64,000 nt of DNA, from positions 248,001 to 312,000 of the forward strand of contig NZ_JAFLNF010000004.1 of assembly GCF_017313085.1 (NCBI RefSeq). Reading direction: 5' to 3'. The position numbers and the translations under genes are program-made. The notes below the pieces were generated by a model. That model saw only the letters and a list, made by a program, of their open reading frames with translations. It ran no database searches and was not told the origin of the DNA. Source of the DNA: Roseibium limicola. GTDB lineage: Bacteria; Pseudomonadota; Alphaproteobacteria; Rhizobiales; Stappiaceae. Of the stretch, positions 1 through 64,000 are shown in pieces; the first letter of the stretch is position 1, and every line of letters starts with the position of its first letter.

Positions 1-984
1 CAGGATTGCATCCAGAACGCCCTGATAGCCGCCGGCAATGCCGAGGAAACCCGCGAGTCGTTCGAACTTCTGTTCAATGGCAGCTTTGTTAAACTGCAGC
101 ACATAAGGCATGAAGACTGCATTGGTCATGCCGTGGTGCGTGTCATACAGCGCACCAACCGGGTGTGAGAGGGAGTGAATGGCGCCCAGGCCTTTCTGGA
201 AGGCGACTGCACCCATCGCAGCTGCGCTCATCAGATGGCCACGGGCTTCCAGGTCGGATCCGTCAGCGGCAACCTTTGGCAGGTTTTCAAGCACCAGCCG
301 GATACCTTCCAGTGCAATGCCTTCTGACATTGGGTGGTAGAACGGCGAGGAGTAGGCTTCGAGGCAATGTGCCAGCGCATCCATGCCTGTACCCACTGTG
401 ATCATCTTTGGCATGCCGGCAGTCAGCTCGGGATCGCAGATCACGATGGCCGGCAGCATCTTGGGATGGAAGATCACCTTCTTGGTGTGGGTTTCGGAGT
501 TGGTGACAACACCGGCACGGCCGACTTCAGAGCCGGTTCCGGCTGTGGTCGGAACGGCGATGATTGGCGCAATGCCGGCTTCATCTGCACGGGTCCACCA
601 GTCACCGATATCTTCAAAATCCCAGATCGGACGGGTCTGTCCGGACATGAAGGCAATCAGCTTGCCCGCATCCAGGCCAGAGCCACCACCAAAGGCGATG
701 ACGCCGTCGTGCTTGCCCATCTTGTAGGCGGCGACACCTGCCTCGATGTTGGCATCGATCGGGTTCGGTTTGACGTTTGAGAACACGTCGGCGCCAAGAC
801 CGGCAGCTTTCAGGCTGGCGATGGCGTCTGCCACCATCGGCAGGGCGGCAACGCCCGGATCGGTAACGAGAAGCGGATTGCTCATGCCCGTCGCCTTGAC
901 CGCCTCAGGCAATTCCTTGATGCGGCCGACGCCGAAGCGCACGGAGGTTGGGTAAGACCAATTGATATGGGGAAGGGAGCTCAT
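1..984 (-). CDS. Iron-containing alcohol dehydrogenase (3' end outside window)
   Basis: Group III (iron-dependent) alcohol dehydrogenase, which interconverts an alcohol and an aldehyde with NAD(P). The visible 328 residues begin MSSLPHINW and carry the nucleotide-binding GGGSGLDAGK segment, the VPTTAGTGSE motif, and the metal-site region DALAHCLEAY followed by HSLSHPVGALYDTHHG. These histidines and aspartates normally bind Fe2+. Family members are about 380 residues, so roughly 50 C-terminal residues lie beyond the window. It is the last visible gene of the minus-strand operon that starts at 7923, 86 bases after the aldehyde dehydrogenase. In that setting it would oxidise an alcohol to the aldehyde used by its neighbour. 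The substrate is not evident from sequence. Confidence 0.93.
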   Translation of the reverse strand, partial: MSSLPHINWSYPTSVRFGVGRIKELPEAVKATGMSNPLLVTDPGVAALPMVADAIASLKAAGLGADVFSNVKPNPIDANIEAGVAAYKMGKHDGVIAFGGGSGLDAGKLIAFMSGQTRPIWDFEDIGDWWTRADEAGIAPIIAVPTTAGTGSEVGRAGVVTNSETHTKKVIFHPKMLPAIVICDPELTAGMPKMITVGTGMDALAHCLEAYSSPFYHPMSEGIALEGIRLVLENLPKVAADGSDLEARGHLMSAAAMGAVAFQKGLGAIHSLSHPVGALYDTHHGMTNAVFMPYVLQFNKAAIEQKFERLAGFLGIAGGYQGVLDAIL

Positions 985-1070
985 GCTGGTTCGCCCTTAG
1001 AGGAGGGTTATGGACGGTTGATGGGAGGCAGCGGAAAGGCACGCGCTCGCACGCCTTTCCGATCCTGGAA

Positions 1071-2459
1071 TCAATGTTCGATCTTGAAGTGGTAGGCCTT
1101 TGGCCGGGTCAGGTTGTGGAAGCCGATCTCGGACATTGCTGCGCCCTTGCCTGTGTCCTTGACGCCAGTCCATACGAGGCCCGGATCGACGTAGTCGCAG
1201 CGGTTCATGAAGACCATGCCGGTTTCGATCTGGTCGGCGATGGTCGCGGCAGCTTCCTTGTCTTCCGTCCACAGCGACGCGGTCAGTCCGTAAGGGCTGT
1301 CGTTCATGAATTGCAGCGCTTCCGCGTCGTCCTTCACCTTCATGATGCCGACGATCGGGCCAAAGCTTTCTTCGCGCATGACCGACATCTGATGGTCGAC
1401 GTTGGTCAGGACCTGCGGCGCGAGATAAGGCGTTCCTGCCTTGTCGGCTTTGAAGGCAGACGTGTCGATCAGTGCCTTGGCACCCTTGCGCAGGGCTTCC
1501 TGGGTCTGTTCGCGCACCCAGTCGGCAAACCGTGTCTGCGCCATCGGGCCGAGCGTGGTTGCCTCGTCCAGCGGATTGCCGAGCACATATTGCTTGGTGA
1601 TGTCGGCAAAGCCATCGACGAAGGCATCATACTTGCTCTCATGCACATAGATGCGCTCGATGCCGCAACAACACTGACCGGCGTTGAAGAAGGCGCCGTC
1701 GACGAGATTGCCGATGGTGTAATCCAGATCCGCATCGGCTCGCACGTAGGCAGGATCCTTGCCGCCCAGCTCCAGGCCGAGCGTGGCGAAGGTGCCTGCA
1801 AGCGCCTTTTCAATGGCACGGCCACCACCAACAGACCCGGTGAAGTTGACGTGGTTGATCAGGCCGGAGCCCAGCAGTTTTTCGGTGCCGGCATGGGTCA
1901 GGACGATGTTCTGGAACACGTCTTTCGGCAGTCCGGCGATTTCAAACGCCTTGGCAAGACGCTCGCCAACCAGCAGCGTTTGCGCTGCGTGCTTGAGGAC
2001 CACGACGTTGCCGGCCATCAGCGCTGGCATAATCGTGTTGATCGCGGTCATGAACGGATAGTTCCACGGCGCGATGACCATGACGATGCCAAGCGGAACA
2101 TGCTTCAGATAACGATCGAAGCCTGGTTTGTCGGTGCGCACTATGTCGGCAAGTGCGCTCTCGGCAATCCCGCCCATGTAGCGCGTGCGTTCATCAACGC
2201 CGCCATATTCGCCGCCGTAGCGGATCGGGCGCCCCATCTGCCAGGCGAGTTCCGGAACGATTTCGTCGTTCATCGCCTTCAGGGCATCCAGTGCCTTGAA
2301 GCAATAAGAAACACGCTCATTGAGCGGCACCTTGGCCCAGGCGATCTGGGCAGTGCGTGCTGCGGAAACAGTTTTCTCGACAGCCGACTCGTCGAGGGCG
2401 GGCCGCTCAACATAGATCGATCCGTCGACAGGAGAGACGAGCTTGATCGTATCAGTCAT
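1071..2459 (-). CDS. NAD(P)-dependent aldehyde dehydrogenase
   Basis: Aldehyde dehydrogenase superfamily protein of 462 residues, oxidising an aldehyde to a carboxylate. The catalytic Cys lies in NAGQCCCGIE and the general-base Glu in LELGGKDP. The cofactor segment FTGSVGGGRAIEKA and the PWNYPF motif are also present. It lies between the glutamine-synthetase-like gene (92 bases upstream) and the iron alcohol dehydrogenase (86 bases downstream) on the same strand. An alcohol dehydrogenase next to an aldehyde dehydrogenase suggests two-step oxidation of an alcohol to an acid. Its length is slightly under the usual 480-500 residues, but no core motif is missing. PuuC-like or betaine-aldehyde-like specificity cannot be separated from sequence alone. 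Confidence 0.95.
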   Translation of the reverse strand: MTDTIKLVSPVDGSIYVERPALDESAVEKTVSAARTAQIAWAKVPLNERVSYCFKALDALKAMNDEIVPELAWQMGRPIRYGGEYGGVDERTRYMGGIAESALADIVRTDKPGFDRYLKHVPLGIVMVIAPWNYPFMTAINTIMPALMAGNVVVLKHAAQTLLVGERLAKAFEIAGLPKDVFQNIVLTHAGTEKLLGSGLINHVNFTGSVGGGRAIEKALAGTFATLGLELGGKDPAYVRADADLDYTIGNLVDGAFFNAGQCCCGIERIYVHESKYDAFVDGFADITKQYVLGNPLDEATTLGPMAQTRFADWVREQTQEALRKGAKALIDTSAFKADKAGTPYLAPQVLTNVDHQMSVMREESFGPIVGIMKVKDDAEALQFMNDSPYGLTASLWTEDKEAAATIADQIETGMVFMNRCDYVDPGLVWTGVKDTGKGAAMSEIGFHNLTRPKAYHFKIEH

Positions 2460-2552
2460 TTTACACCTCGAAGCACCGCGTCTTCTCGCGCGGGTTTGGG
2501 TCTTGGGTCGGTAGACGCAGTCGCGCCTGCCAGTCTGGCACCGGCTGCCGGG

Positions 2553-3920
2553 TCAGGCCCGTTCAAAGCCGCGTGCAATTTCATAGTCGGTCACGGCACG
2601 ATCGAAATCCTCGATCTCCCATTCCGCCGCCCGGACATAGTGATCTACCACTGCTTCGCCAAAGGCTTCGCGGAAGAAACTTGAGCTTTTCAGCAGATCT
2701 TTTGCATCGCGCAGATTAATCGGGATCTCGTTGCCGCCGGTCGCATCATAGATGTCGCCATCAGTTGCAGCCCCAAGCGGCAGTTTGTCTTCGATGCCCT
2801 TGATGCCGGCTGCAAGCTGGGCGGCTATTGCCAGATACGGGTTGAGATCGGCGCCGCCGATGCGGCACTCGATCCGCAGGGCTTTTGTGCCTTCGCCGCA
2901 GAGACGGAAACCGGCGGTGCGGTTGTCGACGGACCAGGCGGTCTTGGTCGGGGCAAAGGAGCCCTTCTGAAAGCGCTTGTAGCTGTTGATGTAAGGCGCG
3001 AAGAAATAAGTGCTCTCCGGCGCATATTTGATCAGCCCGGCAACATAGTTCTGCATCAGCTCGGACATGCCATGCTGCTTGTCCGGATCGACAAAGACGT
3101 TGGTGCCGTTGCTGTCCCACAGTGACTGGTGCACATGGGTGGCGCTGCCCACCTTGTCCGGCCGCCACTTCGCCATGAAGCTGGCGGCGTGCCCCTGCAT
3201 ATGGGCAATCTCCTTGACGGCGTTCTTGGCAATCGTGTGGTAATCGGCCGTGTCGAGTGCAGGGGCATAGCGGATGTTCAGCTCTTCCTGACCGGATTCC
3301 GCCTCGCCCTTGGAGTTTTCGATCGGGATGCCCGCCTTGTAGAGATGGTTGCGGATCGGCCGCATCACATGTTCTTCGCGGGTGGTCTGCAGAATGCTGT
3401 AGTCTTCGTTGTAGCCGGAGATCGGCTCCAGCGGGCGATAGCCGCTCTTGCGCAGCTCCTCAAAACCCTTCTCGAAGAGGAAGAATTCCAGTTCCGTCGC
3501 CGCCATGACGGAAAGTCCCATCTCGGCCAGCTTCGCCACCTGTGCTTTCAACAAGGCGCGCGGCGAATGCGGAACAGGCTTGTGCGTGTTGTGATCGAGG
3601 AGATCACACAGAACCATCGCGGTGCCTTGCAGCCACGGCACGGGACGCAGGGTCTCCAGGTCCGGCTTCATGACGTAATCACCATAGCCGCCTGCCCAGC
3701 TGGTCGAGGCATACCCTTCGACCGTGTACATCTCCAGATCCGTCGCCAGCAGATAGTTGCAGCAATGGGTCTCTTCATAAGCACTGTCGATAAAATGCTG
3801 TGCGTGAAAGCGCTTGCCCATCAGGCGCCCCTGCATGTCGATGATGCAGGTGAGAACCGTGTCGATCTCGCCGTTGGAGACGGCTTTCTTGAGGGCGTCG
3901 AAAGTTAAGGTGCCAGCCAT
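2553..3920 (-). CDS. Glutamine synthetase-like gamma-glutamyl-amine ligase
   Basis: A 455-residue member of the glutamine synthetase fold family that probably joins glutamate to an amine other than ammonia, using ATP (PuuA, GmaS and IpuC type). Metal and substrate segments are visible: ATELEFFLFE, the ESGQEELN region, HVHQSLWD in place of the usual GNGMHVHQS, and the arginine-containing SYKRFQKGSFAPT / VDNRTAGFRL region. The N-terminal beta-grasp part with MQGRLMGKR is short, as in the non-GlnA branch. It follows the TRAP binding-protein gene by 90 bases and precedes the aldehyde dehydrogenase, so the amine is probably what the transporter imports. The exact amine is unknown. Confidence 0.9.
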   Translation of the reverse strand: MAGTLTFDALKKAVSNGEIDTVLTCIIDMQGRLMGKRFHAQHFIDSAYEETHCCNYLLATDLEMYTVEGYASTSWAGGYGDYVMKPDLETLRPVPWLQGTAMVLCDLLDHNTHKPVPHSPRALLKAQVAKLAEMGLSVMAATELEFFLFEKGFEELRKSGYRPLEPISGYNEDYSILQTTREEHVMRPIRNHLYKAGIPIENSKGEAESGQEELNIRYAPALDTADYHTIAKNAVKEIAHMQGHAASFMAKWRPDKVGSATHVHQSLWDSNGTNVFVDPDKQHGMSELMQNYVAGLIKYAPESTYFFAPYINSYKRFQKGSFAPTKTAWSVDNRTAGFRLCGEGTKALRIECRIGGADLNPYLAIAAQLAAGIKGIEDKLPLGAATDGDIYDATGGNEIPINLRDAKDLLKSSSFFREAFGEAVVDHYVRAAEWEIEDFDRAVTDYEIARGFERA

Positions 3921-3963
3921 TTAAGGGTCGATCCGCTTGCAGGTGGAGACGTTGGAACAGAGC

Positions 3964-3991
3964 GATCGGCCCGGCGGATGCCGGGCCGATC
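3964..3991 (-). terminator. Intercistronic hairpin after TRAP binding protein gene
   Basis: A perfect 12 bp stem (GATCGGCCCGGC paired with its complement) with a GGAT loop sits between the binding-protein stop and the next gene start. No long T run follows on the minus strand, so it probably stabilises the upstream mRNA or terminates only part of transcription. That would give more binding protein than enzyme. Confidence 0.6.
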
Positions 3992-4010
3992 TGTTTCAGG
4001 GAAGAAGGGG

Positions 4011-5060
4011 TTAGCCGTACCGGTAGGGCCGGCCAGCCTTCTTCATGTCGGCGTTGTACTTCTTGAAGATTTCGACAACCTTGGCTTTTGTCTCTGATTC
4101 AGCTGCAATTTCGTCCCAGAAGGTAACAGCAGCTTCTTCGACAGTTGCCCATTCTTCGTCCGGAATGGTGGTCAGCTTCATCTTGTCGCCGTTGACGCGC
4201 AGCGATGCTTCGCCGCCCCAGTACCACCACTGGCGGTAGTAGTGGGAGCTGTCCATGGCCAGCTGCAGCAAGGTCTTCAGATGATCAGGAAGTTCGTTCC
4301 AACGTTCCTGGTTGGCGAAGAACGACCCAGCCCACGCACCGGAGATGTTATTGGTCAGGAAGTAGTTGGTCACGTCGGCCCAACCAACGGTGTAATCCTC
4401 GGTGATACCGGACCAGGCGATACCATCCAGTTCGCCGGTCTGTACGGCAACTTCAATGTCTTCCCAAGGCAGGGTGACCGGAACAACGCCGAACTGGCTC
4501 ATGAAGCGTCCGGCTGTCGGGAACGTGAAGACGCGCTTGCCTTTCAGGTCTGCGAGCGAGTTGATCGGCTCTTTGGTGGCGAAGTGGCAGGGATCCCAGG
4601 AGCCTGCGGAAATGTGCTTGACGCCGACTTTGGCGTATTCTTCTTCCCAGATTTCCTTCAGCCCGTACTGGTTGAACAGGACCGGAACGTCGAGGGAGTA
4701 ACGCGAAGCGAATGGGAAGTAGCCGCCAAAGACGGTCACTTCGGTCGGGGAGGCCATGCTGTCGTCATCGGACTGTACGGCGTCGATCGTGCCCTGCTGC
4801 ATGGCGCGGAACAACTCACCGGTCGGAACCAACTGGTCAGCGGTGTAGAGTTCGATGACCATTTCGCCGTTGGCAGCTTTGTTGAAAGCGTCGATGGCCG
4901 GCTTGATCACGTGTTCGGCCAGAGCCGGACCCGCATAGGTCTGCAGGCGCCACTTGATCGGCGCCTGAGCGCGAACGGCAGGAGCGGCAAGCGCGGTGGC
5001 ACCAGCTGCGGCAACGCCGCCGATACCGGCTTTCTTAAGAAAATCACGTCTGTTGGTCAT
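4011..5060 (-). CDS. dctP: TRAP transporter periplasmic substrate-binding protein (DctP family)
   Basis: Extracytoplasmic solute receptor of 349 residues. The start is set at MTNRRDFLKK because a twin-arginine signal (RRDFLKK, then an alanine-rich stretch ending AVRAQA) begins there. A further in-frame ATG 33 bases upstream would bury that signal. The segment DLKGKRVFTFPTAGRF (about residues 171-186) aligns with the family's conserved strand that normally holds the carboxylate-binding arginine (LKGxKxR). Here that position is Phe178. This suggests, but does not prove, a ligand that is not a simple carboxylate. The gene lies 133 bases after dctM, and genes for amine metabolism follow. Confidence 0.93.
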   Translation of the reverse strand: MTNRRDFLKKAGIGGVAAAGATALAAPAVRAQAPIKWRLQTYAGPALAEHVIKPAIDAFNKAANGEMVIELYTADQLVPTGELFRAMQQGTIDAVQSDDDSMASPTEVTVFGGYFPFASRYSLDVPVLFNQYGLKEIWEEEYAKVGVKHISAGSWDPCHFATKEPINSLADLKGKRVFTFPTAGRFMSQFGVVPVTLPWEDIEVAVQTGELDGIAWSGITEDYTVGWADVTNYFLTNNISGAWAGSFFANQERWNELPDHLKTLLQLAMDSSHYYRQWWYWGGEASLRVNGDKMKLTTIPDEEWATVEEAAVTFWDEIAAESETKAKVVEIFKKYNADMKKAGRPYRYG

Positions 5061-5193
5061 GTCCAGAATTCCCCTCTGGTAAGTGGCAAACATTGGATCT
5101 TCAGCGCCATTCAGGTCTTGTCTGAGGATCCGGGTTAAAAGTCGGATACGAAGCTATCTTCTTGTTGTTTTTGTTATTGGCTCCCCGACTGCC

Positions 5194-6534
5194 TCATCGT
5201 CCGTAGACGACTTGCGGCAGCCAGAGTGCGATCTGCGGAAACACCATGATGATGATCAGGGCCAGGACCATCACCCCGACAAACGGTACAATAGACCCAT
5301 AAATGTCGCGCATGGTGATCTCTTTGGGAGCCATGGCGCGCATCAGGAAAAGGTTGTACCCGAAGGGCGGCGTCATGTAGGCGATCTGCGTGGTCACGGT
5401 GTAGAGCACACCGTACCAGATCAGCACCTCGTTGCGTGGCATTCCAAGGTCCAGGCTGCCAACCAGCGGCACGTATAGCGGCGCAACGATCACCAGCATG
5501 GCTGTGTCGTCCAGGAAGGTACCCATCACCAGGAAGGAAAGCTGCATCAGGATCAGGATCGCCCAGGGTGACAGACCAAGCTGCTCGGTGAAGAGGCTTT
5601 CGATCGCCTTCACCGCACCCAGTCCGTCAAACACCGCGCCAAAGCCAAGGGCTGCCAGGATGATCCACATGAACATGCAGGAGATGCCAAGCGTCTGCTT
5701 CAGACACGAGATCAGGATCGGCAGGGTCAGGCGACGCTTGGCGATAGAGGCCAACAGCGCGGTCAGGGCGCCGATTGCGGAGCTTTCTACCAGACTGGTC
5801 CACCCGTTGACAAAGGGCACCATCATTGCACCAAAGATCACCAGCGGCAGCGCACCTGCGGCCAGAAGGCGATAGCGTTCGGCCTTGGAGATGTCGCGTT
5901 CTTCACGCGGCAGCGGCGGTCCAAGCTCAGGCTGGAACTTGCAGCGGATAGCGATGTAGATAATGAACATGCCGGCCATCATCAGGCCGGGGATCAGTCC
6001 GGCGAGCCAAAGCTGGCCAACCGGTGCGCGGGCAATCATCGCATACAGCACCAGCACGACAGACGGCGGCACGAGAATGCCCAGCGAGGACCCGGCCTGG
6101 ATGACCCCAGTCACCATTTTCTTGTCGTAGCCGCGTTTGAGCAACTCGGGCAGGGCGATGGTCGCCCCGATGGCCATCCCTGCGACGGACAGCCCGTTCA
6201 TGGCGGAGATCAGCACCATCAGGAAGATCGTGCCGATGGCAAGGCCGCCCGGTAGCGGTCCCATCCAGACGTGGAACATCTTGTAGAGGTCGTCGGCGAT
6301 CTTCGTTTCCGACAGGATATAGCCCATGAAGATGAACATCGGCAGCGTCAGCAGCGGATACCATTTCATCAGCTTCATGGCAGCAGAGAACGGAATGTCG
6401 CCGCCGCCGGTGCCCCAAAGTGCAAGTGCGGCAATGGCAGCAATGCCGCCGATGGCCCCGAAGACGCGCTGCCCGGTCAGCAGCATCAGCATCATCGATG
6501 AGAACATCAGGATTGCGATCATTTCATAGGACAT
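5194..6534 (-). CDS. dctM: TRAP transporter large permease (DctM)
   Basis: A 446-residue, strongly hydrophobic inner-membrane protein of the DctM family, the sodium-driven translocating subunit of a TRAP system. It begins MSYEMIAILMFSSMML. Family segments include the glycine-rich GLSVAGMAIGA and PPSVVLVLYA, and a C-terminal half with MTPPFGYNLFLMR. Longer in-frame readings upstream are rejected because they overlap dctQ. The stop of dctQ and this ATG share one base (TGATG), the usual sign of translational coupling. About 12 or more membrane segments are expected from the family and fit the hydrophobic blocks seen. Confidence 0.95.
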   Translation of the reverse strand: MSYEMIAILMFSSMMLMLLTGQRVFGAIGGIAAIAALALWGTGGGDIPFSAAMKLMKWYPLLTLPMFIFMGYILSETKIADDLYKMFHVWMGPLPGGLAIGTIFLMVLISAMNGLSVAGMAIGATIALPELLKRGYDKKMVTGVIQAGSSLGILVPPSVVLVLYAMIARAPVGQLWLAGLIPGLMMAGMFIIYIAIRCKFQPELGPPLPREERDISKAERYRLLAAGALPLVIFGAMMVPFVNGWTSLVESSAIGALTALLASIAKRRLTLPILISCLKQTLGISCMFMWIILAALGFGAVFDGLGAVKAIESLFTEQLGLSPWAILILMQLSFLVMGTFLDDTAMLVIVAPLYVPLVGSLDLGMPRNEVLIWYGVLYTVTTQIAYMTPPFGYNLFLMRAMAPKEITMRDIYGSIVPFVGVMVLALIIIMVFPQIALWLPQVVYGR

Positions 6535-7130
6535 CAGATCGTCTCTCCCTTGAGCCGGGCGATGTCCTTGAGCAGCTCCGAAACGGATTGCAACAACATG
6601 AGGATGAAGCCGAATAGCATGGTGAATTTGATCGGCCAGAGGAAGGGCCGCCAGGCGGTCGGACTGCGTTCGATGTAGCCGATCATGTCGGAGGCTGCAT
6701 CCGGGCCACCGGTGATAAAGGCGACGAACAGGTCCCACCAGAAGGCGTAGCTGCTCTTGCCGAAATACCCGAGCGAATAAGCCGTGGAATTTAACGCGCC
6801 ATGGATCAGCACGCCGATGTAAAAGATCAGCAGAAGCACGGTGAAAGTGTCGAACCAGGCCTTCTTCTTCAACGACCACTCGGCGTAGAAAAGGTCCATC
6901 CGCACGTTGGACCCCATCTGGATCGAATAAGGCCCGCCCAGCACGTAATAGGCGACCATGGCGAACTGGGCGATTTCCAGCGTCCACAGCGACGGGTTGA
7001 AGAAGGTCTTGGAGATCGACGACCACAGCAGAATGCCGGCCATCACGAAGATGCCCCACATGATGATCTTGCCGAGGCCTCGGTTGAACCCGTCGACGTA
7101 GCGAATGAAGAGCAGGGCCACTTTAGGCAT
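6534..7130 (-). CDS. dctQ: TRAP transporter small permease (DctQ)
   Basis: A 198-residue small membrane subunit of the TRAP transporter with four hydrophobic segments (for example IIMWGIFVMAGILLWSSI and FTMLFGFILMLLQSV). The start at MPKVALLF is preferred over an ATG 45 bases upstream because a GGGAGCG ribosome-binding site lies just before it. With this start it overlaps the end of the upstream hydrolase gene by 8 bases and dctM by one base, so the three are almost certainly co-transcribed. It partners DctM in the membrane and its role is structural. Confidence 0.92.
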   Translation of the reverse strand: MPKVALLFIRYVDGFNRGLGKIIMWGIFVMAGILLWSSISKTFFNPSLWTLEIAQFAMVAYYVLGGPYSIQMGSNVRMDLFYAEWSLKKKAWFDTFTVLLLIFYIGVLIHGALNSTAYSLGYFGKSSYAFWWDLFVAFITGGPDAASDMIGYIERSPTAWRPFLWPIKFTMLFGFILMLLQSVSELLKDIARLKGETI

Positions 7131-7923
7131 GGGTCGCTCCCGTTTCCGGCGTCGCGGACAGGCTATCAAGTGCATTTTGAAGGATCGAGGCGAGAGTATC
7201 AGCCCAGGCTTCTTCCTGCTCGGGAGATTGGATCAGGTCGTTGCGAACCTCGATCATCAGATGTGGCAGACCTTTCGATTGGCCGTGCCGATTGAGCGTA
7301 TAGAACACGCCGTCTGCCGGGGAATAGGGTTCATTGTCGCCAACGATATGGCCTGTGCCGCTTTTCAGGGCCTCAAGTGCCGGTGCGGCCAGCGACATAT
7401 CCTGATCGTAAATCAGGCCAATGTCCCAGGGGCGGTGTGTGCCCTTGTAGATCGGAGTGAACGTGTGGAGCGACACGATGGCTGGCGGGGTGCCGGCGAG
7501 CAGCCGTCCGGAGACAACACTCTCGACGGCGGCATGAAACGGCGTGTGTGACAAGGAGATGCGGTGGCTGCGTGCCGCGTCGTTCAGACCTTCGTTGCCG
7601 GAAATTCGCGTCAGTTCACTGCATTCTGGAATAAGATCCGGGGCGGCAATGTCCCGGTTGCAATCAATCAGCAGTCGCGACAGACCTGCTGCGATGAGCG
7701 GGCTTGAAAGGCGCCGTGACAAGCCGCGGGCCAACCCAAGGGCGCCGGGATCCCAAGCGATGTGGTTCTCGCGATCGGCCTCGGTCAATCCCAGATCCCC
7801 AAAGGAGGGCGGGATGTAGTTGCTGGCGTGCTCGCAGACAAACACAAAGCCACCGTTGCCGGTCTCATTCTCGATTTTAACCGGCGCGTAGGCTTCGCCT
7901 ACGGTCGATGAGGCATACGCCAT
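7123..7923 (-). CDS. N-formylglutamate amidohydrolase family protein
   Basis: A 266-residue protein of the FGase family (N-formylglutamate amidohydrolase, the HutG type of some bacteria), zinc hydrolases acting on amide bonds of acylated glutamate. Recognisable parts are the metal-site start FVCEHASNYIP, DPGALGLARGLS, the RLLIDCNRD segment and VSLHTFTPI. No other histidine-degradation gene is nearby. It is instead the first gene of a TRAP/ligase/dehydrogenase operon. A role in releasing glutamate from a gamma-glutamylated intermediate is therefore an attractive inference, although the known enzyme removes a formyl group from the alpha-nitrogen. Transcription probably starts in the gap at 7924-8112. 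Confidence 0.88.
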   Translation of the reverse strand: MAYASSTVGEAYAPVKIENETGNGGFVFVCEHASNYIPPSFGDLGLTEADRENHIAWDPGALGLARGLSRRLSSPLIAAGLSRLLIDCNRDIAAPDLIPECSELTRISGNEGLNDAARSHRISLSHTPFHAAVESVVSGRLLAGTPPAIVSLHTFTPIYKGTHRPWDIGLIYDQDMSLAAPALEALKSGTGHIVGDNEPYSPADGVFYTLNRHGQSKGLPHLMIEVRNDLIQSPEQEEAWADTLASILQNALDSLSATPETGATHA

Positions 7924-7968
7924 CAGGTAGTCCCCTCAGCTGATTTGGCGCGTTATTTTGGATTGTAT

Positions 7969-7983
7969 GTTTTGTTACAAAAC
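7969..7983. promoter_or_regulatory. Inverted repeat, candidate RpiR operator
   Basis: The 15-base element GTTTTGTTACAAAAC has perfect 7-base arms around a single T. It lies in the divergent gap between the TRAP operon and the RpiR regulator, 46 bases before the operon's first codon. It is a natural candidate binding site for the adjacent regulator. Binding is inferred from position and symmetry only. Confidence 0.5.
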
Positions 7984-7993
7984 GCATCAAACT

Positions 7994-8016
7994 CAGAATT
8001 CTGTATGATTTGATAC
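7994..8016. promoter_or_regulatory. Second pair of short palindromes in divergent promoter
   Basis: CAGAATTCTG (7994-8003) is a perfect 10-base palindrome. It runs directly into GTATGATTTGATAC (8003-8016), whose outer four bases are inverted repeats. These may be part of the same control region as the 7969-7983 element. The evidence is weak. Confidence 0.3.
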
Positions 8017-8112
8017 GGAATGAGGGTTATTGTCAAACGTAAATCTGGCGATAGCTGATGGAAAGCTGCGCCTGCGCACTTGTTGGGCATTTCGGGGTGA
8101 GGGACGGCTGCG

Positions 8113-8979
8113 ATGGCAAGTTCGCTGCGACTGGAAGTACAGGACAGGCTGGAAGAATTTACAGCAACCGAGCGCAAGGCCGCTCATGCCCTTTTGGCCA
8201 ACTATCCGCTTCAGGGCCTGGCAACGGTTGCGCAGTTTGCCAAGGGTGCGGGGGTCAGTTCGCCGACGATTCTGCGCTTTGTAGCGCGTCTGGGCTTCCC
8301 GGCCTATGCCGATTTTCAGGCGCGCCTCAGAGCGGAGCTGGAAGCACAGCTCAACACGCCTCTGGCACGCAGTTCCGTCCTTTCCGATAAGGAAAACGGT
8401 GCGGAGGATCCCTTTGTCGAGCACCTTCTGGCCAACCTTCGCGAGACGTTTGCCAACCTGCCCAGGGTCGAGCTGGAAGCCATGGTGCGGCTTCTGGCGG
8501 ACGAGCGAAAAACCATCCACCTGATTGGCGGACGCTTCACCGATGCGCTTGCCCGCTATATGGCCGCCCATCTGCGTATCGTCCGGCCCGACGTTGTGCA
8601 TGTCGCCGGGCAGCACGGAAACTGGCTCGATCAGCTGATTGGCCTCGGGCCCAAAGACGTGGTGGTGATCTTCGACATTCGTCGCTACCAGACGGAAATC
8701 ATCCACTTTGCAGAAGCTGCGGCGGGGCAGGGGGCGACGGTGGCGTTGATCACTGACAGCTGGCACTCGCCGATTTCACGGGTGGCGAGCCATGTCCTCC
8801 CGGCGCAAGTTGCGGTGCCTTCCCCTTGGGATTCGTCGACAGCGCTGATGGCCATCTCCGAGATGCTGATTGCCGGTGTGACGCGGGTCAACTCCGAACG
8901 CAGCCGGGAGCGGATGCAGGCACTTGAGGATCTGCGTAACGCCCATGATCCCTTGCGCAGGTCGCCCGATCAGCTTTAG
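8113..8979 (+). CDS. MurR/RpiR family transcriptional regulator
   Basis: A 288-residue regulator with an N-terminal RpiR-type helix-turn-helix (about residues 10-85; segments TERKAAHALLANYP and AGVSSPTILRFVARLGFPAYADFQ) and a C-terminal SIS domain (about 120-265; IHLIGGRFTDALARYMAAHL and VVVIFDIRRYQTEI). SIS domains usually sense phosphorylated sugars or related metabolites. It is transcribed divergently from the TRAP/gamma-glutamyl operon across a 189-base gap holding several palindromes, so it probably controls that operon and itself. The effector is unknown. Confidence 0.93.
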   Translation: MASSLRLEVQDRLEEFTATERKAAHALLANYPLQGLATVAQFAKGAGVSSPTILRFVARLGFPAYADFQARLRAELEAQLNTPLARSSVLSDKENGAEDPFVEHLLANLRETFANLPRVELEAMVRLLADERKTIHLIGGRFTDALARYMAAHLRIVRPDVVHVAGQHGNWLDQLIGLGPKDVVVIFDIRRYQTEIIHFAEAAAGQGATVALITDSWHSPISRVASHVLPAQVAVPSPWDSSTALMAISEMLIAGVTRVNSERSRERMQALEDLRNAHDPLRRSPDQL

Positions 8980-9010
8980 GCGCTTTTGCCTCAGGTGAGG
9001 CCTGACACAA

Positions 9011-9036
9011 AAGCGCCGGCCCAAGGGCCGGCGCTT
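9011..9036 (-). terminator. Shared terminator hairpin between rpiR-type gene and csp gene
   Basis: AAGCGCCGGCCC pairs perfectly with its complement across a tiny loop between two convergent genes. On the minus strand the stem is followed by TTTTGTG, so it fits a Rho-independent terminator for the cold-shock gene. It may also end the plus-strand regulator transcript. Confidence 0.75.
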
Positions 9037-9064
9037 CCACGATGCTCAATCTCGAAAGAGAGAC

Positions 9065-9277
9065 TTAGACCTGCTCGAGCTGTGCTGCCTGCTTGCCGCG
9101 TCCGCGACGGTCGTCTTCGGCGATGAAGGAGATCTTTGCCCCTTCTTCCGGAGCCGGAAGACCAGCCTGCTCAAAAGCGGTGACATGAACAAAAACGTCC
9201 TTGCTGCCATCTTCCGGCGTGATGAAGCCAAAGCCACGGTCGTAATTGAAGAATTTGATAGTGCCTGTCTGGCGCAT
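9065..9277 (-). CDS. Cold-shock domain protein (Csp family)
   Basis: A 70-residue single cold-shock domain, a five-stranded RNA/single-stranded-DNA binding fold acting as an RNA chaperone. Both RNA-binding motifs are present: RNP1 as DRGFGFI and RNP2 as VFVHV. The start MRQTGTIKFF is chosen because it is the family's usual N-terminus and has GGAAAGG upstream. Longer in-frame readings add unrelated residues. The C-terminus QAAQLEQV is typical of alphaproteobacterial members. It is monocistronic with a strong terminator downstream. The long gap upstream leaves room for a structured 5' leader, which is common for this family. Confidence 0.95.
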   Translation of the reverse strand: MRQTGTIKFFNYDRGFGFITPEDGSKDVFVHVTAFEQAGLPAPEEGAKISFIAEDDRRGRGKQAAQLEQV

Positions 9278-9690
9278 GGGAAACCTTTCCGTAGTTTGCG
9301 GCATCTCCTCGAAGCGCTTCTCCAAGGATTGCCTGGAACGAGCAGTCAAGTAGATACGGAAAAGCTTCGCAATTCAGAGTTCGTAAAACACGAACCGAAA
9401 ACAATCTTCGCCGGGTCTATTTCGTGTCCCGCTCGGCAGACGCTGCCGATAGCGGGAAAGATAGGCGGGAACTTTTTTATTTACAAGTCTCAGCTTAACC
9501 GGGTGACGCCCACTTTCTAGCCACTTGAAGTCGCATGAGGCAAAAATCCCGAGCGATCGCCAAACCGATGAACTGTGACCCGGGTCACAGCGGGTTTGCG
9601 CCGAAAGACGTAACGTCACTTCATCGCAAAGAGGTCGCCTTTCCCAACTGTCACATGACGTGGGCAGCCTCTGAAGAGGAGGAAGTCATC
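9278..9690. other. Divergent intergenic region between csp and BA14K gene
   Basis: A 413-base gap with no supported gene. It should hold the csp promoter and 5' leader (minus) and the promoter of the BA14K-like gene (plus). It contains a small hairpin, GTTCGT/ACGAAC at 9380-9396, an 18-base perfect palindrome at 9573-9590, and the short palindrome GACGTAACGTC at 9607-9617. Confidence 0.6.
9573..9590. promoter_or_regulatory. 18-base perfect palindrome, CRP/FNR-type site
   Basis: CTGTGACCCGGGTCACAG is a perfect palindrome. Its core, TGTGA-N6-TCACA, is the classical consensus of CRP-family regulators. It lies about 100 bases upstream of the BA14K-family start codon and about 300 bases from the csp start. 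Which regulator of the host uses it is unknown. Confidence 0.5.
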
Positions 9691-10023
9691 ATGATCAGGA
9701 AATTTGCAAAAGCCGTCGCCGTCACAGCTGTTGTTGTGGCCAGTGTTGCTACAATAGCGAATGTTCAGCCGGCGCAGGCCGGCAACGCAGGGGCTGCAGC
9801 TGTTGGCGGCTTCGTTGCCGGAGCATTCGTCGGAAGTGTTCTGAGCCAGCCACGCTACACTGCGCCGGCGCCGGTCTATATCGCCCCGGCGCCGCGCTAT
9901 CGCCATCGTCCGGAGCCCTGGACGCGGGCTTGGTACCGCTACTGTTCGGCCAAATACCGGTCTTTCAATCCGAACACGGGATACTTTGTGGCCTATTCAG
10001 GCAATCATCGCTTCTGCCGTTAA
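9691..10023 (+). CDS. BA14K family secreted protein
   Basis: A 110-residue small exported protein. The start MIRKFAKAVAV follows a strong GAGGAGGA ribosome-binding site, and residues 1-30 form a signal peptide ending near QPAQAG. A glycine/alanine-rich segment (AAAVGGFVAGAFVGSVL) and a proline-rich linker lead to the C-terminal signature WTRAWYRYCSAKYRSFNPNTGYFVAYSG...FC of the BA14K family (first described as an immunoreactive, lectin-like Brucella protein). Two cysteines in that signature may form a disulfide. An in-frame ATG 156 bases upstream lacks a signal peptide and is rejected. The physiological role is not known. Confidence 0.88.
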   Translation: MIRKFAKAVAVTAVVVASVATIANVQPAQAGNAGAAAVGGFVAGAFVGSVLSQPRYTAPAPVYIAPAPRYRHRPEPWTRAWYRYCSAKYRSFNPNTGYFVAYSGNHRFCR

Positions 10024-10081
10024 GAGCAGCGCGGGCGCGCAGACCAGCCTGACCTCCTCCGGGTGACGTATCCGGGGGAGC

Positions 10082-10552
10082 TCAGGCTTCTTTTTGGTCT
10101 TCGGAGATCTTGATTGCCCGACGCATCAGGGGATCCAGCTGATTGAGAAAGCGGGAGCGGTCGGTCTTTGAAAACGGTGGTCCGCTTTCCTTGATTGCGC
10201 CAATCTCGCGCAGCTGCGTATTGAGATCGCGGACAGCGAGGCGCATGCCCATGGCAGCTTCCGCAAACGGCTTGCCATTGGGAGAAATCACCAGCGCACC
10301 GGTTTTCACGCAGCGAGATGCCAGTGGGACATCTGCGGTCACCACCAGGTCGCCAGCTGTGGCCCGTTCGGCAATCCAGTCGTCGGCCTGATCCGGCCCT
10401 TCAGGCACCACGACCCGTTCCACCACATGGCTTTCGGGCAGGCGGAAAAACGCATTCGATACCATGATGACAGGCACATCATAGCGTTCACCGACGCGAA
10501 TGGCCTCTGCCTTGACGGGACAGGCATCTGCATCGACGTAGAGTTTTGTCAT
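10082..10552 (-). CDS. YaiI/YqxD family (DUF188) protein
   Basis: A 156-residue protein of the UPF0178/YaiI family. The diagnostic N-terminus YVDADACPVKAEA holds a cluster of acidic residues resembling the metal site of PIN-like nucleases. A second acidic segment, PDQADDWIAERA, and VVTADVPLASRC are also family features. Its function is unproved. The start overlaps the end of the upstream flavoprotein gene as ATGA, so the two are translationally coupled. Confidence 0.9.
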   Translation of the reverse strand: MTKLYVDADACPVKAEAIRVGERYDVPVIMVSNAFFRLPESHVVERVVVPEGPDQADDWIAERATAGDLVVTADVPLASRCVKTGALVISPNGKPFAEAAMGMRLAVRDLNTQLREIGAIKESGPPFSKTDRSRFLNQLDPLMRRAIKISEDQKEA

Positions 10553-11778
10553 GTGGCAGCTTCCGTTGCTGTCGGCTGGTTCAAGTACTGGCTAATCCCC
10601 TCAGCCGCCCGGTACCCTGTTGCGAAGCATGCCTGTAGCAAATAACCTCCTGTTGGCGCTTCCCAATCCAGCATTTCACCGGCCAGGAACAGACCCGGCC
10701 GCATCTGCACCATCAGGCCATCGGTCAGCTCGTCCATGGAAACGCCACCGGCGCTGGAGATGGCGCGGTCAATTGGATAGGGGCTGTGGGTCACCAGCGG
10801 CAGGGCCTTGATCAGCCGCGCCAGGGCGTCCGGGTCGCGCGGCAGCGCGTCGCCCGTCTCACGTAAAAGACTGGCCTCGGCGCTCGTCAGGCCGGCTCGT
10901 TTTTTCAGGAAAGTCGCCATGGACTGCTTGCCGGGCCCCGCTTCCAGCCGCTGATGCAGCGCTTCGGCCGTGAGGTCGGGCCGCAGGTCGACATGCAGCG
11001 TGACATCGCCCTTGGCTTCGATAGCGTCCCGAATTTCGGCCGAAAGGGCATAGACCACACCGCCTTCCAGCCCGCGTTCGGAAATGACCGCTTCTCCCTT
11101 GTGGCTTACGTCGCCCAGGCTCAGCTGGACGCGCTTCAGCGGTGTGCCGGCAAAGCGGTCTTTCAAGATGGCGGACCAATTGATGTAAAAGCCGCAATTG
11201 GCGGGGCGAAGTCTGCGTTGCGCTACGCCGACCTGGCTCAGCAGCGAGACCCAGTCTGCGTCACTGCCGAGCCTCGGCCAGCTTGCTCCGCCCAGCGCCA
11301 GTAGAATGGCGCGGGCGGGGATGGTCTCAGTTGCGCCCTCCGCCGTCTTCACAGTCGCTCCGCCACTGGCCGGCAGATCGACCAGTTTGGTGCGCAGGCG
11401 CACCTCGACGCCCCGGCTGCTCAGTCGCGCCAGAAGGGCACGCAGAAGCGGTGAGGCTTTCATGGCCGTCGGGAAAATCCGGCCGCTGCTGCCGACAAAG
11501 GTCTCCTGACCCAGCTCTGTGCACCAGGCCCGCAGATCGTCAGGGGTGAACGACCGGATCATCGGTGCCAGTCGGGGCTCAGCCTCGCGGTAGCGCGTCA
11601 GGAGCTGATCGAGCGGCTCGCTATGGGTCAGGTTCAAACCGCCGCGACCTGCCATCAGGAATTTTCGGGCAACAGAAGGCATCTGGTCCACCAGACAAAC
11701 CGAAAGCCCTTGGGAAGACAGTCTGTCAGCAGCCATCAAGCCCGCTGGGCCGGCGCCAATTATCAAGATATCTAACAT
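10549..11778 (-). CDS. NAD(P)/FAD-dependent flavoprotein (HI0933/BaiN-like, TIGR03862-type)
   Basis: A 409-residue FAD-binding protein of the HI0933-like family. The dinucleotide-binding motif GAGPAGLMAADRL starts at about residue 8. The MAGRGGLNLTHSEP segment and the C-terminal LFLAGEMLDWEAPTGGYLLQACFATGYRAAEG are characteristic. The start MLDILIIGAG is taken because the Rossmann motif normally lies within the first ten residues. An ATG 75 bases upstream adds an unrelated tail. The biochemical role is uncertain. Homologues include BaiN and proteins annotated as aminoacetone-oxidase-like. It is in an operon with the DUF188 gene. Confidence 0.88.
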   Translation of the reverse strand: MLDILIIGAGPAGLMAADRLSSQGLSVCLVDQMPSVARKFLMAGRGGLNLTHSEPLDQLLTRYREAEPRLAPMIRSFTPDDLRAWCTELGQETFVGSSGRIFPTAMKASPLLRALLARLSSRGVEVRLRTKLVDLPASGGATVKTAEGATETIPARAILLALGGASWPRLGSDADWVSLLSQVGVAQRRLRPANCGFYINWSAILKDRFAGTPLKRVQLSLGDVSHKGEAVISERGLEGGVVYALSAEIRDAIEAKGDVTLHVDLRPDLTAEALHQRLEAGPGKQSMATFLKKRAGLTSAEASLLRETGDALPRDPDALARLIKALPLVTHSPYPIDRAISSAGGVSMDELTDGLMVQMRPGLFLAGEMLDWEAPTGGYLLQACFATGYRAAEGISQYLNQPTATEAAT

Positions 11779-12032
11779 GGGGCCCTTATAGCCGGAAACC
11801 GGATTATTCAAAGGGGGAACCTCATATTGCTGTTTAGTAAGTAATATTCGCAAGGGGGTGCGGGATTAAAGTGAACTTACTTAAAATTGTTAGGGTCTTG
11901 ATAGGGTATTTTATGACTAGAATTCTGCAAAATGAATAAAGCTCGAGGTTTCCTCTGCGGTCAACGTGTCTTTCCGATGCTTTTGTCTCGTCGCAGAAGG
12001 GAAAGCTCATAAACAGGATAAGGAGGCGCTGT

Positions 12033-13232
12033 ATGGCCCAACCTTCAAAGACCATTGTCGTCGTAGATGACGATCCAAAGGTGCTGCAGGCCTTTACGCG
12101 CTTGTTTGAGGGAAGGTATGCAGTCACCACTTATGAGGAACCGGAAAGCGCGCTGAAGTATCTAAAAGATCATCCAGGTGTGGCGGTTGTGGTTTCCTGT
12201 ATGAATTTGCCTGGTCGGGGTGGCTTTGGCTTTCTCCTGGCCTCTCAGTCGCTGGCGCCTATGGCCGCACGGATTCTGCTGACAGCGGATAAGTCCCTGG
12301 ATACGCTCAAACGTGCTGTGAATGAAGTTGGCGTCTTCATGTTCATCAGCAAACCCTGCTCCCAAACGGATCTGGTTGCCGGTATTGAAGCCGGTGTCGG
12401 ACACCACGCACGTCTGCACAATGATCGGATGACTTTGGAGAAAACGATTGGTGGCTCCGTCAAGCTGTTGATCGACATGTTGAGCTTGTTCCATGCGGAA
12501 GCCTTTCGCCGGACCCACGTCATTCGACCGCAAGCCGTTACGATGGCCCGCAAGCTTGGGCTGAAACGGACATGGGAACTGGAGATGGCGGTGATGTTTT
12601 CACCCTTGGGCGAAGCCTTGCTCCCCAAGGAAATCCTGTCACGCTACAGATCGGCGAAAACCCTTACGGATCAGCAGCGGGCCATCCTGGCCACGGCCCC
12701 GCGGCAGACCCGTGATCTCCTGAACAATATCCCGCAGCTGGAAAAGGTCGCAGAGGCCATCTATTGCTCAGGCCGTGGCTTCGATGGATCCGGGTTTCCG
12801 GAGGACGGGCCGAGCGGGCGGGATATCCCGTTGAATGCCCGCATACTGAAGCTGCTGACCGATCTTTGGTACGCCAGCCCTGAAAACGGCGTGGATGCCG
12901 CTGCCTTCGAAGCGCTTCAAATCAATCATCGCCAGTATGACCCGGAACTTCTTGAGGTGGCACGCCAGGTTCTTCTGAAGGAACAGAAGAAAGAGGAGGG
13001 CGATGACAAGGTTACTCTCTGTCATATTCGAGCCCTGCGTCCTGGCGATGTCCTGGTTGATGATGTGCTCACAGACGGGACGCATGAACTGGTCTTGTCA
13101 CGCGGGCACGAGCTGACCGGTACCACCATTCGCCGGCTCGATCACTACAATCATGTGGCAGGCATCAGGCAGCCGATCAGAGTGCATCGCCAGCCGGCGG
13201 CTCAAAAGCAGGCGGAACCCCTCAGTGCGTGA
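12033..13232 (+). CDS. Receiver domain plus degenerate HD-GYP-like protein
   Basis: A 399-residue cytoplasmic protein. Residues 1-125 form a response-regulator receiver: acidic triad VVVDDDPK, then VSCMNLPGRGG, where the phospho-acceptor Asp position is Cys56, then a normal FISKPC lysine segment. Residues about 150-345 resemble an HD-GYP domain. The HD pair is replaced (SPLGEALLPKEIL) and of the HHE/GYP signature only FDGSGFP is kept, so phosphodiesterase activity is unlikely. The C-terminal part (about 340-385) repeats the small domain that often follows HD-GYP (LRPGDVLVDDVLT). No partner kinase is adjacent. It may act as a non-phosphorylated binding or scaffold protein, which is inference. 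Confidence 0.82.
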   Translation: MAQPSKTIVVVDDDPKVLQAFTRLFEGRYAVTTYEEPESALKYLKDHPGVAVVVSCMNLPGRGGFGFLLASQSLAPMAARILLTADKSLDTLKRAVNEVGVFMFISKPCSQTDLVAGIEAGVGHHARLHNDRMTLEKTIGGSVKLLIDMLSLFHAEAFRRTHVIRPQAVTMARKLGLKRTWELEMAVMFSPLGEALLPKEILSRYRSAKTLTDQQRAILATAPRQTRDLLNNIPQLEKVAEAIYCSGRGFDGSGFPEDGPSGRDIPLNARILKLLTDLWYASPENGVDAAAFEALQINHRQYDPELLEVARQVLLKEQKKEEGDDKVTLCHIRALRPGDVLVDDVLTDGTHELVLSRGHELTGTTIRRLDHYNHVAGIRQPIRVHRQPAAQKQAEPLSA

Positions 13233-13284
13233 GTGATTGCATGAGGGTGTGTTGAAGTGAGCGCGCGACTGGGCGTGCTCAGCC

Positions 13285-14064
13285 TCACGGTCGCCGTTTG
13301 TCCAGAAGCTCCGCCTCATAGGCTTTGGCGACCCGTAGAAATCGGGCGTGGGCGTAGTTCACCGATAAGACGAGCCCCCACCAACCGTATCGGCAATAGC
13401 GTCGGATGATATACGCCTTCAGGAACGCCAGGGGGAACTCGCTCAACAGACGGCTGCGCGGCAGCTTGCGGCCTCGCGCCTGCATGTCGGCGACTTGCAT
13501 GTCCGAATAGCGATTGTACTTGCCGACCTGAAATTCCAGGCTGCGGATGGAGCGATGGGCCATCGGGTGCTGTAGATCGGCGCTGCGCGTGCCTGTCTGC
13601 GGCCGCACCGTGTCATGCACGGTGGAAGCTGAAAACCGCCCTTTTCTCCGATCATAGAGACGGATCTGGTGATAGCCATAGGCCCAGTCAGCAGGAGTGT
13701 CTTCATGCGCGAAGACATCCCGGATCATGATCCGCCAGTTGTCGGCTTTCAGATGCTGGTTGTCAGCAAACAGTGCCTCGATCTCTGAGCGCAACTCCGG
13801 TGTGACTTCCTCATCCGCATCGATGTTGAGCAACCAGTCGTTGCGGCACTGGTCTTCGCCGAAGCGTTTCTGCGGGCCATATCCGGGCCAGGGGTTGAAG
13901 ATCACCGTTGCCCCGAGCTCTGCGGCAATGTCCTGGGTTCCGTCGGTGGAGCCGCTGTCGATGACGATCACTTCATCCGCCCACTCGTGCACACTGGCTA
14001 TGGCCCGGCCAATGCGGTCAGCCTCATCCTTGGCGATTATGAAGACGGACAGGGGAAGGGGCAT
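13285..14064 (-). CDS. Glycosyltransferase family 2 (WaaE/LgtF-like)
   Basis: A 259-residue GT-A-fold glycosyltransferase. The nucleotide-sugar binding core is clear: VFIIAKDEADRIGRAIASV, the VIDSGSTDGTQDIA segment and the metal-binding NIDADEEV (DxD-like). The later DTVRPQTGTR and FQVGKYNRYSD regions match the family that adds beta-1,4-glucose to lipopolysaccharide inner core (LgtF/KdtX/WaaE). It probably works at the cytoplasmic face of the inner membrane on lipopolysaccharide or a capsule. It stands alone, convergent with the receiver-domain gene. The acceptor sugar cannot be told from sequence. Confidence 0.9.
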   Translation of the reverse strand: MPLPLSVFIIAKDEADRIGRAIASVHEWADEVIVIDSGSTDGTQDIAAELGATVIFNPWPGYGPQKRFGEDQCRNDWLLNIDADEEVTPELRSEIEALFADNQHLKADNWRIMIRDVFAHEDTPADWAYGYHQIRLYDRRKGRFSASTVHDTVRPQTGTRSADLQHPMAHRSIRSLEFQVGKYNRYSDMQVADMQARGRKLPRSRLLSEFPLAFLKAYIIRRYCRYGWWGLVLSVNYAHARFLRVAKAYEAELLDKRRP

Positions 14065-14547
14065 GGAGGGGGATCCGGAGCTGCATTTAATCGGGATGAA
14101 GTGACTGGGTTCTAGCAGGATCGAAGGGGCCTGTCAGGCGTCGGACTTCGAAAAGCACGTGCTGCGAGAACGGGAATGGCAGGTCGGGAAAGGGCTCAAG
14201 AGGCTCCGTGCCGTGAAAAACAATTGCGCAGTGCCGCGCCTGAAATTTTGGCAGGTTTCTGCCTGCCCTCATGTCGGTAGCAGTGGCTTTGAGGCCCTGC
14301 TACGCGGATGATGCTGCATTGCCAAAACCGATTTTGTTGACTCTCGAAACCGATTTTGTAAGTTGTTTTGACAGGATTTTTGGATTTTTTCGCGTTCTGA
14401 CCAAATCGCCTCCCGTTGTGCCAAACGTCAAACGGGTTCGGTTGGTCAGGAAAAGCACCACGGCTGTTGATGCAAGGACCTGCCTCAAGAGCAGGCAGGT
14501 CTGCTTTGTTTCGGTGCCTGAATGCGGAATACGGAGAGAGCGTTTTC
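14065..14547. other. Intergenic region upstream of lacI-type regulator
   Basis: A 483-base gap. It carries two tandem LacI-type operator candidates (14323-14359), and two small hairpins GGCAGG/CCTGCC (14250-14267) and ACCTGCC/GGCAGGT (14478-14500). A 61-codon minus-strand reading frame (14087-14272) has no clear ribosome-binding site and is not called as a gene. It might be a gene remnant. Confidence 0.5.
14323..14359. promoter_or_regulatory. Tandem LacI-type operator candidates
   Basis: The 13-mer AAACCGATTTTGT occurs twice (14325-14337 and 14347-14359), spaced exactly 22 bases start to start, about two helical turns. The extended form CAAAACCGATTTTG is close to palindromic with a central CG, as expected for LacI-family operators. 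The position 190-220 bases upstream of the regulator gene suggests autoregulation. Binding is inferred. Confidence 0.5.
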
Positions 14548-15627
14548 ATGAGTGACACCCAGGACAAGGAGCGGGCATCGGTGACGATATCTGATGTTGC
14601 GCGTCACGTCGGTGTCGCGAAGGGAACGGTCTCGCGCGTTTTGAACAATTACACCGACATTTCAGCGGCGACCCGCGAGCGCATTCTCAAGGCTGTCGAA
14701 GAGCTGGGTTATCATCCGTCCTCCACTGCCCGCAGCCTGAAGCGGGGACGTCAGGACACCATCGGGCTGGTCATGCCGCTCGGGCGTGGCCGCGGCGCTG
14801 ATCCGTTTCTGGCTGAGTTCATTGATGGCATCGCCCGGGCTTTGGACGATCTGAACCTCGATCTGCTGATCTCCACGGCCCATTCGGCGCAGGATATCGT
14901 GCAGGCGCATGAGCGGTTGATGGCACGACGCAAGGTGGATGGATTTATTCTCACCCGGACGGAGGTTGATGACCCACGGGTGAATTTCCTGCTTGCCCGT
15001 AAGTTTCCCTTCGTCGCTTTGGGACGGACGCGCAATGCGGAGGCCTATTCCTGGCTGGATGTCGACAACGAGAAGGCATTCGTCGAGGGCGTCGAACATG
15101 TCGCGGATCTGGGTCACAGCCGCATCGGTATGATCAGCGGGCCGATCGACCTGAATTTCGCCTGTCAGCGCCTGGATGGCTACCGGAAGAGCGTGGTGCG
15201 ACACGGGTTGGTCCTGTCTGATGAGCTGGAAGTTGAACAACCGCTGACGGAAGAGGGGGGAGCCTTGGGGGCAAGTCAGCTTCTGGCTGCAGCTTTGCCC
15301 CCGACGGCGATCCTCTGCGCAACGGATGCGCAGGCCATCGGCGCCATGCGTCAATGTGGAGTGATGGGGCTCACTGTTGGCAAGGACGTGACCATCATCG
15401 GCTACGACGGACTGCCGGTCGGCGCCTATCTTGATCCGCCACTGACGACATTTTCTCAATCAGCGCAGGAGGCTGGCGGCAGCATTGCCAGCATGTTGAT
15501 TGCCGAGATTGAAAAGCCTTTGGCGCCGCCGACCCAGAGACTGGTGAGCGCAACACTCGTGCGCCGAGGGTCCGATGGACCTCCGGCCCGTACGCCGCAA
15601 GAACTGGCGGCTTTTCTACGACACTGA
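14548..15627 (+). CDS. aglR: LacI family transcriptional regulator of glucoside operon
   Basis: A 359-residue LacI/GalR regulator. The helix-turn-helix and hinge lie at about residues 13-65 (VTISDVARHVGVAKGTVSRVLNN and a hinge ending ARSLKRGR). The periplasmic-binding-protein-like effector domain spans about 70-340. The start MSDTQDKERAS is chosen because it follows a GGAGAGAG site and gives a normal-length N-terminus. An in-frame ATG 132 bases upstream is unlikely. It is the first gene of a block with a sugar ABC transporter and two glycosidases, matching the aglR-aglEFG-aglA-aglK plan of rhizobia. It probably represses the block until a glucoside or a derived sugar binds. Confidence 0.88.
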   Translation: MSDTQDKERASVTISDVARHVGVAKGTVSRVLNNYTDISAATRERILKAVEELGYHPSSTARSLKRGRQDTIGLVMPLGRGRGADPFLAEFIDGIARALDDLNLDLLISTAHSAQDIVQAHERLMARRKVDGFILTRTEVDDPRVNFLLARKFPFVALGRTRNAEAYSWLDVDNEKAFVEGVEHVADLGHSRIGMISGPIDLNFACQRLDGYRKSVVRHGLVLSDELEVEQPLTEEGGALGASQLLAAALPPTAILCATDAQAIGAMRQCGVMGLTVGKDVTIIGYDGLPVGAYLDPPLTTFSQSAQEAGGSIASMLIAEIEKPLAPPTQRLVSATLVRRGSDGPPARTPQELAAFLRH

Positions 15628-15664
15628 CGTAACAACCATTTTATTTTTAGCAAAGGAGTTGGAA

Positions 15665-17014
15665 ATGTTCGGGAGGAAGCTGATTGCAGCAACAACCATG
15701 GCATGCGCGCTGGCGCTTGGCCTGGGGGGAGCCAATGCCGAAACCTTGCGGTTCTGGACCATTGAAGAACAGCCAGAGCGCCTTGCCAAACAGGAGGAAA
15801 TGGCAGCGGCATTCAAGGAAAAGACCGGCATCGACGTTGATGTCATACCGGTTACCGAAAAGGATCTCGGAACCCGTGCCACGGCAGCCTTCGCAGCCGG
15901 TGATCTGCCGGATGTGATCTATCACACGCTACAGTATGTCGGACCGTGGAGCGAAGCCGGCATTCTCGACACGGAAGCTGCTGCTGACGTCATGGAAGCG
16001 CTGGGCACAGACACCTTTGCGCCGGGAGCCGTCAACATGTCGACGGTGGACGGGGAGGTCGCTTCGGTTCCGTCCGACGGATGGACGCAGATGATCGTTT
16101 ACCGCAAGGATCTGTTCGAAGAGAATGGCCTGGAAGCGCCGACGACTTACGCGGCCATCGAAGCCGCCGTCGAAAAGCTGCACAATCCGCCGGAAATGTT
16201 CGGCTTTGTCGCGGCAACCAAGATCGACGAAAACTTCATGAGCCAGGTGCTGGAACATGTTCTTCTCGCCAACGGCATCACGCCGGTTGGTCCGGACGGT
16301 TTCCTGCCGCTGGATGAGACCAAGACCGTCGAGGCGCTTGAGTTCTACAAGACCATTGCCGACGCCTCGCCTCCAGGTGATCTGTTCTGGAAACAGTCTC
16401 GCGAAGTCTACTTTGCCGGCAAGGCCGCGATGATCATCTGGTCGCCGTTTATTCTCGATGAACTGGCCGGGCTGCGTGACAGTGCTCCGCCGACGATCAA
16501 CGACGATCCGACCTCTGCCGCGCTTGCCGGCATGACAGGTGTGGTCACAACCTTCTCCGGTCCGTCCAATCCGGACGGTGCTGCCTGGGGTGACATTCGC
16601 TACTTCGGCATCACCAATGACGCCGACACGGATGCCGCGATGGAGTTCGTCAAGTTCTCCATGGACGAAGGCTACCTGACCACCCTGTCCATCGCACCGG
16701 AAGGCAAATTCCCGATCCGTCGCGGCAATGCTGATGATGCAACCAAGTTCGTCAAGGGTTGGGCTGAGCTGCCTGTTGGCGTCGATCGCAAGGCGCCACT
16801 TGGTGAGCTTTATGACGAAGTCACCATCAACTCCATCGTTGAAGGGCTGGAAACAGCTAGCCGCTGGGGTGTCGAAGAAGGGCAGCTGTCGCTGGCTTCC
16901 AAGATCATCAACAGTCAGACCCTCAACCGATTGGTGCGTGAATTCATCGACGGCGAGCGGGACGCCAAGGCCACTGTTGCGGCCTTGAACGAGCAACTGG
17001 CGGAAATCCAGTAA
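15665..17014 (+). CDS. aglE: Sugar ABC transporter substrate-binding protein (AglE-like)
   Basis: A 449-residue periplasmic binding protein of the family 1 (MalE-like) type. It has an N-terminal signal peptide (MFGRKLIAATTMACALALGLGG, cut near NAEA/TL), followed by LRFWTIEEQPERLAKQEEMAAAFKEKTG, typical of alpha-glucoside binding proteins. The start follows AAAGGAGTTGG. It sits 37 bases after the LacI gene and 128 before the first permease, with a hairpin (17035-17063) in between. Its exact glucoside is not known. The neighbouring hydrolases suggest an alpha-linked glucoside or glucosylated osmolyte. Confidence 0.9.
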   Translation: MFGRKLIAATTMACALALGLGGANAETLRFWTIEEQPERLAKQEEMAAAFKEKTGIDVDVIPVTEKDLGTRATAAFAAGDLPDVIYHTLQYVGPWSEAGILDTEAAADVMEALGTDTFAPGAVNMSTVDGEVASVPSDGWTQMIVYRKDLFEENGLEAPTTYAAIEAAVEKLHNPPEMFGFVAATKIDENFMSQVLEHVLLANGITPVGPDGFLPLDETKTVEALEFYKTIADASPPGDLFWKQSREVYFAGKAAMIIWSPFILDELAGLRDSAPPTINDDPTSAALAGMTGVVTTFSGPSNPDGAAWGDIRYFGITNDADTDAAMEFVKFSMDEGYLTTLSIAPEGKFPIRRGNADDATKFVKGWAELPVGVDRKAPLGELYDEVTINSIVEGLETASRWGVEEGQLSLASKIINSQTLNRLVREFIDGERDAKATVAALNEQLAEIQ

Positions 17015-17034
17015 GTACGGACGATTAGCATTTC

Positions 17035-17063
17035 CCGGAAGGCGACCCCCTGTTGCCTTCCGG
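17035..17063 (+). terminator. Intercistronic hairpin after aglE-like gene
   Basis: CCGGAAGGC and GCCTTCCGG form a 9 bp perfect stem around an 11-base loop just downstream of the binding-protein stop. There is no T run, so it is more likely an mRNA-stabilising or partial-termination element that raises binding-protein level relative to the permeases. Confidence 0.5.
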
Positions 17064-17142
17064 TTGCCGGGGCAGACTTAACTGAAGTCGGTGGATGTTC
17101 TGGTGCGTTCTTTCCGAGTTCAAGCTTCAAGTAGATCAAGAC

Positions 17143-18468
17143 ATGTCGGACATCAGTGCCAAACTGCCTGCCGCTCAGGACGAGGATGACCGCCCGCGCC
17201 CTCCCAAGGGGATCGGGCCAATGCAGCGACGTGAATCGCGCTTGGCCTATCTCATGCTGGCGCCGACCTTTCTGATCGTGCTGGCCATCGTCCTGGGCCC
17301 GCTGCTTGCAAACTTCTGGATCAGTGTGAAACCGGTCGGGCTGGCTGATCTACGACCGCCTTCGGTGCTGATCAATGAACGTGTGCGCGGCGGTCCGGAA
17401 AACCCCGGTGACGCTGCAACGCTGGAATACCGCCTGAGAAACTCGACCCAGGACAAGGAGATTCGGGCAGTGATGCTCGAAGATCGGATCCCGGACGGAT
17501 TTTCGGTCACCAGCGTGCCCGAGGTCTGCACGCTAACCGACGATCTTCTGTCCTGTGATCTTGGGACCGTACCGGGCAAATGGCGCGAGCGGCTGAAGGT
17601 CGAGGGAACCGTCGATCAGGCATTTCTCGACACGGAAGACCCTGAGGACATTCACGCAGCGGTGGTCTCGGGAGACGCTGACAACATCCTGACCAACTTC
17701 GACTTCACGCTGGAAAATTTCGCCCGCGTCTTTGACAATGACGAGTTCTGGAGCGTGTTGCGGGTCACATTCTACTACACGATTTTCGGCACCGGCGGAG
17801 CGCTGGTGATGGGCCTGTTTGCCGCTCAACTTCTGCATACCAGCTTCAAGGGGCGCGGATTTCTGCGCGGCCTCTTTCTCTTTCCCTACGTCTCGCCGGT
17901 TATTGCCGTGGCCTTCACCTGGCTGGTGCTGTTCGATCCGTTCTCCGGCACGGTCAATGCCCTTGTGACAAAGATGGGCGTGGCCGATCAGGCCATCAAC
18001 TTCTTCGGTCAGCGCTCTCTTGATCTGTCGCTTTTCGGTCTGACCATCGAGTTTCCCCTGGCGCTCAGCACCGTTATTGCGTTTGAAGCCTGGCGCTACT
18101 TTCCGCTGTCTTTCCTCTTCATTCTGGCACGCATGCAGTCAATGAACACGGATGTCTATGAGGCAGCTGAAATGGACGGCGCCACGCCGCTGCAGCAGTT
18201 CTGGTACATCTCCCTGCCGCAATTGATGGGGATCCTGTCTGTGCTCTTCCTGTTGCGCTTCATCTGGACCTTCAACAAGTTCGACGACATCTTCCTGCTC
18301 ACCGGCGGCAATGCCGGAACGCGGACACTGACTGTCGATGTCTATGAGCAGGGCTTCGCCTTGTCGAACCTGGGGGCGGGTGCCGCCGTGGCTGTGGTGG
18401 TCTTCGTGGTGCTGGTTGCCTTTGCCACGCTGTTCTTGACCTTCTCACCGAAAGAGGAGGGCCTCTGA
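17143..18468 (+). CDS. aglF: Sugar ABC permease with large periplasmic insertion (AglF-like)
   Basis: A 441-residue membrane permease of the MalF type. The first membrane segment is at about residues 33-62. It is followed by a hydrophilic insertion of about 115 residues (68-182) before the normal permease core. The inserted part looks like a DUF11-type beta-sandwich (EYRLRN, DRIPDGFSVTSVPEVC, then LLSCDLGTVPGKW) with Cys129 and Cys138 that could form a disulfide. The core has the EAA loop, EAAEMDGATPLQQFWYISLPQ, that contacts the ATPase. The start MSDISAKL is preferred to an ATG 48 bases upstream. The stop is followed after one base by the next ATG. Confidence 0.9.
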   Translation: MSDISAKLPAAQDEDDRPRPPKGIGPMQRRESRLAYLMLAPTFLIVLAIVLGPLLANFWISVKPVGLADLRPPSVLINERVRGGPENPGDAATLEYRLRNSTQDKEIRAVMLEDRIPDGFSVTSVPEVCTLTDDLLSCDLGTVPGKWRERLKVEGTVDQAFLDTEDPEDIHAAVVSGDADNILTNFDFTLENFARVFDNDEFWSVLRVTFYYTIFGTGGALVMGLFAAQLLHTSFKGRGFLRGLFLFPYVSPVIAVAFTWLVLFDPFSGTVNALVTKMGVADQAINFFGQRSLDLSLFGLTIEFPLALSTVIAFEAWRYFPLSFLFILARMQSMNTDVYEAAEMDGATPLQQFWYISLPQLMGILSVLFLLRFIWTFNKFDDIFLLTGGNAGTRTLTVDVYEQGFALSNLGAGAAVAVVVFVVLVAFATLFLTFSPKEEGL

Positions 18469-18469
18469 G

Positions 18470-19696
18470 ATGCTTGCCTGTATTCTGATTGCCTTGGCGT
18501 GTGGTGCTGTCTGGGGGGCCGTCTCGATGCTGGTCACCGGGGTCACACTGACGTTGGTCACCGGTCAGGTCGCTGTCCCTGCTGTGGGGGCTGCGGCCAT
18601 CGCTGGCGCTTTACAGGCCTTGTGGCTTGTTTGGAGCGTCAAAGGCTCATCGGCGCGCAGCCAGTCATCGTTGACCGGTTTCTTCATCGCCTTTATCGTC
18701 TTGATGGTACTGACCATGGCCATGCCTTTCAGCCTGCCGCTGAGTGTCATGCCGGTCTGGCAGGCCGTGGCGCTGGTCCTGTCTTTGGGCGCCATGATGT
18801 ATGCAAACGCTGCTTGTCTGCGCGGCATCGCGCTGGGGGCCATGCGGCGTTATGATCAGGAGGTCGTCCTGATCCGCGTGCTGAAGGGGATCGGCTTTGT
18901 CTTCTTCACGATCATCGTCGCGCTGCCGTTCTATGTGATGGTGATGACGTCGCTGAAAAGCCAGCAGGCCCTACTCGCCAATCCGCTGGACCTCTCCATC
19001 GACATTGGTCAAGGCATCGCCGGATTGTTCCGGTCTTACGTCGAGCTGTTCACACAGTACGACTTTGGCACTTACCTGCTGGTGTCGACGGTCGTCTCGG
19101 TGGCCACGGTCATCCTGACGTTGCTGTTTTCAGTGCCGGGGGCCTATGCGGTTTCCCGCCTGCGGTTTCCAGGCCGGGCGATGCTGTCGCGCTCCGTGCT
19201 GCTGATCTACATGGTGCCGGCGATTGTTCTGGTGATCCCGCTTTATACCGTCTTCTCGCAGTTGGGACTGCGCAACAGCCTGACGGGTCTGCTGATCGTC
19301 TATCCTGCAACGACCATTCCGGTCGCACTGTATATGCTGCAGGGCTATTTTCGCGGGCTTCCTGCCGAGCTTGAAGAGGCCGGTCTGATGGATGGCCTGA
19401 GCCGTATCGGCGTTATTCTGAAAATCACCCTGCCACTGTCCTTGCCGGCACTGGCCTCAGTCTCGCTTTATGTCTTCATGATCGCCTGGAATGAATTTCT
19501 CTTTGCTTTCATGTTCCTTGACGATCCGGACATTTTCACCCTTTCCCGCGGCATCGTCGCGTTGAATTCCTCGGAAGTGCCCCGTCAGCATCTGATGGCG
19601 GGCGCCGTGATCGCAACGGTTCCCGTTCTGGTCATCTTTCTGTGGTTTGAGCGCTTCCTGGTGCAGGGCCTGACCGCTGGCAGCGTCAAAGGCTGA
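18470..19696 (+). CDS. aglG: Sugar ABC permease with extra N-terminal membrane domain (AglG-like)
   Basis: A 408-residue MalG-type permease, about 130 residues longer than usual. Residues 1-120 form four additional hydrophobic segments (for example ACILIALACGAVWGAVSML and FFIAFIVLMVLTMAM). The normal core starts near residue 128 (VLKGIGFVFFTIIVALPFYVMVMTSLKS). The EAA loop is EEAGLMDGLSRIGVILKITLPLSLP. It is translationally coupled to the aglF-like gene (one base apart). Together the two permeases form the membrane channel. The role of the extra helices is unknown. Confidence 0.9.
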   Translation: MLACILIALACGAVWGAVSMLVTGVTLTLVTGQVAVPAVGAAAIAGALQALWLVWSVKGSSARSQSSLTGFFIAFIVLMVLTMAMPFSLPLSVMPVWQAVALVLSLGAMMYANAACLRGIALGAMRRYDQEVVLIRVLKGIGFVFFTIIVALPFYVMVMTSLKSQQALLANPLDLSIDIGQGIAGLFRSYVELFTQYDFGTYLLVSTVVSVATVILTLLFSVPGAYAVSRLRFPGRAMLSRSVLLIYMVPAIVLVIPLYTVFSQLGLRNSLTGLLIVYPATTIPVALYMLQGYFRGLPAELEEAGLMDGLSRIGVILKITLPLSLPALASVSLYVFMIAWNEFLFAFMFLDDPDIFTLSRGIVALNSSEVPRQHLMAGAVIATVPVLVIFLWFERFLVQGLTAGSVKG

Positions 19697-19756
19697 GCGC
19701 GGATACACGCACAAACCGCTCGCAAGGCGGTTGGAACACACAGGAGTATTCACACA

Positions 19757-21043
19757 ATGGGAGCCAGTCTGAAACGAGCGGCCCATGACATCCTGATCGG
19801 CAATGATCTTGGCGGATATACGGTCCCCACCAAGGGGCTTTATCCCTATCAGTGGAACTGGGATTCCGTTTTCGTAGCGCTTGGCTTTGCGACGTTCGAT
19901 CTTGATCGGGCCTGGCGCGAGCTGGAAACCTTGTTCGAGGGCCAATGGACCGACGGCATGGTGCCGCACATTCTGTTTCGCAAAAATGACCCTGGTTATT
20001 TTCCCGGACCGAGTGTCTGGCAGACCAGTCACGAGCCCTTTCCGACCTCCGGCCATTCACAGCCACCGGTCGCTGCAATCGCCGTGCGGGACATGTTTGA
20101 AAAAGCGCCCGCCGACGAAAATGCTGAACGCGCCAAGGGTCTGTTTCCCAAGCTGATGGCCTTTCATCGCTGGTGGGCGACCTACCGCGACCCGTCGGGT
20201 GAAGGCAGCGTTGCGATCATCCACCCTTGGGAATCCGGGCGCGACAATCTGCCGGACTGGGACGAGCCTTTGTCGCTGGTCGATGTCAGCCGGATTGATG
20301 CCTACGAGCGCAAGGACACGACCCACGTCGATGCCTCCATGCGGCCGCTGAAGCAGGATTATGATCGCTATATGGCGATCCTTCAGTCTGGACGGGCAGT
20401 CGGTTGGGATCCGCACAAGGTTGTCGAAAACAGTCCGTTCCTCGTGGCGGATCCGGCAATCACCATGATCCTGCTGCGCGCCAACCGCGATTTGCTGGCT
20501 CTGGCGGAACGCCTCGGCTTTCAACGCGAGCGTGTCGAGATCCAGGGCTGGATTGCCCAGCTTGAGCGTGGCGTTGCCAGTCTATGGAACGAGACGGTTC
20601 AGGCCTACACCACCAAGAACCTGCGCAGCGGCGTTTTCGGTGCGGGCGTCTCCAGCGCTGCTTTTCTGGCGCCGTTTGCCGGCATCTCCGATCCGAAGGT
20701 GCTGGACCCTATGCGCAACCATTTTGACCGGATTGCCGGCAAGGTCACCTACATGGTGCCTTCGTATGACCCGGATTATGAAGGCTTTGAGCACATGCGC
20801 TACTGGCGTGGCCCGGTCTGGGCGGTGGTCAACTACATGATTGCACGTGGTCTGCGGGAACAAGGCGACACCTTGCGTGCGGAACGCGTTCGGCAGGACA
20901 CCGCCAATCTCGTCGCAAAAAGCGGGTTCGCCGAATATTTCAGCCCAATTGACGGCACGGGGGCAGGCGGACGCTCGTTTTCCTGGACAGCTGCTGTCTG
21001 GCTTGCCTGGGTATCGCCAACACATGCCGTCGAAGCGGCCTAA
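19757..21043 (+). CDS. GH63-like (MGH-type) glycoside hydrolase
   Basis: A 428-residue (alpha/alpha)6-barrel glycosidase related to GH63, the group that includes bacterial mannosylglycerate and glucosylglycerate hydrolases. Signature parts in order are [15 protein letters not shown], the [15 protein letters not shown] loop, [15 protein letters not shown] (probable catalytic Asp), [13 protein letters not shown], and [21 protein letters not shown] (probable catalytic Glu in EYFSP). There is no signal peptide, so it acts in the cytoplasm on the imported glucoside. It lies 60 bases after the second permease and 26 before the ATPase. Glucosylglycerate, glucosylglycerol and sucrose-like compounds are all possible substrates. 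Confidence 0.85.
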
Positions 21044-21069
21044 AGACACAAGAAACGGGGTTTAGGGTT

Positions 21070-22131
21070 ATGGGAGCGATCCGTCTTTCGGGCATCGAAA
21101 AGTGGTTTGGCGAACTTCAGGTCATCAAGGGGATTGATCTGGACGTCGCCGATGGCGAGTTCGTGATTTTCGTAGGCCCGTCCGGCTGCGGCAAGTCCAC
21201 GCTTTTGCGGCTGATTTCCGGGCTGGAGGAAACCAGCCGTGGTGTGGTGGAGATTGACGGCAAGGATGTGACCGCCGAGCCACCCTCAGGGCGTGGCTTG
21301 TCGATGGTGTTCCAGTCCTACGCGCTCTACCCGCATATGAGTGTGCGCGAAAACGTCGGATTTGCGCTGAAGACAGCGGGAATGCCAAAGGCGGATATTG
21401 ATGAGAAAGTGGGGCGGGCGGCTGAAGTTCTGAAGCTCGACGACTATCTCGATCGTCGCCCAAAAGCGCTTTCGGGCGGTCAGCGTCAGCGCGTCGCCAT
21501 CGGCCGGGCCATCGTGCGCGAACCGGCCGCCTTCCTGTTCGATGAGCCGCTGTCGAACCTCGATGCGGCCCTGCGGGTGGAGATGCGGTTTGAGATCGCC
21601 CGTTTGCACAAGGCTTTGGGCACAACGATGATCTACGTCACCCACGACCAGGTCGAGGCGATGACCCTTGCCGACAAGATCGTGGTGTTACAGGCCGGCA
21701 ATATCGAGCAGGTAGGCTCCCCGCGTGCGCTGTACGAAAAGCCGGACAACCTCTTCGTTGCCCAGTTCATCGGTTCGCCAAAGATGAATGTTCTGCCTTG
21801 TACTGCGACGGGAGATCGCTTTGACCTGCAAGGCAAGGGCTCCGGCGTCTATCCGTATGCCTCGACTGCAAGCATCCCGACGAAACTCGGTATCCGCCCG
21901 GAACACATCAAGGTTGTGGCGCCTGGCGCAGGTCATCTGGATGCAACGGTGGATGTTGCCGAGTATCTTGGCGCCGACACCTATCTCTACGTTGGCGTGG
22001 ACGGGCTGGAGGCGATGCTTGTGCGGATCGATGGCAGTGAAGAGATTGCCGAGGGAAGTCGCATTGGGCTGTCCTTCGACGAAAGCCGTCTGCATTTCTT
22101 CGATGAAAACGACAAGGCAATCCGGGCTTAA
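21070..22131 (+). CDS. aglK: Sugar ABC transporter ATP-binding protein (UgpC/AglK-like)
   Basis: A 353-residue ABC ATPase of the MalK/UgpC class, energising sugar import. Walker A is GPSGCGKST (residues 36-44). The Q-loop is [14 protein letters not shown], the signature is [14 protein letters not shown], Walker B is [14 protein letters not shown], and the switch His is in [15 protein letters not shown]-terminal TOBE/MalK-like regulatory domain (about 240-350) contains the [10 protein letters not shown] segment. It is the last plus-strand gene of the block, converging on the GH13 gene 42 bases away. It is expected to drive the two permeases encoded upstream. Confidence 0.95.
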
Positions 22132-22173
22132 GTCCGGACTGCCTTGCTGGACGGGCTAGTGCCGGTTCCTGCT

Positions 22174-23841
22174 TTACGCTTCCACTTCGGCGAAGGCTGC
22201 ATCGAGCCCGTGAATTTTGAGGGTGGCTCCGTCAAGGGTTCCACCGAAACCACTACCTGAAAGCAGCGTCAATGCGCCGATGTCTGGTGTAAAGCTCGTG
22301 CTGTCTGAGGTCATGTTGAAGACGCAGAGGATTGCCCGGTCTTCGAAGTGACGCAGCAACGCAAACATTCCCTCCGGCGCATCAACAAAGCGAATGCTAC
22401 CCTTTTGCAGTGGCGGCTGTTGCTTGCGCCATGTCAAAAAGCTGCGCGTCCGCTCCAGTACTGAGGTGCCGTCGCCACTCTGCGCCGAGACCCCAACCAT
22501 ATGATGCGCCTGAGGCACCGGCAGCCACGGCGTTCCTTCCGTAAAGCCGGCATGTGCCGCGTCAGCATCCCACGGCATTGGCGTTCGGCACCCATCGCGG
22601 CCCTTGAATTTCGGCCAGAAGCGAATGCCATAGGGATCCTGCAGTAGCTCGAAAGGCACATCGGCTTCTTCCAGCCCCAGCTCTTCGCCCTGATAGATGC
22701 AGGGCGTTCCGCGCAGGCAGGTGACAAGAGCCGTGGCCAGAGGTGCGAAGCGGCGGAGATCACGGCCCTGCCCCCAGCGCGTGGCAACCCGGGTAACGTC
22801 GTGGTTCGATAGCGCCCAGCTTGGCCAGCCATCGCCAAGCTCGGCTTCCATCGCCTCTATTGTCTGGCGCAGGTAAGCGGGCGAATTGTCTTCTGTCAGC
22901 AGGTCGAAACTGTAGGCCATGTGCAGCCGCTTGTCCTTGACTGTATAGGCTGCTGTCGTACCGATCACGTCCCGGTCTGCGCCAATCTCGCCGACCAATG
23001 TTGTGCCGGGATAGGCGTCGGCGAGGCGGCGCAAGCGTTCCAGAAACGCCAGGTTTTCAGGTCGCGTCTTGTCAAAAAGGTGATGTTGGAAGGAGTAAGG
23101 GTTCGACGGATCGACGCCGGTGATAGGCACGTTCGGTGGACGTGGCGGATTGTCCCGCAATTCCTGATCGTGGAAGTAGAAGTTGACTGTATCCAGCCGG
23201 AAGCCTTCCACACCCAGATCGAGCCAGAAGCGGGCGACATCGAGAACCGCCGTCTGAACCTCTTTATTGTGGAAGTTCAGGTCCGGTTGGCTGGTCAGGA
23301 AGTTATGCAGGTAATACTGGCCGCGTACGCCATCCCACTCCCAGGCGGAACCGCCGAAGATCGACAGCCAGTTGTTGGGCGGCGACCCCTCCGGCTTGGA
23401 CTGCGCCCAGACATACCAGTCAGCCTTGGGGTTTGATCTGGAAGAGCGGCTTTCCTTGAACCAGGCGTGCTGGTCGGAAGTGTGAGAGATCACCAGATCG
23501 ATGAGGACTTTGAGCCCGAGGCTCTTGGCCTTTGCGACCATGGCCTTGAAGTCGTCCAGCGTGCCGAACATCGGGTCGACATCCCGGTAGTCGGAGACAT
23601 CGTAGCCGAAGTCGGCCATCGGCGACGTGAAAAAAGGCGAAAGCCAGATCGCGTCCACCCCAAGACCGGCAATATAGTCGAGGCGGCGGGTGATGCCCGG
23701 CAGGTCGCCGATGCCGTCGCCGTTGCTGTCCTGAAAAGAGCGCGGGTAGATCTGATAAATCACCGCGCCGCGCCACCAGTCGGTGTCGCCGGAGGCTGCG
23801 GGATAGGCTGTGTCTGATGGGTGGGGCAGCATATCCGACAT
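22174..23841 (-). CDS. aglA: GH13 alpha-glucosidase (AglA-like)
   Basis: A 555-residue alpha-amylase-family glucosidase. All family regions are present: the N-terminal barrel start VIYQIYPRSFQDSNGDGIGDLPG, DLVISHTSDQH, the nucleophile Asp in GFRLDTVNFYFHD, the acid Glu in TLVGEIGAD and the SNHDVTR transition-state segment. GFRLDTVNFYFHDQELRDNPP is typical of rhizobial AglA-like enzymes. The start MSDMLPHPSD follows a GGAAAGA site. Upstream in-frame residues overlap the promoter operator and are rejected. There is no signal peptide, so it is cytoplasmic. It converges on the ABC operon but carries its own operator-like palindrome upstream. Confidence 0.92.
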   Translation of the reverse strand: MSDMLPHPSDTAYPAASGDTDWWRGAVIYQIYPRSFQDSNGDGIGDLPGITRRLDYIAGLGVDAIWLSPFFTSPMADFGYDVSDYRDVDPMFGTLDDFKAMVAKAKSLGLKVLIDLVISHTSDQHAWFKESRSSRSNPKADWYVWAQSKPEGSPPNNWLSIFGGSAWEWDGVRGQYYLHNFLTSQPDLNFHNKEVQTAVLDVARFWLDLGVEGFRLDTVNFYFHDQELRDNPPRPPNVPITGVDPSNPYSFQHHLFDKTRPENLAFLERLRRLADAYPGTTLVGEIGADRDVIGTTAAYTVKDKRLHMAYSFDLLTEDNSPAYLRQTIEAMEAELGDGWPSWALSNHDVTRVATRWGQGRDLRRFAPLATALVTCLRGTPCIYQGEELGLEEADVPFELLQDPYGIRFWPKFKGRDGCRTPMPWDADAAHAGFTEGTPWLPVPQAHHMVGVSAQSGDGTSVLERTRSFLTWRKQQPPLQKGSIRFVDAPEGMFALLRHFEDRAILCVFNMTSDSTSFTPDIGALTLLSGSGFGGTLDGATLKIHGLDAAFAEVEA

Positions 23842-23919
23842 GAGTGTCTTTCCGGTTGATGTGTCGTCCTCTCGCCAATGACTGCGGCCGTGCCGGGAGG
23901 TGAACCTAGAAAAGTGAGT

Positions 23920-23935
23920 TTCAAAGCGCTTTGAA
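23920..23935. promoter_or_regulatory. Perfect 16-base palindrome, LacI-family operator
   Basis: TTCAAAGCGCTTTGAA is a perfect inverted repeat with a central GCGC, the form typical of LacI-family operators. It lies about 80-95 bases upstream of the GH13 start codon. The likely ligand is the LacI-type regulator encoded at 14548-15627, by position and family. Confidence 0.6.
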
Positions 23936-24053
23936 TCGCTAGCTGCTTCAGTGCAAGGCGTCAAGAAAAACCACACTGAGGAGTTTCATCTGGCATCAGA
24001 AGAGTGTCTCATCGACGGAAGGGACGCACTTTTCGCAAAAACTGATGGTCAAA

Positions 24054-24087
24054 TAAAAAGGCCAATCCCGCTCGAGCGGAATTGGCC
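24054..24087 (-). terminator. Orphan Rho-independent terminator on minus strand
   Basis: GGCCAAT..ATTGGCC and CCGCT/AGCGG give a nearly perfect 28-base palindrome (24060-24087, one mismatched pair). On the minus strand it is followed by TTTTTATTT. No minus-strand protein gene lies upstream of it. It may end a small RNA starting near 24150-24230. A loose promoter (TTGAAA, then TCAAAT) can be read there on the minus strand. Confidence 0.5.
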
Positions 24088-24348
24088 GGAAAATCTGAAA
24101 AATATCGAAAAACGACTTGATGTAACGCTACGGATTATCCGCCTTTCAAGTGACAGGCGCATGAAGGAACAGCGTAAGTCATATGACGATTATTTGAGCC
24201 GAACCGGCAGCATTTTTCAATGAACCCGACCGCATTCTGAGGTTTGCTGCGTGTGCGAAGACAAAGCCTTTTCTTCCCACTGTTGGCGGCGTAGTTTCTG
24301 GTCTTGATAGAGGTCGGCGGGAGGTCGGCCGGATTTGGAGGAAGCATC

Positions 24349-25515
24349 ATGGCAACAGCAATCGTAGGCTGGTCTCATCTGCCGTTTGGCAAACACGGCG
24401 ACGAAACTGTCGAGAGCATGATCGTCAAGGTGACAAACGCAGCCTTGGAAGATGCGGGCATCGCAGCAGAAGACGTCGATGAGATCGTTCTCGGCCATTT
24501 CAACGGCGGCTTCTCGGCGCAGGATTTCACCGCGTCGCTGGTCTTGCAGGCCAATCCCGACTTGCGGTTTAAGCCGGCTACGCGGGTGGAAAATGCCTGT
24601 GCCACCGGGTCAGCTGCCGTCCATCAGGGCGTTCGGGCAATTGAAGCCGGTGACGCGTCGGTCGTGCTGGTTGTCGGTGTTGAACAGATGACGACGACAC
24701 CGGGGCCGGAGATCGGCAAGAACCTTTTGAAGGCATCCTATCTGGCGGAAGAGGGGGACATTCCGGCTGGGTTCGCTGGTGTCTTTGGCCAGATTGCCGA
24801 GAGCTACTTCCAGAAGTACGGCGATCAGTCTGACGCCTTGGCCCATATCGCGGCGAAAAACCACAAGAACGGCGCAGCCAATCCACTGGCGCAGATGCGC
24901 AAGGATCTGGGCTTCGATTTCTGCCGCAACGAGGGCGAGAAAAACCCGTTTGTCGCCGGCCCGCTGAAGAGAACCGATTGCTCGCTGGTCTCTGATGGCG
25001 CCGCAGCTCTCGTGTTGACCGACGCGACCATCGCTTTGGGCATGAAGAAGGCGATTGCCTTCCGTGGCATGGCGCATGTGCAGGATTTCCTGCCGATGTC
25101 GAAGCGTGACATCCTGAAATTCGAAGGGTGTTCACGGGCCTGGGGTCAGGCACTGGGCGATTCCGGACTGGCGTTGGAAGACCTGTCCTTTGTCGAGACA
25201 CACGACTGTTTCACCATCGCTGAACTGATCGAATATGAAGCCATGGGCCTGACCGGGGAGGGCGATGGCGCCCGTGCCATTCTGGAAGGGTGGACCCACC
25301 CGGATGGCAAGTTGCCGGTCAATCCGTCCGGCGGCCTGAAGGCCAAGGGCCATCCTGTCGGGGCCACTGGCGTCTCCATGCATGTTCTGACCGCCATGCA
25401 GCTGGCGGGGGAAGCTGGTGACATCCAGGTGAAAAACGCCGAGCTTGGCGGCATCTTCAACATGGGTGGTGCTGCCGTGGCAAACTACGTCTCTATTTTG
25501 CAGGCGATGAAGTAG
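24349..25515 (+). CDS. Thiolase family protein (acetyl-CoA acetyltransferase-like)
   Basis: A 388-residue thiolase-fold protein. The nucleophile Cys84 lies in ENACATG. The C-terminal catalytic block GGLKAKGHPVGATG provides the His, and THDCFTIAELIEYEAMG is characteristic of the SCP2/lipid-transfer-thiolase-like branch rather than classical biosynthetic PhaA/AtoB. The start MATAIVGWSHLPFG follows GGAGGAAGC. It is a single-gene unit with a terminator at 25528-25559. It probably makes or cleaves a 3-ketoacyl-CoA. The chain length is unknown. Confidence 0.88.
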   Translation: MATAIVGWSHLPFGKHGDETVESMIVKVTNAALEDAGIAAEDVDEIVLGHFNGGFSAQDFTASLVLQANPDLRFKPATRVENACATGSAAVHQGVRAIEAGDASVVLVVGVEQMTTTPGPEIGKNLLKASYLAEEGDIPAGFAGVFGQIAESYFQKYGDQSDALAHIAAKNHKNGAANPLAQMRKDLGFDFCRNEGEKNPFVAGPLKRTDCSLVSDGAAALVLTDATIALGMKKAIAFRGMAHVQDFLPMSKRDILKFEGCSRAWGQALGDSGLALEDLSFVETHDCFTIAELIEYEAMGLTGEGDGARAILEGWTHPDGKLPVNPSGGLKAKGHPVGATGVSMHVLTAMQLAGEAGDIQVKNAELGGIFNMGGAAVANYVSILQAMK

Positions 25516-25527
25516 CATCCACACAGG

Positions 25528-25559
25528 AATGGCGGCGGTGCATGCTCTGCCGCCATTTT
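25528..25559 (+). terminator. Rho-independent terminator of thiolase gene
   Basis: AATGGCGGC and GCCGCCATT form a 9 bp perfect stem with a 12-base loop, followed by TTTTC, 12 bases after the thiolase stop. Confidence 0.8.
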
Positions 25560-25597
25560 CGTGGTGTTCTTGAGTTTCTGGGCTGAAAAGCCTGCTG

Positions 25598-25634
25598 TTT
25601 CCTCGCACTCGGCGGCTGAGGAAACCTTTTCTCC
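25598..25634 (+). terminator. Hairpin with T-rich tail upstream of cysG
   Basis: TTTCCTC pairs with GAGGAAA across a 13-base GC-rich loop and is followed by CCTTTTCTCCTTTT. It lies between the thiolase terminator and cysG. It could be a second terminator or an attenuator in the cys leader. Confidence 0.35.
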
Positions 25635-25727
25635 TTTTACGAGCTTCTTTGAAAACCCGTGCCCGCAGAAACGCTGGCGAAACCGCTACATTGGGTTGGA
25701 ACAATTCCAAGTAGGCGGAGAGGCCTG

Positions 25728-27173
25728 ATGACTTCGCGCAAGCGTGGCAACCCAAGGACCCGACTGGATGTCTTCCCGACCTTTTTCAAGGTCGCGGGTG
25801 AGCGCGTCTGTGTGGTCGGTCATGGCGGCGAGGCCGCTGCGAAGGTGCGTCTGCTGGGCGAAACCAATGCACTGATCGAAGTCATTTCGCGGGATATCGA
25901 GCCTGAACTTGCCGAGGTGATCGACGAAGTCGGCGCCGTCCATGTTGCCGAGAACTTTCGCCCAACCCACCTGAATGGCGCTGTGCTGGTCTTCAGTGCC
26001 CGTGAGGATGACGCACTCGATCGGGCTGTTGTCGAAGCTGCGCGGATCATGGGGGTGCCTGCCAATGCTGTCGATAAGCCGCATCTCTGCCAGTTTTACA
26101 CAGGCGCTCTGGTCAATCGGGCGCCGATAGCCGTGGCAATCACATCGACGGGCGTCGGTCCGGTTCTGGCCCGTCACATTCGGGCGCGTATCGAAACCAT
26201 GCTGCCGCGCTCGACGGGCGATCTGGCCCGTTTGGCCGAAAGCCTGCGGGATGCAGCAGCCAATCTGATCCCGGATGGCGCAGCGCGGCGTCGGTTCTGG
26301 GCGAAGTTCTTTTCCGGTCCGGTGTCTACCCGTGCCTACGCCGGCGACCTTGCCGGCGCACGCCAGGAAGCACAGCGACTGTTGAATGGCGCGACAGAAG
26401 AAAATGGTTATGTCTGGCTGGTCGGGGCTGGTCCGGGAGCTGAAGATCTCTTGACCTTGCGGGCGCAACGCCTTTTGCAAGAGGCCGATGTGATCGTGCA
26501 TGACGCTCTGGTGCCCGCTGCTGTGGTCGCCATGGGGCGTCGGGATGCGCAGCGCGTTTCTGTCGGCAAGCGCAAAGGCAAGCATTCGGTCTCCCAAAAG
26601 GAGATTTGTGAAAAGCTGGTTGAACTTGGTCAGGCGGGTCTGAAAGTGGTCCGGCTGAAATCCGGCGATCCGATGATCTTCGGCCGTGCTGCCGAGGAAA
26701 TGGATGCCCTGCGGAGCGCGGGCATCGATTTCGAGGTCGTTCCAGGCGTCACCGCCGCCTTTGCAGCAGCCGCTTCGGCGCAATTGCCGCTGACCCTGCG
26801 CGGTGTGGCTTCCACGCTGGTGTTTGCCACGGGCCACAATGCCAAGTCCGAAACCCTGCCGGAGTGGGCCGGGCTGGCTCTCAAAGGTTCAACAGTCGCA
26901 GTGTACATGGGCCGCAGCGTGGCTGCTGCCGTCTCGACCCGTTTGATTGCAGCCGGCATGAAGCCGCACACACCGGTCGCAATAATCGAAAATGCTGCCC
27001 GCGCTGAGGAACGTCAGTTCCTGGGCAGCCTGCAGGACCTGCGCCTGCTGAGTGAGCGTGACGATATCGATGGACCTGTGCTGATGGTGATTGGAGACGC
27101 AGTCGCCCACGCAAGTCTGGCTGCCGCCGAGCCTATCTCGGCAGCGGCCTTGAAACGTAATTTTGCTGCCTGA
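25728..27173 (+). CDS. cysG: Siroheme synthase CysG (multifunctional)
   Basis: A 481-residue fusion. Residues about 1-215 are the precorrin-2 dehydrogenase/sirohydrochlorin ferrochelatase part (LDVFPTFFKVAGERVCVVGHGGEAAAKVRLL). Residues about 225-475 are the SAM-dependent uroporphyrinogen-III C-methyltransferase, with the VWLVGAGPGAEDLLTLRA start, VRLKSGDPMIFGRAAEE and VPGVTAA motifs. It makes the siroheme used by the sulfite reductase encoded downstream. The start MTSRKRGNPRTRLD follows GGCGGAGAGG. It heads the operon cysG-DUF2849-cysI-cysH-DUF934, with only 11 bases to the next gene. Confidence 0.96.
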   Translation: MTSRKRGNPRTRLDVFPTFFKVAGERVCVVGHGGEAAAKVRLLGETNALIEVISRDIEPELAEVIDEVGAVHVAENFRPTHLNGAVLVFSAREDDALDRAVVEAARIMGVPANAVDKPHLCQFYTGALVNRAPIAVAITSTGVGPVLARHIRARIETMLPRSTGDLARLAESLRDAAANLIPDGAARRRFWAKFFSGPVSTRAYAGDLAGARQEAQRLLNGATEENGYVWLVGAGPGAEDLLTLRAQRLLQEADVIVHDALVPAAVVAMGRRDAQRVSVGKRKGKHSVSQKEICEKLVELGQAGLKVVRLKSGDPMIFGRAAEEMDALRSAGIDFEVVPGVTAAFAAAASAQLPLTLRGVASTLVFATGHNAKSETLPEWAGLALKGSTVAVYMGRSVAAAVSTRLIAAGMKPHTPVAIIENAARAEERQFLGSLQDLRLLSERDDIDGPVLMVIGDAVAHASLAAAEPISAAALKRNFAA

Positions 27174-27184
27174 GGAGAGAGGCA

Positions 27185-27484
27185 ATGAAGGTTATCACTG
27201 GAAACCGCCTGCTGGACGGAGAAGTCGTCTGGATGGGGGAAAACGGATCCTGGGTCGAGCTGCTTTCGCTCGCCAAAATCCTGCACGAAAAGAACGATGT
27301 CGCAGACGCGATGGCCTTGGCCAAGAAGTCGCTGGATGAGCAGGTGATGGTCGATGCGTATGAAATCGACGTCAAGGAAGAGGATGGCCGGGTCGTTCCG
27401 GTGCGCCTTCGCGAGCTTATTCGGGCAGCCGGTCCGACGACGCACCCGCACCTTGGCAAGCAGGCACGTCCAACACTGGTGTGA
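27185..27484 (+). CDS. DUF2849 protein of the cys operon
   Basis: A 99-residue small protein that matches the DUF2849 family almost end to end (starting KVITGNRLLDGEVVW, with HEKNDVADAMALAKKS in the middle). It occurs in alphaproteobacteria between cysG and the sulfite reductase gene, exactly as here, so a role in sulfite reduction is likely but unproved. There is no signal peptide or membrane segment. A GAGGAGAGAGGC ribosome-binding site precedes the start. Confidence 0.9.
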   Translation: MKVITGNRLLDGEVVWMGENGSWVELLSLAKILHEKNDVADAMALAKKSLDEQVMVDAYEIDVKEEDGRVVPVRLRELIRAAGPTTHPHLGKQARPTLV

Positions 27485-27582
27485 GACCCTGCCCAGGGCA
27501 CACCCGCGAGACGCGAAACAGATACCAATGAGGGCAGCGCCGCGCCCACGCGCAGGCAGCGCCCGAGCGGAGAGGATTTGAG

Positions 27583-29241
27583 ATGTACCGCTACGATGAG
27601 TTCGATCAGGATTTCGTCAACCAGCGCACCGCGCAGTTCACCGATCAGGTGCGTCGCCGTCTGGCTGGTGAGCTGTCGGAAGACGAGTTCAAGCCGCTTC
27701 GCTTGATGAACGGCCTGTACCTGCAGCTGCATGCCTACATGCTGCGTGTTGCCATTCCTTATGGCACGCTGAATGGGCGTCAGATGCGCAAGCTGGCCGA
27801 TATCTCCCGCAAGTATGACAAGAGCTACGGCCACTTCACCACCCGGCAGAACATTCAGTTCAACTGGCCGAAGCTGGAAGATACTCCGGCTATTCTTGAA
27901 GAGCTGGCCGAAGTTGAAATGCATGCCATTCAGACTTCGGGCAACTGCATCCGCAATGTGACCGCAGACCATTTCGCCGGCGCTGCTGCCGACGAGATCG
28001 CCGATCCGCGTCCCTATGCCGAGATCCTGCGTCAGTGGTCGTCGCTGCATCCGGAATTCTCGTTCCTGCCGCGCAAGTTCAAGATCGCCATCACCGGCGC
28101 GCCGCACGACCGTGCCGCCGTGCAGGTGCATGACATCGGTCTGCAGCTGGCCCGTGGCGAAGATGGCAACATCGGCTTTGTCGTGTTTGTTGGTGGTGGT
28201 CTAGGCCGTACGCCGATGATCGGCCGCAAGGTGCGTGACTTCCTGCCGGAAGAGGACCTGCTGGCCTATTCGGAAGCGATCCTGCGCGTTTACAACCGCT
28301 ACGGTCGTCGCGACAACAAGTACAAGGCCCGCATCAAGATCCTGGTGCACGAGACCGGTCTGGAGGAACTCAAGGCTGATATCGAGGCTGAGTTCGACAA
28401 GATCCGCCACGGCGTTCTGCGTCTTCCCGATGAGGAAGTGCGGCGCATCGAGGCCTATTTCGCACCGCCCCCGCTGGAAGTGCTGGAGGTCGATGACAAG
28501 GGCCTTGAGGACCGCAAGGCATCGGATGCGGCGTTCGCCCAGTTCTGTGCGCACAACCTGAACCCGCACCGGGTTCCCGGTCACACCAGCATCACCATAT
28601 CGATGAAGCCGATTGGCGGAATTCCAGGCGATGCGACGGATGTGCAGATGGATGTGATTGCCGATCTGGCAGAGCGTTTCGCCCACGACGAAATCCGCAT
28701 TTCGCATGAGCAGAATGTCATCCTGCCGCATGTTGCCTTGAAGGACGTCCCGGCGATCTTCGACACGTTGGTTGCTCATGGCATGGCCGAGGGCAACGCC
28801 GGTCTGATCACCGATATCATCGCTTGCCCGGGCATGGATTACTGCGCTCTCGCAACGGCACGCTCCATTCCGGTCGCTCAGGAAATTTCCGAGCGCTTCG
28901 GCAATGCGGATCGTCAGGCGGAAGTTGGCGAGCTGAAAATCAAGATTTCCGGCTGCATCAACGCCTGTGGTCATCACCACGTCGGTCACATCGGCATTCT
29001 CGGCCTGGAGAAAAAGGGCGAGGAATTCTACCAGATCACCCTGGGTGGTTCGGCAGACGAAAAGTCCTCCATCGGCAAGATCGTGGGTCGCGGCTTCTCC
29101 TCGGAAAAGGTTGTCGATGCAATCGAAACTTTGGTGGACACCTATCTCGGCCTGCGGGCTGGCAAGGAAGAAACCTTCCTGGATGCCTATCGGCGCGTCG
29201 GGGAGGAGCCTTTCAAGGAGGCACTCTATGGCATTAGCTGA
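27583..29241 (+). CDS. cysI: Sulfite reductase, hemoprotein type (CysI-like)
   Basis: A 552-residue siroheme/[4Fe-4S] reductase that takes six electrons to make sulfide from sulfite (nitrite reductases share the fold). The cluster ligands are seen as C-x5-C in CPGMDYC and C-x3-C in SGCINACGHH. Substrate-site arginines and lysines are in TTRQNIQFNW and HEQNVILPH. Two ferredoxin-like repeats (about 50-120 and 325-395) precede the two catalytic domains. No flavoprotein CysJ is encoded nearby, so the electron donor is probably ferredoxin or another reductase. Its end overlaps cysH by 14 bases. Confidence 0.94.
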   Translation: MYRYDEFDQDFVNQRTAQFTDQVRRRLAGELSEDEFKPLRLMNGLYLQLHAYMLRVAIPYGTLNGRQMRKLADISRKYDKSYGHFTTRQNIQFNWPKLEDTPAILEELAEVEMHAIQTSGNCIRNVTADHFAGAAADEIADPRPYAEILRQWSSLHPEFSFLPRKFKIAITGAPHDRAAVQVHDIGLQLARGEDGNIGFVVFVGGGLGRTPMIGRKVRDFLPEEDLLAYSEAILRVYNRYGRRDNKYKARIKILVHETGLEELKADIEAEFDKIRHGVLRLPDEEVRRIEAYFAPPPLEVLEVDDKGLEDRKASDAAFAQFCAHNLNPHRVPGHTSITISMKPIGGIPGDATDVQMDVIADLAERFAHDEIRISHEQNVILPHVALKDVPAIFDTLVAHGMAEGNAGLITDIIACPGMDYCALATARSIPVAQEISERFGNADRQAEVGELKIKISGCINACGHHHVGHIGILGLEKKGEEFYQITLGGSADEKSSIGKIVGRGFSSEKVVDAIETLVDTYLGLRAGKEETFLDAYRRVGEEPFKEALYGIS

Positions 29242-29989
29242 AGCCCTTCGGGCTAATGAGCAGAAACCGGATCCGGCGGTTGCCAGGGTTGCGGCGTTGA
29301 ACGCGCGGTTCGAGGGCCAGTCTGCCCTCGACATCCTGCGCTTTGCCCTGACGGAAGGCTTTGTTGGCGATATCGCCATGGTCTCCAGTTTCGGCGCGGA
29401 TTCGGCTGTGCTGTTGCATTTGATGGCCCAGGTAGATCCCGCGACGCCAGTTGTGATGGTCGATACCAACAAACTGTTTCCCGACACGCTGCGCTATCGC
29501 GATCTGCTAGCGGAGACCTTCGGGTTGACGAACGTACTGTCTGAAAAGCCGGCACGTGAGGATCTCTCGAAAGAGGACCCTGCAGGCATGCTCTGGATGA
29601 CCGACACCGATGCCTGCTGCCATATCCGCAAGGTGGTTCCGCTGGAGCGGGCGCTGGAAGGCTTTGGCGCGTGGATTTCCGGTCGCAAGCGGTTTCAAAG
29701 CAGAACCCGCGCGAAGCTCGACATCTTCGAGATTGAAGACGGTCGGGTGAAGGTCAATCCGTTGGCGGATTGGTCGGCCCAGGACATTCTGGATTATTCC
29801 CGCGATCACGATCTGCCGGCACATCCGCTGGTGGCACAGGGGTATCCGTCCATTGGGTGCATGCCATGTACTTCCAAGGTGGAACCAGGCGAGGATCCGC
29901 GCTCCGGTCGCTGGCGCGGCCAGGAGAAGACCGAGTGCGGCATCCACATCGCCAGCCATGGGCGCGAAGTGGATGGCAGCGGGATTTAA
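29228..29989 (+). CDS. cysH: Adenylyl-sulfate (APS) reductase, CysH family
   Basis: A 253-residue assimilatory sulfonucleotide reductase making sulfite. The nucleotide-binding loop is VSSFGADSAVLLH. The two cysteine pairs DACCHIRK and GCMPCTSK form the CC...CxxC motif that binds a [4Fe-4S] cluster in APS-specific enzymes. The catalytic cysteine is in the C-terminal ECGIH. This points to APS rather than PAPS as substrate. The start MALAEALR lies inside the end of cysI (14-base overlap, in another frame), consistent with coupling. Confidence 0.94.
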   Translation: MALAEALRANEQKPDPAVARVAALNARFEGQSALDILRFALTEGFVGDIAMVSSFGADSAVLLHLMAQVDPATPVVMVDTNKLFPDTLRYRDLLAETFGLTNVLSEKPAREDLSKEDPAGMLWMTDTDACCHIRKVVPLERALEGFGAWISGRKRFQSRTRAKLDIFEIEDGRVKVNPLADWSAQDILDYSRDHDLPAHPLVAQGYPSIGCMPCTSKVEPGEDPRSGRWRGQEKTECGIHIASHGREVDGSGI

Positions 29990-30109
29990 TTCCAGCCGAC
30001 ACCTTGGCCTCCCATCGGTCAGGCTTTAAGACACATGTGCCGCATGCCGGTCCGAGAGGGAACGGGCAATTGGTTTCGGCAAGGACGCGATACGGACGCG
30101 AAAGAAAAG

Positions 30110-30643
30110 ATGACGAAGATTTTTGCAAACGGCGCTTTCCGCGACGAGGAATGGGCTCATATTGGTCTTGAAGATGATCTTCCAGAGACCGGAAATGTCC
30201 TGCTGCCCATGAGCCGCTTTCTGGAGGAGCCCAACAGCTTCGCCGGTTCCAACCGCGGTCTGGCTGTGGTGGTCGCCGCTGGCGAGGATGTGGAGCTGCT
30301 GGCCGACCATCTGGACAAGCTGGCGATCATCGCGGTGGATTTTCCCGCATTCTCCGACGGCCGAGGGTTTTCGGCAGCCCGTGTTCTGCGCGAGCAGTTG
30401 AATTATCAGGGCGACATTCGCGCCATCGGCAAGTACATTCTGGATCAGGCGCCACTGTTGCGCCGCTGCGGTGTAACCAGCTTCGAGATTTCCAAGCCGG
30501 AAATGCTGAAGGCACTGGATGCAGGGGAGTGGCCGGAGGTGACCAATTATCTCCAGCCGGTCGACGCCGTTGAAGAGCTCCCGGCTGGTGAGCGTCCCTG
30601 GGCGCGCAAGCCCGTGCCAGGCGCTCCGGAAGCAGCCGAATAA
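30110..30643 (+). CDS. DUF934 protein of the cys operon
   Basis: A 177-residue protein of the DUF934 family (VDFPAFSDGRGFSAARVLREQL and RRCGVTSFEI are the family core). It regularly lies next to cysH and cysI in proteobacteria and is presumed to help sulfate/sulfite reduction, with no proved activity. The start MTKIFANGAFRDEEW is the family's usual N-terminus. Longer in-frame readings start in the intergenic region. A strong terminator follows, ending the operon. Confidence 0.9.
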   Translation: MTKIFANGAFRDEEWAHIGLEDDLPETGNVLLPMSRFLEEPNSFAGSNRGLAVVVAAGEDVELLADHLDKLAIIAVDFPAFSDGRGFSAARVLREQLNYQGDIRAIGKYILDQAPLLRRCGVTSFEISKPEMLKALDAGEWPEVTNYLQPVDAVEELPAGERPWARKPVPGAPEAAE

Positions 30644-30660
30644 GCTGCGCATTCAGCATT

Positions 30661-30693
30661 AAAAAAAGCCCGCCAATGTGGTGGGCTTTTTGT
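30661..30693. terminator. Bidirectional Rho-independent terminator
   Basis: AAAAAGCCCGCCA pairs with TGGTGGGCTTTTT across a three-base ATG loop (30663-30691, one G-T pair). A and T runs lie on both sides, so it serves both the cys operon and the convergent aminotransferase gene. Confidence 0.9.
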
Positions 30694-30718
30694 TTGTTAC
30701 AGCGTGTGGCAATGCTGG

Positions 30719-32110
30719 TTAGACCTGTCCAGTCCGCTTCAGTTCGTTATAAGTCGCATCCAGCGTCTTCTTTGTCGTGGCGACCAGAAGATCGGCTTCC
30801 TCGTGGCTCAACACCAGCGGCGGAGAGATGATCATGCTGTCGCGAACGGCACGCATCACCAGGCCGTTCTGGAAGGAGAGGTCGCGGCACATCGTCCCGA
30901 CGCTGCCTTCATGCGCGAATTTGACTGACCGATCACCCTTGTTCGGAACAAGCTCGATGGCGCCCATGAGGCCAACCATCCGTGCTTCGCCGACGAGTGG
31001 ATGATCGCCGAGCGCTTTCCAGCGCTGCTGCAGATAGGGACCGATATCATCGGCGACGTAGCCGATGAGGTTTTCGCTTTCCATGATTTCCAGGTTGGCC
31101 AGGGCCGCCGCAGCACACGCCGGGTGACCGGAGTAGGTGTAGCCGTGGTAGAACTCGCCGCCTTTGTCGATCAGCCCTTCGCATACACGGTCCGACACCA
31201 GAACACCACCGATAGGCAGGTAGCCGGAGGACAGTCCCTTGGCGATTGGCATCAGGTCCGGCTCAAGCCCGAAGTATTCTGAGCCGAACCAGGTGCCGAG
31301 GCGCCCGAAGCCGCAAATGACTTCATCGGCGACAAACAAGATGTCACGCTCCTTCAGGATGCGCTTCACTTCAGGCCAATAGGTCTCCGGCGGGATGATG
31401 ACACCGCCAGCGCCCTGGATAGGCTCGGCGATGAAGGCCGCAACCTTGTCTTCGCCGATCTCGTCTATCGCCTGCACCAGCTTGCGGGCGACATGAATGC
31501 CGAATTCGTCGGAGCTCATGTCGCCGCCTTCACCGAACCAGTAAGGCTGGTCGACGTGATGAACGCCCGGTATCGGCATATTGCCTTGCTCGTGCATGGC
31601 CTTCATGCCGCCGAGGCTGGTGCCAGCCACCGTGGAGCCGTGGTAGCCATTCCAGCGGCCGATGATGACCTGCTTCTCCGGCTTGCCCATCTGGGCCCAA
31701 TAGTGACGCACCATCCGAAAAACGGTGTCGTTTGCTTCGGACCCCGAGGAGCAGAAGAACACATGGTTCATGTGCGGCGGAGCAAGCTGTGCCAGTTTCT
31801 CCGCCAGAGCCACCACAGGCGGGTGGGTCGTCTTGAAGAAGGTGTTGTAATAGGACAGCTCGCTCATCTGCTTGTGAACGGCGTCAGCAATCTCCGGCCG
31901 CCCATGCCCCACCTGAACGCACCACAGACCCGCCATGCCGTCCATGATCCGGTTGCCGTCGGAATCCGTCAGCCAGACGCCGTCAGCACGAGTAATGATC
32001 CGGGTGCCTTCCTCGTTCAGCTCCTTGGTGTCCGTGAACGGATGGATGTGGTGAGCTGCATCAATCGCCTGGAGCGATGCAGTTGGATAGATGTTGGACA
32101 CCGCGGTCAT
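30719..32110 (-). CDS. Class III aminotransferase (SpuC-like, polyamine or omega-amino acid)
   Basis: A 463-residue PLP-dependent omega-aminotransferase. Recognised parts are DGMAGLWCVQVGHG, the FCSSGSEANDTVFRM phosphate-binding segment, VIIGRWNGYHGSTVAGTSLGG, and PIAKGLSSGYLPIGG with the PLP-binding Lys. This branch includes putrescine-pyruvate and beta-alanine aminotransferases, and also taurine or amine transaminases. Its position 35 bases downstream of a gamma-glutamyl-polyamine-ligase-like gene, close to PotFGHI, supports a role in putrescine or cadaverine use. The exact amino donor is an inference. Confidence 0.92.
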   Translation of the reverse strand: MTAVSNIYPTASLQAIDAAHHIHPFTDTKELNEEGTRIITRADGVWLTDSDGNRIMDGMAGLWCVQVGHGRPEIADAVHKQMSELSYYNTFFKTTHPPVVALAEKLAQLAPPHMNHVFFCSSGSEANDTVFRMVRHYWAQMGKPEKQVIIGRWNGYHGSTVAGTSLGGMKAMHEQGNMPIPGVHHVDQPYWFGEGGDMSSDEFGIHVARKLVQAIDEIGEDKVAAFIAEPIQGAGGVIIPPETYWPEVKRILKERDILFVADEVICGFGRLGTWFGSEYFGLEPDLMPIAKGLSSGYLPIGGVLVSDRVCEGLIDKGGEFYHGYTYSGHPACAAAALANLEIMESENLIGYVADDIGPYLQQRWKALGDHPLVGEARMVGLMGAIELVPNKGDRSVKFAHEGSVGTMCRDLSFQNGLVMRAVRDSMIISPPLVLSHEEADLLVATTKKTLDATYNELKRTGQV

Positions 32111-32145
32111 GGGGCTTTCTCCGGTGACGGGTAAGTGGCTCCGGA

Positions 32146-33561
32146 TCAGACGTTGAGAAGCAGGTATTCCCGCTCCCAGGGACTGATGACGGACATGAAT
32201 GTTTCAAACTCTTCGTATTTGATGGCCCGGTAGGTCGCGACGAACTTTTCGCCGAAGATCTGAACCATCGCGTCGTTGCGCTCGAACAGGGCGAGCGCAT
32301 CGGTCAATCCGCGCGGCAGAGCTTTTTGCAAGTCACTGCAATCCACGCTCTGGGGGGCATCCGGCGTCAGCTCTTCCATCATGCCCAGATACCCGCAGGC
32401 AAGGGAGGCGGCGATGGCGAGATACGGGTTCGCATCCGAGCCGGGCACGCGGTTTTCCAACCGTCGCGCCTGCGGGTCAGAGTAGGGAACGCGTAGACCG
32501 ACCGTGCGGTTGTCATAGCCCCAGTAGACGTTGACCGGAGCTGTCGAGCTGCGGGCAAAGCGCCGATAGGAGTTCACGTAAGGCGCCATCATCGACGTTA
32601 CGTAGGGCAGATACTTCTGATGGCCGCCGATGAACGACAGGAAGGCCGGGGTTTCTTTGCCTTCTGCATCGGAGAAGATGTTCTTGCCCGTCTGCTTGTC
32701 GATCACTGACTGGTGGATGTGCATGGCCGAGCCTGGCTGGTTTGACATAGGCTTCGACATGAAGGTCGCGAACATGTCGTGACGCAGCGCAGCTTCACGA
32801 ATGGTGCGCTTGAACAGAAAAACCTGATCGGCCAGCTCCAGCGGGTTGCCGTGACGCAGGTTGATTTCCATCTGCGCCGCGCCTTCCTCGTGGATCATCG
32901 TGTCGATTTCCAGTCCCTGCTTTTCCGACAGGTCGTAGATGTCATCGATAAGATCATCGAATTCGTTCAGGGCGGAAATCGAATAGGACTGTCGTCCCAC
33001 TTCCGGGCGCCCGGAGCGGCCGGTGGGGCGCTCAAGCGGGTAATCGGGATCGGTGTTCGGCTTGACCAGATAGAACTCGATTTCCGGTGCGACAACCGGC
33101 TCCCAGCCCTTGTCTTCATACAGCTTGAGGATCCGCTTCAGCACGTTGCGAGGTGCGGTTTCCACCGGTGACCCGTCACGGGTGTAGGCATCGTGGATCA
33201 GCTGGGCGGTCGGGTCGGTTTCCCAAGGCACGACGGTCAACGTGGAATAGTCGGCCCGGAAATACAGATCTCCGTCGATTGGGTTGTGCTGAAACCGCTC
33301 ATCGTCTTCCGGATAGCTGCCGGAGATGGTTTGGGCAAAAATAGAGGCGGGCATGGTCATCACCGGGCCGGAGAAGAACTTCTCCGTCGGCATCATCTTG
33401 CCACGGGCAACGCCGGCCAGATCTGGAACGATGCACTCAATGTCATGGATGTTGCGCGCATGCAGCCAGGAGCGGGCGGCATCCTCAGCGTCGACACCTC
33501 GCAGGCTGTCGACATTGTCAGAAGAGTTGGCGTTTTCCTTGGGAGTGGAATCAGTGCTCAC
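32146..33561 (-). CDS. puuA: Glutamine synthetase-like gamma-glutamylpolyamine ligase
   Basis: A 471-residue member of the PuuA/GlnA-like family. A GTG start at 33561 (residues VSTDSTPKEN) is chosen because GGAG lies seven bases upstream. The ATG much further up would add about 58 residues of unrelated sequence crossing the promoter. Active-site parts are APEIEFYLV, HEEGAAQMEINLRHG, GSAMHIHQSV, YVNSYRRF and YDNRTVGLRVP. It would ligate glutamate to putrescine or another polyamine using ATP. It is followed by the SpuC-like aminotransferase gene and preceded by a TGTGATCACA palindrome at 33738-33751. Confidence 0.88.
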   Translation of the reverse strand: MSTDSTPKENANSSDNVDSLRGVDAEDAARSWLHARNIHDIECIVPDLAGVARGKMMPTEKFFSGPVMTMPASIFAQTISGSYPEDDERFQHNPIDGDLYFRADYSTLTVVPWETDPTAQLIHDAYTRDGSPVETAPRNVLKRILKLYEDKGWEPVVAPEIEFYLVKPNTDPDYPLERPTGRSGRPEVGRQSYSISALNEFDDLIDDIYDLSEKQGLEIDTMIHEEGAAQMEINLRHGNPLELADQVFLFKRTIREAALRHDMFATFMSKPMSNQPGSAMHIHQSVIDKQTGKNIFSDAEGKETPAFLSFIGGHQKYLPYVTSMMAPYVNSYRRFARSSTAPVNVYWGYDNRTVGLRVPYSDPQARRLENRVPGSDANPYLAIAASLACGYLGMMEELTPDAPQSVDCSDLQKALPRGLTDALALFERNDAMVQIFGEKFVATYRAIKYEEFETFMSVISPWEREYLLLNV

Positions 33562-33737
33562 TGGGGGGCTCCATATTGTGCGGTCTGGCAGAACGACGCG
33601 GTAGATTCGGGCCGCAGTATGCCAAGTTTTTCCAGTCCCTTGCAGCTTCGATGAACGATAGGGCGGTTTTCGAGACTGGAAGCGCTTTATGAGGCGCACG
33701 CCACGTTGCCATCCTATCAACTTAAGCTCAGGCATAA

Positions 33738-33751
33738 TTTGTGATCACAAA
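33738..33751. promoter_or_regulatory. GntR-type operator, copy 1
   Basis: TTTGTGATCACAAA is a perfect 14-base palindrome. It fits the T-GT-N-AC-A pattern of FCD-type GntR regulators and shares its core with the copy at 34736-34745. It lies about 180 bases upstream of the GTG start of the puuA-like gene and just beyond the stop of the GntR gene. Confidence 0.6.
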
Positions 33752-33822
33752 AAATGCAAGGGTCGAGTTTCAGGGACCGGTCAGTCTTGACCGGATCATT
33801 CGATGTGAAAAGGGGGCTGAAC

Positions 33823-34536
33823 TCACAAGGTGGGCAGGCAATCCCGACCCAGCATGCCCATGCCGTCGGAAATATCTGAGGCGATGGCCTGACGCAACGC
33901 TGTGGCGTCTCTGGTTTCAATCGCTTTCAGGGACTGCTTGTGCCAGTCGACCAAATTCGCCGTGCCGACGCGACCATAGACCATGCGCATGTAAGGCCCG
34001 AACTGCAGCCACAGGCTTTCCACCAGCGGCAGCAGGATCTGCGAGCCGGACTTTTGATACATGCGGAAGTGGAACTGATGGTTCAGCTGCATGTAGCCCA
34101 CGGCATCGCCACTTTCCAGGCAACGGTCGATTTCCAGGTCTATGTCGAGGAGTTCCGCAGCGTCACTTGCAGACAGGTGCGGCAATGCCATGGCCGCCAC
34201 TTCCGGTTCCAGCAGCAGGCGGGCTTTGAGGATCTCGTCAAAGCGTTCGCTGCTCATTTCCGGCACCTGGACCCGACCATTGGGCTTGATCACCAGGGCG
34301 TGTTCAGCAGCAAGACGTTGAATAACCTCGCGAACAGGCATCGGGCTGACGCCGAGTTCACTTGCCAGGCCCCGCAGTGTGACAGCTTTTCCGGGGATGA
34401 AACGCCCGGTTAGAAGCGATGTCCGGATCGCCTGTTCAACTTGGGCTCGGGTCGCACCGCGCTGGCCTGGGGTGTCACTCGGCTTGTCTGGGGAGGCAGG
34501 GCCTGCTTCAGGGGTCGGCTTCGTAGGGTTCTCCAT
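33823..34536 (-). CDS. GntR family (FCD) transcriptional regulator
   Basis: A 237-residue regulator. After a proline-rich N-terminal 30 residues comes the winged helix (about 30-95; VEQAIRTSLLTGRFIPGKAVTLRGLASELGVSPMPVREVIQRL) and then an FCD effector domain (about 105-225) with the metal/ligand His residues in LNHQFHFRMY. It stands between two gamma-glutamylpolyamine-ligase genes and is divergent from the second. A shared TGTGATCACA palindrome occurs upstream of both. It probably represses polyamine uptake and use in response to a polyamine or derivative. Confidence 0.9.
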   Translation of the reverse strand: MENPTKPTPEAGPASPDKPSDTPGQRGATRAQVEQAIRTSLLTGRFIPGKAVTLRGLASELGVSPMPVREVIQRLAAEHALVIKPNGRVQVPEMSSERFDEILKARLLLEPEVAAMALPHLSASDAAELLDIDLEIDRCLESGDAVGYMQLNHQFHFRMYQKSGSQILLPLVESLWLQFGPYMRMVYGRVGTANLVDWHKQSLKAIETRDATALRQAIASDISDGMGMLGRDCLPTL

Positions 34537-34886
34537 TCCAGTCCTTGAGTATCCTTGTCGTCATAATGGCTCAGGTATGGAGCGCTTGGCGTGCCGATCG
34601 GGGATATTTGACAGCTCTTGCCAGGTTTTGTCTACGCCTCTCCTGATCAGCTTGGCGACATGCCCGTAATTTGAGCGTTACTTCCAAAAGGTGGTCTGGA
34701 GGGACATGCCTGCGCTGCTTGACAGTCGCACTAAATGTGATCACAACATATTGGAAATCATATGGAGTCGTCCAGATCAAGCAAGCTTGTTTCTGGTCGG
34801 TGGGCCGGCCGATGAACTCCTTTGGCTGGGAATTGGGCGAAAGCCACCAGATCGCTGGCCCCAAAAATAAGGGAATACCTTTCGAC
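34537..34886. other. Divergent promoter region between GntR gene and second GS-like gene
   Basis: A 350-base gap containing the second GntR-type palindrome (34736-34745). An open frame continues upstream of the chosen start of the plus-strand gene (alternative ATG at 34812). No other coding signal is evident. Confidence 0.5.
34736..34745. promoter_or_regulatory. GntR-type operator, copy 2
   Basis: TGTGATCACA, identical in its core to the copy at 33738-33751, lies between the divergent GntR gene (start 200 bases away) and the plus-strand GS-like gene (start 141 bases away). It could regulate both. This position also argues that translation of the GS-like gene starts downstream of it. Confidence 0.6.
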
Positions 34887-36272
34887 ATGGTCGATCTGCC
34901 GCAATTTACCATCGAACATCCCGATGAGACGAGCTGGAAGAAGGGTGTCGAGGCCTTTCTCGCCGAACATCCGGATCTCGACACGCTGGAAGTGGTGCTG
35001 CCCGACACCAACGGGGTCTTGCGCGGCAAGTGGTTGCCAGGCAATGCGACTGCCAAGGTCTTCGAGCAGGGCGTGGCCTTTCCGTTTTCGCTGTTCGGAC
35101 TTGATGTCTGGGGACGTGAAGTTGAAAGCACCGGCATGCATATCGAGACCGGGGACAGGGACGCATTGTGCTGGCCCGTCCCGGAAACCCTGAAGCTGGT
35201 GCCTTGGAGCGACCGCAAGACGGCGCAGGTGTTGTTGTCGATGTATGATCGTGAGGGCGCGCCCTTCATGATGGATCCGCGGCATGTCTTGAGATCAATG
35301 TGCGACCGCCTGGCGGAGCATGGTCTTTCGGCGACCTGTGCGTTTGAGCTGGAGTTCTATCTTCTGGAAGAAACCGACGGCGATTGGACCGATCAGCCCA
35401 AGCCGTTGTTCTCTACCCACCTCGGCCCGGCACGTCAGAACATGTACGCCCTGTCTGATCTGGAAGCGTTGATGCCGCTGGTGGACGATCTGCGTCGGGC
35501 CGCCGAGCTACAGAATATCCCGGCCGATGCGGCCGTATCGGAAGCCGCTCCCGGCCAGTTTGAGCTGAACTTGCATCATCGCCGCGATCCACTGCAGGCT
35601 GCGGACGATGCCGTTTTGCTGCGTCGTCTTGTGCAGGGAGTTGCCCGCAAGCACAATCTGAAAGCGTCCTTCATGGCCAAGCCGTTCGTAGAATGGCCCG
35701 GCAATGGCATGCATGTGCATGTTTCCATGGAAGACAAGAACGGCAACATCTTCGCTTGTCCGGAGGAGGGAAGCACCCGTCTGGGCCATGCCATCAGCGG
35801 CTTGCTGAGGACCATGCCGGAAGCACTGCTGCTGTTCACCTCGACCTTCAACGGCTTCCGCCGGATGCAGCCGGGCTCTTACGCTCCAACGTCAATCTGC
35901 TGGGGCTACGACAACCGCTCGGTCGCTCTGCGCGTTCCGGCCAGCAGTGCCGAAGCCACGCGCATCGAACATCGCATCGCCGGTGCGGATGCCAATCCGT
36001 ATTTCGTGCTGATTGGTGTATTGGCAGGTATGCTGGAAGGCTTGGAAAACAAGCAGCCGGCCCCGCCGCCGGTCATCGGCAATGCTTATGAAGCCAAGAA
36101 CAAGCGGCTGACACCCTGGATGGATGAGGCGATTGACGCGTTCGAGGCTTCGGATCGCATGAAGGCCGCCGTCGGCGATGAGATGCACAAGGTCCTGACT
36201 GAGATCAAAAAGGAAGAGCTGAACGAATTCGGCCGTGAGATCTCATCCCTGGAACGGCAGACTTATTTGTAA
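34887..36272 (+). CDS. Glutamine synthetase-like gamma-glutamylpolyamine ligase (second copy)
   Basis: A 461-residue member of the same family as the minus-strand gene at 32146-33561. Active-site parts are CAFELEFYLLEE, SEAAPGQFELNLHH, GNGMHVHVSME, FNGFRRMQPGSYAP and YDNRSVALRVP. The start MVDLPQFTIEHPDE is chosen by family length, with AGGGAAT upstream; ATG at 34812 is the alternative. It precedes PotF by 151 bases and is probably the first gene of the polyamine uptake block. The two ligases may handle different polyamines. Confidence 0.9.
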   Translation: MVDLPQFTIEHPDETSWKKGVEAFLAEHPDLDTLEVVLPDTNGVLRGKWLPGNATAKVFEQGVAFPFSLFGLDVWGREVESTGMHIETGDRDALCWPVPETLKLVPWSDRKTAQVLLSMYDREGAPFMMDPRHVLRSMCDRLAEHGLSATCAFELEFYLLEETDGDWTDQPKPLFSTHLGPARQNMYALSDLEALMPLVDDLRRAAELQNIPADAAVSEAAPGQFELNLHHRRDPLQAADDAVLLRRLVQGVARKHNLKASFMAKPFVEWPGNGMHVHVSMEDKNGNIFACPEEGSTRLGHAISGLLRTMPEALLLFTSTFNGFRRMQPGSYAPTSICWGYDNRSVALRVPASSAEATRIEHRIAGADANPYFVLIGVLAGMLEGLENKQPAPPPVIGNAYEAKNKRLTPWMDEAIDAFEASDRMKAAVGDEMHKVLTEIKKEELNEFGREISSLERQTYL

Positions 36273-36423
36273 GTCTGCTTTTGAAAACGGGCTTGTAAGA
36301 CGAGAAACACGTCTTGATGGGAGCAGGCCTTTGACTTAGCGTTCGGTGGCCAACAGGCTGTCGGGTCATAAAGCCAACACGTCGAGAACGGCGGGCAGAG
36401 CACCTTCTGGAGTGGAGTTTAAT

Positions 36424-37515
36424 ATGCAGAAACATCTGATTTTGAGTGTTGCGGCCTTGTGCCTGATGGGCGGTTCGGCCCTTGCGCAAGACAAGGTCGT
36501 CAACGTCTACAACTGGTCGGACTACATCGACGAGTCGATCCTGGAAGATTTCACCAAGGAAACCGGCATCGAAGTCAAATACGATGTCTTCGACAGCAAC
36601 GAGATCCTCGAAACCAAGCTGCTTGCTGGCGGCACCGGCTATGATGTCGTGGTTCCGACCGGGTCCTTCCTGTCTCGTCAGATCACCGCTGGCGTATTCA
36701 TGAAGCTGGACAAGTCCAAGCTGACCAACCTGGAAAACATGTGGGCCGATATCTCAGCTCGCGTGGAAAAATACGATCCGGGCAATGATTACTCGATCAA
36801 CTACATGTGGGGCACCACCGGCCTCGGCTACAACGTTGAGAAGGTCAAGGCAGCTCTGGGCGACGATGCTCCGGTCGATAGCTGGGATATGGTCTTCGAT
36901 CCGGCCAATGCAGAAAAACTGTCCGCTTGCGGCATCTTCATGCTGGACGCGCCGACTGAGATCATCCCGGCATCCTTGAACTACCTGGGCCTGGACCCGG
37001 ACAGCAAGGACCCGGAAGACATCAAGAAGGCCGGTGAGCTGCTGGAGACGGTCCGCCCGTTCATTCAGAAGTTCCACTCTTCTGAGTACATCAACGCACT
37101 TGCCAATGGCGATATCTGCCTGGCAGTCGGTTGGTCTGGTGATATTCTACAGGCCCGTGATCGTGCTGCAGAGGCCGACAACGGTGTGACGGTGGAATAC
37201 TCCATCCCGAAGCAGGGGGCTCTCATGTGGTTCGACCAGATGGCGATCCCGGCAGATGCTCCGCATCCGGATGCAGCGCATGAGTTCCTCAACTACATCA
37301 TGCGTGCCGACGTCATGGCGAAGGCGTCCAACTACGTCTACTACGCCAACGGCAACAAGGCGTCTCAGGAATTCCTGAATGAAGACGTGATCGGCGATCC
37401 GGCGATCTACCCAAGCGAGGAAACTGTGTCGAAGCTTTACACCGTCACCGCTTACCCGCCGAAGGTGAACCGGGTTGTGACCCGCGTCTGGACATCCGTG
37501 AAGAGCGGACAGTAA
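36424..37515 (+). CDS. potF: Polyamine ABC transporter substrate-binding protein (PotF-like)
   Basis: A 363-residue periplasmic polyamine receptor. It has a signal peptide (MQKHLILSVAALCLMGGSALAQ) and then VVNVYNWSDYIDESILEDFTKETGI, the classical PotD/PotF opening. Acidic and aromatic ligand residues are expected around the WGTTGLGYN, VGWSGDI and WFDQMAIPADAPHPDAAHEFLNY segments. It binds putrescine or a related diamine for the ATPase and permeases encoded downstream. A terminator directly follows, and a 386-base gap lies beyond it before potG, so the receptor may be made in excess. Confidence 0.94.
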   Translation: MQKHLILSVAALCLMGGSALAQDKVVNVYNWSDYIDESILEDFTKETGIEVKYDVFDSNEILETKLLAGGTGYDVVVPTGSFLSRQITAGVFMKLDKSKLTNLENMWADISARVEKYDPGNDYSINYMWGTTGLGYNVEKVKAALGDDAPVDSWDMVFDPANAEKLSACGIFMLDAPTEIIPASLNYLGLDPDSKDPEDIKKAGELLETVRPFIQKFHSSEYINALANGDICLAVGWSGDILQARDRAAEADNGVTVEYSIPKQGALMWFDQMAIPADAPHPDAAHEFLNYIMRADVMAKASNYVYYANGNKASQEFLNEDVIGDPAIYPSEETVSKLYTVTAYPPKVNRVVTRVWTSVKSGQ

Positions 37516-37524
37516 TCCAACAAC

Positions 37525-37555
37525 GAAAGCCCCGGACAATCTGTCCGGGGCTTTT
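37525..37555 (+). terminator. Rho-independent terminator after potF
   Basis: GAAAGCCCCGGACA pairs with TGTCCGGGGCTTTTC over a short ATC loop, starting ten bases after the potF stop. The T run is short (TTTT). It should end most potF transcripts. Confidence 0.85.
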
Positions 37556-37941
37556 CGGTTGCACGGTAGGATGCCACTGCTCAAGCTTGGGCGACAGGTC
37601 GGAGCGAAAGTTTCACCGGGCGTTGCACGCTCGAAAGCCTGCAGGGCAATCCTGGCAGCCGAATGCCGCTATCAGTCTCAAAGAAAATAAGAATTCCGGG
37701 AACCGAACAACTCTTTGAACCGTCTTTTTGAGAGACACACCCGCTGCAATCGGTAACATGTGTTTGCGTCTGCGCGGGGAAGCTGCGGAGCCGGCATGAG
37801 CCCGGTGGAGCCCGCCCGAGGTAGGTCGAGGGTGGTTCTGTAAGCAGGTGTTTCTCGTCAGGGAACCGTGCCGATCCTTTTCGGATCTGGCCAAATGTTT
37901 GAATTTCAATTCCGCCGATGGCGGGACCAGGGGGTGGGTAC
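37556..37941. other. Intergenic leader region between potF and potG
   Basis: A 386-base stretch without a supported gene. It probably carries a separate promoter or long leader for potGHI. A 15-codon mini-frame (ATG 37797 to TAA 37844) with GGAG upstream is visible and could be a leader peptide. GC-rich repeats between about 37770 and 37830 may fold. Confidence 0.35.
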
Positions 37942-39099
37942 TTGGCAAAGAAAGCAATTGGGCCGGTGCGCCGGACGTTTACGCCTTGGGAAGACAGCAC
38001 GGCAACGCCGTTCATTGAATTCCAGAACGTAACCAAACGCTTCGGCGATTTCACCGCCGTCGACAATCTCAGTCTGAAAATCTACGAACGCGAGTTCTTT
38101 GCGCTTCTCGGGGGGTCGGGCTGCGGCAAGACCACCATGATGCGCATGCTTGCGGGTTTCGAGACCCCGACCGAGGGCAGCATCCTGATCGATGGTCAGG
38201 ACATGCACGGTGTGCCGCCTTACAAGCGGCCGGCCAACATGATGTTCCAATCCTATGCGCTGTTTCCACATATGAGCGTTGAGGCAAACATTGCCTTCGG
38301 CCTGAAGCAGGATCGGATGTCGAAAGCCGACATCGCGGCGCGGGTCACTGAAATGCTGCGGCTGACGAAGCTTGAGGCCTTTGGCAAACGCAAGCCTCAC
38401 CAGCTCTCCGGCGGTCAGCGCCAGCGCGTAGCTCTGGCCCGTGCCTTGGCGAAAAAGCCGAAAGTTCTGTTGTTGGACGAGCCGCTCGGCGCGCTGGATC
38501 GCAAGCTGCGTGAGGAAACCCAGTTCGAGCTGATGAATATTCAGGAAGAGCTGAAGACCACTTTCCTCATCGTCACCCACGACCAGGAAGAAGCCATGAC
38601 CGTGGCCGACCGCATTGCCGTCATGGATGCCGGCAAGATCATGCAATGCGCGACACCTTCGGAAATCTATGAAACGCCCAACTCCAAGTTCGTCGCGGAC
38701 TTCATTGGGGATATCAACCTGATCGAAGCCAGGGTTGTTTCCAAGTCAGAAGACGGAACAATCATGGATGCCCCGAGAATCGGCTGCCGGATCGACAGTT
38801 CGCAAACCACGACCGTCAGCGTTGGCGATACCGTCTGGTATGCCATGCGTCCGGAAAAGGTTCGCATCGAGTTGGGAGAAACGGAAACACCTGAAATCAA
38901 CCAGGTCGGCGCGGAAGTCTGGGACATCGCCTATCTGGGCGACGTTTCAATCTTCCACTCGCGGGTCGGTGAAGCTGAGGAAACCAGCTTGCGGTCGACC
39001 ATCGCCAATGTGACCCGATTGGTAGAGCGTCCACTGACCTGGGAAGACAGGGTGACCTTGAGCTGGGGCCGCGATGCCGGCGTCATCTTGTCCAAGTGA
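37942..39099 (+). CDS. potG: Polyamine ABC transporter ATP-binding protein (PotG-like)
   Basis: A 385-residue ATPase of the PotA/PotG class. The TTG start (L/M-AKKAIGPVRRTFTPWED) is chosen because a GGGGGTGGG site lies just upstream. The in-frame ATG at 37918 has no ribosome-binding site and is the alternative. Walker A is GGSGCGKTT, the Q-loop is MMFQSYALFPHMSV, the signature is [15 protein letters not shown], Walker B is LLLDEPLGALDRKL and the switch is VTHDQEEAMTVAD. A C-terminal TOBE domain (about 290-380) follows. It powers putrescine/polyamine import with PotH and PotI. Confidence 0.93.
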   Translation: MAKKAIGPVRRTFTPWEDSTATPFIEFQNVTKRFGDFTAVDNLSLKIYEREFFALLGGSGCGKTTMMRMLAGFETPTEGSILIDGQDMHGVPPYKRPANMMFQSYALFPHMSVEANIAFGLKQDRMSKADIAARVTEMLRLTKLEAFGKRKPHQLSGGQRQRVALARALAKKPKVLLLDEPLGALDRKLREETQFELMNIQEELKTTFLIVTHDQEEAMTVADRIAVMDAGKIMQCATPSEIYETPNSKFVADFIGDINLIEARVVSKSEDGTIMDAPRIGCRIDSSQTTTVSVGDTVWYAMRPEKVRIELGETETPEINQVGAEVWDIAYLGDVSIFHSRVGEAEETSLRSTIANVTRLVERPLTWEDRVTLSWGRDAGVILSK

Positions 39100-39120
39100 T
39101 GGTGGAGGAGGAGTGAGGCC

Positions 39121-40044
39121 ATGAGCCAGACACAGACAAAACCCCGTCGATCCCTGGGCGCGAAGGCGCTGATTGCTGCCCCATATTTGTGGCTGTTGGT
39201 GTTCTTTCTGGCACCGTTTCTGATCGTTCTGAAGATCTCCCTGTCGGAGGTCGCGGTGGCGATGCCACCTTATGTTCCGACATTCGACCTTGCCTCCGGC
39301 TGGAGTGCCTTCGTCGAGAAGCTCTCTGACCTCTCCTTTGAAAATTATATCTGGCTGACGGAAGACGATCTCTATTGGAAATCCTATATTTCCAGCGTCG
39401 TCATCGCAGGGATTTCGACTTTCATCACCTTGCTGGTCGGCTACCCGATTGCCTACGGCATGGCGCGCTCGCCCAAGGCCTGGCGTCCGACCTTGCTGAT
39501 GCTGATCATCCTGCCGTTCTGGACCAGCTTTCTGATCCGCGTCTACGCCTGGATCGGTATCCTGAAGAATGAAGGGCTGCTCAATCAGCTGCTTTTGTGG
39601 GTTGGCGTCATCGATCAGCCGCTGGTGATCCTCAACACCAACACTGCCGTCTACATCGGCATCGTCTATTCCTATCTGCCGTTTCTGGTTCTGCCGCTCT
39701 ACGCCTCTTTGGAAAAACTTGACGACAGTCTGCTTGAAGCGGCGGAAGACCTTGGCTGCCCCTCTTGGAAGGCTTTCTGGAAGATCACCTTTCCGCTCTC
39801 GATCCCCGGCATGATCGCCGGATGCTTTCTGGTGTTCATTCCGGCGGTCGGTGAATTCGTCATCCCCGATCTTCTTGGCGGATCAAACACCTTGATGATT
39901 GGCAAGACGCTCTGGGTGGAATTTTTCTCCAACCGGGACTGGCCGGTCTCGTCGGCTGTTGCGGTCTTGCTGCTGCTGTTGCTGGTCATCCCTATTGTGC
40001 TGTTCCAGAATTATCAGCAGAAGATGCAGGAGAAACAGGCATGA
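39121..40044 (+). CDS. potH: Polyamine ABC transporter permease PotH
   Basis: A 307-residue inner-membrane permease with six hydrophobic segments, starting LIAAPYLWLLVFFLAPFLIVLKISL. The EAA loop is EAAEDLGCPSWKAFWKITFPLSIPG, which docks on the ATPase. A periplasmic region (about 45-85) separates segments 1 and 2, typical of PotB/PotH. GGAGGAGGAG precedes the ATG. Its stop overlaps the potI start (ATGA), so the pair is translationally coupled. Confidence 0.95.
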   Translation: MSQTQTKPRRSLGAKALIAAPYLWLLVFFLAPFLIVLKISLSEVAVAMPPYVPTFDLASGWSAFVEKLSDLSFENYIWLTEDDLYWKSYISSVVIAGISTFITLLVGYPIAYGMARSPKAWRPTLLMLIILPFWTSFLIRVYAWIGILKNEGLLNQLLLWVGVIDQPLVILNTNTAVYIGIVYSYLPFLVLPLYASLEKLDDSLLEAAEDLGCPSWKAFWKITFPLSIPGMIAGCFLVFIPAVGEFVIPDLLGGSNTLMIGKTLWVEFFSNRDWPVSSAVAVLLLLLLVIPIVLFQNYQQKMQEKQA

Positions 40045-40862
40045 GAAACGGTCCCTCCTGGTTCAACGTCACGTCGCTGGTGGTGGGATTTTCCTTCCTC
40101 TATCTGCCGATCGTTCTGTTGGTGATCTTTTCATTTAACGAATCGCGTCTGGTCACGGTCTGGGGAGGCTTCTCCACCAAGTGGTATGGAGAGTTGTTCC
40201 ATAACAAGCAGCTTCTGGACGCTGGTAAAGTCACCTTGCAGGTGGCTTTTCTCTCCGCATCCATTGCAACGGTGCTCGGCACGATGGCTGCCCTGGTGCT
40301 CTCTCGCTCGGGCCGGTTTCCGGGGCGGACAATCTTCTCGGGGATGATTTTTGCGCCACTGGTCATGCCCGAGGTGATCCTCGGGCTGTCAATGTTGCTG
40401 CTCTTCGTGGCGATTGATCAATCGCGCGGTTTCTGGACGATCATCATCGCACACACCACTTTTTGCATGTGCTACGTCGCCGTGGTCGTGCAGTCGCGTC
40501 TTGTCGGCTTTGATCGAAGCATCGAGGAGGCGGCAGAAGATCTCGGCTGCCCGCCCTTCAAGACGTTCTTCCTCATCACACTGCCTGGCATCTTGCCTGC
40601 GGTGATTGCCGGTTGGATGCTGGCCTTCACCCTGTCGCTGGATGATCTGGTCATCGCCAGCTTCACCACCGGACCGGGGGCAACGACGCTGCCGATGAAG
40701 ATCTACTCGCAGGTTCGCCTTGGGGTCACACCGGAAATCAACGCGGTCTGTACGATCCTTGTGGCCCTGGTGACCATGGGCGTGATTGCCGCGTCGGTGA
40801 CGACCAAGCGAAGGGAAACCCAGCGCCAGCGTGACGAGCGGGCGGCTATCGCTCAAGGGTAG
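40041..40862 (+). CDS. potI: Polyamine ABC transporter permease PotI
   Basis: A 273-residue second permease of the system. It begins with the FSFLYLPIVLLVIFSFNESRLVTVWGGFSTKWYGELFHN region typical of PotC/PotI. The EAA loop is EEAAEDLGCPPFKTFFLITLPGILP, and the SLDDLVIASFTTGPGATTLPMKIYS segment is a family hallmark. It is coupled to potH by a four-base ATGA overlap and is followed by a strong terminator, so it is the last gene of the block. Confidence 0.95.
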   Translation: MRNGPSWFNVTSLVVGFSFLYLPIVLLVIFSFNESRLVTVWGGFSTKWYGELFHNKQLLDAGKVTLQVAFLSASIATVLGTMAALVLSRSGRFPGRTIFSGMIFAPLVMPEVILGLSMLLLFVAIDQSRGFWTIIIAHTTFCMCYVAVVVQSRLVGFDRSIEEAAEDLGCPPFKTFFLITLPGILPAVIAGWMLAFTLSLDDLVIASFTTGPGATTLPMKIYSQVRLGVTPEINAVCTILVALVTMGVIAASVTTKRRETQRQRDERAAIAQG

Positions 40863-40888
40863 TGTTTGAAGAAAACAGCTGAACCGCG

Positions 40889-40918
40889 AAGGGGAAGGTC
40901 ATATGGCCTTCCCCTTTT
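40889..40918 (+). terminator. Rho-independent terminator after potI
   Basis: AAGGGGAAGG pairs with CCTTCCCCTT and the stem extends inward with a G-T pair. It is followed by TTTTG. It ends the potFGHI block and may serve the convergent DUF6460 gene too. Confidence 0.85.
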
Positions 40919-40936
40919 GTGCATCTGCGAAAGAGA

Positions 40937-41215
40937 TCAGTTGCCGGGCGGGCGCAGCAAGAAGATCACGATCCAGATCGGCACCACGATCAGCGCGCCA
41001 AGCAGCATCGTCGGCACCGCCCAGTCGATGGCATTCAGGATGTAGATCCAGACATCGAGAGGTGTCAGGCCAATGCTTTCAAGAAGATCCGCAGCGGAAA
41101 TGCCGAAGACGGACAGTGCTATCCCGACCAGCAGGGAAAAGCCGGAGATTTTCAAAAGCGTCAAAAGGAATTGAGACAAGCTTCGCTCCGAAATCACCTC
41201 GTTCAGACCGCCCAT
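40937..41215 (-). CDS. DUF6460 small membrane protein
   Basis: A 92-residue protein with two hydrophobic segments (FLLTLLKISGFSLLVGIALSVFG and WAVPTMLLGALIVVPIWIVIFLL) joined by an amphipathic stretch. It matches the DUF6460 pattern of alphaproteobacteria. The start MGGLNEVISERS is preferred over an ATG 39 bases upstream, since the family usually begins shortly before the first helix. The function is unknown. It is a single gene, convergent with potI. Confidence 0.75.
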   Translation of the reverse strand: MGGLNEVISERSLSQFLLTLLKISGFSLLVGIALSVFGISAADLLESIGLTPLDVWIYILNAIDWAVPTMLLGALIVVPIWIVIFLLRPPGN

Positions 41216-41425
41216 GTTAAGACAGTGGCGACCGGTTGCGCTATGGTCAAGCAATAGACCGGGGATGAAAGTCTTGTTGCCGCTGCTGGTATATATGTCC
41301 AGCGAGAAAATGCGGAGGCCTTGATTGCCAAAAAGTCACGAAGTGAAGACGGCTTCACTCTTGACGCTCTGCAACATGTGGTTTCAAGTGACCCCAACTG
41401 GTGACAATCTTCTTGGGAGACGAAT

Positions 41426-42121
41426 ATGCAGAAGATTTACCCGAACGCGGCCGCCGCGTTGGAGGGAGTTGTGTTTGACGGGATGACGATCATGGCCGGT
41501 GGCTTTGGTTTGTGCGGAATTCCGGAGAATCTGATCGCAGCTCTTCGGGACACCGGCACAAAGGATATCACCGCGATCTCCAACAACGCCGGTGTCGATG
41601 ATTTCGGCCTGGGCCTGTTGTTGCAGACCCGGCAGATCAAGAAGATGATCTCGTCCTACGTCGGTGAAAACGCAACTTTCGAGCGTCAGTACCTGAATGG
41701 AGAACTTGAGCTTGAGTTCAATCCGCAGGGAACATTGGCAGAGCGCATCCGCGCGGGTGGTGCCGGGATCCCGGGTTTTTACACGAAAACAGGCGTTGGC
41801 ACTTTGATCGCTGAAGGCAAGGAACTGAAGGACTTCAACGGCGAGACCTATGTTCTGGAAACCGGATTGTTGGCCGATGTGGCATTGGTCAAGGCGTGGA
41901 AAGCCGACAAGGAAGGCAACCTCGTCTTCCGCAAGACTGCGCGCAATTTCAACCCGATGATGGCCACGGCAGGCAAAGTCACGATTGTTGAAGTGGAAGA
42001 GATCGTCGAGACCGGTGAGCTGGATCCCGACCACATCCACACCGCAGGTATCTTTGTCGACCGGATCCTTTCCGCATCATTCGAAAAGCGCATTGAAAAG
42101 CGCACAATCCGTCAGGCCTGA
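41426..42121 (+). CDS. scoA: 3-oxoacid CoA-transferase subunit A
   Basis: A 231-residue alpha subunit of a succinyl-CoA:3-ketoacid CoA-transferase (also acetate CoA-transferase-like). Characteristic are the opening [30 protein letters not shown], the [18 protein letters not shown] region and [13 protein letters not shown]. It activates acetoacetate to acetoacetyl-CoA with succinyl-CoA, linking polyhydroxybutyrate or ketone-body breakdown to the TCA cycle. GGGAGACG precedes the start. Subunit B follows after 10 bases. Confidence 0.95.
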
Positions 42122-42131
42122 GGAGGGCACC

Positions 42132-42761
42132 ATGAGCTGGACACGTGACGATATGGCCAAGCGCGCCGCCCAGGAGCTGGAAGACGGCTTCTACGTCAAT
42201 CTGGGTATCGGAATCCCGACCCTGGTTTCCAATTACATTCCGGATGGCGTTCAAGTCGCCCTTCAGTCGGAAAACGGCATGCTCGGCATGGGGCCGTTCC
42301 CGACCGACGACGAAGTGGATGCCGATCTGATCAACGCTGGCAAACAGACCATCACCGAGCTACCGCAGACGAGTTATTTCTCCTCGGCTGACAGTTTCGC
42401 GATGATTCGTGGCGGGCACATCGACCTGTCGATCCTCGGTGCGATGGAAGTCTCCGAGAAAGGCGATCTCGCCAACTGGATGATCCCGGGCAAGATGGTC
42501 AAAGGCATGGGCGGCGCCATGGATCTGGTCGCAGGCGTCAAGCGTGTGGTCATTGTCATGGATCATGCCTCCAAGAAGGGAGATGCCAAGCTCTTGAAGG
42601 AATGCACGCTGCCGCTGACCGGGGTTGGCTGTGTTGACCGCATCATCACCAACCTGGGTGTCTTTGACGTCACAGACAATGGTCTGAAAGTGGTTGAGCT
42701 GGCTCCGGGCATCACACTGGACGAGGTCAAGTCCAAGACTGAGGCTGCGCTGGTCGACTAA
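42132..42761 (+). CDS. scoB: 3-oxoacid CoA-transferase subunit B
   Basis: A 209-residue beta subunit carrying the catalytic glutamate in the [10 protein letters not shown] motif, near residue 50, which forms the glutamyl-CoA intermediate. [19 protein letters not shown] and [29 protein letters not shown] are also diagnostic. An AGGAGGGCACC site precedes ATG. The two subunits form a heterotetramer in the cytoplasm. The pair is a two-gene operon with a terminator at 42800-42832. Phasin genes further along the window suggest the host stores polyhydroxybutyrate, which would supply acetoacetate. Confidence 0.96.
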
Positions 42762-42799
42762 GGCCGCATAAGCCTTCGACACAAACACAAGATTGCAAG

Positions 42800-42832
42800 A
42801 ACCGTCGGTGTCCTGGGGCATCGGCGGTTTTT
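42800..42832 (+). terminator. Rho-independent terminator after scoB
   Basis: AACCGTCGGTG pairs with CATCGGCGGTT (two G-T pairs) across an 8-base loop and is followed by TTT. It lies 39 bases after the scoB stop. Confidence 0.75.
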
Positions 42833-42853
42833 CATTGGGCCGTTGATAACGGC

Positions 42854-44572
42854 CTATTCTGCCGCTGACAGGTCGGGAGAGGCGAGTGGGACGGCGGCCT
42901 CCAGCGGCGGACGCGTTGAGGACTTGCTGCGGAAGCTTTGTGCGCTTGTGCGTGCCAGCAGGATGACAGGCAGCAGCCCGACAAGAACAATCGCCAGCGC
43001 TGGCAGGGCGGCATCCTCGAAGGCCTCGCGTGAGGCTGCTTCAAAGACCGTGGTGGCCAGCGTTTCGAAGTTGAAAGGACGCAGCAGAATGGTCGCCGGC
43101 AGTTCCTTCATGCAATCGACAAAGGTCAGCAGCAAAGCCGATAAAAGCACCGGCTTGAGGATCGGCAGGTGAACCTGCCAGAGCGTTTGCGAGGCTGTGC
43201 GCCCCAGGGTGCGGGATGCCATGTCGAGGTGGGGGGAGATCTTGGCAAAGCCGCTGTCGATCTGGCCGAAGGAAATCGCCAGAAACCGAACTGTGTAGGC
43301 ATAGATAAGCCCGACGCCTGAGCCGAGCAGCAGCGGCCCGGTTGCATAGCCGAAGGTGCTCTTTGAAAAGGAATTGAGCACGCCGTCAAGATTGGCGAGA
43401 GGCACCAGAATGCCGACGGCCAGAATGGTCCCGGGAATGGCATAGCCGATGGCGGAAAACCGCACGGCAAGGGAGAGGATGACGTTCTTTTGCAGGCGCA
43501 TGCCATAGGCGAGGGCGACAGACAGACTGACGGTCAGCACCGATGCAATGCAGGCCAGAAACAGGCTGTTGCTGATCGCCGCGAGAAACGCCCCGTCCAT
43601 AAGCTGCTCAAGCCTGCGAGAAGCCATCTTGACCAGAATGTAGGCTGGAATGCCGAAGCCGAGCAGCACAGGCAGCGCACAGGCGGTAAAGGCAACCGTA
43701 GCGCGCCAGCCCTGCAACTTGAACCGCGAAGGCTGAAGGTGCTTGGTGGAATGGTTGTGGAATTTCTGATGCCGTCGTCCCTGGCGCTCGACCCACAACA
43801 GGGCAAACACCATCAACAGCATGGCAACGGCCAGCTGAGCTGCGCCTTCCAGACTGGATCGGTTCAGCCAGGTCTCATAGACGGAGAAGGTCAGCGTGCG
43901 AACACCGAAGAAGGTCACGGCGCCGATGTCGTTGAGGCACTCCATCAACGCGAGGGAAACACCGACGACTGCTGCCGGTCGGGTCATCGGCAAGGCCACG
44001 GTGAAGAACACCCGCCAGGGAGAGGCGCCAAGCGTCCGCGATACGTCGAAGACCGAGGCGATCTGGATCAGGAAACTCGCCCGGCTGGTCAGGTAGACAT
44101 AAGGATAGAGCACAAGGCTCATCACAAAGATCGCACCGCCGAGCGATCGAACTTCCGGAAACCAGTAGTCACGTGAGGTCTTGAAGCCAAAGACGGATCG
44201 CAGGGCGGACTGCAGCGGACCGGTGTAATCGAGCGCCTCTACATAAGCAAAAGCAACGATATAGGTCGGAATCGCCAGCGGGATCAGCAGGATCCAGTCG
44301 AACCAGCCACGCCCTGGAAACCGGCACATGGTGGTGAGCCAGGCGGTTCCGACACCCAGCACGGTGGTCAATACCCCGACCCCGGCCATCAGGATCAGCG
44401 TGGTTGCCATAGACCGAGGCAGGACGGTGGTGAGCAGGTGATGCCAGACGTCACCAGCGGGCGACAGCGCAATCCAGCCGATGGCAAGCAGGGGAATAAG
44501 CACAAGGGCCGCCGCTACCAGCGCCAGCCCTGACCACGCACCCTCTGAACTCTTGCCGGCATCACCGATCAC
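42854..44572 (-). CDS. Ferric iron ABC transporter permease (double-domain, FbpB-like)
   Basis: A 572-residue inner-membrane permease made of two fused permease halves, as in FbpB/SfuB. There are about twelve hydrophobic segments. The two EAA-type loops are DVSRTLGASPWRVFFTVALPMTRP and MASRTLGRTASQTLWQVHLPILKP. A cytosolic linker at about residues 255-285 is basic (ERQGRRHQKFHN). It follows the iron-binding-protein gene by 75 bases, with a strong hairpin between. No ATPase gene is adjacent, since the next gene on this side is the convergent scoB, so the energising subunit must come from elsewhere. Confidence 0.92.
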   Translation of the reverse strand: MIGDAGKSSEGAWSGLALVAAALVLIPLLAIGWIALSPAGDVWHHLLTTVLPRSMATTLILMAGVGVLTTVLGVGTAWLTTMCRFPGRGWFDWILLIPLAIPTYIVAFAYVEALDYTGPLQSALRSVFGFKTSRDYWFPEVRSLGGAIFVMSLVLYPYVYLTSRASFLIQIASVFDVSRTLGASPWRVFFTVALPMTRPAAVVGVSLALMECLNDIGAVTFFGVRTLTFSVYETWLNRSSLEGAAQLAVAMLLMVFALLWVERQGRRHQKFHNHSTKHLQPSRFKLQGWRATVAFTACALPVLLGFGIPAYILVKMASRRLEQLMDGAFLAAISNSLFLACIASVLTVSLSVALAYGMRLQKNVILSLAVRFSAIGYAIPGTILAVGILVPLANLDGVLNSFSKSTFGYATGPLLLGSGVGLIYAYTVRFLAISFGQIDSGFAKISPHLDMASRTLGRTASQTLWQVHLPILKPVLLSALLLTFVDCMKELPATILLRPFNFETLATTVFEAASREAFEDAALPALAIVLVGLLPVILLARTSAQSFRSKSSTRPPLEAAVPLASPDLSAAE

Positions 44573-44609
44573 GCATGCATCTCCTGATCGGGGCCGGCCC
44601 CGGAAGTGT

Positions 44610-44638
44610 CAGTAGCGGGACGGTTTGTCCCGCTACTG
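44610..44638 (-). terminator. Intercistronic hairpin after iron-binding protein gene
   Basis: CAGTAGCGGGAC and GTCCCGCTACTG form a 12 bp perfect stem with a five-base loop in the 75-base gap between binding-protein and permease genes. No T run follows. It probably stabilises the upstream message or gives partial termination. A second palindrome, CGGGGCCGGCCCCG, lies just beyond (44589-44602). Confidence 0.6.
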
Positions 44639-44647
44639 AACGGTCTT

Positions 44648-45694
44648 TCAGCTCTGGGGTCCGTTGTCGAAGCCGACGCGGTCCACCATTTCGCTTGCTG
44701 CTTTACGGAAGTCGGCGACTTCGTGCAAGGGGAGGCTGTCCGGCTTCAAGGTTCCCCACGACAGGACGCGCTCTGAAACAGGAACCTCCGGATCGACCGG
44801 GTATTCGAAATTGGTCTCGGCATAGATGCCCTGGGCCTGATGCGAAGTCAGGAAGCTGATGAACTTCATGGCCGCTTCCTTGTGTGGCGCATATTTGGCA
44901 AGAACCACCCCGGACAGGTTGACATGGCTGCCGCGATTGTCCGAATTCGGGTAAAGCAGCTTGACGGAAGCAGCCCATTCCTTTTGTTCCGGATCCTTAT
45001 CGTTGGTTTCCATCTGACCCATGTAATAGGTGTTGCCAAGGGCGATGTCGCATTCGCCGGCGTAGATCGACTTGACCTGTGCGCGATCGTTGCCGGTCGG
45101 CTTGCGGGCGAGATTATCGCGAACAGCGGTCAACCAGGTTTCGGTTTCTGCTTCGCCATGATGGGCGATCATCGAGGCGATCAGGCCGAGCGTGTAGTCA
45201 TGCTGGCCCGAGCGGGTGCAGATACGGCCACGCCATTTCGGGTCGGCCAGGTCCTCGTAGTCGATGCTGTCCTGTTCGACGCGTTCACGCGATGCATAGA
45301 CGATCCGCGCACGGCTGGTCAGTCCGATCCAGGCGCCGTCGGGGTCCTGAAATTCTGCCGGAACTGTGCCTTCCAGCTGCTCAGCCGGAATGGGAGCAGT
45401 GATACCAAGGTCCTTGGCGCCGGACAGTCGTCCGATATCCACAGTCAGCATGACATCTACGGGTGAGTTCTCACCTTCCGTTGCGATACGTTCGCCGAGC
45501 CCCTTGTTGGAAAAGACCACATTGGTCTTAATGCCGGTTTTTTCTTCAAAAGCGTCCAGCAGTGGCTGGATCAGATATGGCTGGCGATAGGAGTAGATGT
45601 TGACTTCTTCGGCTTGCGATGCGGCCGGAAGGGCCAGAGAAAGCGGAATGCAGGAAATGGTGGCCAGAGCCAGCCGATGCCAGTTGCGTGTCAT
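44648..45694 (-). CDS. Ferric iron ABC transporter substrate-binding protein
   Basis: A 348-residue periplasmic iron receptor of the FbpA/FutA family. The signal peptide runs to about residue 28 (LALPAASQAEE), followed by VNIYSYRQPYLIQPLLDAFEEKTGI. The neighbouring tyrosines in GNTYYMGQ correspond to the Fe3+-binding YY pair. Other iron or anion ligands are expected in the SYRQPYL and VDVMLTVDIGRL parts. The upstream region contains an Irr-type iron control element (45795-45811), so expression is probably iron-dependent. It forms an operon with the double permease. Confidence 0.93.
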   Translation of the reverse strand: MTRNWHRLALATISCIPLSLALPAASQAEEVNIYSYRQPYLIQPLLDAFEEKTGIKTNVVFSNKGLGERIATEGENSPVDVMLTVDIGRLSGAKDLGITAPIPAEQLEGTVPAEFQDPDGAWIGLTSRARIVYASRERVEQDSIDYEDLADPKWRGRICTRSGQHDYTLGLIASMIAHHGEAETETWLTAVRDNLARKPTGNDRAQVKSIYAGECDIALGNTYYMGQMETNDKDPEQKEWAASVKLLYPNSDNRGSHVNLSGVVLAKYAPHKEAAMKFISFLTSHQAQGIYAETNFEYPVDPEVPVSERVLSWGTLKPDSLPLHEVADFRKAASEMVDRVGFDNGPQS

Positions 45695-45794
45695 GTTTTT
45701 CTCCCTTTATCGCCGTTATGGACGGTCTCTGATATGGAGACGAGACTATGGTTGCGAGCCTGAAGGCTGTCAACGAACGCTTTTAAATCAATAG

Positions 45795-45811
45795 TTTAGA
45801 AGAATTCCAAA
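45795..45811. promoter_or_regulatory. Irr-type iron control element (ICE box)
   Basis: TTTAGAAGAATTCCAAA matches the ICE consensus TTTAGAA-N3-TTCTAAA with one mismatch (C for T). It lies about 100 bases upstream of the ferric-binding-protein start codon. Irr is the heme-dependent iron regulator of many alphaproteobacteria. The assignment is inferred from the motif and the nature of the gene. Confidence 0.65.
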
Positions 45812-45937
45812 AGGAGTTGAGCGTGTTGATAATACATGAATGTAGGCCTCTGAATTTACAGGCAATTTTTCAGAAAGTCCGGGATGCGCCGGGTCGCGAT
45901 GTTTTTCTGCGACCCTTTGTCCTGACTTAAAAGTGAA

Positions 45938-45969
45938 GGGCGCCCGGAGTTGGTGCACCGCGGACGCCC
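45938..45969 (-). terminator. Terminator of giant histidine kinase gene
   Basis: GGGCGCCCG and CGGACGCCC form a 9 bp stem with one mismatch. On the minus strand it is followed by TTCACTTTT, 30-60 bases after the kinase stop. Confidence 0.6.
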
Positions 45970-45997
45970 TCAATCTGATGGTCTCGATAAGTCGCTA

Positions 45998-48900
45998 TTA
46001 CTCAGCCAGCACCCGCTGCGAGGGAAACCGGATCTCGACCAGAGTGCCCTGTTTCGGGGTGGAGTCGATATGGAAATTCGCCCGGTTGGCTTCGGTCAGC
46101 GCCTTGGTCAGCGGCAGGCCGAGGCCTGTGCCCCCTCCCAGACGCGATGTGTGCAGCTGGCGGAACGGCTCCATCGCCGCCGACAGATCTCTCTCGCTCA
46201 TGCCCGGACCTGTATCGCGTACCCGCAGAACCACCTCGCCATTGTCTTCCAGTGCGGTGGAGATGATCACCTGGCCTCCGGACTTGTTGAACTTGATGGC
46301 GTTGGACAGCAAATTCAGCGTGATCTGACGCAGGGAGCGCGGATCGGCGACCACATTCGGCACGGCATCCGGCAAGCTGGCGCGGATGATCACCCGGTCG
46401 CGGTTGGCTTGTGGTTGCATCAGCGCCACGCATTCGCGAATGACCTCATTGGAGGACACGGCAGAGAATTGCAGATCCATCTTGCCGGCTTCGATCTTCG
46501 ACAGATCAAGCAGGTCGTTGATCAGGCTCAGAATATGCGCGCCAGAGGTGCGTACGTCCTTGAGATATTCCTTGTAGCGCTCGCCACCAATCGGGCCGAA
46601 GCGTTCCTCGATCATGACCTCCGAAAAGCCGATGATGGCATTCAGTGGCGTGCGGATTTCATGACTGATCTTGGCCAGGAAGTCTGACTTCTGTGAACTG
46701 GCGTTTTCTGCCTGACGCTTGGCCTCGGTCAGTTCCTCCTCGGCCTTCTTCCAGTTCGTTATGTCACGCAGGACGGCGCAGAATTTCGTCTGGTCGCCGC
46801 TGCCCGTAACGCGGCCAATGGTCATGAACAGCGGGATCAGTCCCCCCGAAGTGACCTGTCCCAGAACCTCGCGTCCGTCATTCAGCAGGCTGGCGACACC
46901 GTTGCGCGACAGTCCGTCGAGGTAGTCGAGGGCGGAGCGGTGACTTTCCGGCGCCAGGAAGCTGGTCAGCGCCTCGCCGACGATATCTCCGCGGCTGGTG
47001 GAAAACAGGGCTTCCGCCGACCGGTTGGACTTCAAGATGGTGCCGTAGCGATCCATGACCAACACGCCGTCTGTCGCGGTCTCCAGGATGGCATCGAGCT
47101 CGTCGACACGCTCACGGGCCTTGGACAGCTCACTCTCCAGCGTCTCCTGTTCTGTGCGAGCGGCGAAGGCAGGTGAGGGGAAATCGGTCAGGACGGCTGT
47201 CTGGCTGGCAGCCCGAACAGGTACGGTTTCCGCCGCCCGTTCCATGATCGAGATCATCAGGCCCTGGCCGCCATTCCATGGAACCGTGTGCATGCGAGCA
47301 TCGACCTTGCGGGATCCACCCTCGGCGAGCCGCACCTTCAGTGTGCCGTCGATTGTACCTTCCAGCTCGGTATCGGGAAAATCGTCATCATCATCGGCGA
47401 AGACCGCTTCCAGACCACCGGCTTCGGTCAGGGCCTGCAAACCGGTGTAGCCGAGCAGGCCAAGCAGGGTGTCATTGGCGTAGAGCACATCCCGGTCGCG
47501 AACGATGGCAATGCCGATTGGCAGCCGATCCAGCAGGCGCGGATCAATCGGACCAGCGCTGGGTGGCGTGGTGTCACGTTCGACCTTCGCGGCGAGTTCC
47601 GGATCCAGTGGCGGTTCGTCTTCGACCAGATCGTCTTCAAGCCGCGCCCCAAGGGCTTCGGCAATCTTGCGGAACGCGGCGATCTCCGGCTTTGAAAGTC
47701 GGGAGGTATCCACAGGCACCAGATGAGCGCGTCGACGCGGCATGGGGACCACGTTGCTGGCCGGAACCGCCACTTCGGCTTCCTCTGTGGTGCCTTCGGT
47801 TTCAGTGGTCGGCTTAACAGGGACGTCAGAAGATGTGTCGTCCAGCTGCGGACCTGCAGAGCGAGGCGTCGAGCGCTCCTCATCGTCCAGCGTCAGCAGG
47901 TCTTCGTTGAATTCTTCTGCCAGATCTGCCGCCAGATAGTCTGTCGTCTCACTGCGAAAACTTTCTTCATCGGCACCGGATACATCGTCGTCCCCATCCT
48001 TCGCCTCGTTTTCGGTCTGAGAAGAAATGCTTTCGGAAGCCGGGGTATCATCTTCGGTTTGGGCAGACGTCTCGATAGCGGACGGCAGGTCGTCATTTTC
48101 CGCTGCCGGCACGTCCGTGGACTTCGGTGTGAAAAGGTCGCGCGATGTCTGGACCGGCACAGCCGTGACATCATCTTCGGTCGATGTTTTGACAGGCGTG
48201 CCGCTCTTGTAGCTCTTGGCGAGGCTGGCGACAGCGGTCTCGATATCCTTTGGGTTGAGCGCTTGCTTGCCCTGAATGCCAGTAAGCACACCTTCTTCGG
48301 CGTCAATTTCTGCCTCGTGCAGGCTCAGCAGCGGATTGGCATCGTCCTGCTCAAGCGATGGCTGTTCGTCTTCTGCTGATGGCTCCGGAGCCTCCTCGGG
48401 AACGGTCTCATCTGCCGGTGTCTCATCCGACGGTGTCTCATCGGATGAGACCTCAGCTACATCCTCCCGTTCGGAAAACCCAATCTGTGACGCATTGCTG
48501 CTGTGGTCATCGCCGGCGTTGGCCAGAAGGTCGGTCTCTTCAGCGGGCTCAGAAGGGGCATCCGCAATCGCGTCATCGTCTTGGGGGGCGCCCAGAACAG
48601 CGGTGCTTTCCGTCACTTCGTCCGAGATCGGCAGGCTTGCAGCGTCCATTTCCGTTTCGAGAGAGAGCGTGTCCGTCTGCGCGTCGACGGTTGATTCTTC
48701 AGGGGTCTCGGTCGGCGTCAGGAGTACACTTTCGCTGCTCTCAGCTGTCGGCGCTTCTGTCTTGATGTCGTCAGAGGGGGTATCTGCTGCCGTCTCGGCC
48801 TTGGGCTGTTCCGTGTGGCGTACAGAAGCGGTGGTGCGACCTGACGCGGTATCCGTCATTTCTGGTGTGAAATAACCACCAGCGCGTGCGGCCAGGCCAC

Positions 48901-50920
48901 TGATCAGTGCAGACGCTCGGGCGCCAAGGGCCAGGCCTCCCCCATTGGGCTCACGCTGATGCTTGATCGGGGTCAGATCGAAGGGCGGGGTTTCCGTTGC
49001 GGTGAAAGGCGAAACGGGCTCTGTTTCTTCCGTCGGCTGTTCGTCTTCGGTGAATTGCGCGTCGGCGCTTGCGTCAGAGGCCGTATCAGATGCCAGTTCT
49101 GGCTCTTCTTCTGCCTGCTCTTCAATTAGCGCATCGCTCTGTTCGCTCAATGCAGTCGCATCAGGCGTGTCTGAGGCGTCAGCAGCGTCCGCAGCATTGG
49201 CCTCCGAGGTCAGGAGTGCGCCGGTGGCTGTCGAAGCGGCATGCGCGGGAATGGACCCGTCGCTCGTCAGGCCCTCATCTGTAACACCGGTCTCCTTCTC
49301 CGCATTCAGACTGTCGGCATCATAATCGTCATCAGAAGACGGTAGAGCGGCCGGTTCTTCTGCGAGAGGTGCATTCTTGTCTTCGACCATATCGACCAAA
49401 CGGCAGACACCAAAGCCGCGATAGCCTTCAAAGATCCGGTCCCGATCGAAGGCCGGCAGAGCCGCCATGTCGACAGGAACACGCAGCTGCGCACCGCTGA
49501 CCGGCCAGAGCACGGTCTTGCCGCTCCAGGTGTCCCGACGGTCGAGGGCACGTGAAATCTCACCGCGGGTATCGAGGCCGAACCGGAGCGCGACTTCGCG
49601 CCAGGTGAGGCCGACGATGTCGCCAGCAGTCGGACCAAGTGCTTCGCTGAACTCGTCGGACATAAAGGTAAAGCGCTGTTCGAGATCCATCTGCCAGGCA
49701 AAGCGGATCGGACGGCGGCGTGGCTGGAAGACAAAGCCTTCTGGCTCGGCCATCTCGGAGACCTCGGAAGCTGCAGGTTCAGCTGCAACCTCTGCCGCAG
49801 GCTCATCGGCATCGTTGATGGCCTCGTCAGACTCTGCCACTGCTGTGTCGGCTTGCCCCGCATCGTCGACTGCTGCTGTCGGCTTGCCGGACGAAGAATG
49901 CTCAACTGCTTTGGTCTCTTCAAGTGCAAGCGAGGCGTCTTCCGTCTCCTCGGTCTCAGCCTTTTCATCCGCCTCGGCCGGCTCGGCAATTTCCATGTCC
50001 TGGGCACGACCCCAGCCGCTTTCTGCTCCCGCAGGCAGGCTCAGGGCATAAGGATGTACCGGCAGATCGGCACCCGCGGTTTCGACAGGTGGCTCAAACT
50101 CCGAAGCAGGCTCCTCGATCTGCGCGTGACTCAGGGCGGCGTCTTCGTCAGTGGCTTGAGCATCCTCGACCTGAGGGCCCTCTTGGGCCGTTGCATCGTC
50201 CGTTGTGAATTCATCTGTTTCCAAAAGAGAGGCCGCAGTCTCTTCCTCAATCTCAATGCCCGGCTCAATGTCGGGCAGCCATGGGCCGGAACCGGTGTTC
50301 TCAGCCAGGATCAGGACCGTATCAGCGGCGGCAGCCTTCAGGCTCGTATGCCTCATGCCGTCCAGCACCAGGAAGTCGTTGCCGCCTGTTTCGCCGGAGG
50401 CATGTACGCTTTGGGGGAAGCTGGCGGTTGCCAGATCCAGGTCACCGGATTGAGCAAGAACGGCGCCTGCTGCATCGAGCACGGCCGCCGTCCGGTTGCG
50501 TCCGGCGATGAGGTCGAGATAGGCGGGAAGCGGCGCGTCGGTTAGCGCCAGACTGCGGTCGGCGCAGATGACAAGCGCTGCTGAATGACCATTCGGCAGG
50601 GTTAGCCTTTGTCCCTGGCAAGTCAGCAGCATAACCCGCAGGCCGCGATAAAACCGCAGCCGATCCGTCGTCATCCGGTCTTCCGGACCGCTGGTGGCAA
50701 TCCGGGCGATGTGCGGACGGGCAGGGGACTTGGCAAGCGCACTCAGATGCGTCAGGCCATCGGCATCCTTGACGGAAAAGAACCGGGCACCAGCGGCATT
50801 GGCCCAGAGGATCCGGGCGCCGTCAGCAGACCAGACCCAGGCAGCCCTGGGGTCCTCCAGCAGCGTCGAAACCGCTGGCAAAGAGCTGATTTCCATGAAG
50901 GTTTTTAGGTGGGTATCCAT
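45998..50920 (-). CDS. Giant PleC/PdhS-like PAS sensor histidine kinase with long acidic disordered regions
   Basis: A 1640-residue protein with no signal peptide or clear membrane segment. Layout: PAS-like sequence at about 10-110; acidic low-complexity at 210-400; a PAS-like unit at 405-515 (FTFMSDEFSEALG); a very long acidic Glu/Asp/Thr/Ala/Ser-rich stretch at 520-1090; a PAS at about 1130-1240 (LPIGIAIVRDRDVLYAND); and a PAS at about 1270-1385. The kinase core has His1420 in HEIRTPLNAIIGFSE, the N box near 1533 (NLLSNAIKF), and G boxes DTGPGMS and GGGTGLGLPL. The phosphotransfer domain resembles the PleC/DivJ/PdhS family that acts on DivK. The start MDTHLKTFME (50920) is favoured; ATG at 51055 is the alternative. 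Confidence 0.88.
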   Translation of the reverse strand: MDTHLKTFMEISSLPAVSTLLEDPRAAWVWSADGARILWANAAGARFFSVKDADGLTHLSALAKSPARPHIARIATSGPEDRMTTDRLRFYRGLRVMLLTCQGQRLTLPNGHSAALVICADRSLALTDAPLPAYLDLIAGRNRTAAVLDAAGAVLAQSGDLDLATASFPQSVHASGETGGNDFLVLDGMRHTSLKAAAADTVLILAENTGSGPWLPDIEPGIEIEEETAASLLETDEFTTDDATAQEGPQVEDAQATDEDAALSHAQIEEPASEFEPPVETAGADLPVHPYALSLPAGAESGWGRAQDMEIAEPAEADEKAETEETEDASLALEETKAVEHSSSGKPTAAVDDAGQADTAVAESDEAINDADEPAAEVAAEPAASEVSEMAEPEGFVFQPRRRPIRFAWQMDLEQRFTFMSDEFSEALGPTAGDIVGLTWREVALRFGLDTRGEISRALDRRDTWSGKTVLWPVSGAQLRVPVDMAALPAFDRDRIFEGYRGFGVCRLVDMVEDKNAPLAEEPAALPSSDDDYDADSLNAEKETGVTDEGLTSDGSIPAHAASTATGALLTSEANAADAADASDTPDATALSEQSDALIEEQAEEEPELASDTASDASADAQFTEDEQPTEETEPVSPFTATETPPFDLTPIKHQREPNGGGLALGARASALISGLAARAGGYFTPEMTDTASGRTTASVRHTEQPKAETAADTPSDDIKTEAPTAESSESVLLTPTETPEESTVDAQTDTLSLETEMDAASLPISDEVTESTAVLGAPQDDDAIADAPSEPAEETDLLANAGDDHSSNASQIGFSEREDVAEVSSDETPSDETPADETVPEEAPEPSAEDEQPSLEQDDANPLLSLHEAEIDAEEGVLTGIQGKQALNPKDIETAVASLAKSYKSGTPVKTSTEDDVTAVPVQTSRDLFTPKSTDVPAAENDDLPSAIETSAQTEDDTPASESISSQTENEAKDGDDDVSGADEESFRSETTDYLAADLAEEFNEDLLTLDDEERSTPRSAGPQLDDTSSDVPVKPTTETEGTTEEAEVAVPASNVVPMPRRRAHLVPVDTSRLSKPEIAAFRKIAEALGARLEDDLVEDEPPLDPELAAKVERDTTPPSAGPIDPRLLDRLPIGIAIVRDRDVLYANDTLLGLLGYTGLQALTEAGGLEAVFADDDDDFPDTELEGTIDGTLKVRLAEGGSRKVDARMHTVPWNGGQGLMISIMERAAETVPVRAASQTAVLTDFPSPAFAARTEQETLESELSKARERVDELDAILETATDGVLVMDRYGTILKSNRSAEALFSTSRGDIVGEALTSFLAPESHRSALDYLDGLSRNGVASLLNDGREVLGQVTSGGLIPLFMTIGRVTGSGDQTKFCAVLRDITNWKKAEEELTEAKRQAENASSQKSDFLAKISHEIRTPLNAIIGFSEVMIEERFGPIGGERYKEYLKDVRTSGAHILSLINDLLDLSKIEAGKMDLQFSAVSSNEVIRECVALMQPQANRDRVIIRASLPDAVPNVVADPRSLRQITLNLLSNAIKFNKSGGQVIISTALEDNGEVVLRVRDTGPGMSERDLSAAMEPFRQLHTSRLGGGTGLGLPLTKALTEANRANFHIDSTPKQGTLVEIRFPSQRVLAE

Positions 50921-51520
50921 GGAGCGGCTCCGCAGGCTCAGGCAGGTGACTATATCCGGCAAACGTTGCTTCGGGTCGGCGGTGGTAAATACCTTGTTAA
51001 TAACGGTATTCAGCCCGTTCGTCCACGGGAGGGCGTGGTCTAAGTCCCGGGACATGAAGGCGTGGTTAATTGCCAGTGTAATATTTGCGGTCCCTCATGT
51101 CTCATGGTAAAGATCTGACAGCCTAACTGAAATGGTCCGTGGGAGGATTGGCCATGTCGGTTTGGAGCTGGATTTATACGGTAAGACTTGAAAGACGTTT
51201 CGGAGCCGAGATCTCCATGGCGGGCCTGCACGATATGGTCCGCAGCGGCACATCTCGCGTTCCGGGTCCGGTGATGATCGGGTGACCGAGCCTTGGGCTT
51301 CCAGCCCGTCCCGCCGTTTGAAACAAGAAGAGGTTCGGCATGACCAGTGGGTAAAACCTGACTGGACTTGTCCCAGAAAAACCTCCAGCCTCCATGAACT
51401 TTAGAGACGCCTTGATTTCAAGGGCTGCCCGGTTGGCGGGCGACAGCCGCGCGGTAGGTGCGGTCGGGCCTTTTTGAGGATGGTCTCCTTCGTCGTGATC
51501 CGAGTGCAAGGAAGCAATGA
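50921..51520. other. Intergenic region between kinase and first phasin
   Basis: A 600-base region. It holds the kinase promoter (minus), a possible 43-codon gene (51154-51285) and the phasin promoter. A GC-rich stretch with GGTCGGGCCTTTTTGAGG near 51466-51483 looks terminator-like. No other gene is supported. Confidence 0.5.
51154..51285 (+). CDS. Possible small protein of 43 residues
   Basis: The frame MSVWSWIYTVRLERRF...VPGPVMIG has a good ribosome-binding site (GGGAGGATT, seven bases before ATG) and host-like codons. It is basic in the middle and starts with an aromatic patch. It is not similar to any family I recognise (it is not DUF1127). It stands alone between the divergent kinase gene and the phasin gene. 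It may be a real short protein or a chance frame. Confidence 0.4.
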   Translation: MSVWSWIYTVRLERRFGAEISMAGLHDMVRSGTSRVPGPVMIG

Positions 51521-51904
51521 ATGGCCAATGACAAAAGCGGGTTCGAAGTGCCGGACCAAATGCGTGACTTCGCTGACAAGAGCGTCGACCAGGCGCGCAA
51601 GGCGTTTGATGATTTCATGTCGATGACCCAGAAAGCTGTCGCGAATGTCGAAGGCTCGGCCAGTGTGGCACAGTCTGGTGCGACCGACGTGAACAAGAAA
51701 ACCCTCAGCTATGCGGAAGAGCATGTTGATGCGGCTTTCAAGTTTGCGCAGCAGATGGTGCGTGCCAAGGATGTCGATGAGGTTGTTTCCCTACAGCGTG
51801 ACTATATGCGCAAGCAGATGGAATCTCTCGGAGAGCAGACCCGTGACCTGAGCGCGACTGCGACCAAGGCTGCCAAGAAGGCCAGCGACGCTGCCAAGGA
51901 ATAA
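51521..51904 (+). CDS. Phasin family protein (short)
   Basis: A 127-residue phasin, an amphipathic helical protein coating polyhydroxyalkanoate granules. The family core QARKAFDDFMSMTQKAVANVEGSA and AEEHVDAAFKFAQQMVRAKDVDEVVSLQRDYMRKQMESLGEQT is clear. The C-terminus ATKAAKKASDAAKE is alanine/lysine rich. GGAAGC precedes ATG. Short of Leu but rich in Ala, Lys and Asp, it matches the phasin_2 type of alphaproteobacteria. A second phasin gene follows 304 bases downstream with its own promoter region. Confidence 0.92.
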   Translation: MANDKSGFEVPDQMRDFADKSVDQARKAFDDFMSMTQKAVANVEGSASVAQSGATDVNKKTLSYAEEHVDAAFKFAQQMVRAKDVDEVVSLQRDYMRKQMESLGEQTRDLSATATKAAKKASDAAKE

Positions 51905-52208
51905 GCCGTTTTTGAAAGGCGCCGCAGGCTGAAACAGAAAAATATTTCTGTCTTCTTTCTGAAGCGCTGTCCGTGGAAGTCCTTGACGTAGAACATATTT
52001 TCATCGGCCACACAGGTGGAGAGTTAGTTCTCCTCTCCTGTGTGGCTGTTTGTTTATTGTGCACCGCAATAAATATATTGCAATGCAGCAGGTGCGCCCC
52101 TATATTCAGGTCACGGATGACGACACTGACGAGCCGCGATAAAGAGATCAGGTTCGTTGGAATTGCTCGAAATGATGATCGCGTCCGTTCAAAAATGGAG
52201 AAGACATC
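51905..52208. other. Intergenic region between the two phasin genes
   Basis: A 304-base AT-richer gap containing the promoter of the second phasin gene and TGC/GCA palindromes resembling PhaR sites (52066-52088). Confidence 0.5.
52066..52088. promoter_or_regulatory. Candidate PhaR binding region
   Basis: GCAATA/TATTGC inverted repeats (52066-52081) overlap TTGCAATGCAG (52078-52088). The latter differs by one base from CTGC-N3-GCAG, the pattern reported for the PHA-responsive repressor PhaR in related bacteria. It lies about 120-140 bases upstream of the second phasin start. Confidence 0.4.
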
Positions 52209-52727
52209 ATGACTGACGCAGCAACCACTGCCAAAACAGCCCCTAAGGGCCGCACTACAAAATCCACCAAGACCGGCGCCGCCGCTGGAAATCCTTTCAT
52301 GGATTTCGAAGCTTTCGCGATGCCGAGCATGGAAGTTCCAGACTCTGTTCGCGAAGCCACCGAGAAGGGTATTTCTCAGGCGCGCGACGCTTACGACAAG
52401 GTCAAGTCTGCTGCTGAAGAAGCAACGGACATGATGGAAGATTCCTTTGAGACCTCCCGCCAGGGCGCGGTTGAGTTCAATCATAAGGCAGTCGATCTTG
52501 CCAAGACAAACACCGACGCCACTTTCTCCTTCTGGAAGGACGTGGTTTCCGCCAAGTCGGTCGCCGAAGTGATTGAGCTTCAGTCCAGCTTTGCCCGTCA
52601 GCAGTTCGACGCTCTGACATCCCAGGCCAAGGACATGCAGGAATTTGCCACCAAGCTCTCTACAGAACTTGGTGCTCCGGTAAAGTCCGCAGTGGACAAG
52701 GCTACCAAGGAATTCAAAGTCGCCTAA
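52209..52727 (+). CDS. Phasin family protein (long)
   Basis: A 172-residue phasin. A basic, threonine/alanine-rich N-terminus (about 1-28: TAPKGRTTKSTKTGAAAG) precedes the helical phasin core (VREATEKGISQARDAYDKVKSAAEEATDMMEDSFETSRQGAVEFNHKAVDLAKTNTDATFSFWKDVVSAKSVAEVIELQSSFARQQFDAL). The basic tail may touch DNA or the granule surface, by analogy with PHA-binding nucleoid-associated phasins. That is inference. AGAAGACATC precedes ATG. Confidence 0.93.
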   Translation: MTDAATTAKTAPKGRTTKSTKTGAAAGNPFMDFEAFAMPSMEVPDSVREATEKGISQARDAYDKVKSAAEEATDMMEDSFETSRQGAVEFNHKAVDLAKTNTDATFSFWKDVVSAKSVAEVIELQSSFARQQFDALTSQAKDMQEFATKLSTELGAPVKSAVDKATKEFKVA

Positions 52728-53061
52728 GGCTTTGTAACCCGGTCTGAGACGATAACGCCAAGCCGCCTGATCAGGGGTGGCTTGCGTGAAATTTCAAACA
52801 CCGCCGCGACGGCTCCGCAGCATTTTTCGGACTTATTCAGTTCGGGAGTCGTGGTCCGTTTGCGGCGGTGTTGTCGTATTCAAGCTCGCCTGCTTTGAAA
52901 AGCCAGGGTAGCTTTGGTGGTCGAAAAAGGTCGAATTGACCCCTTGTGGACAGTTCGAAACAACGCTAGAAGCCCCCTTGCAAAGGCTGCGGAACGCCCC
53001 TATGTTCCGCGCCACCTGATGAGGTCACCCGGACGGTTTTCGGTGTTGGCTCATTGCCCGT
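52728..53061. other. Intergenic region between phasin gene and tRNA-His
   Basis: A 334-base gap. A hairpin after the phasin stop (AAGCC.CC / GG.GGCTT, 52760-52783) may be a weak terminator. A 10 bp inverted repeat, ACACCGCCGC (52798-52807) and GCGGCGGTGT (52862-52871), brackets a 54-base loop. The tRNA promoter is presumably in the last 60 bases. Confidence 0.4.
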
Positions 53062-53138
53062 GCAGACGTAGCTCAGTTGGTTAGAGCGTCGGATTGTGGC
53101 TCCGAAGGTCGGTGGTTCGAACCCACTCGTCTGTACCA
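53062..53138 (+). tRNA. tRNA-His (GTG)
   Basis: A 77-base cloverleaf with encoded CCA. The acceptor stem is GCAGACG/CGTCTGT, the D arm GCTC...GAGC, the anticodon stem TCGGA/TCCGA with loop TTGTGGC giving anticodon GTG (53096-53098), and the T arm GGTGG-TTCGAAC-CCACT. The base before G1 is T, not G, and the discriminator is A73. It thus lacks the usual extra G-1, a trait known for many alphaproteobacterial tRNA-His genes. Confidence 0.97.
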
Positions 53139-53206
53139 TTTCTTCCTGTAAAAATTTGATCGTGCCGTCCGTCGACAACCCTTTTCAGGGACATGACGGG
53201 GATGAT

Positions 53207-53749
53207 CTATGATCTCGACAGATTGGCGCCTAGGGACTTGGTCCGGCGGTTGTCGAGGCGCAGCGGCTGGCCGTGGGGATCAAACAGCGCCTTGAACGAA
53301 AAGGCGTGGGCGCTATCGCCATGATCCGCCAGATGCTCGTGTCGAGCCACGGCTTCGCTCCAATCAGGCCGGTGCGAGACATCCACCCACCACATCACAT
53401 AGCCAGGCCAGCTTTCCGGCAGGATGTTCCACTCCCGCCCGCGCCGAAAGGCTGCCCCGTGGCGACCGTGATAGGTCGCCGCAGCCAGGGCTTCCGGGGT
53501 CTCCCACACTGACAGGGTGGAAGGGGCAAAGCCGTCGCCGTTGTCGACCCAGAACCTTGGGAAAACCTGCTCTCCCCAACTCTTCGGACCTTCATCACCT
53601 TCATAGCCTGAGCGTCCGAGAAAGCCGGGCGCTTGCTCAATCGCGGCAAAAGCTCCCGGCTCGGCGTCACGAAATCCGGAGATCCTTTCGGATTCGTAGC
53701 GGTCGTGGAACAGGGCGAACGTGTAGGCTGCGAGGATAAAGCTGCTCAT
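53207..53749 (-). CDS. DUF3291 family protein
   Basis: A 180-residue protein of the DUF3291 family (dimeric alpha-beta-barrel-like, often heme- or substrate-binding by analogy, with no assigned activity). Family features are LSVWETPEALAAATYHGRHGAAFRRGREWNILPESWPGYVMWWVD and the N-terminal AAYTFALFHDRYES. The start MSSFILAAYTFALFH is taken because it begins the family domain. Upstream in-frame sequence is low in coding likeness and overlaps the promoter of the TauE gene. It is a single gene converging on the tRNA. Confidence 0.82.
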   Translation of the reverse strand: MSSFILAAYTFALFHDRYESERISGFRDAEPGAFAAIEQAPGFLGRSGYEGDEGPKSWGEQVFPRFWVDNGDGFAPSTLSVWETPEALAAATYHGRHGAAFRRGREWNILPESWPGYVMWWVDVSHRPDWSEAVARHEHLADHGDSAHAFSFKALFDPHGQPLRLDNRRTKSLGANLSRS

Positions 53750-53942
53750 TTGATGAAATGAGGCGAGAGAATTGTCGACATATTTGCCTTTTGTGATAAA
53801 AATTGTATGCAATTGAGAATGTGAAGACCTGTTGTGATGCCGGTTGAGGCTATAATTATCGTTTCCTCCGGTCAAACAGACGGGTATCAAGCTGCGCAAC
53901 AAGACGACGAGCTTCGAGCTTGCGATACGAGGGGGAAACCAA

Positions 53943-54770
53943 ATGGAAGACTTGAGCCTTGCCTCAATGGGGCTTTTGGCCGGTGCGCTGCTGGCCACGG
54001 GCGTGGTTGCGGGCATCATTGCCGGACTGTTGGGCGTTGGTGGTGGCATCGTGATCGTGCCAGTCCTCTATTACATGTTCTCCGGTCTCGGACTGGATCA
54101 GGACGTGCTCATGCATGTCGCTGTCGGCACCTCTCTGGCGACAATTCTGGCAACCGGGACGTCTTCCGCCCGCGCTCACTGGAAGCGCGGTAGTGTCGAT
54201 GTGGATTTGCTGAAACGCTGGTGGTGGGCCATTGCTCTGGGCGTTCTGGGCGGAGCCACCCTGGCTGGCAACGTCTCTGGTGGCACACTGACGCTGGTGT
54301 TCGGCGTTGTGGCTCTCGTGGTTTCCGCCAATATGCTGCTCCGCAAGGACGGCGCCTCATTGGCTGATGATTTGCCAGGCTCACCGGTCAAGGAATTGAT
54401 CGGCATGCTGATTGGCGGCATCTCGGTGATGATGGGCATCGGCGGCGGCACTTTGGGCGTGCCAACCCTGACGCTGTTCTCCTATCCGATCCGCAAGGCT
54501 GTCGGGACCGCTGCGGCTATCGGGCTGATCATCGCCATTCCCGGCACGCTGCTGTCGATCTTCTTCGGCCTCGGCGTTGAAGGCCGCCCGCCACTGTCGC
54601 TCGGCTATGTCAATCTGATCGGCTTTATCCTGATCATTCCGGCGTCCACCTATACCGCGCCGCTGGGGGCCAAGATCGCTCATGCGATTGATCCGTCAAA
54701 GCTCAAGCTGGTGTTTGCGCTGTTCCTGGGCTTCACCGGTCTGCGCATGATCTATGATGTGATGTTCTGA
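53943..54770 (+). CDS. TauE/SafE family membrane transporter
   Basis: A 275-residue inner-membrane protein of the TauE/SafE family, sulfite or organosulfonate exporters. It has the two repeated glycine-rich signatures GLLGVGGGIVIVPVLYYMF and MGIGGGTLGVPTLTLFSYPIRKAVGTAAA, and about eight hydrophobic segments. GAGGGGGAAACC precedes ATG. The substrate is not known; sulfite, sulfoacetate and other small anions are options. It is a single gene 216 bases upstream of azlC. Confidence 0.93.
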   Translation: MEDLSLASMGLLAGALLATGVVAGIIAGLLGVGGGIVIVPVLYYMFSGLGLDQDVLMHVAVGTSLATILATGTSSARAHWKRGSVDVDLLKRWWWAIALGVLGGATLAGNVSGGTLTLVFGVVALVVSANMLLRKDGASLADDLPGSPVKELIGMLIGGISVMMGIGGGTLGVPTLTLFSYPIRKAVGTAAAIGLIIAIPGTLLSIFFGLGVEGRPPLSLGYVNLIGFILIIPASTYTAPLGAKIAHAIDPSKLKLVFALFLGFTGLRMIYDVMF

Positions 54771-54986
54771 GTGGATCGGCCCACAGTCTCGCTCCTTGCG
54801 TGGGATGATGGGTTCATCAAGGATTTTTATTGGTGTTTTCCCTGATGTTGGGGCACTGTTGGAATTCTGTTGAGCTGGTGTGACACAAGTCGCGCCAGCT
54901 TTTCCCATTCCCCTTGAGTGGATCGGCGCATGTTGTGCCCGGTCTCGATAACTGCGCCTGCGGAGTGTGCCTCGGGCCGGAGATCC

Positions 54987-55691
54987 ATGTCCTCTTCCTC
55001 CCCCGTCACGATCAGCCTGAACGGCATCCTGCTTGGCGCGCGCCTGTGCCTTGCCATTCTGCCCGGCTCCATTGCGCTTGGTGCCGTCTTCGGAACGGTG
55101 GCCGCCCAGAAAGGCCTGACCTTGCTGGAAACGATGATGATGCAGGGCCTTGTCTTTGCCGGTGCGTCGCAGTTCGTGGCGATGGAAGTTTACCGCGATC
55201 CGATAAACTGGGGCGTTGCACTGGCCATGGCCGGCGTGGTGGCGGCCGTCAACATGCGCATGCTGCTTGTCGGGGCCAGCTTGCGGCCGTGGATGGGGGG
55301 GCAACCGGCCTGGCAGGTTTATCCGACCCTGTTCGTACTCACCGACATCAACTGGCTTCTGGCCGTGCGTCACTATGATGAGGGCCACCGCGACTGGGGC
55401 GTTCTTCTGGGCAGCGGTCTGTTGCTCTGGGTTGTCTGGTGTCTGTCAGTGCTCCCCGGCTACTTCTTCGGCAGTTTGATCGAGAACCCGCAGGACTGGG
55501 GCCTCGACGTTGTTTTGCCGGCCTTCTTCGCCGCACTTCTTGTGCCACTGTGGAAAGGCCGCAGGCAAACCGTAGGCTGGGCGCTGGCAGGCCTTGTTGC
55601 CACTGCGACCTGGACTCTGTTCGGCGGCTATTGGGGGGTGTTGACCGGCGCTCTGGCCGGGGCTTTCGCTGGGGCCTATCTCAATGACTGA
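54987..55691 (+). CDS. azlC: Branched-chain amino acid exporter, AzlC subunit
   Basis: A 234-residue membrane protein of the AzlC family, the large subunit of a branched-chain amino acid exporter (BrnF in Corynebacterium). Family segments are LAILPGSIALGAVFGTVAAQKGLT, MMQGLVFAGASQFVAMEVY and VNMRMLLVGASLRPWM. The start MSSSSPVTISLNG lies 69 bases after an in-frame ATG that would add a non-homologous tail. Its end overlaps azlD by 8 bases, so the two subunits are coupled. Confidence 0.92.
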   Translation: MSSSSPVTISLNGILLGARLCLAILPGSIALGAVFGTVAAQKGLTLLETMMMQGLVFAGASQFVAMEVYRDPINWGVALAMAGVVAAVNMRMLLVGASLRPWMGGQPAWQVYPTLFVLTDINWLLAVRHYDEGHRDWGVLLGSGLLLWVVWCLSVLPGYFFGSLIENPQDWGLDVVLPAFFAALLVPLWKGRRQTVGWALAGLVATATWTLFGGYWGVLTGALAGAFAGAYLND

Positions 55692-56004
55692 TCCGTATTT
55701 CTCTGCAGACCTGATGTTCATCGCAGCCGTCGCCATGATGACCGGCGTGACCTATTTCATGCGCGCTGGCGGCTTCTGGCTGATGGGGCGTCTGCCCCTG
55801 ACAGACCGCACCCGTCGCGGCCTTGAAGCATTGCCGGGGGCGATTATCGTCTCCACGATCCTGCCGATTGTGCTGAAGGGTGATTTGGCGCTCGGCCTGA
55901 GCCTCGTCGTCGCCGTGGCCATCATGGCGTTGATCCGCAAGGACTTTGTCGCGGTGTTCGGCGGCGTTGCCGCAGCCGCAATCTTCCGTCACTTCGGCAT
56001 TTGA
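55684..56004 (+). CDS. azlD: Branched-chain amino acid exporter, AzlD subunit
   Basis: A 106-residue small membrane subunit of the AzlD family with three to four hydrophobic stretches. It contains TYFMRAGGFWLMGRLPLTDRTRRGLEALPGAIIVSTILPIVL, typical of the family. It starts inside the end of azlC. With AzlC it would export branched-chain amino acids or methionine. It converges on the kinase-like gene only 10 bases away. Confidence 0.93.
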   Translation: MTDPYFSADLMFIAAVAMMTGVTYFMRAGGFWLMGRLPLTDRTRRGLEALPGAIIVSTILPIVLKGDLALGLSLVVAVAIMALIRKDFVAVFGGVAAAAIFRHFGI

Positions 56005-56014
56005 TCCAACGGAC

Positions 56015-57622
56015 CTAGAGCAGGTCTCGCGATTGGCGAAGGCAGTCCTCGGCGGAACCTGACGCATCAATCCGGTGCCATGTCATGTCGCCGATGTCCT
56101 GGGACAGTTGCAGGGCCACAACGTCTGCATCGGCATCCGACGCGTCTCCGCGCCGTTGGGTGACCCGTGAGGTCAGAACGTCTGCGGGGGCGTCGAGCCA
56201 CAGTCCGAGAAATTCCACGCCCGCCGACGCAGCCAAAGCCTCTATTTCGCGGCGTTGCGCCTCATGGGCAAACACCGCATCGAAAATGACGCTCTGTCCG
56301 GCTTGCAAGGCATGGCGGATCCGACCTTCAAGCCGGGCGTAGACCGTCCGGGCCGCGTCCTCCGCATAAGCGCTTTGCGGTGCCTTGTCGGTTTCCTTCA
56401 GCTTTAAAAGCGCCTTGCGTTCAACGTCAGTCCTGAGAATACGCGCGCCGGGCGCACGCCCTGTGTCACAGGCTATCTGCCGCGCCAGAGTGGATTTTCC
56501 ACTGCCTGACAATCCGCCGATGCCGACAAGTCGCGTGCTCTCCCGCTCAGGGGCTGGACCAAGGCCGATGAAGGAGCGCGCCAGATTGAAGTAGGTTGTG
56601 GCCTCCCGGCGCAGCGCATCGCGTGCCTGATCACTCTCCTGGTTGTCCGCAGAGGCCGCAGCGATTTTGGCGCGGATACAGGCGCGCATCATCAGATAAA
56701 AGGGCAGCGCAGCCAGGCTTTCCTCGTCGTCACCTGGCTGCGCACCATGCTCAGCAAGGGTTTTACGATCCAGATATCGGTTGAAGATCAGGTTCGCCGC
56801 CGGCTTCTGGTCCTGCTCCCAGAGATCCATCAGCAGAAAGGCCAGATCATACAGCCGATCTGTGGTGGCGATGGCCTCGGAAAACTCGATGGCGTCGAAG
56901 AGCACGGGCTGATCATCCAGCAGGATGATGTTCCGGGTGTGAGCATCGCCGTGGCAAAAGCGGATGTTGCCTTGAAGTGCGCGCCGTAAAATCAGAGGCT
57001 TCAGTGCCCTCAAGCCACTGCGGGCTTGCCCGTTGAGTGCGCGCGCCTGTTCAGGCGGAAATTGATCCGGAAAGGCCTGAAAGGCGTCCGCGTTCTGATC
57101 CACGTAGGATGTCAGCTCTGCAAAGAAGGCCGGCCCGGCGTCCAGTTTCACGGGGGCGGCGTCGTGAGCCTCCAGCATCATTGCCGCAAGCTTGTCGCAT
57201 AGGGGGGCGGGCAGAGGGGCCTCAGAGGCGATCCGGTCAAGTTGACGGTTGCCGTCGAACCGGTTCATCTCGACAAGCCAGTCCACAGCTGCTGCAGGCG
57301 GTGTATCTTCCGGCCCAAGCGCAAGTCCGCCATTGTCTTCCTGAACCAGGGCAACCACCCGTCGATAAATCTGAGGCGCGTTGGCCTTGTTGCAGGCGAT
57401 CTCCTGCTGACAGGCATGCCGCCGCTTTTCCAGCGTCGAGTAGTCCAGAAACGGAAACCACACCGCGCGCTTCAGCTTGTAGGCTAGGTCGCCGACCATA
57501 AAGATCACATTCGCGTGGGTGTCGATCCGATGAGGCGTGTCATCCGCGGCTGCCTGTCGGGCAAGCTGGTCCAGAAAGGCGAGAACATCGCCCTGGTCAT
57601 CAGGCGTGGGCTGAGTAGACAT
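56015..57622 (-). CDS. Aminoglycoside-phosphotransferase-like / P-loop kinase fusion
   Basis: A 535-residue two-domain protein. Residues about 15-345 resemble an APH/choline-kinase fold (DLAYKLKRAVWFPFLDYSTLEKR with the ATP-site Lys, FCHGDAHTRNIILLDDQPVLFDAIEF with the catalytic HGDAHTRN and metal Asp). Residues about 365-535 are a P-loop kinase (GLSGSGKSTLARQIA, then VIFDAVFAHEAQRREIEALA and LDAPADVLTSRVTQRRGDASDAD). This pair is widespread in proteobacteria as a 'bifunctional aminoglycoside phosphotransferase/ATP-binding protein', with no proved substrate. The start MSTQPTPDD is chosen over an ATG 87 bases upstream. It diverges from the TPP enzyme gene. Confidence 0.87.
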   Translation of the reverse strand: MSTQPTPDDQGDVLAFLDQLARQAAADDTPHRIDTHANVIFMVGDLAYKLKRAVWFPFLDYSTLEKRRHACQQEIACNKANAPQIYRRVVALVQEDNGGLALGPEDTPPAAAVDWLVEMNRFDGNRQLDRIASEAPLPAPLCDKLAAMMLEAHDAAPVKLDAGPAFFAELTSYVDQNADAFQAFPDQFPPEQARALNGQARSGLRALKPLILRRALQGNIRFCHGDAHTRNIILLDDQPVLFDAIEFSEAIATTDRLYDLAFLLMDLWEQDQKPAANLIFNRYLDRKTLAEHGAQPGDDEESLAALPFYLMMRACIRAKIAAASADNQESDQARDALRREATTYFNLARSFIGLGPAPERESTRLVGIGGLSGSGKSTLARQIACDTGRAPGARILRTDVERKALLKLKETDKAPQSAYAEDAARTVYARLEGRIRHALQAGQSVIFDAVFAHEAQRREIEALAASAGVEFLGLWLDAPADVLTSRVTQRRGDASDADADVVALQLSQDIGDMTWHRIDASGSAEDCLRQSRDLL

Positions 57623-57899
57623 GAAACCACTGGCCTCCGGTTGCAGGGGGACCCCGCCCCGTAACGAAATTCCTTGCCTAGAGGTGGAGGATGGCGCCGG
57701 TTGGTGCAAGTCTTTGTGTGTCGGGCAAATCGTCTCTGTTGTCGGTTTGCCTTCTTTGTGCTCGCAAATGGAATGAATTCATTGCCAATTTCCGTAAGCA
57801 TTGCTCTGCCGAAGTCAGCATCCTTGGCGTATAGACGAAGACATGATGCAGGTGGGCATTCCACCTCGGAATGGTGACAGAACCAAAGGGGACTGAAAC

Positions 57900-59567
57900 A
57901 TGGCGGCAAAATCCGGTGGGCAGCTGATTGTAGACGCGCTGGAAATCCACGGCGCAGAGCGGGTGTTCTGTGTGCCGGGCGAAAGCTACCTCGCGGTTCT
58001 CGACGCTCTGCACGACGCCTCTATTCCCATTACGCTCTGCCGCCAGGAAGGTGGCGCGGCGATGATGGCGGAGACTTATGGCAAGCTGACCGGCAAGCCG
58101 GGCATCTGCATGGTGACCCGAGGGCCGGGCGCCACGAACGCTGCTGCCGGCATTCATGTTGCCATGCAGGATTCCACGCCGATGATCCTGTTCATCGGCC
58201 AGATCGAAAGCGGCATGCGCGAGCGTGAGGCGTTTCAGGAGGTCGACTACCGCCAGATGTTCGGCGGCATGACCAAATGGGTCGCCGAGATCGACCATGC
58301 GGACCGGGTGCCGGAGTTCATCTCCCGCGCCTATCATGTCGCGACCTCCGGCCGTCCTGGTCCCGTGGTGCTGGCCCTGCCGGAAGACATGCTGGTGGAA
58401 ATGGCCGACGTCGCCCAGCCGGCCCCATGGACCCAGGTTGAAACCTATCCTGGATTGACCCAGATGGCCGAGCTGCAGAAGCGCCTCTGGGCAGCTGAGC
58501 GGCCGATAGCTATTCTCGGTGGGTCTCGCTGGACCGAGGACGCTGTTGCCGGGTTTATCCGGTTTGCTGAACGGTTTGCCATGCCGGTGGCCTGCTCCTT
58601 CCGCCGCCAGATGCTGTTCGACAACCTGCATCCGAATTACGCTGGCGATGTCGGCATCGGTCTCAACCCGAAGCTGGCTGAACGGGTCAAGGCATCGGAT
58701 CTGATCCTGCTGGTCGGCGGACGCTTGTCGGAAATGCCGAGCCAGTCCTATACGCTGCTGGATATTCCCCAGCCGAGCCAACCTCTGGTTCACGTTTACC
58801 CGGACGCCGAAGAGCTCGGCAAGGTCTATCGTCCGACGATGGCGGTTCACGCCAGCCCGTCTGCCTTCGTCAAGGCACTCGAAGGCGTTCAGCCACCAAA
58901 CGAGCTGAAGAGCTCTGGAGCTGCCGAGGCCGCTCATGCCGATTATCTCTCGTGGTCGGGTGCACGCCCGCAAACGCCGGGTGACCTGCAGATGGCCGGC
59001 GTGATGGCGTGGATCGAGGATAACATTGCTGACGACGCCATCTTCACCAATGGGGCCGGCAATTATGCCACCTGGGTGCATCGCTTCCACCGCTTCCGCA
59101 AGTTTGCGACGCAGGCTGCTCCGACGTCCGGCTCCATGGGCTACGGCCTGCCGGCTGCCGTTGCCGCCAAGCTGACGTTCCCTGAGCGCGAAGTTATCTG
59201 CTTTGCTGGTGATGGCTGTCTGCAGATGACCATGCAGGAGTTCGGCACCGCTTGTCAGGACAAGGCGAACGTTATCGTCGTGCTCGTCGACAACGCCATG
59301 TATGGCACCATCCGCATGCACCAGGAGCGCCATTACCCTGGCCGGGTGTCGGCAACAGAGCTGGTCAATCCGGATTTTGCTGCCTTCGCCCGCGCCTATG
59401 GCGCCCATGCAGAGACTGTGCTTGCCACAGAGGATTTCGGCCCGGCCTTCGAGCGGGCCCGCGCCAGTGGAAAGCCTGCGTTGCTGCATCTGAAAATCGA
59501 TCCGGAAGCCCTGACGCCAGCCGCATCGCTAAGCCAGATCCGGGAGACTGCGCTCAAAGCGAGCTGA
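57900..59567 (+). CDS. Thiamine pyrophosphate-dependent enzyme (acetolactate-synthase-like)
   Basis: A 555-residue TPP enzyme of the AHAS/benzoylformate-decarboxylase superfamily. The N-terminal half has the cofactor-activating Glu in CRQEGGAAMMAETYGK and the RGPGATNAAAGIHVAMQDSTPMILFIGQ segment. The C-terminal half has the TPP motif GDGCLQMTMQEFGTA...VLVDNAMYGTI. No regulatory small subunit is adjacent, so biosynthetic acetolactate synthase is less likely than a catabolic decarboxylase or carboligase. The start MAAKSGGQLIVDAL follows AAAGGGGAC. It stands alone and its substrate cannot be named. Confidence 0.88.
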   Translation: MAAKSGGQLIVDALEIHGAERVFCVPGESYLAVLDALHDASIPITLCRQEGGAAMMAETYGKLTGKPGICMVTRGPGATNAAAGIHVAMQDSTPMILFIGQIESGMREREAFQEVDYRQMFGGMTKWVAEIDHADRVPEFISRAYHVATSGRPGPVVLALPEDMLVEMADVAQPAPWTQVETYPGLTQMAELQKRLWAAERPIAILGGSRWTEDAVAGFIRFAERFAMPVACSFRRQMLFDNLHPNYAGDVGIGLNPKLAERVKASDLILLVGGRLSEMPSQSYTLLDIPQPSQPLVHVYPDAEELGKVYRPTMAVHASPSAFVKALEGVQPPNELKSSGAAEAAHADYLSWSGARPQTPGDLQMAGVMAWIEDNIADDAIFTNGAGNYATWVHRFHRFRKFATQAAPTSGSMGYGLPAAVAAKLTFPEREVICFAGDGCLQMTMQEFGTACQDKANVIVVLVDNAMYGTIRMHQERHYPGRVSATELVNPDFAAFARAYGAHAETVLATEDFGPAFERARASGKPALLHLKIDPEALTPAASLSQIRETALKAS

Positions 59568-59597
59568 GCGCTAAAAACCATTACTCTTAGTAAAAAA

Positions 59598-59626
59598 TTG
59601 AGCTTGCGAGATACTGATCGTGATAT
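59598..59626 (+). promoter_or_regulatory. Candidate sigma-70-type promoter of Panacea gene pair
   Basis: TTGAGC and TGATAT are separated by 17 bases, with an AT-rich downstream region and the ATG 38 bases beyond. This agrees with a vegetative promoter for the two-gene unit. The motif match is moderate. Confidence 0.4.
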
Positions 59627-59663
59627 TAACTGTTTTTAGTAGGTAATGCATAGGAGGCGGTCA

Positions 59664-60110
59664 ATGACGGTATCAGCGCTTTCTGCAGCTCGAACACTCT
59701 GCGAAGAACGAAATTGGAATATTTCCAATCTGGAATTGCAGAAGCTCCTGTACATAGCAGAACTATATCACCTTGGCATAACAGAAGATCCTCTAATATT
59801 TGAGGATTTTGAGGCTTGGGACTATGGGCCGGTAGTGCCTATTGTCTACTCCAAGGCTCGTGGTTTTGGCAAAAGCGCAGTCCCAAACGTTTTCCATTGG
59901 ATTGACCCTGTGAAAAAGGGGTCGAAAGAATTTGATATACTATCTGCGGTTGCTGCTCAGACGAAAAGACTTACCGCTGGTGAACTCGTAAATATAACTC
60001 ACTGGCCTCAAGGCGCCTGGGCTAAGTTCTATGCTCCGCATTTGCGAAACATAAAAATTCCTAAGATGGAAATTTTACGAGAATATAATGATCGAAAAAT
60101 CGCCGCTTAG
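59664..60110 (+). CDS. Panacea domain (DUF4065, SocA-like) antitoxin candidate
   Basis: A 148-residue single-domain protein of the Panacea/DUF4065 family, which includes the Caulobacter proteolytic adaptor SocA and antitoxins of many toxin types. Signature: ISNLELQKLLYIAELYHLG (residues 20-38) and FEAWDYGPVVPIVYSKARGFG (49-69). The start MTVSALSAART follows GGAGGCGG; an ATG 18 bases upstream is unlikely. The DNA is clearly AT-richer than both neighbours, with codons such as ATA and TTA, suggesting transfer. Its end overlaps the next gene by 23 bases. Confidence 0.88.
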   Translation: MTVSALSAARTLCEERNWNISNLELQKLLYIAELYHLGITEDPLIFEDFEAWDYGPVVPIVYSKARGFGKSAVPNVFHWIDPVKKGSKEFDILSAVAAQTKRLTAGELVNITHWPQGAWAKFYAPHLRNIKIPKMEILREYNDRKIAA

Positions 60111-60465
60111 TGAAACCTCTACTGAGGAAGGTGTGAAAGGCTTCATCCAGCGGAGCGCCGGTCAAGGCGGAAGCGTCGATCGGCCAAAAGCGATGGATGA
60201 TCAGGTCGCCAATTTGCAAGATAAAATTGTAGACTTGGAAAATAAGCTCCATGAAGAGAGGTTTCTTTGGGTTCTACTTTTAGTTATAGTTCTGGATATA
60301 TTTTTTCTACTTCAGTCAGAGAATTGGTCAGCGCCGATAGTGATCGGGATACTAGAACTATTTGGACTCATAATCTTTGCCAGTCGCTGCCGAGTCGATC
60401 CAATTATGCCCCTTCTAGATAGGTTAACCGGGATGCTGGGGACAAGTTCAAAACCAGATGACTGA
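60088..60465 (+). CDS. Two-helix membrane protein paired with Panacea gene (toxin candidate)
   Basis: A 125-residue protein. Residues 1-35 are polar; residues 36-58 form a likely coiled coil (DDQVANLQDKIVDLENKLHEE). Residues 59-76 (FLWVLLLVIVLDIFFLLQ) and 83-99 (PIVIGILELFGLIIFAS) are membrane helices. A 26-residue tail follows (RCRVDPIMPLLDRLTGMLG). Its start lies inside the Panacea gene in another frame, so the two are coupled. By position it is the cognate effector of the antitoxin-like gene, and a membrane-acting toxin is plausible. No toxin motif is recognised. Codon use is AT-rich like its partner. Confidence 0.7.
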   Translation: MIEKSPLSETSTEEGVKGFIQRSAGQGGSVDRPKAMDDQVANLQDKIVDLENKLHEERFLWVLLLVIVLDIFFLLQSENWSAPIVIGILELFGLIIFASRCRVDPIMPLLDRLTGMLGTSSKPDD

Positions 60466-60490
60466 GTTGCACAATATGGACGAGGCTTGC

Positions 60491-63217
60491 TCAGATAGCA
60501 TTGGAGTAATCCTCGACCGGCAGGGTGACCTGGGCAATGCCCGGGTCATCCGGTGACGGCTCGATGCGAAAGCCAAGGGCTTCGCAAACGCTGATCATGC
60601 TGGTGTTTTCCTTCAGAACTTCGCCGTGGATTTCTTCGATGCCGTCGGAGCGGGCGTAGTCGATGATCAGCTTCATCAGCGCCCAGCCAAGGCCAATCCC
60701 CTTCAGGTCGGAGCGAACCATCACCGCATATTCACCGGTGCGATGGTCGGCATCCGCATGCAAGCGGACGACACCCAGCAGATCGCCGTTGTCTGGGTTG
60801 ATGGCGCAGAATGCCATAGCGCGGGCATAGTCGAGCTGGGTCAGCTTGGCGAGAAACCGGTGGCTGAAGTCCTTGACCGGCGCGAAAAACCGCAGGCGCA
60901 AGTCTTCTGAAGTCACCCTTTCGAAGAATTGAGCGAATAGCGCCTCATCCTCTGGACGTACGGGGCGCACCTGCAACGCCTTGCCATCGCGCAGGTGCAA
61001 GGTTTTCTCCCATTCGGCCGGATATGGGGTGATCGCCAGACGGTCCCGTTTTTCCTTGCGGCTCAGCGTGTCTGAAACGGGCCGTAGGGTGACGCGTGCG
61101 TCCAGCGCGACGAGCCGGTCGGGCAGGGCCACCAGCGGATTGATGTCCATTTCGAGAATATCAGACAGATCAACAGTGATCTGCGAGAGCTTCACCAATG
61201 CCAGAGCGATGGCTTGTCGGTCCAGCGCAGGCCGGGATTTTCCTCCATCCAGCAACCGAGCCACGTCAGTCCGCCGGACGAAGGCCTGCGCCAGATTGAG
61301 GTCAAGCGGGGGAAGATCCACGGCAACATCCTGTCGGTCTTCGACGGCTGTTCCACCGTGGCCAAACAGGATCGCCGGGCCAAAGTCGTGGGTCTCACCC
61401 AGTCCCAGATAAAGTTCCAATCCGTGCCGGTCTTCCAGCATCGGATGCACAGTGACCCCGGTAATGCGTGCTTCCGGATAGGCCTTGCGGGTTTGCGACA
61501 GAAGATCTTTGGCAGCAGAGGCGACACTTTCAGGTGTTTCCAGACCGAGCCTGACACCATCGATCTGCGACTTGAAGGGCAAGTCGGGGGAGATGACCTT
61601 GACCACGCAGTGAGAGGTCTTCTGCAGGATCTCCCGCGCGGCCTCTGCAGCTGACGGTGCGTCCTTGCAGAAACGGCAAGGCATCACCGGGATCTGATAG
61701 CACTCAAGCAGGGTGACGACTTCATCCGGGTCGAGCCAGGTGCGCCCGGAAGCCCTCGCCTGGGTGAGGACGTCGCGGGCATGGTCGACATCAGGGCTAA
61801 AGTCTCGTGGCAAGCTGGCCGGGGCTGCCATCAGAAAGTCTTTCAGATGAGCGTCCCGTGCCAAGTGCATCAGGCTCCGCGCGGCCTCCGCCGGCGTGCC
61901 GTAACAAGGCACTTTCGCCTCATCCAGCGCCTTGCGGCCCTGGCTGGAATTGCCGATCAACCCGACAACCAGCGCCTTCTTTCGGCCGCTGCGTCGCTTG
62001 TCGGCCTTTGCAGCTGCAGCGATCGCTGCGCCCATGTCTTCCAGCGAAGCCGTGGCAGTTGGGGCTTGTAGAACGAGAAGCCCGTCGGTGGCCGGATCCG
62101 CCAGCACGTCGCCGATGGCCTTGGTGAGACCTTCTGGCGACAGATTGTCCCGCACGAGTATTGGCTCAGTTCGGGACCTGTCGAGGCTCTCCGAAACACT
62201 ATCACGACAGGCGGGGGCCAGCTTATGCAGGGTCTCCAGAGACAATGCCGCCAGATGCCCGTCCAGATCACGGAACCGCTCTGCGGCAAGGTTGGCTAAT
62301 CCCTGACCGTTGGTCATGACGCTGAAGGCGTTGCTCTTCGGGATGCGCACACGCGACAAGGTTTCCAGCGCTTCGAACATCTCGTCCAGATCGGTCACGC
62401 GCAAGATGCCTGCCCGCAGGAACGCTGCTTCGAACACGGCCTCGCGCGTCAACAGTCGGCCGGCATGGGTGCGCTCGGACGTCAGGCCCAATGTGCGACG
62501 ACCCGACCACAATGCAATCACTGGCTTGTTGCGCGCGGCTGCCCGTGCGGCCGACAGGAACTTGCGCGGGTTCGAAATGCTCTCCACGTGCAGCAGGATG
62601 GCGCGGGTATGGTAATCTTGGGCGAAATAGTCGATGAGGTCTCCGACATCCACATCCGTTCGCTCACCCAGACTGACGGCTGCTGAAAAGCCGATCCTGC
62701 GCGCATTGGCCCAGGACAGCGTAGCATTGAGAACGGCGCAGGAGCGGGAAATGAAAGCCACATCTCCGGCCGCCGGGGCCTCCGCACTCAACAGGGCATT
62801 GAGCTTTTGTGCTGGCACGCTGAAACCGATGGAGCCGGGGCCGATCAACCGCAGACCCTTGTCGCGTGCGGCTTCCCGGCAGTCCTGCAGCAGCTGCGAA
62901 TCCCAAGCCTCAAAACCCGGAGACAGCAGCAGGACGGCTTTGCAGCCGGCTTGGGCCAGCGTGTTGATGCGCGCCGGCATGTGTTTTGATGGGCCCAGGC
63001 AGATTGCCAGATCGACATGGGTCGGCAGAATGTCAGCGGCGCTCACGCCATCGGGAAAAACCATGTCGGGGAGATCGACAGCCGTGACCTTAACAGTATC
63101 ACGATGGGTCGAGAGCTGCTCAAGCAGGCGGTCAGCGACGCATTGATCATGTCGGTTGGGACCGATCACCACGATTGATGTGGGGGAGAAGAACCCTTCA
63201 AGATTGCGAATGGTCAC
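60491..63217 (-). CDS. Acyl-CoA-ligase-like / GNAT acetyltransferase fusion (Pat/PatZ-type)
   Basis: A 908-residue protein. An NDP-forming acyl-CoA synthetase portion comes first: CoA-binding domain (about 10-130), two succinyl-CoA-ligase-like domains (about 145-460; THAGRLL contains the expected phospho-His) and an ATP-grasp domain (about 485-700; VVKVISPDLPFKSQIDGVRL, ILFGHGGTAVEDRQD). A C-terminal GNAT domain follows (about 735-900; YAVMVRSDLKGIGLGWALMKLIIDYA is the acetyl-CoA motif). The domain order matches PatZ/Pka protein lysine acetyltransferases that regulate acetyl-CoA synthetase. In those the ligase part senses acetyl-CoA. No cAMP-binding domain is present. Confidence 0.92.
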   Translation of the reverse strand: MTIRNLEGFFSPTSIVVIGPNRHDQCVADRLLEQLSTHRDTVKVTAVDLPDMVFPDGVSAADILPTHVDLAICLGPSKHMPARINTLAQAGCKAVLLLSPGFEAWDSQLLQDCREAARDKGLRLIGPGSIGFSVPAQKLNALLSAEAPAAGDVAFISRSCAVLNATLSWANARRIGFSAAVSLGERTDVDVGDLIDYFAQDYHTRAILLHVESISNPRKFLSAARAAARNKPVIALWSGRRTLGLTSERTHAGRLLTREAVFEAAFLRAGILRVTDLDEMFEALETLSRVRIPKSNAFSVMTNGQGLANLAAERFRDLDGHLAALSLETLHKLAPACRDSVSESLDRSRTEPILVRDNLSPEGLTKAIGDVLADPATDGLLVLQAPTATASLEDMGAAIAAAAKADKRRSGRKKALVVGLIGNSSQGRKALDEAKVPCYGTPAEAARSLMHLARDAHLKDFLMAAPASLPRDFSPDVDHARDVLTQARASGRTWLDPDEVVTLLECYQIPVMPCRFCKDAPSAAEAAREILQKTSHCVVKVISPDLPFKSQIDGVRLGLETPESVASAAKDLLSQTRKAYPEARITGVTVHPMLEDRHGLELYLGLGETHDFGPAILFGHGGTAVEDRQDVAVDLPPLDLNLAQAFVRRTDVARLLDGGKSRPALDRQAIALALVKLSQITVDLSDILEMDINPLVALPDRLVALDARVTLRPVSDTLSRKEKRDRLAITPYPAEWEKTLHLRDGKALQVRPVRPEDEALFAQFFERVTSEDLRLRFFAPVKDFSHRFLAKLTQLDYARAMAFCAINPDNGDLLGVVRLHADADHRTGEYAVMVRSDLKGIGLGWALMKLIIDYARSDGIEEIHGEVLKENTSMISVCEALGFRIEPSPDDPGIAQVTLPVEDYSNAI

Positions 63218-63362
63218 TTTGGCAAACCCTTTCCGGCGCGTGGCGCGTCAGCTGCTCCTCTTCCTGATCATAGGTCAGGAGCAGGTCGTGACGCCACCGC
63301 TGCGCTGAAATGGCCGGTGCAAACTGCGTATGTCCTGAAGGGATTGCGAAATCGGATGAAAC

Positions 63363-63392
63363 CCGCCCGCCGATGCATTCACCGGCGGGCGG
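63363..63392 (-). terminator. Terminator of universal stress protein gene
   Basis: CCGCCCGCCG pairs with CGGCGGGCGG around a 10-base loop. On the minus strand GGGTTTCATCC follows. It lies just after the stop of the universal stress protein gene. Confidence 0.65.
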
Positions 63393-63398
63393 TTCGGA

Positions 63399-64000
63399 TC
63401 AATGTGCCATCAGCACGGGAACTGTCATGCTGGCAAGGATCTCACGTGTCGCACCACCAAACAGGAATTCGCGCATCCGGCTGTGGCCGTAGCCGCCCAT
63501 GACGATCAGATCATGCCCTTGTTCGGACACCGCGTTGAGCAGGGTGTCGGCAATGCCAACCTGTGGATTGGTGACCACATTTATGGTGACGTCAAGATCA
63601 TGCCGCGCCAGATAGGTCGCAAGATCGGCACCAGGTTGCCCGTTGGTGCTGGCATTTTTTTCGACCACCATGATGGTGATCTTGTCGGCGTCTGCAAGAA
63701 GTGGCAGGGCGGCATGCACGGCGCGGCTTGCGGTCGGGCTGCCATCCCATCCGATCAGCACGTTCTTGGCGGGTCGTTCAGGCGCGCCGACATAAGGCAC
63801 GAGGAGGACGGGCACGCCGCTTTCAAACAGCACGGACTCAATCAGCATCTCCCGCAAGGGCTCGGCAGCCTCGGGATTGTTCTGCCCGACAACCACCAGG
63901 TCCGTTGGACGGCAGTGCTGCAAGACCGGTTCGATCGGGCCGCCGGTTTGCAGGTTGGTGACGCGGCTTTCACATTTCACTGCAGCGATCCGGGCCAGCT
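63399..64000 (-). CDS. Universal stress protein (5' end outside window)
   Basis: The C-terminal 199 residues or so of a protein of the UspA family, probably a tandem two-domain form of about 270-280 residues. The visible C-terminal domain has the opening VLIGWDGSPTASRAVHAALPLL and the ATP-binding loop VMGGYGHSRMREFLFGGATREILASMTVPVLMAH (G-2x-G-9x-G-S/T type). The preceding part (RPTDLVVVGQNNPEAAEPLREMLIESVLFESGVPVLLVPYVG) is the end of a first, degenerate Usp domain. The frame stays open to the window edge, so the start lies outside. Its role is stress or starvation survival, with the ligand unknown. Confidence 0.9.
   Translation of the reverse strand, partial: LARIAAVKCESRVTNLQTGGPIEPVLQHCRPTDLVVVGQNNPEAAEPLREMLIESVLFESGVPVLLVPYVGAPERPAKNVLIGWDGSPTASRAVHAALPLLADADKITIMVVEKNASTNGQPGADLATYLARHDLDVTINVVTNPQVGIADTLLNAVSEQGHDLIVMGGYGHSRMREFLFGGATREILASMTVPVLMAH

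Follow-up and report, generated by a model that had tools for sequence, protein, structure and literature searches.

The kinase gene in the window (the whole 64,000-nt stretch of DNA that was analyzed) is, by its sequence, a Hyphomicrobiales PdhS/CbrA orthologue, a known type of cell-cycle kinase. The reading we favor, with a probability of about 60%, is that its product is a soluble DivK kinase whose folded parts assemble and whose acidic linkers act as tunable spacers that carry docking motifs. The kind of gene is thus already known; what appears to be new is that charged, disordered linkers with conserved helices occur order-wide. CbrA/PdhS is a central DivK kinase of the Hyphomicrobiales, symbionts and pathogens included, and the acidic chains, which are common in it across the order, may tune the gathering of partners at the cell pole. 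Table 1 lists the features discussed.

Table 1. Features of the pdhS/cbrA locus in window coordinates; residues are numbered from the ATG at 51055.
Feature	Position	Strand	Remarks
ABC permease, likely fbpB counterpart	42854..44572	-	From gene order
ABC solute-binding protein	44648..45694	-	Downstream of pdhS; where S. meliloti has the fbp genes next to cbrA
pdhS/cbrA CDS	45998..50920	-	Kinase gene of the window; 1640 aa from ATG at 50920
HisKA + HATPase_c, residues 1441-1685	46001..46735	-	Pfam
PAS domain, residues 1314-1440	46736..47116	-	Pfam, orthologue alignment
PAS domain, residues 1165-1274	47234..47563	-	Pfam, orthologue alignment
Neck with conserved helix LSKPEIAAFRKIAEALGAR, residues 1109-1164	47564..47731	-	Orthologue alignment, AlphaFold2
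Acidic disordered linker 2, residues 559-1108 (550 aa)	47732..49381	-	25% D/E, 4.5% K/R
Helical island 2 in linker 2, residues 924-952	48200..48286	-	GI.G..PL.P.EIE.AV..LA; 48/48 across three genera
Helical island 1 in linker 2, residues 704-726	48878..48946	-	GARASALISGLA; 42/42 genus members, not found outside the genus
Embedded PAS domain, residues 442-558	49382..49732	-	117 residues in 81/81 aligned orthologues; median 71% identity to query
Acidic disordered linker 1, residues 259-441 (183 aa)	49733..50281	-	29% D/E, 2% K/R
N-terminal folded region, residues 46-258	50282..50920	-	Two consecutive PAS-like units, AlphaFold2 pLDDT mostly >90
CtrA-type box TTAACAAGGTATTTAC	50985..51000	-	64 nt upstream of ATG 50920; single match in window, 0.05 expected
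Divergent phasin gene (Phasin_2)	51521..51904	+	Conserved neighbor of pdhS
Second phasin gene	52209..52727	+	Conserved neighbor of pdhS

The gene and its kinship

The open frame extends upstream to an in-frame ATG at 51055 (minus strand, 51055 to 45998), which would give 1685 aa; because residue numbers are counted from there, 45 must be subtracted to obtain those for the start at 50920. The latter is the likely start, since the conserved CtrA box falls between the two ATG codons and since orthologues have a GGAG motif directly 5' of the aligned ATG. The original prediction of a kinase of about 1640 residues at 45998-50920 thus concerned a real open frame, which is likely the CDS. It had also called the protein soluble, and no transmembrane segment was found, the top 19-residue Kyte-Doolittle mean being 1.18; with a mass above 100 kDa (1640 aa), the protein has both features by which the PdhS/CbrA class of large soluble kinases is defined (>100 kDa, no transmembrane segment; PMC3577659).

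That the gene is a PdhS/CbrA orthologue, as had been proposed, follows from four independent lines: the best family match, the kinase tree, the fbp-cbrA-phasin gene order, and the CtrA box. NCBIfam NF041593 (PdhS) was the top family match at 734 bits, the runner-up family scoring 196. The 2000-bit equivalog cut-off of this model, which is a threshold of the database and no biological property, was reached neither by our protein nor in any of the 397 genomes of the order, and it was thus apparently set for Brucella itself. In the kinase-core tree, the protein groups with the PdhS proteins of the order, inside their clade, and the PleC-like and DivJ-like kinases of the same genome form the nearest outside group; the names of these two loci come from their architecture and a reading of their DHp sequences. 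A strict regular expression for the DivK-class DHp signature gave no match in most PdhS orthologues, and the tree was used instead. It bears out the DivK-directed type given originally, and the genome encodes a DivK with 75% identity to a DivK query of Caulobacter. The catalytic motifs are intact: His1465 (His1420 from the 50920 start), HEIRT, an N box at 1581, G1 at 1614, and G2 at 1640. With the family match, the tree, the gene order, and DivK in the genome, the predicted DivK-directed type is well supported, and CbrA of S. meliloti is such a kinase (PMC11500502). Going by the HEIRT motif only, the enzyme probably has phosphatase activity too and would then be bifunctional. PdhS-type kinases, namely Brucella PdhS and S. 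meliloti CbrA, localize to the old pole (PMC7003649).

The order of genes in the window, ABC permease, binding protein, pdhS, phasin, and phasin, is that of the cbrA neighborhood of S. meliloti, in which fbpB and SMc00777 flank cbrA (PMC11500502) and SMc00777 is the phasin gene phaP1 (PMC12542648). The divergent phasin was present at every family locus with sufficient flanks and at 20 of 20 order-level loci, two of them by weak matches only. A phasin gene or pair lies divergent to pdhS/cbrA in many families, tying a cell-cycle kinase locus to storage-granule proteins.

Of 116 orthologues, 74 have a CtrA-type box ahead of the gene, as against 4.6 expected from shuffles; the box test found none upstream of pdhS in genera g6 and g7. 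CtrA occupies the cbrA promoter of S. meliloti in ChIP-seq (PMC4433202), and we infer that expression of pdhS may be controlled by CtrA, with the tabulated box as the candidate in this genome. An additional conserved half box, a second TTAACC, lies ~69 nt further upstream of the CtrA box (near 51069).

Folded domains and acidic linkers

About 750 acidic low-complexity residues had been predicted, and ~733 were found; these are divided, however, into two linkers (183 + 550) on either side of the PAS domain at 442-558, which had been missed. One unbroken acidic domain was accordingly rejected as a description, a PAS of invariant length being embedded within it. The Pfam matches (PAS, HisKA, and HATPase_c) all lie toward the C-terminal end, whereas alignment of 81 family orthologues delimits conserved folded blocks at 51-167, 442-558, 1109-1145, 1165-1274, and 1314-1685. 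AlphaFold2, run with 60 orthologous sequences, gave confident folds for residues 46-258 and for the PAS at 442-558. The two PAS-like units of the former were recognized in the model by the succession of its strands and helices, and Foldseek matches of the N-terminal/middle-PAS model were overwhelmingly PAS proteins. In orthologues of genus g6 (L084-L098), the N-terminal PAS pair and linker 1 have been lost and the protein starts with the middle PAS; these parts are thus dispensable in that genus.

Over most of both linkers, the AlphaFold2 pLDDT is ~40-50, i.e., they are predicted to be disordered, and they evolve fast, so the disorder suggested at the outset is upheld. Folding of the acidic region as known domains had been named beforehand as evidence against the original prediction; neither linker is so folded, whereas the embedded PAS is. 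Within linker 2, short helices are predicted at 712-722, 935-950, and 1027-1053. The net charge per residue is -0.27 in linker 1 and -0.20 in linker 2. None of 837 180-residue segments in 36 other genes of the window had at least 24% D/E, the maximum being 21%.

Charge pattern, and length variation in relatives, had also been proposed as checks. Net charge is negative in 68 of 68 orthologues for linker 1 and in 81 of 81 for linker 2, counting sequences in which the linker has at least 50 residues. Lengths range from 4 to 298 for linker 1 and from 95 to 678 for linker 2, the latter varying from 364 to 623 inside one genus, and identity to the query is ~20%. Over 14 close pairs, dN/dS is ~0.2-0.7 in the linkers vs. 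0.02-0.07 in the kinase, and the linkers evolve ~10 times faster; from these values they are translated, in frame, and weakly constrained. Of the many short acidic repeats originally described, the low complexity stands but a repeat expansion does not. Growth of the acidic region by tandem repeats was rejected, as the window contains no tandem array but one of 38 bases (2.5 copies of a 15-bp unit).

Two islands in linker 2 stand out as conserved (Table 1), and island 2 has no other occurrence elsewhere in the genome. In genus g7 (L068, L069, L074, and L083), linker 1 contains another short conserved sequence, about RWGMAGGGLFGFASA, which suggests that the linkers may carry lineage-specific motifs.

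Matches to the PdhS model at E <1e-100 occur in 271 of the 397 genomes of the order. Among the matches listed, orthologue frames that do not run off a contig end span 933 to 1855 aa, and the median PdhS frame is 1282 aa in the 74 genomes tabulated. The protein is indeed far longer than Brucella PdhS, as originally stated, but 1640 aa is not exceptional for the order, and it is Brucella PdhS that lies toward the short end. Acidic stretches of ~100 to 740 residues were seen in 20 of 20 order loci, which had been chosen mainly for long frames. A whole-protein scan of genome contigs picked low-complexity peptides and yielded only three useful relatives, all from metagenome bins. A full-text search of open-licence papers returned none that describes PdhS as intrinsically disordered, although this is only a weak indication that there is none; disordered CbrA/PdhS linkers that occur across the order with conserved charge, and whose conserved helices differ between lineages, are apparently undescribed so far.

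Possible roles of the linkers

We propose that the kinase would be made under CtrA control and would feed back on CtrA via DivK, DivL, and CckA. Its folded parts (the N-terminal PAS pair, the middle PAS, and the PAS-PAS-kinase block) would serve in sensing, dimerization, multimerization, and partner binding. The linkers would serve as swollen, charged spacers, which would hold a dense cluster at the pole in a soluble, dynamic state and determine the reach of the sensing parts, and the two conserved helices of linker 2 would be putative docking motifs. Assembly by the folded parts and the solubilizing, fluidizing, and docking roles of the linkers are suggested by analogy with PopZ, whose acidic linker has -0.28 charges per residue; a longer linker makes PopZ condensates more mobile, and less charge reduces mobility (PMC9512792). 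When Brucella PdhS is overproduced in E. coli, it makes polar foci, soluble and reversible, to which DivK and FumC are recruited, and it runs as large multimers (PMC2957392); because this much shorter protein makes foci, linkers of such size are unneeded for them.

The alternative that survives best, although we think it unlikely, is that the linkers are passive, nearly neutral spacers, acid only for solubility and drifting in length and sequence without function. The range of linker 2 within a single genus, the low identity, and the high dN/dS would all be expected of it. However, all orthologue linkers examined carry net negative charge, dN/dS stays <1, and short helices have been retained in all 42 members of one genus and in all 48 of three genera.

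More doubtful is a reading, proposed originally, in which the acidic region is itself the driver of a condensate or scaffold at the pole, so that PdhS would be a kinase with a built-in hub. The charge of both linkers is near that of the disordered region of the genome's own PopZ, the two conserved helices of linker 2 could be stickers, and the disordered domain of Caulobacter SpmX gathers DivJ (PMC8849385). Self-association is nevertheless disfavored by the strong like charge and the scarcity of aromatic residues in the linkers (2-3%), and no clear surplus of hydrophobic low-acid stretches was found in linker 2, the value being hardly above that after shuffling (1.74 vs. 1.52). Foci are already made by the much shorter Brucella protein, and PopZ with a longer acidic linker has a higher saturation concentration (PMC9512792). 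We thus regard the folded parts as likelier than the acidic region to drive assembly. That the linkers are regulatory decoys or brakes, for example by mimicking a nucleic acid or by keeping the PAS sensors off the kinase until binding of a basic partner, is very improbable: the strong negative charge and the conserved neck helix joining linker 2 to the PAS-PAS-kinase block are compatible with it, but it has no known partner and nothing specific in its favor.

If, as we favor, the linkers tune clustering, the orthologues form a natural series of 933-1855 residues for testing how disordered linkers control kinase clustering and signaling, and the two islands of ~25 residues in charge-conserved linkers are defined targets for finding missing kinase partners. 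A bolder extension, which we hold only tentatively, is that the PdhS/CbrA kinases of the order bear their own PopZ/SpmX-like acidic scaffold together with lineage-specific docking helices, making the DivK kinase a tunable polar hub in which linker length would set cluster dynamics and signaling.

Comparison with known systems

PleC and DivJ share the DivK class and are the closest kinase-core relatives in the same genome, but they are membrane-bound, have different sensor parts, and lack acidic linkers. Brucella abortus PdhS (NF041593) is the best family match and likewise soluble, its C-terminal part binding DivK and its N-terminal part FumC; the model has 1041 residues, however, vs. 1640 here, where the acidic linkers are far longer. 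S. meliloti CbrA, known as a DivK kinase, shares the gene order (fbp genes, cbrA, phasin SMc00777) and is a soluble PdhS-type protein, the comparison being one of gene order and published features. SpmX of Caulobacter also ties a disordered region to the control of a DivK kinase, but it is a separate membrane protein acting on DivJ from outside the kinase chain.

PopZ differs in being no kinase, in its unrelated folds, and in its proline content (~23% in Caulobacterales vs. 8% here). Its C-terminal domain, PF10691, is absent from the Pfam matches of the kinase, and the genome encodes a separate PopZ (L172:1492-2328, minus strand). The acidic disordered region of the latter has ~175 residues at -0.29 charges per residue and is thus about twice as long as that of Caulobacterales PopZ (mean 93 residues, PMC9512792). 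The lengths of PdhS and PopZ gave a Spearman coefficient of 0.34 (n=74, uncorrected for kinship), which we do not count as evidence of co-variation. The kinase nonetheless resembles PopZ in having a long disordered region whose strong negative charge is conserved, and in both proteins an acidic, disordered linker of conserved charge and variable sequence lies between conserved ends.
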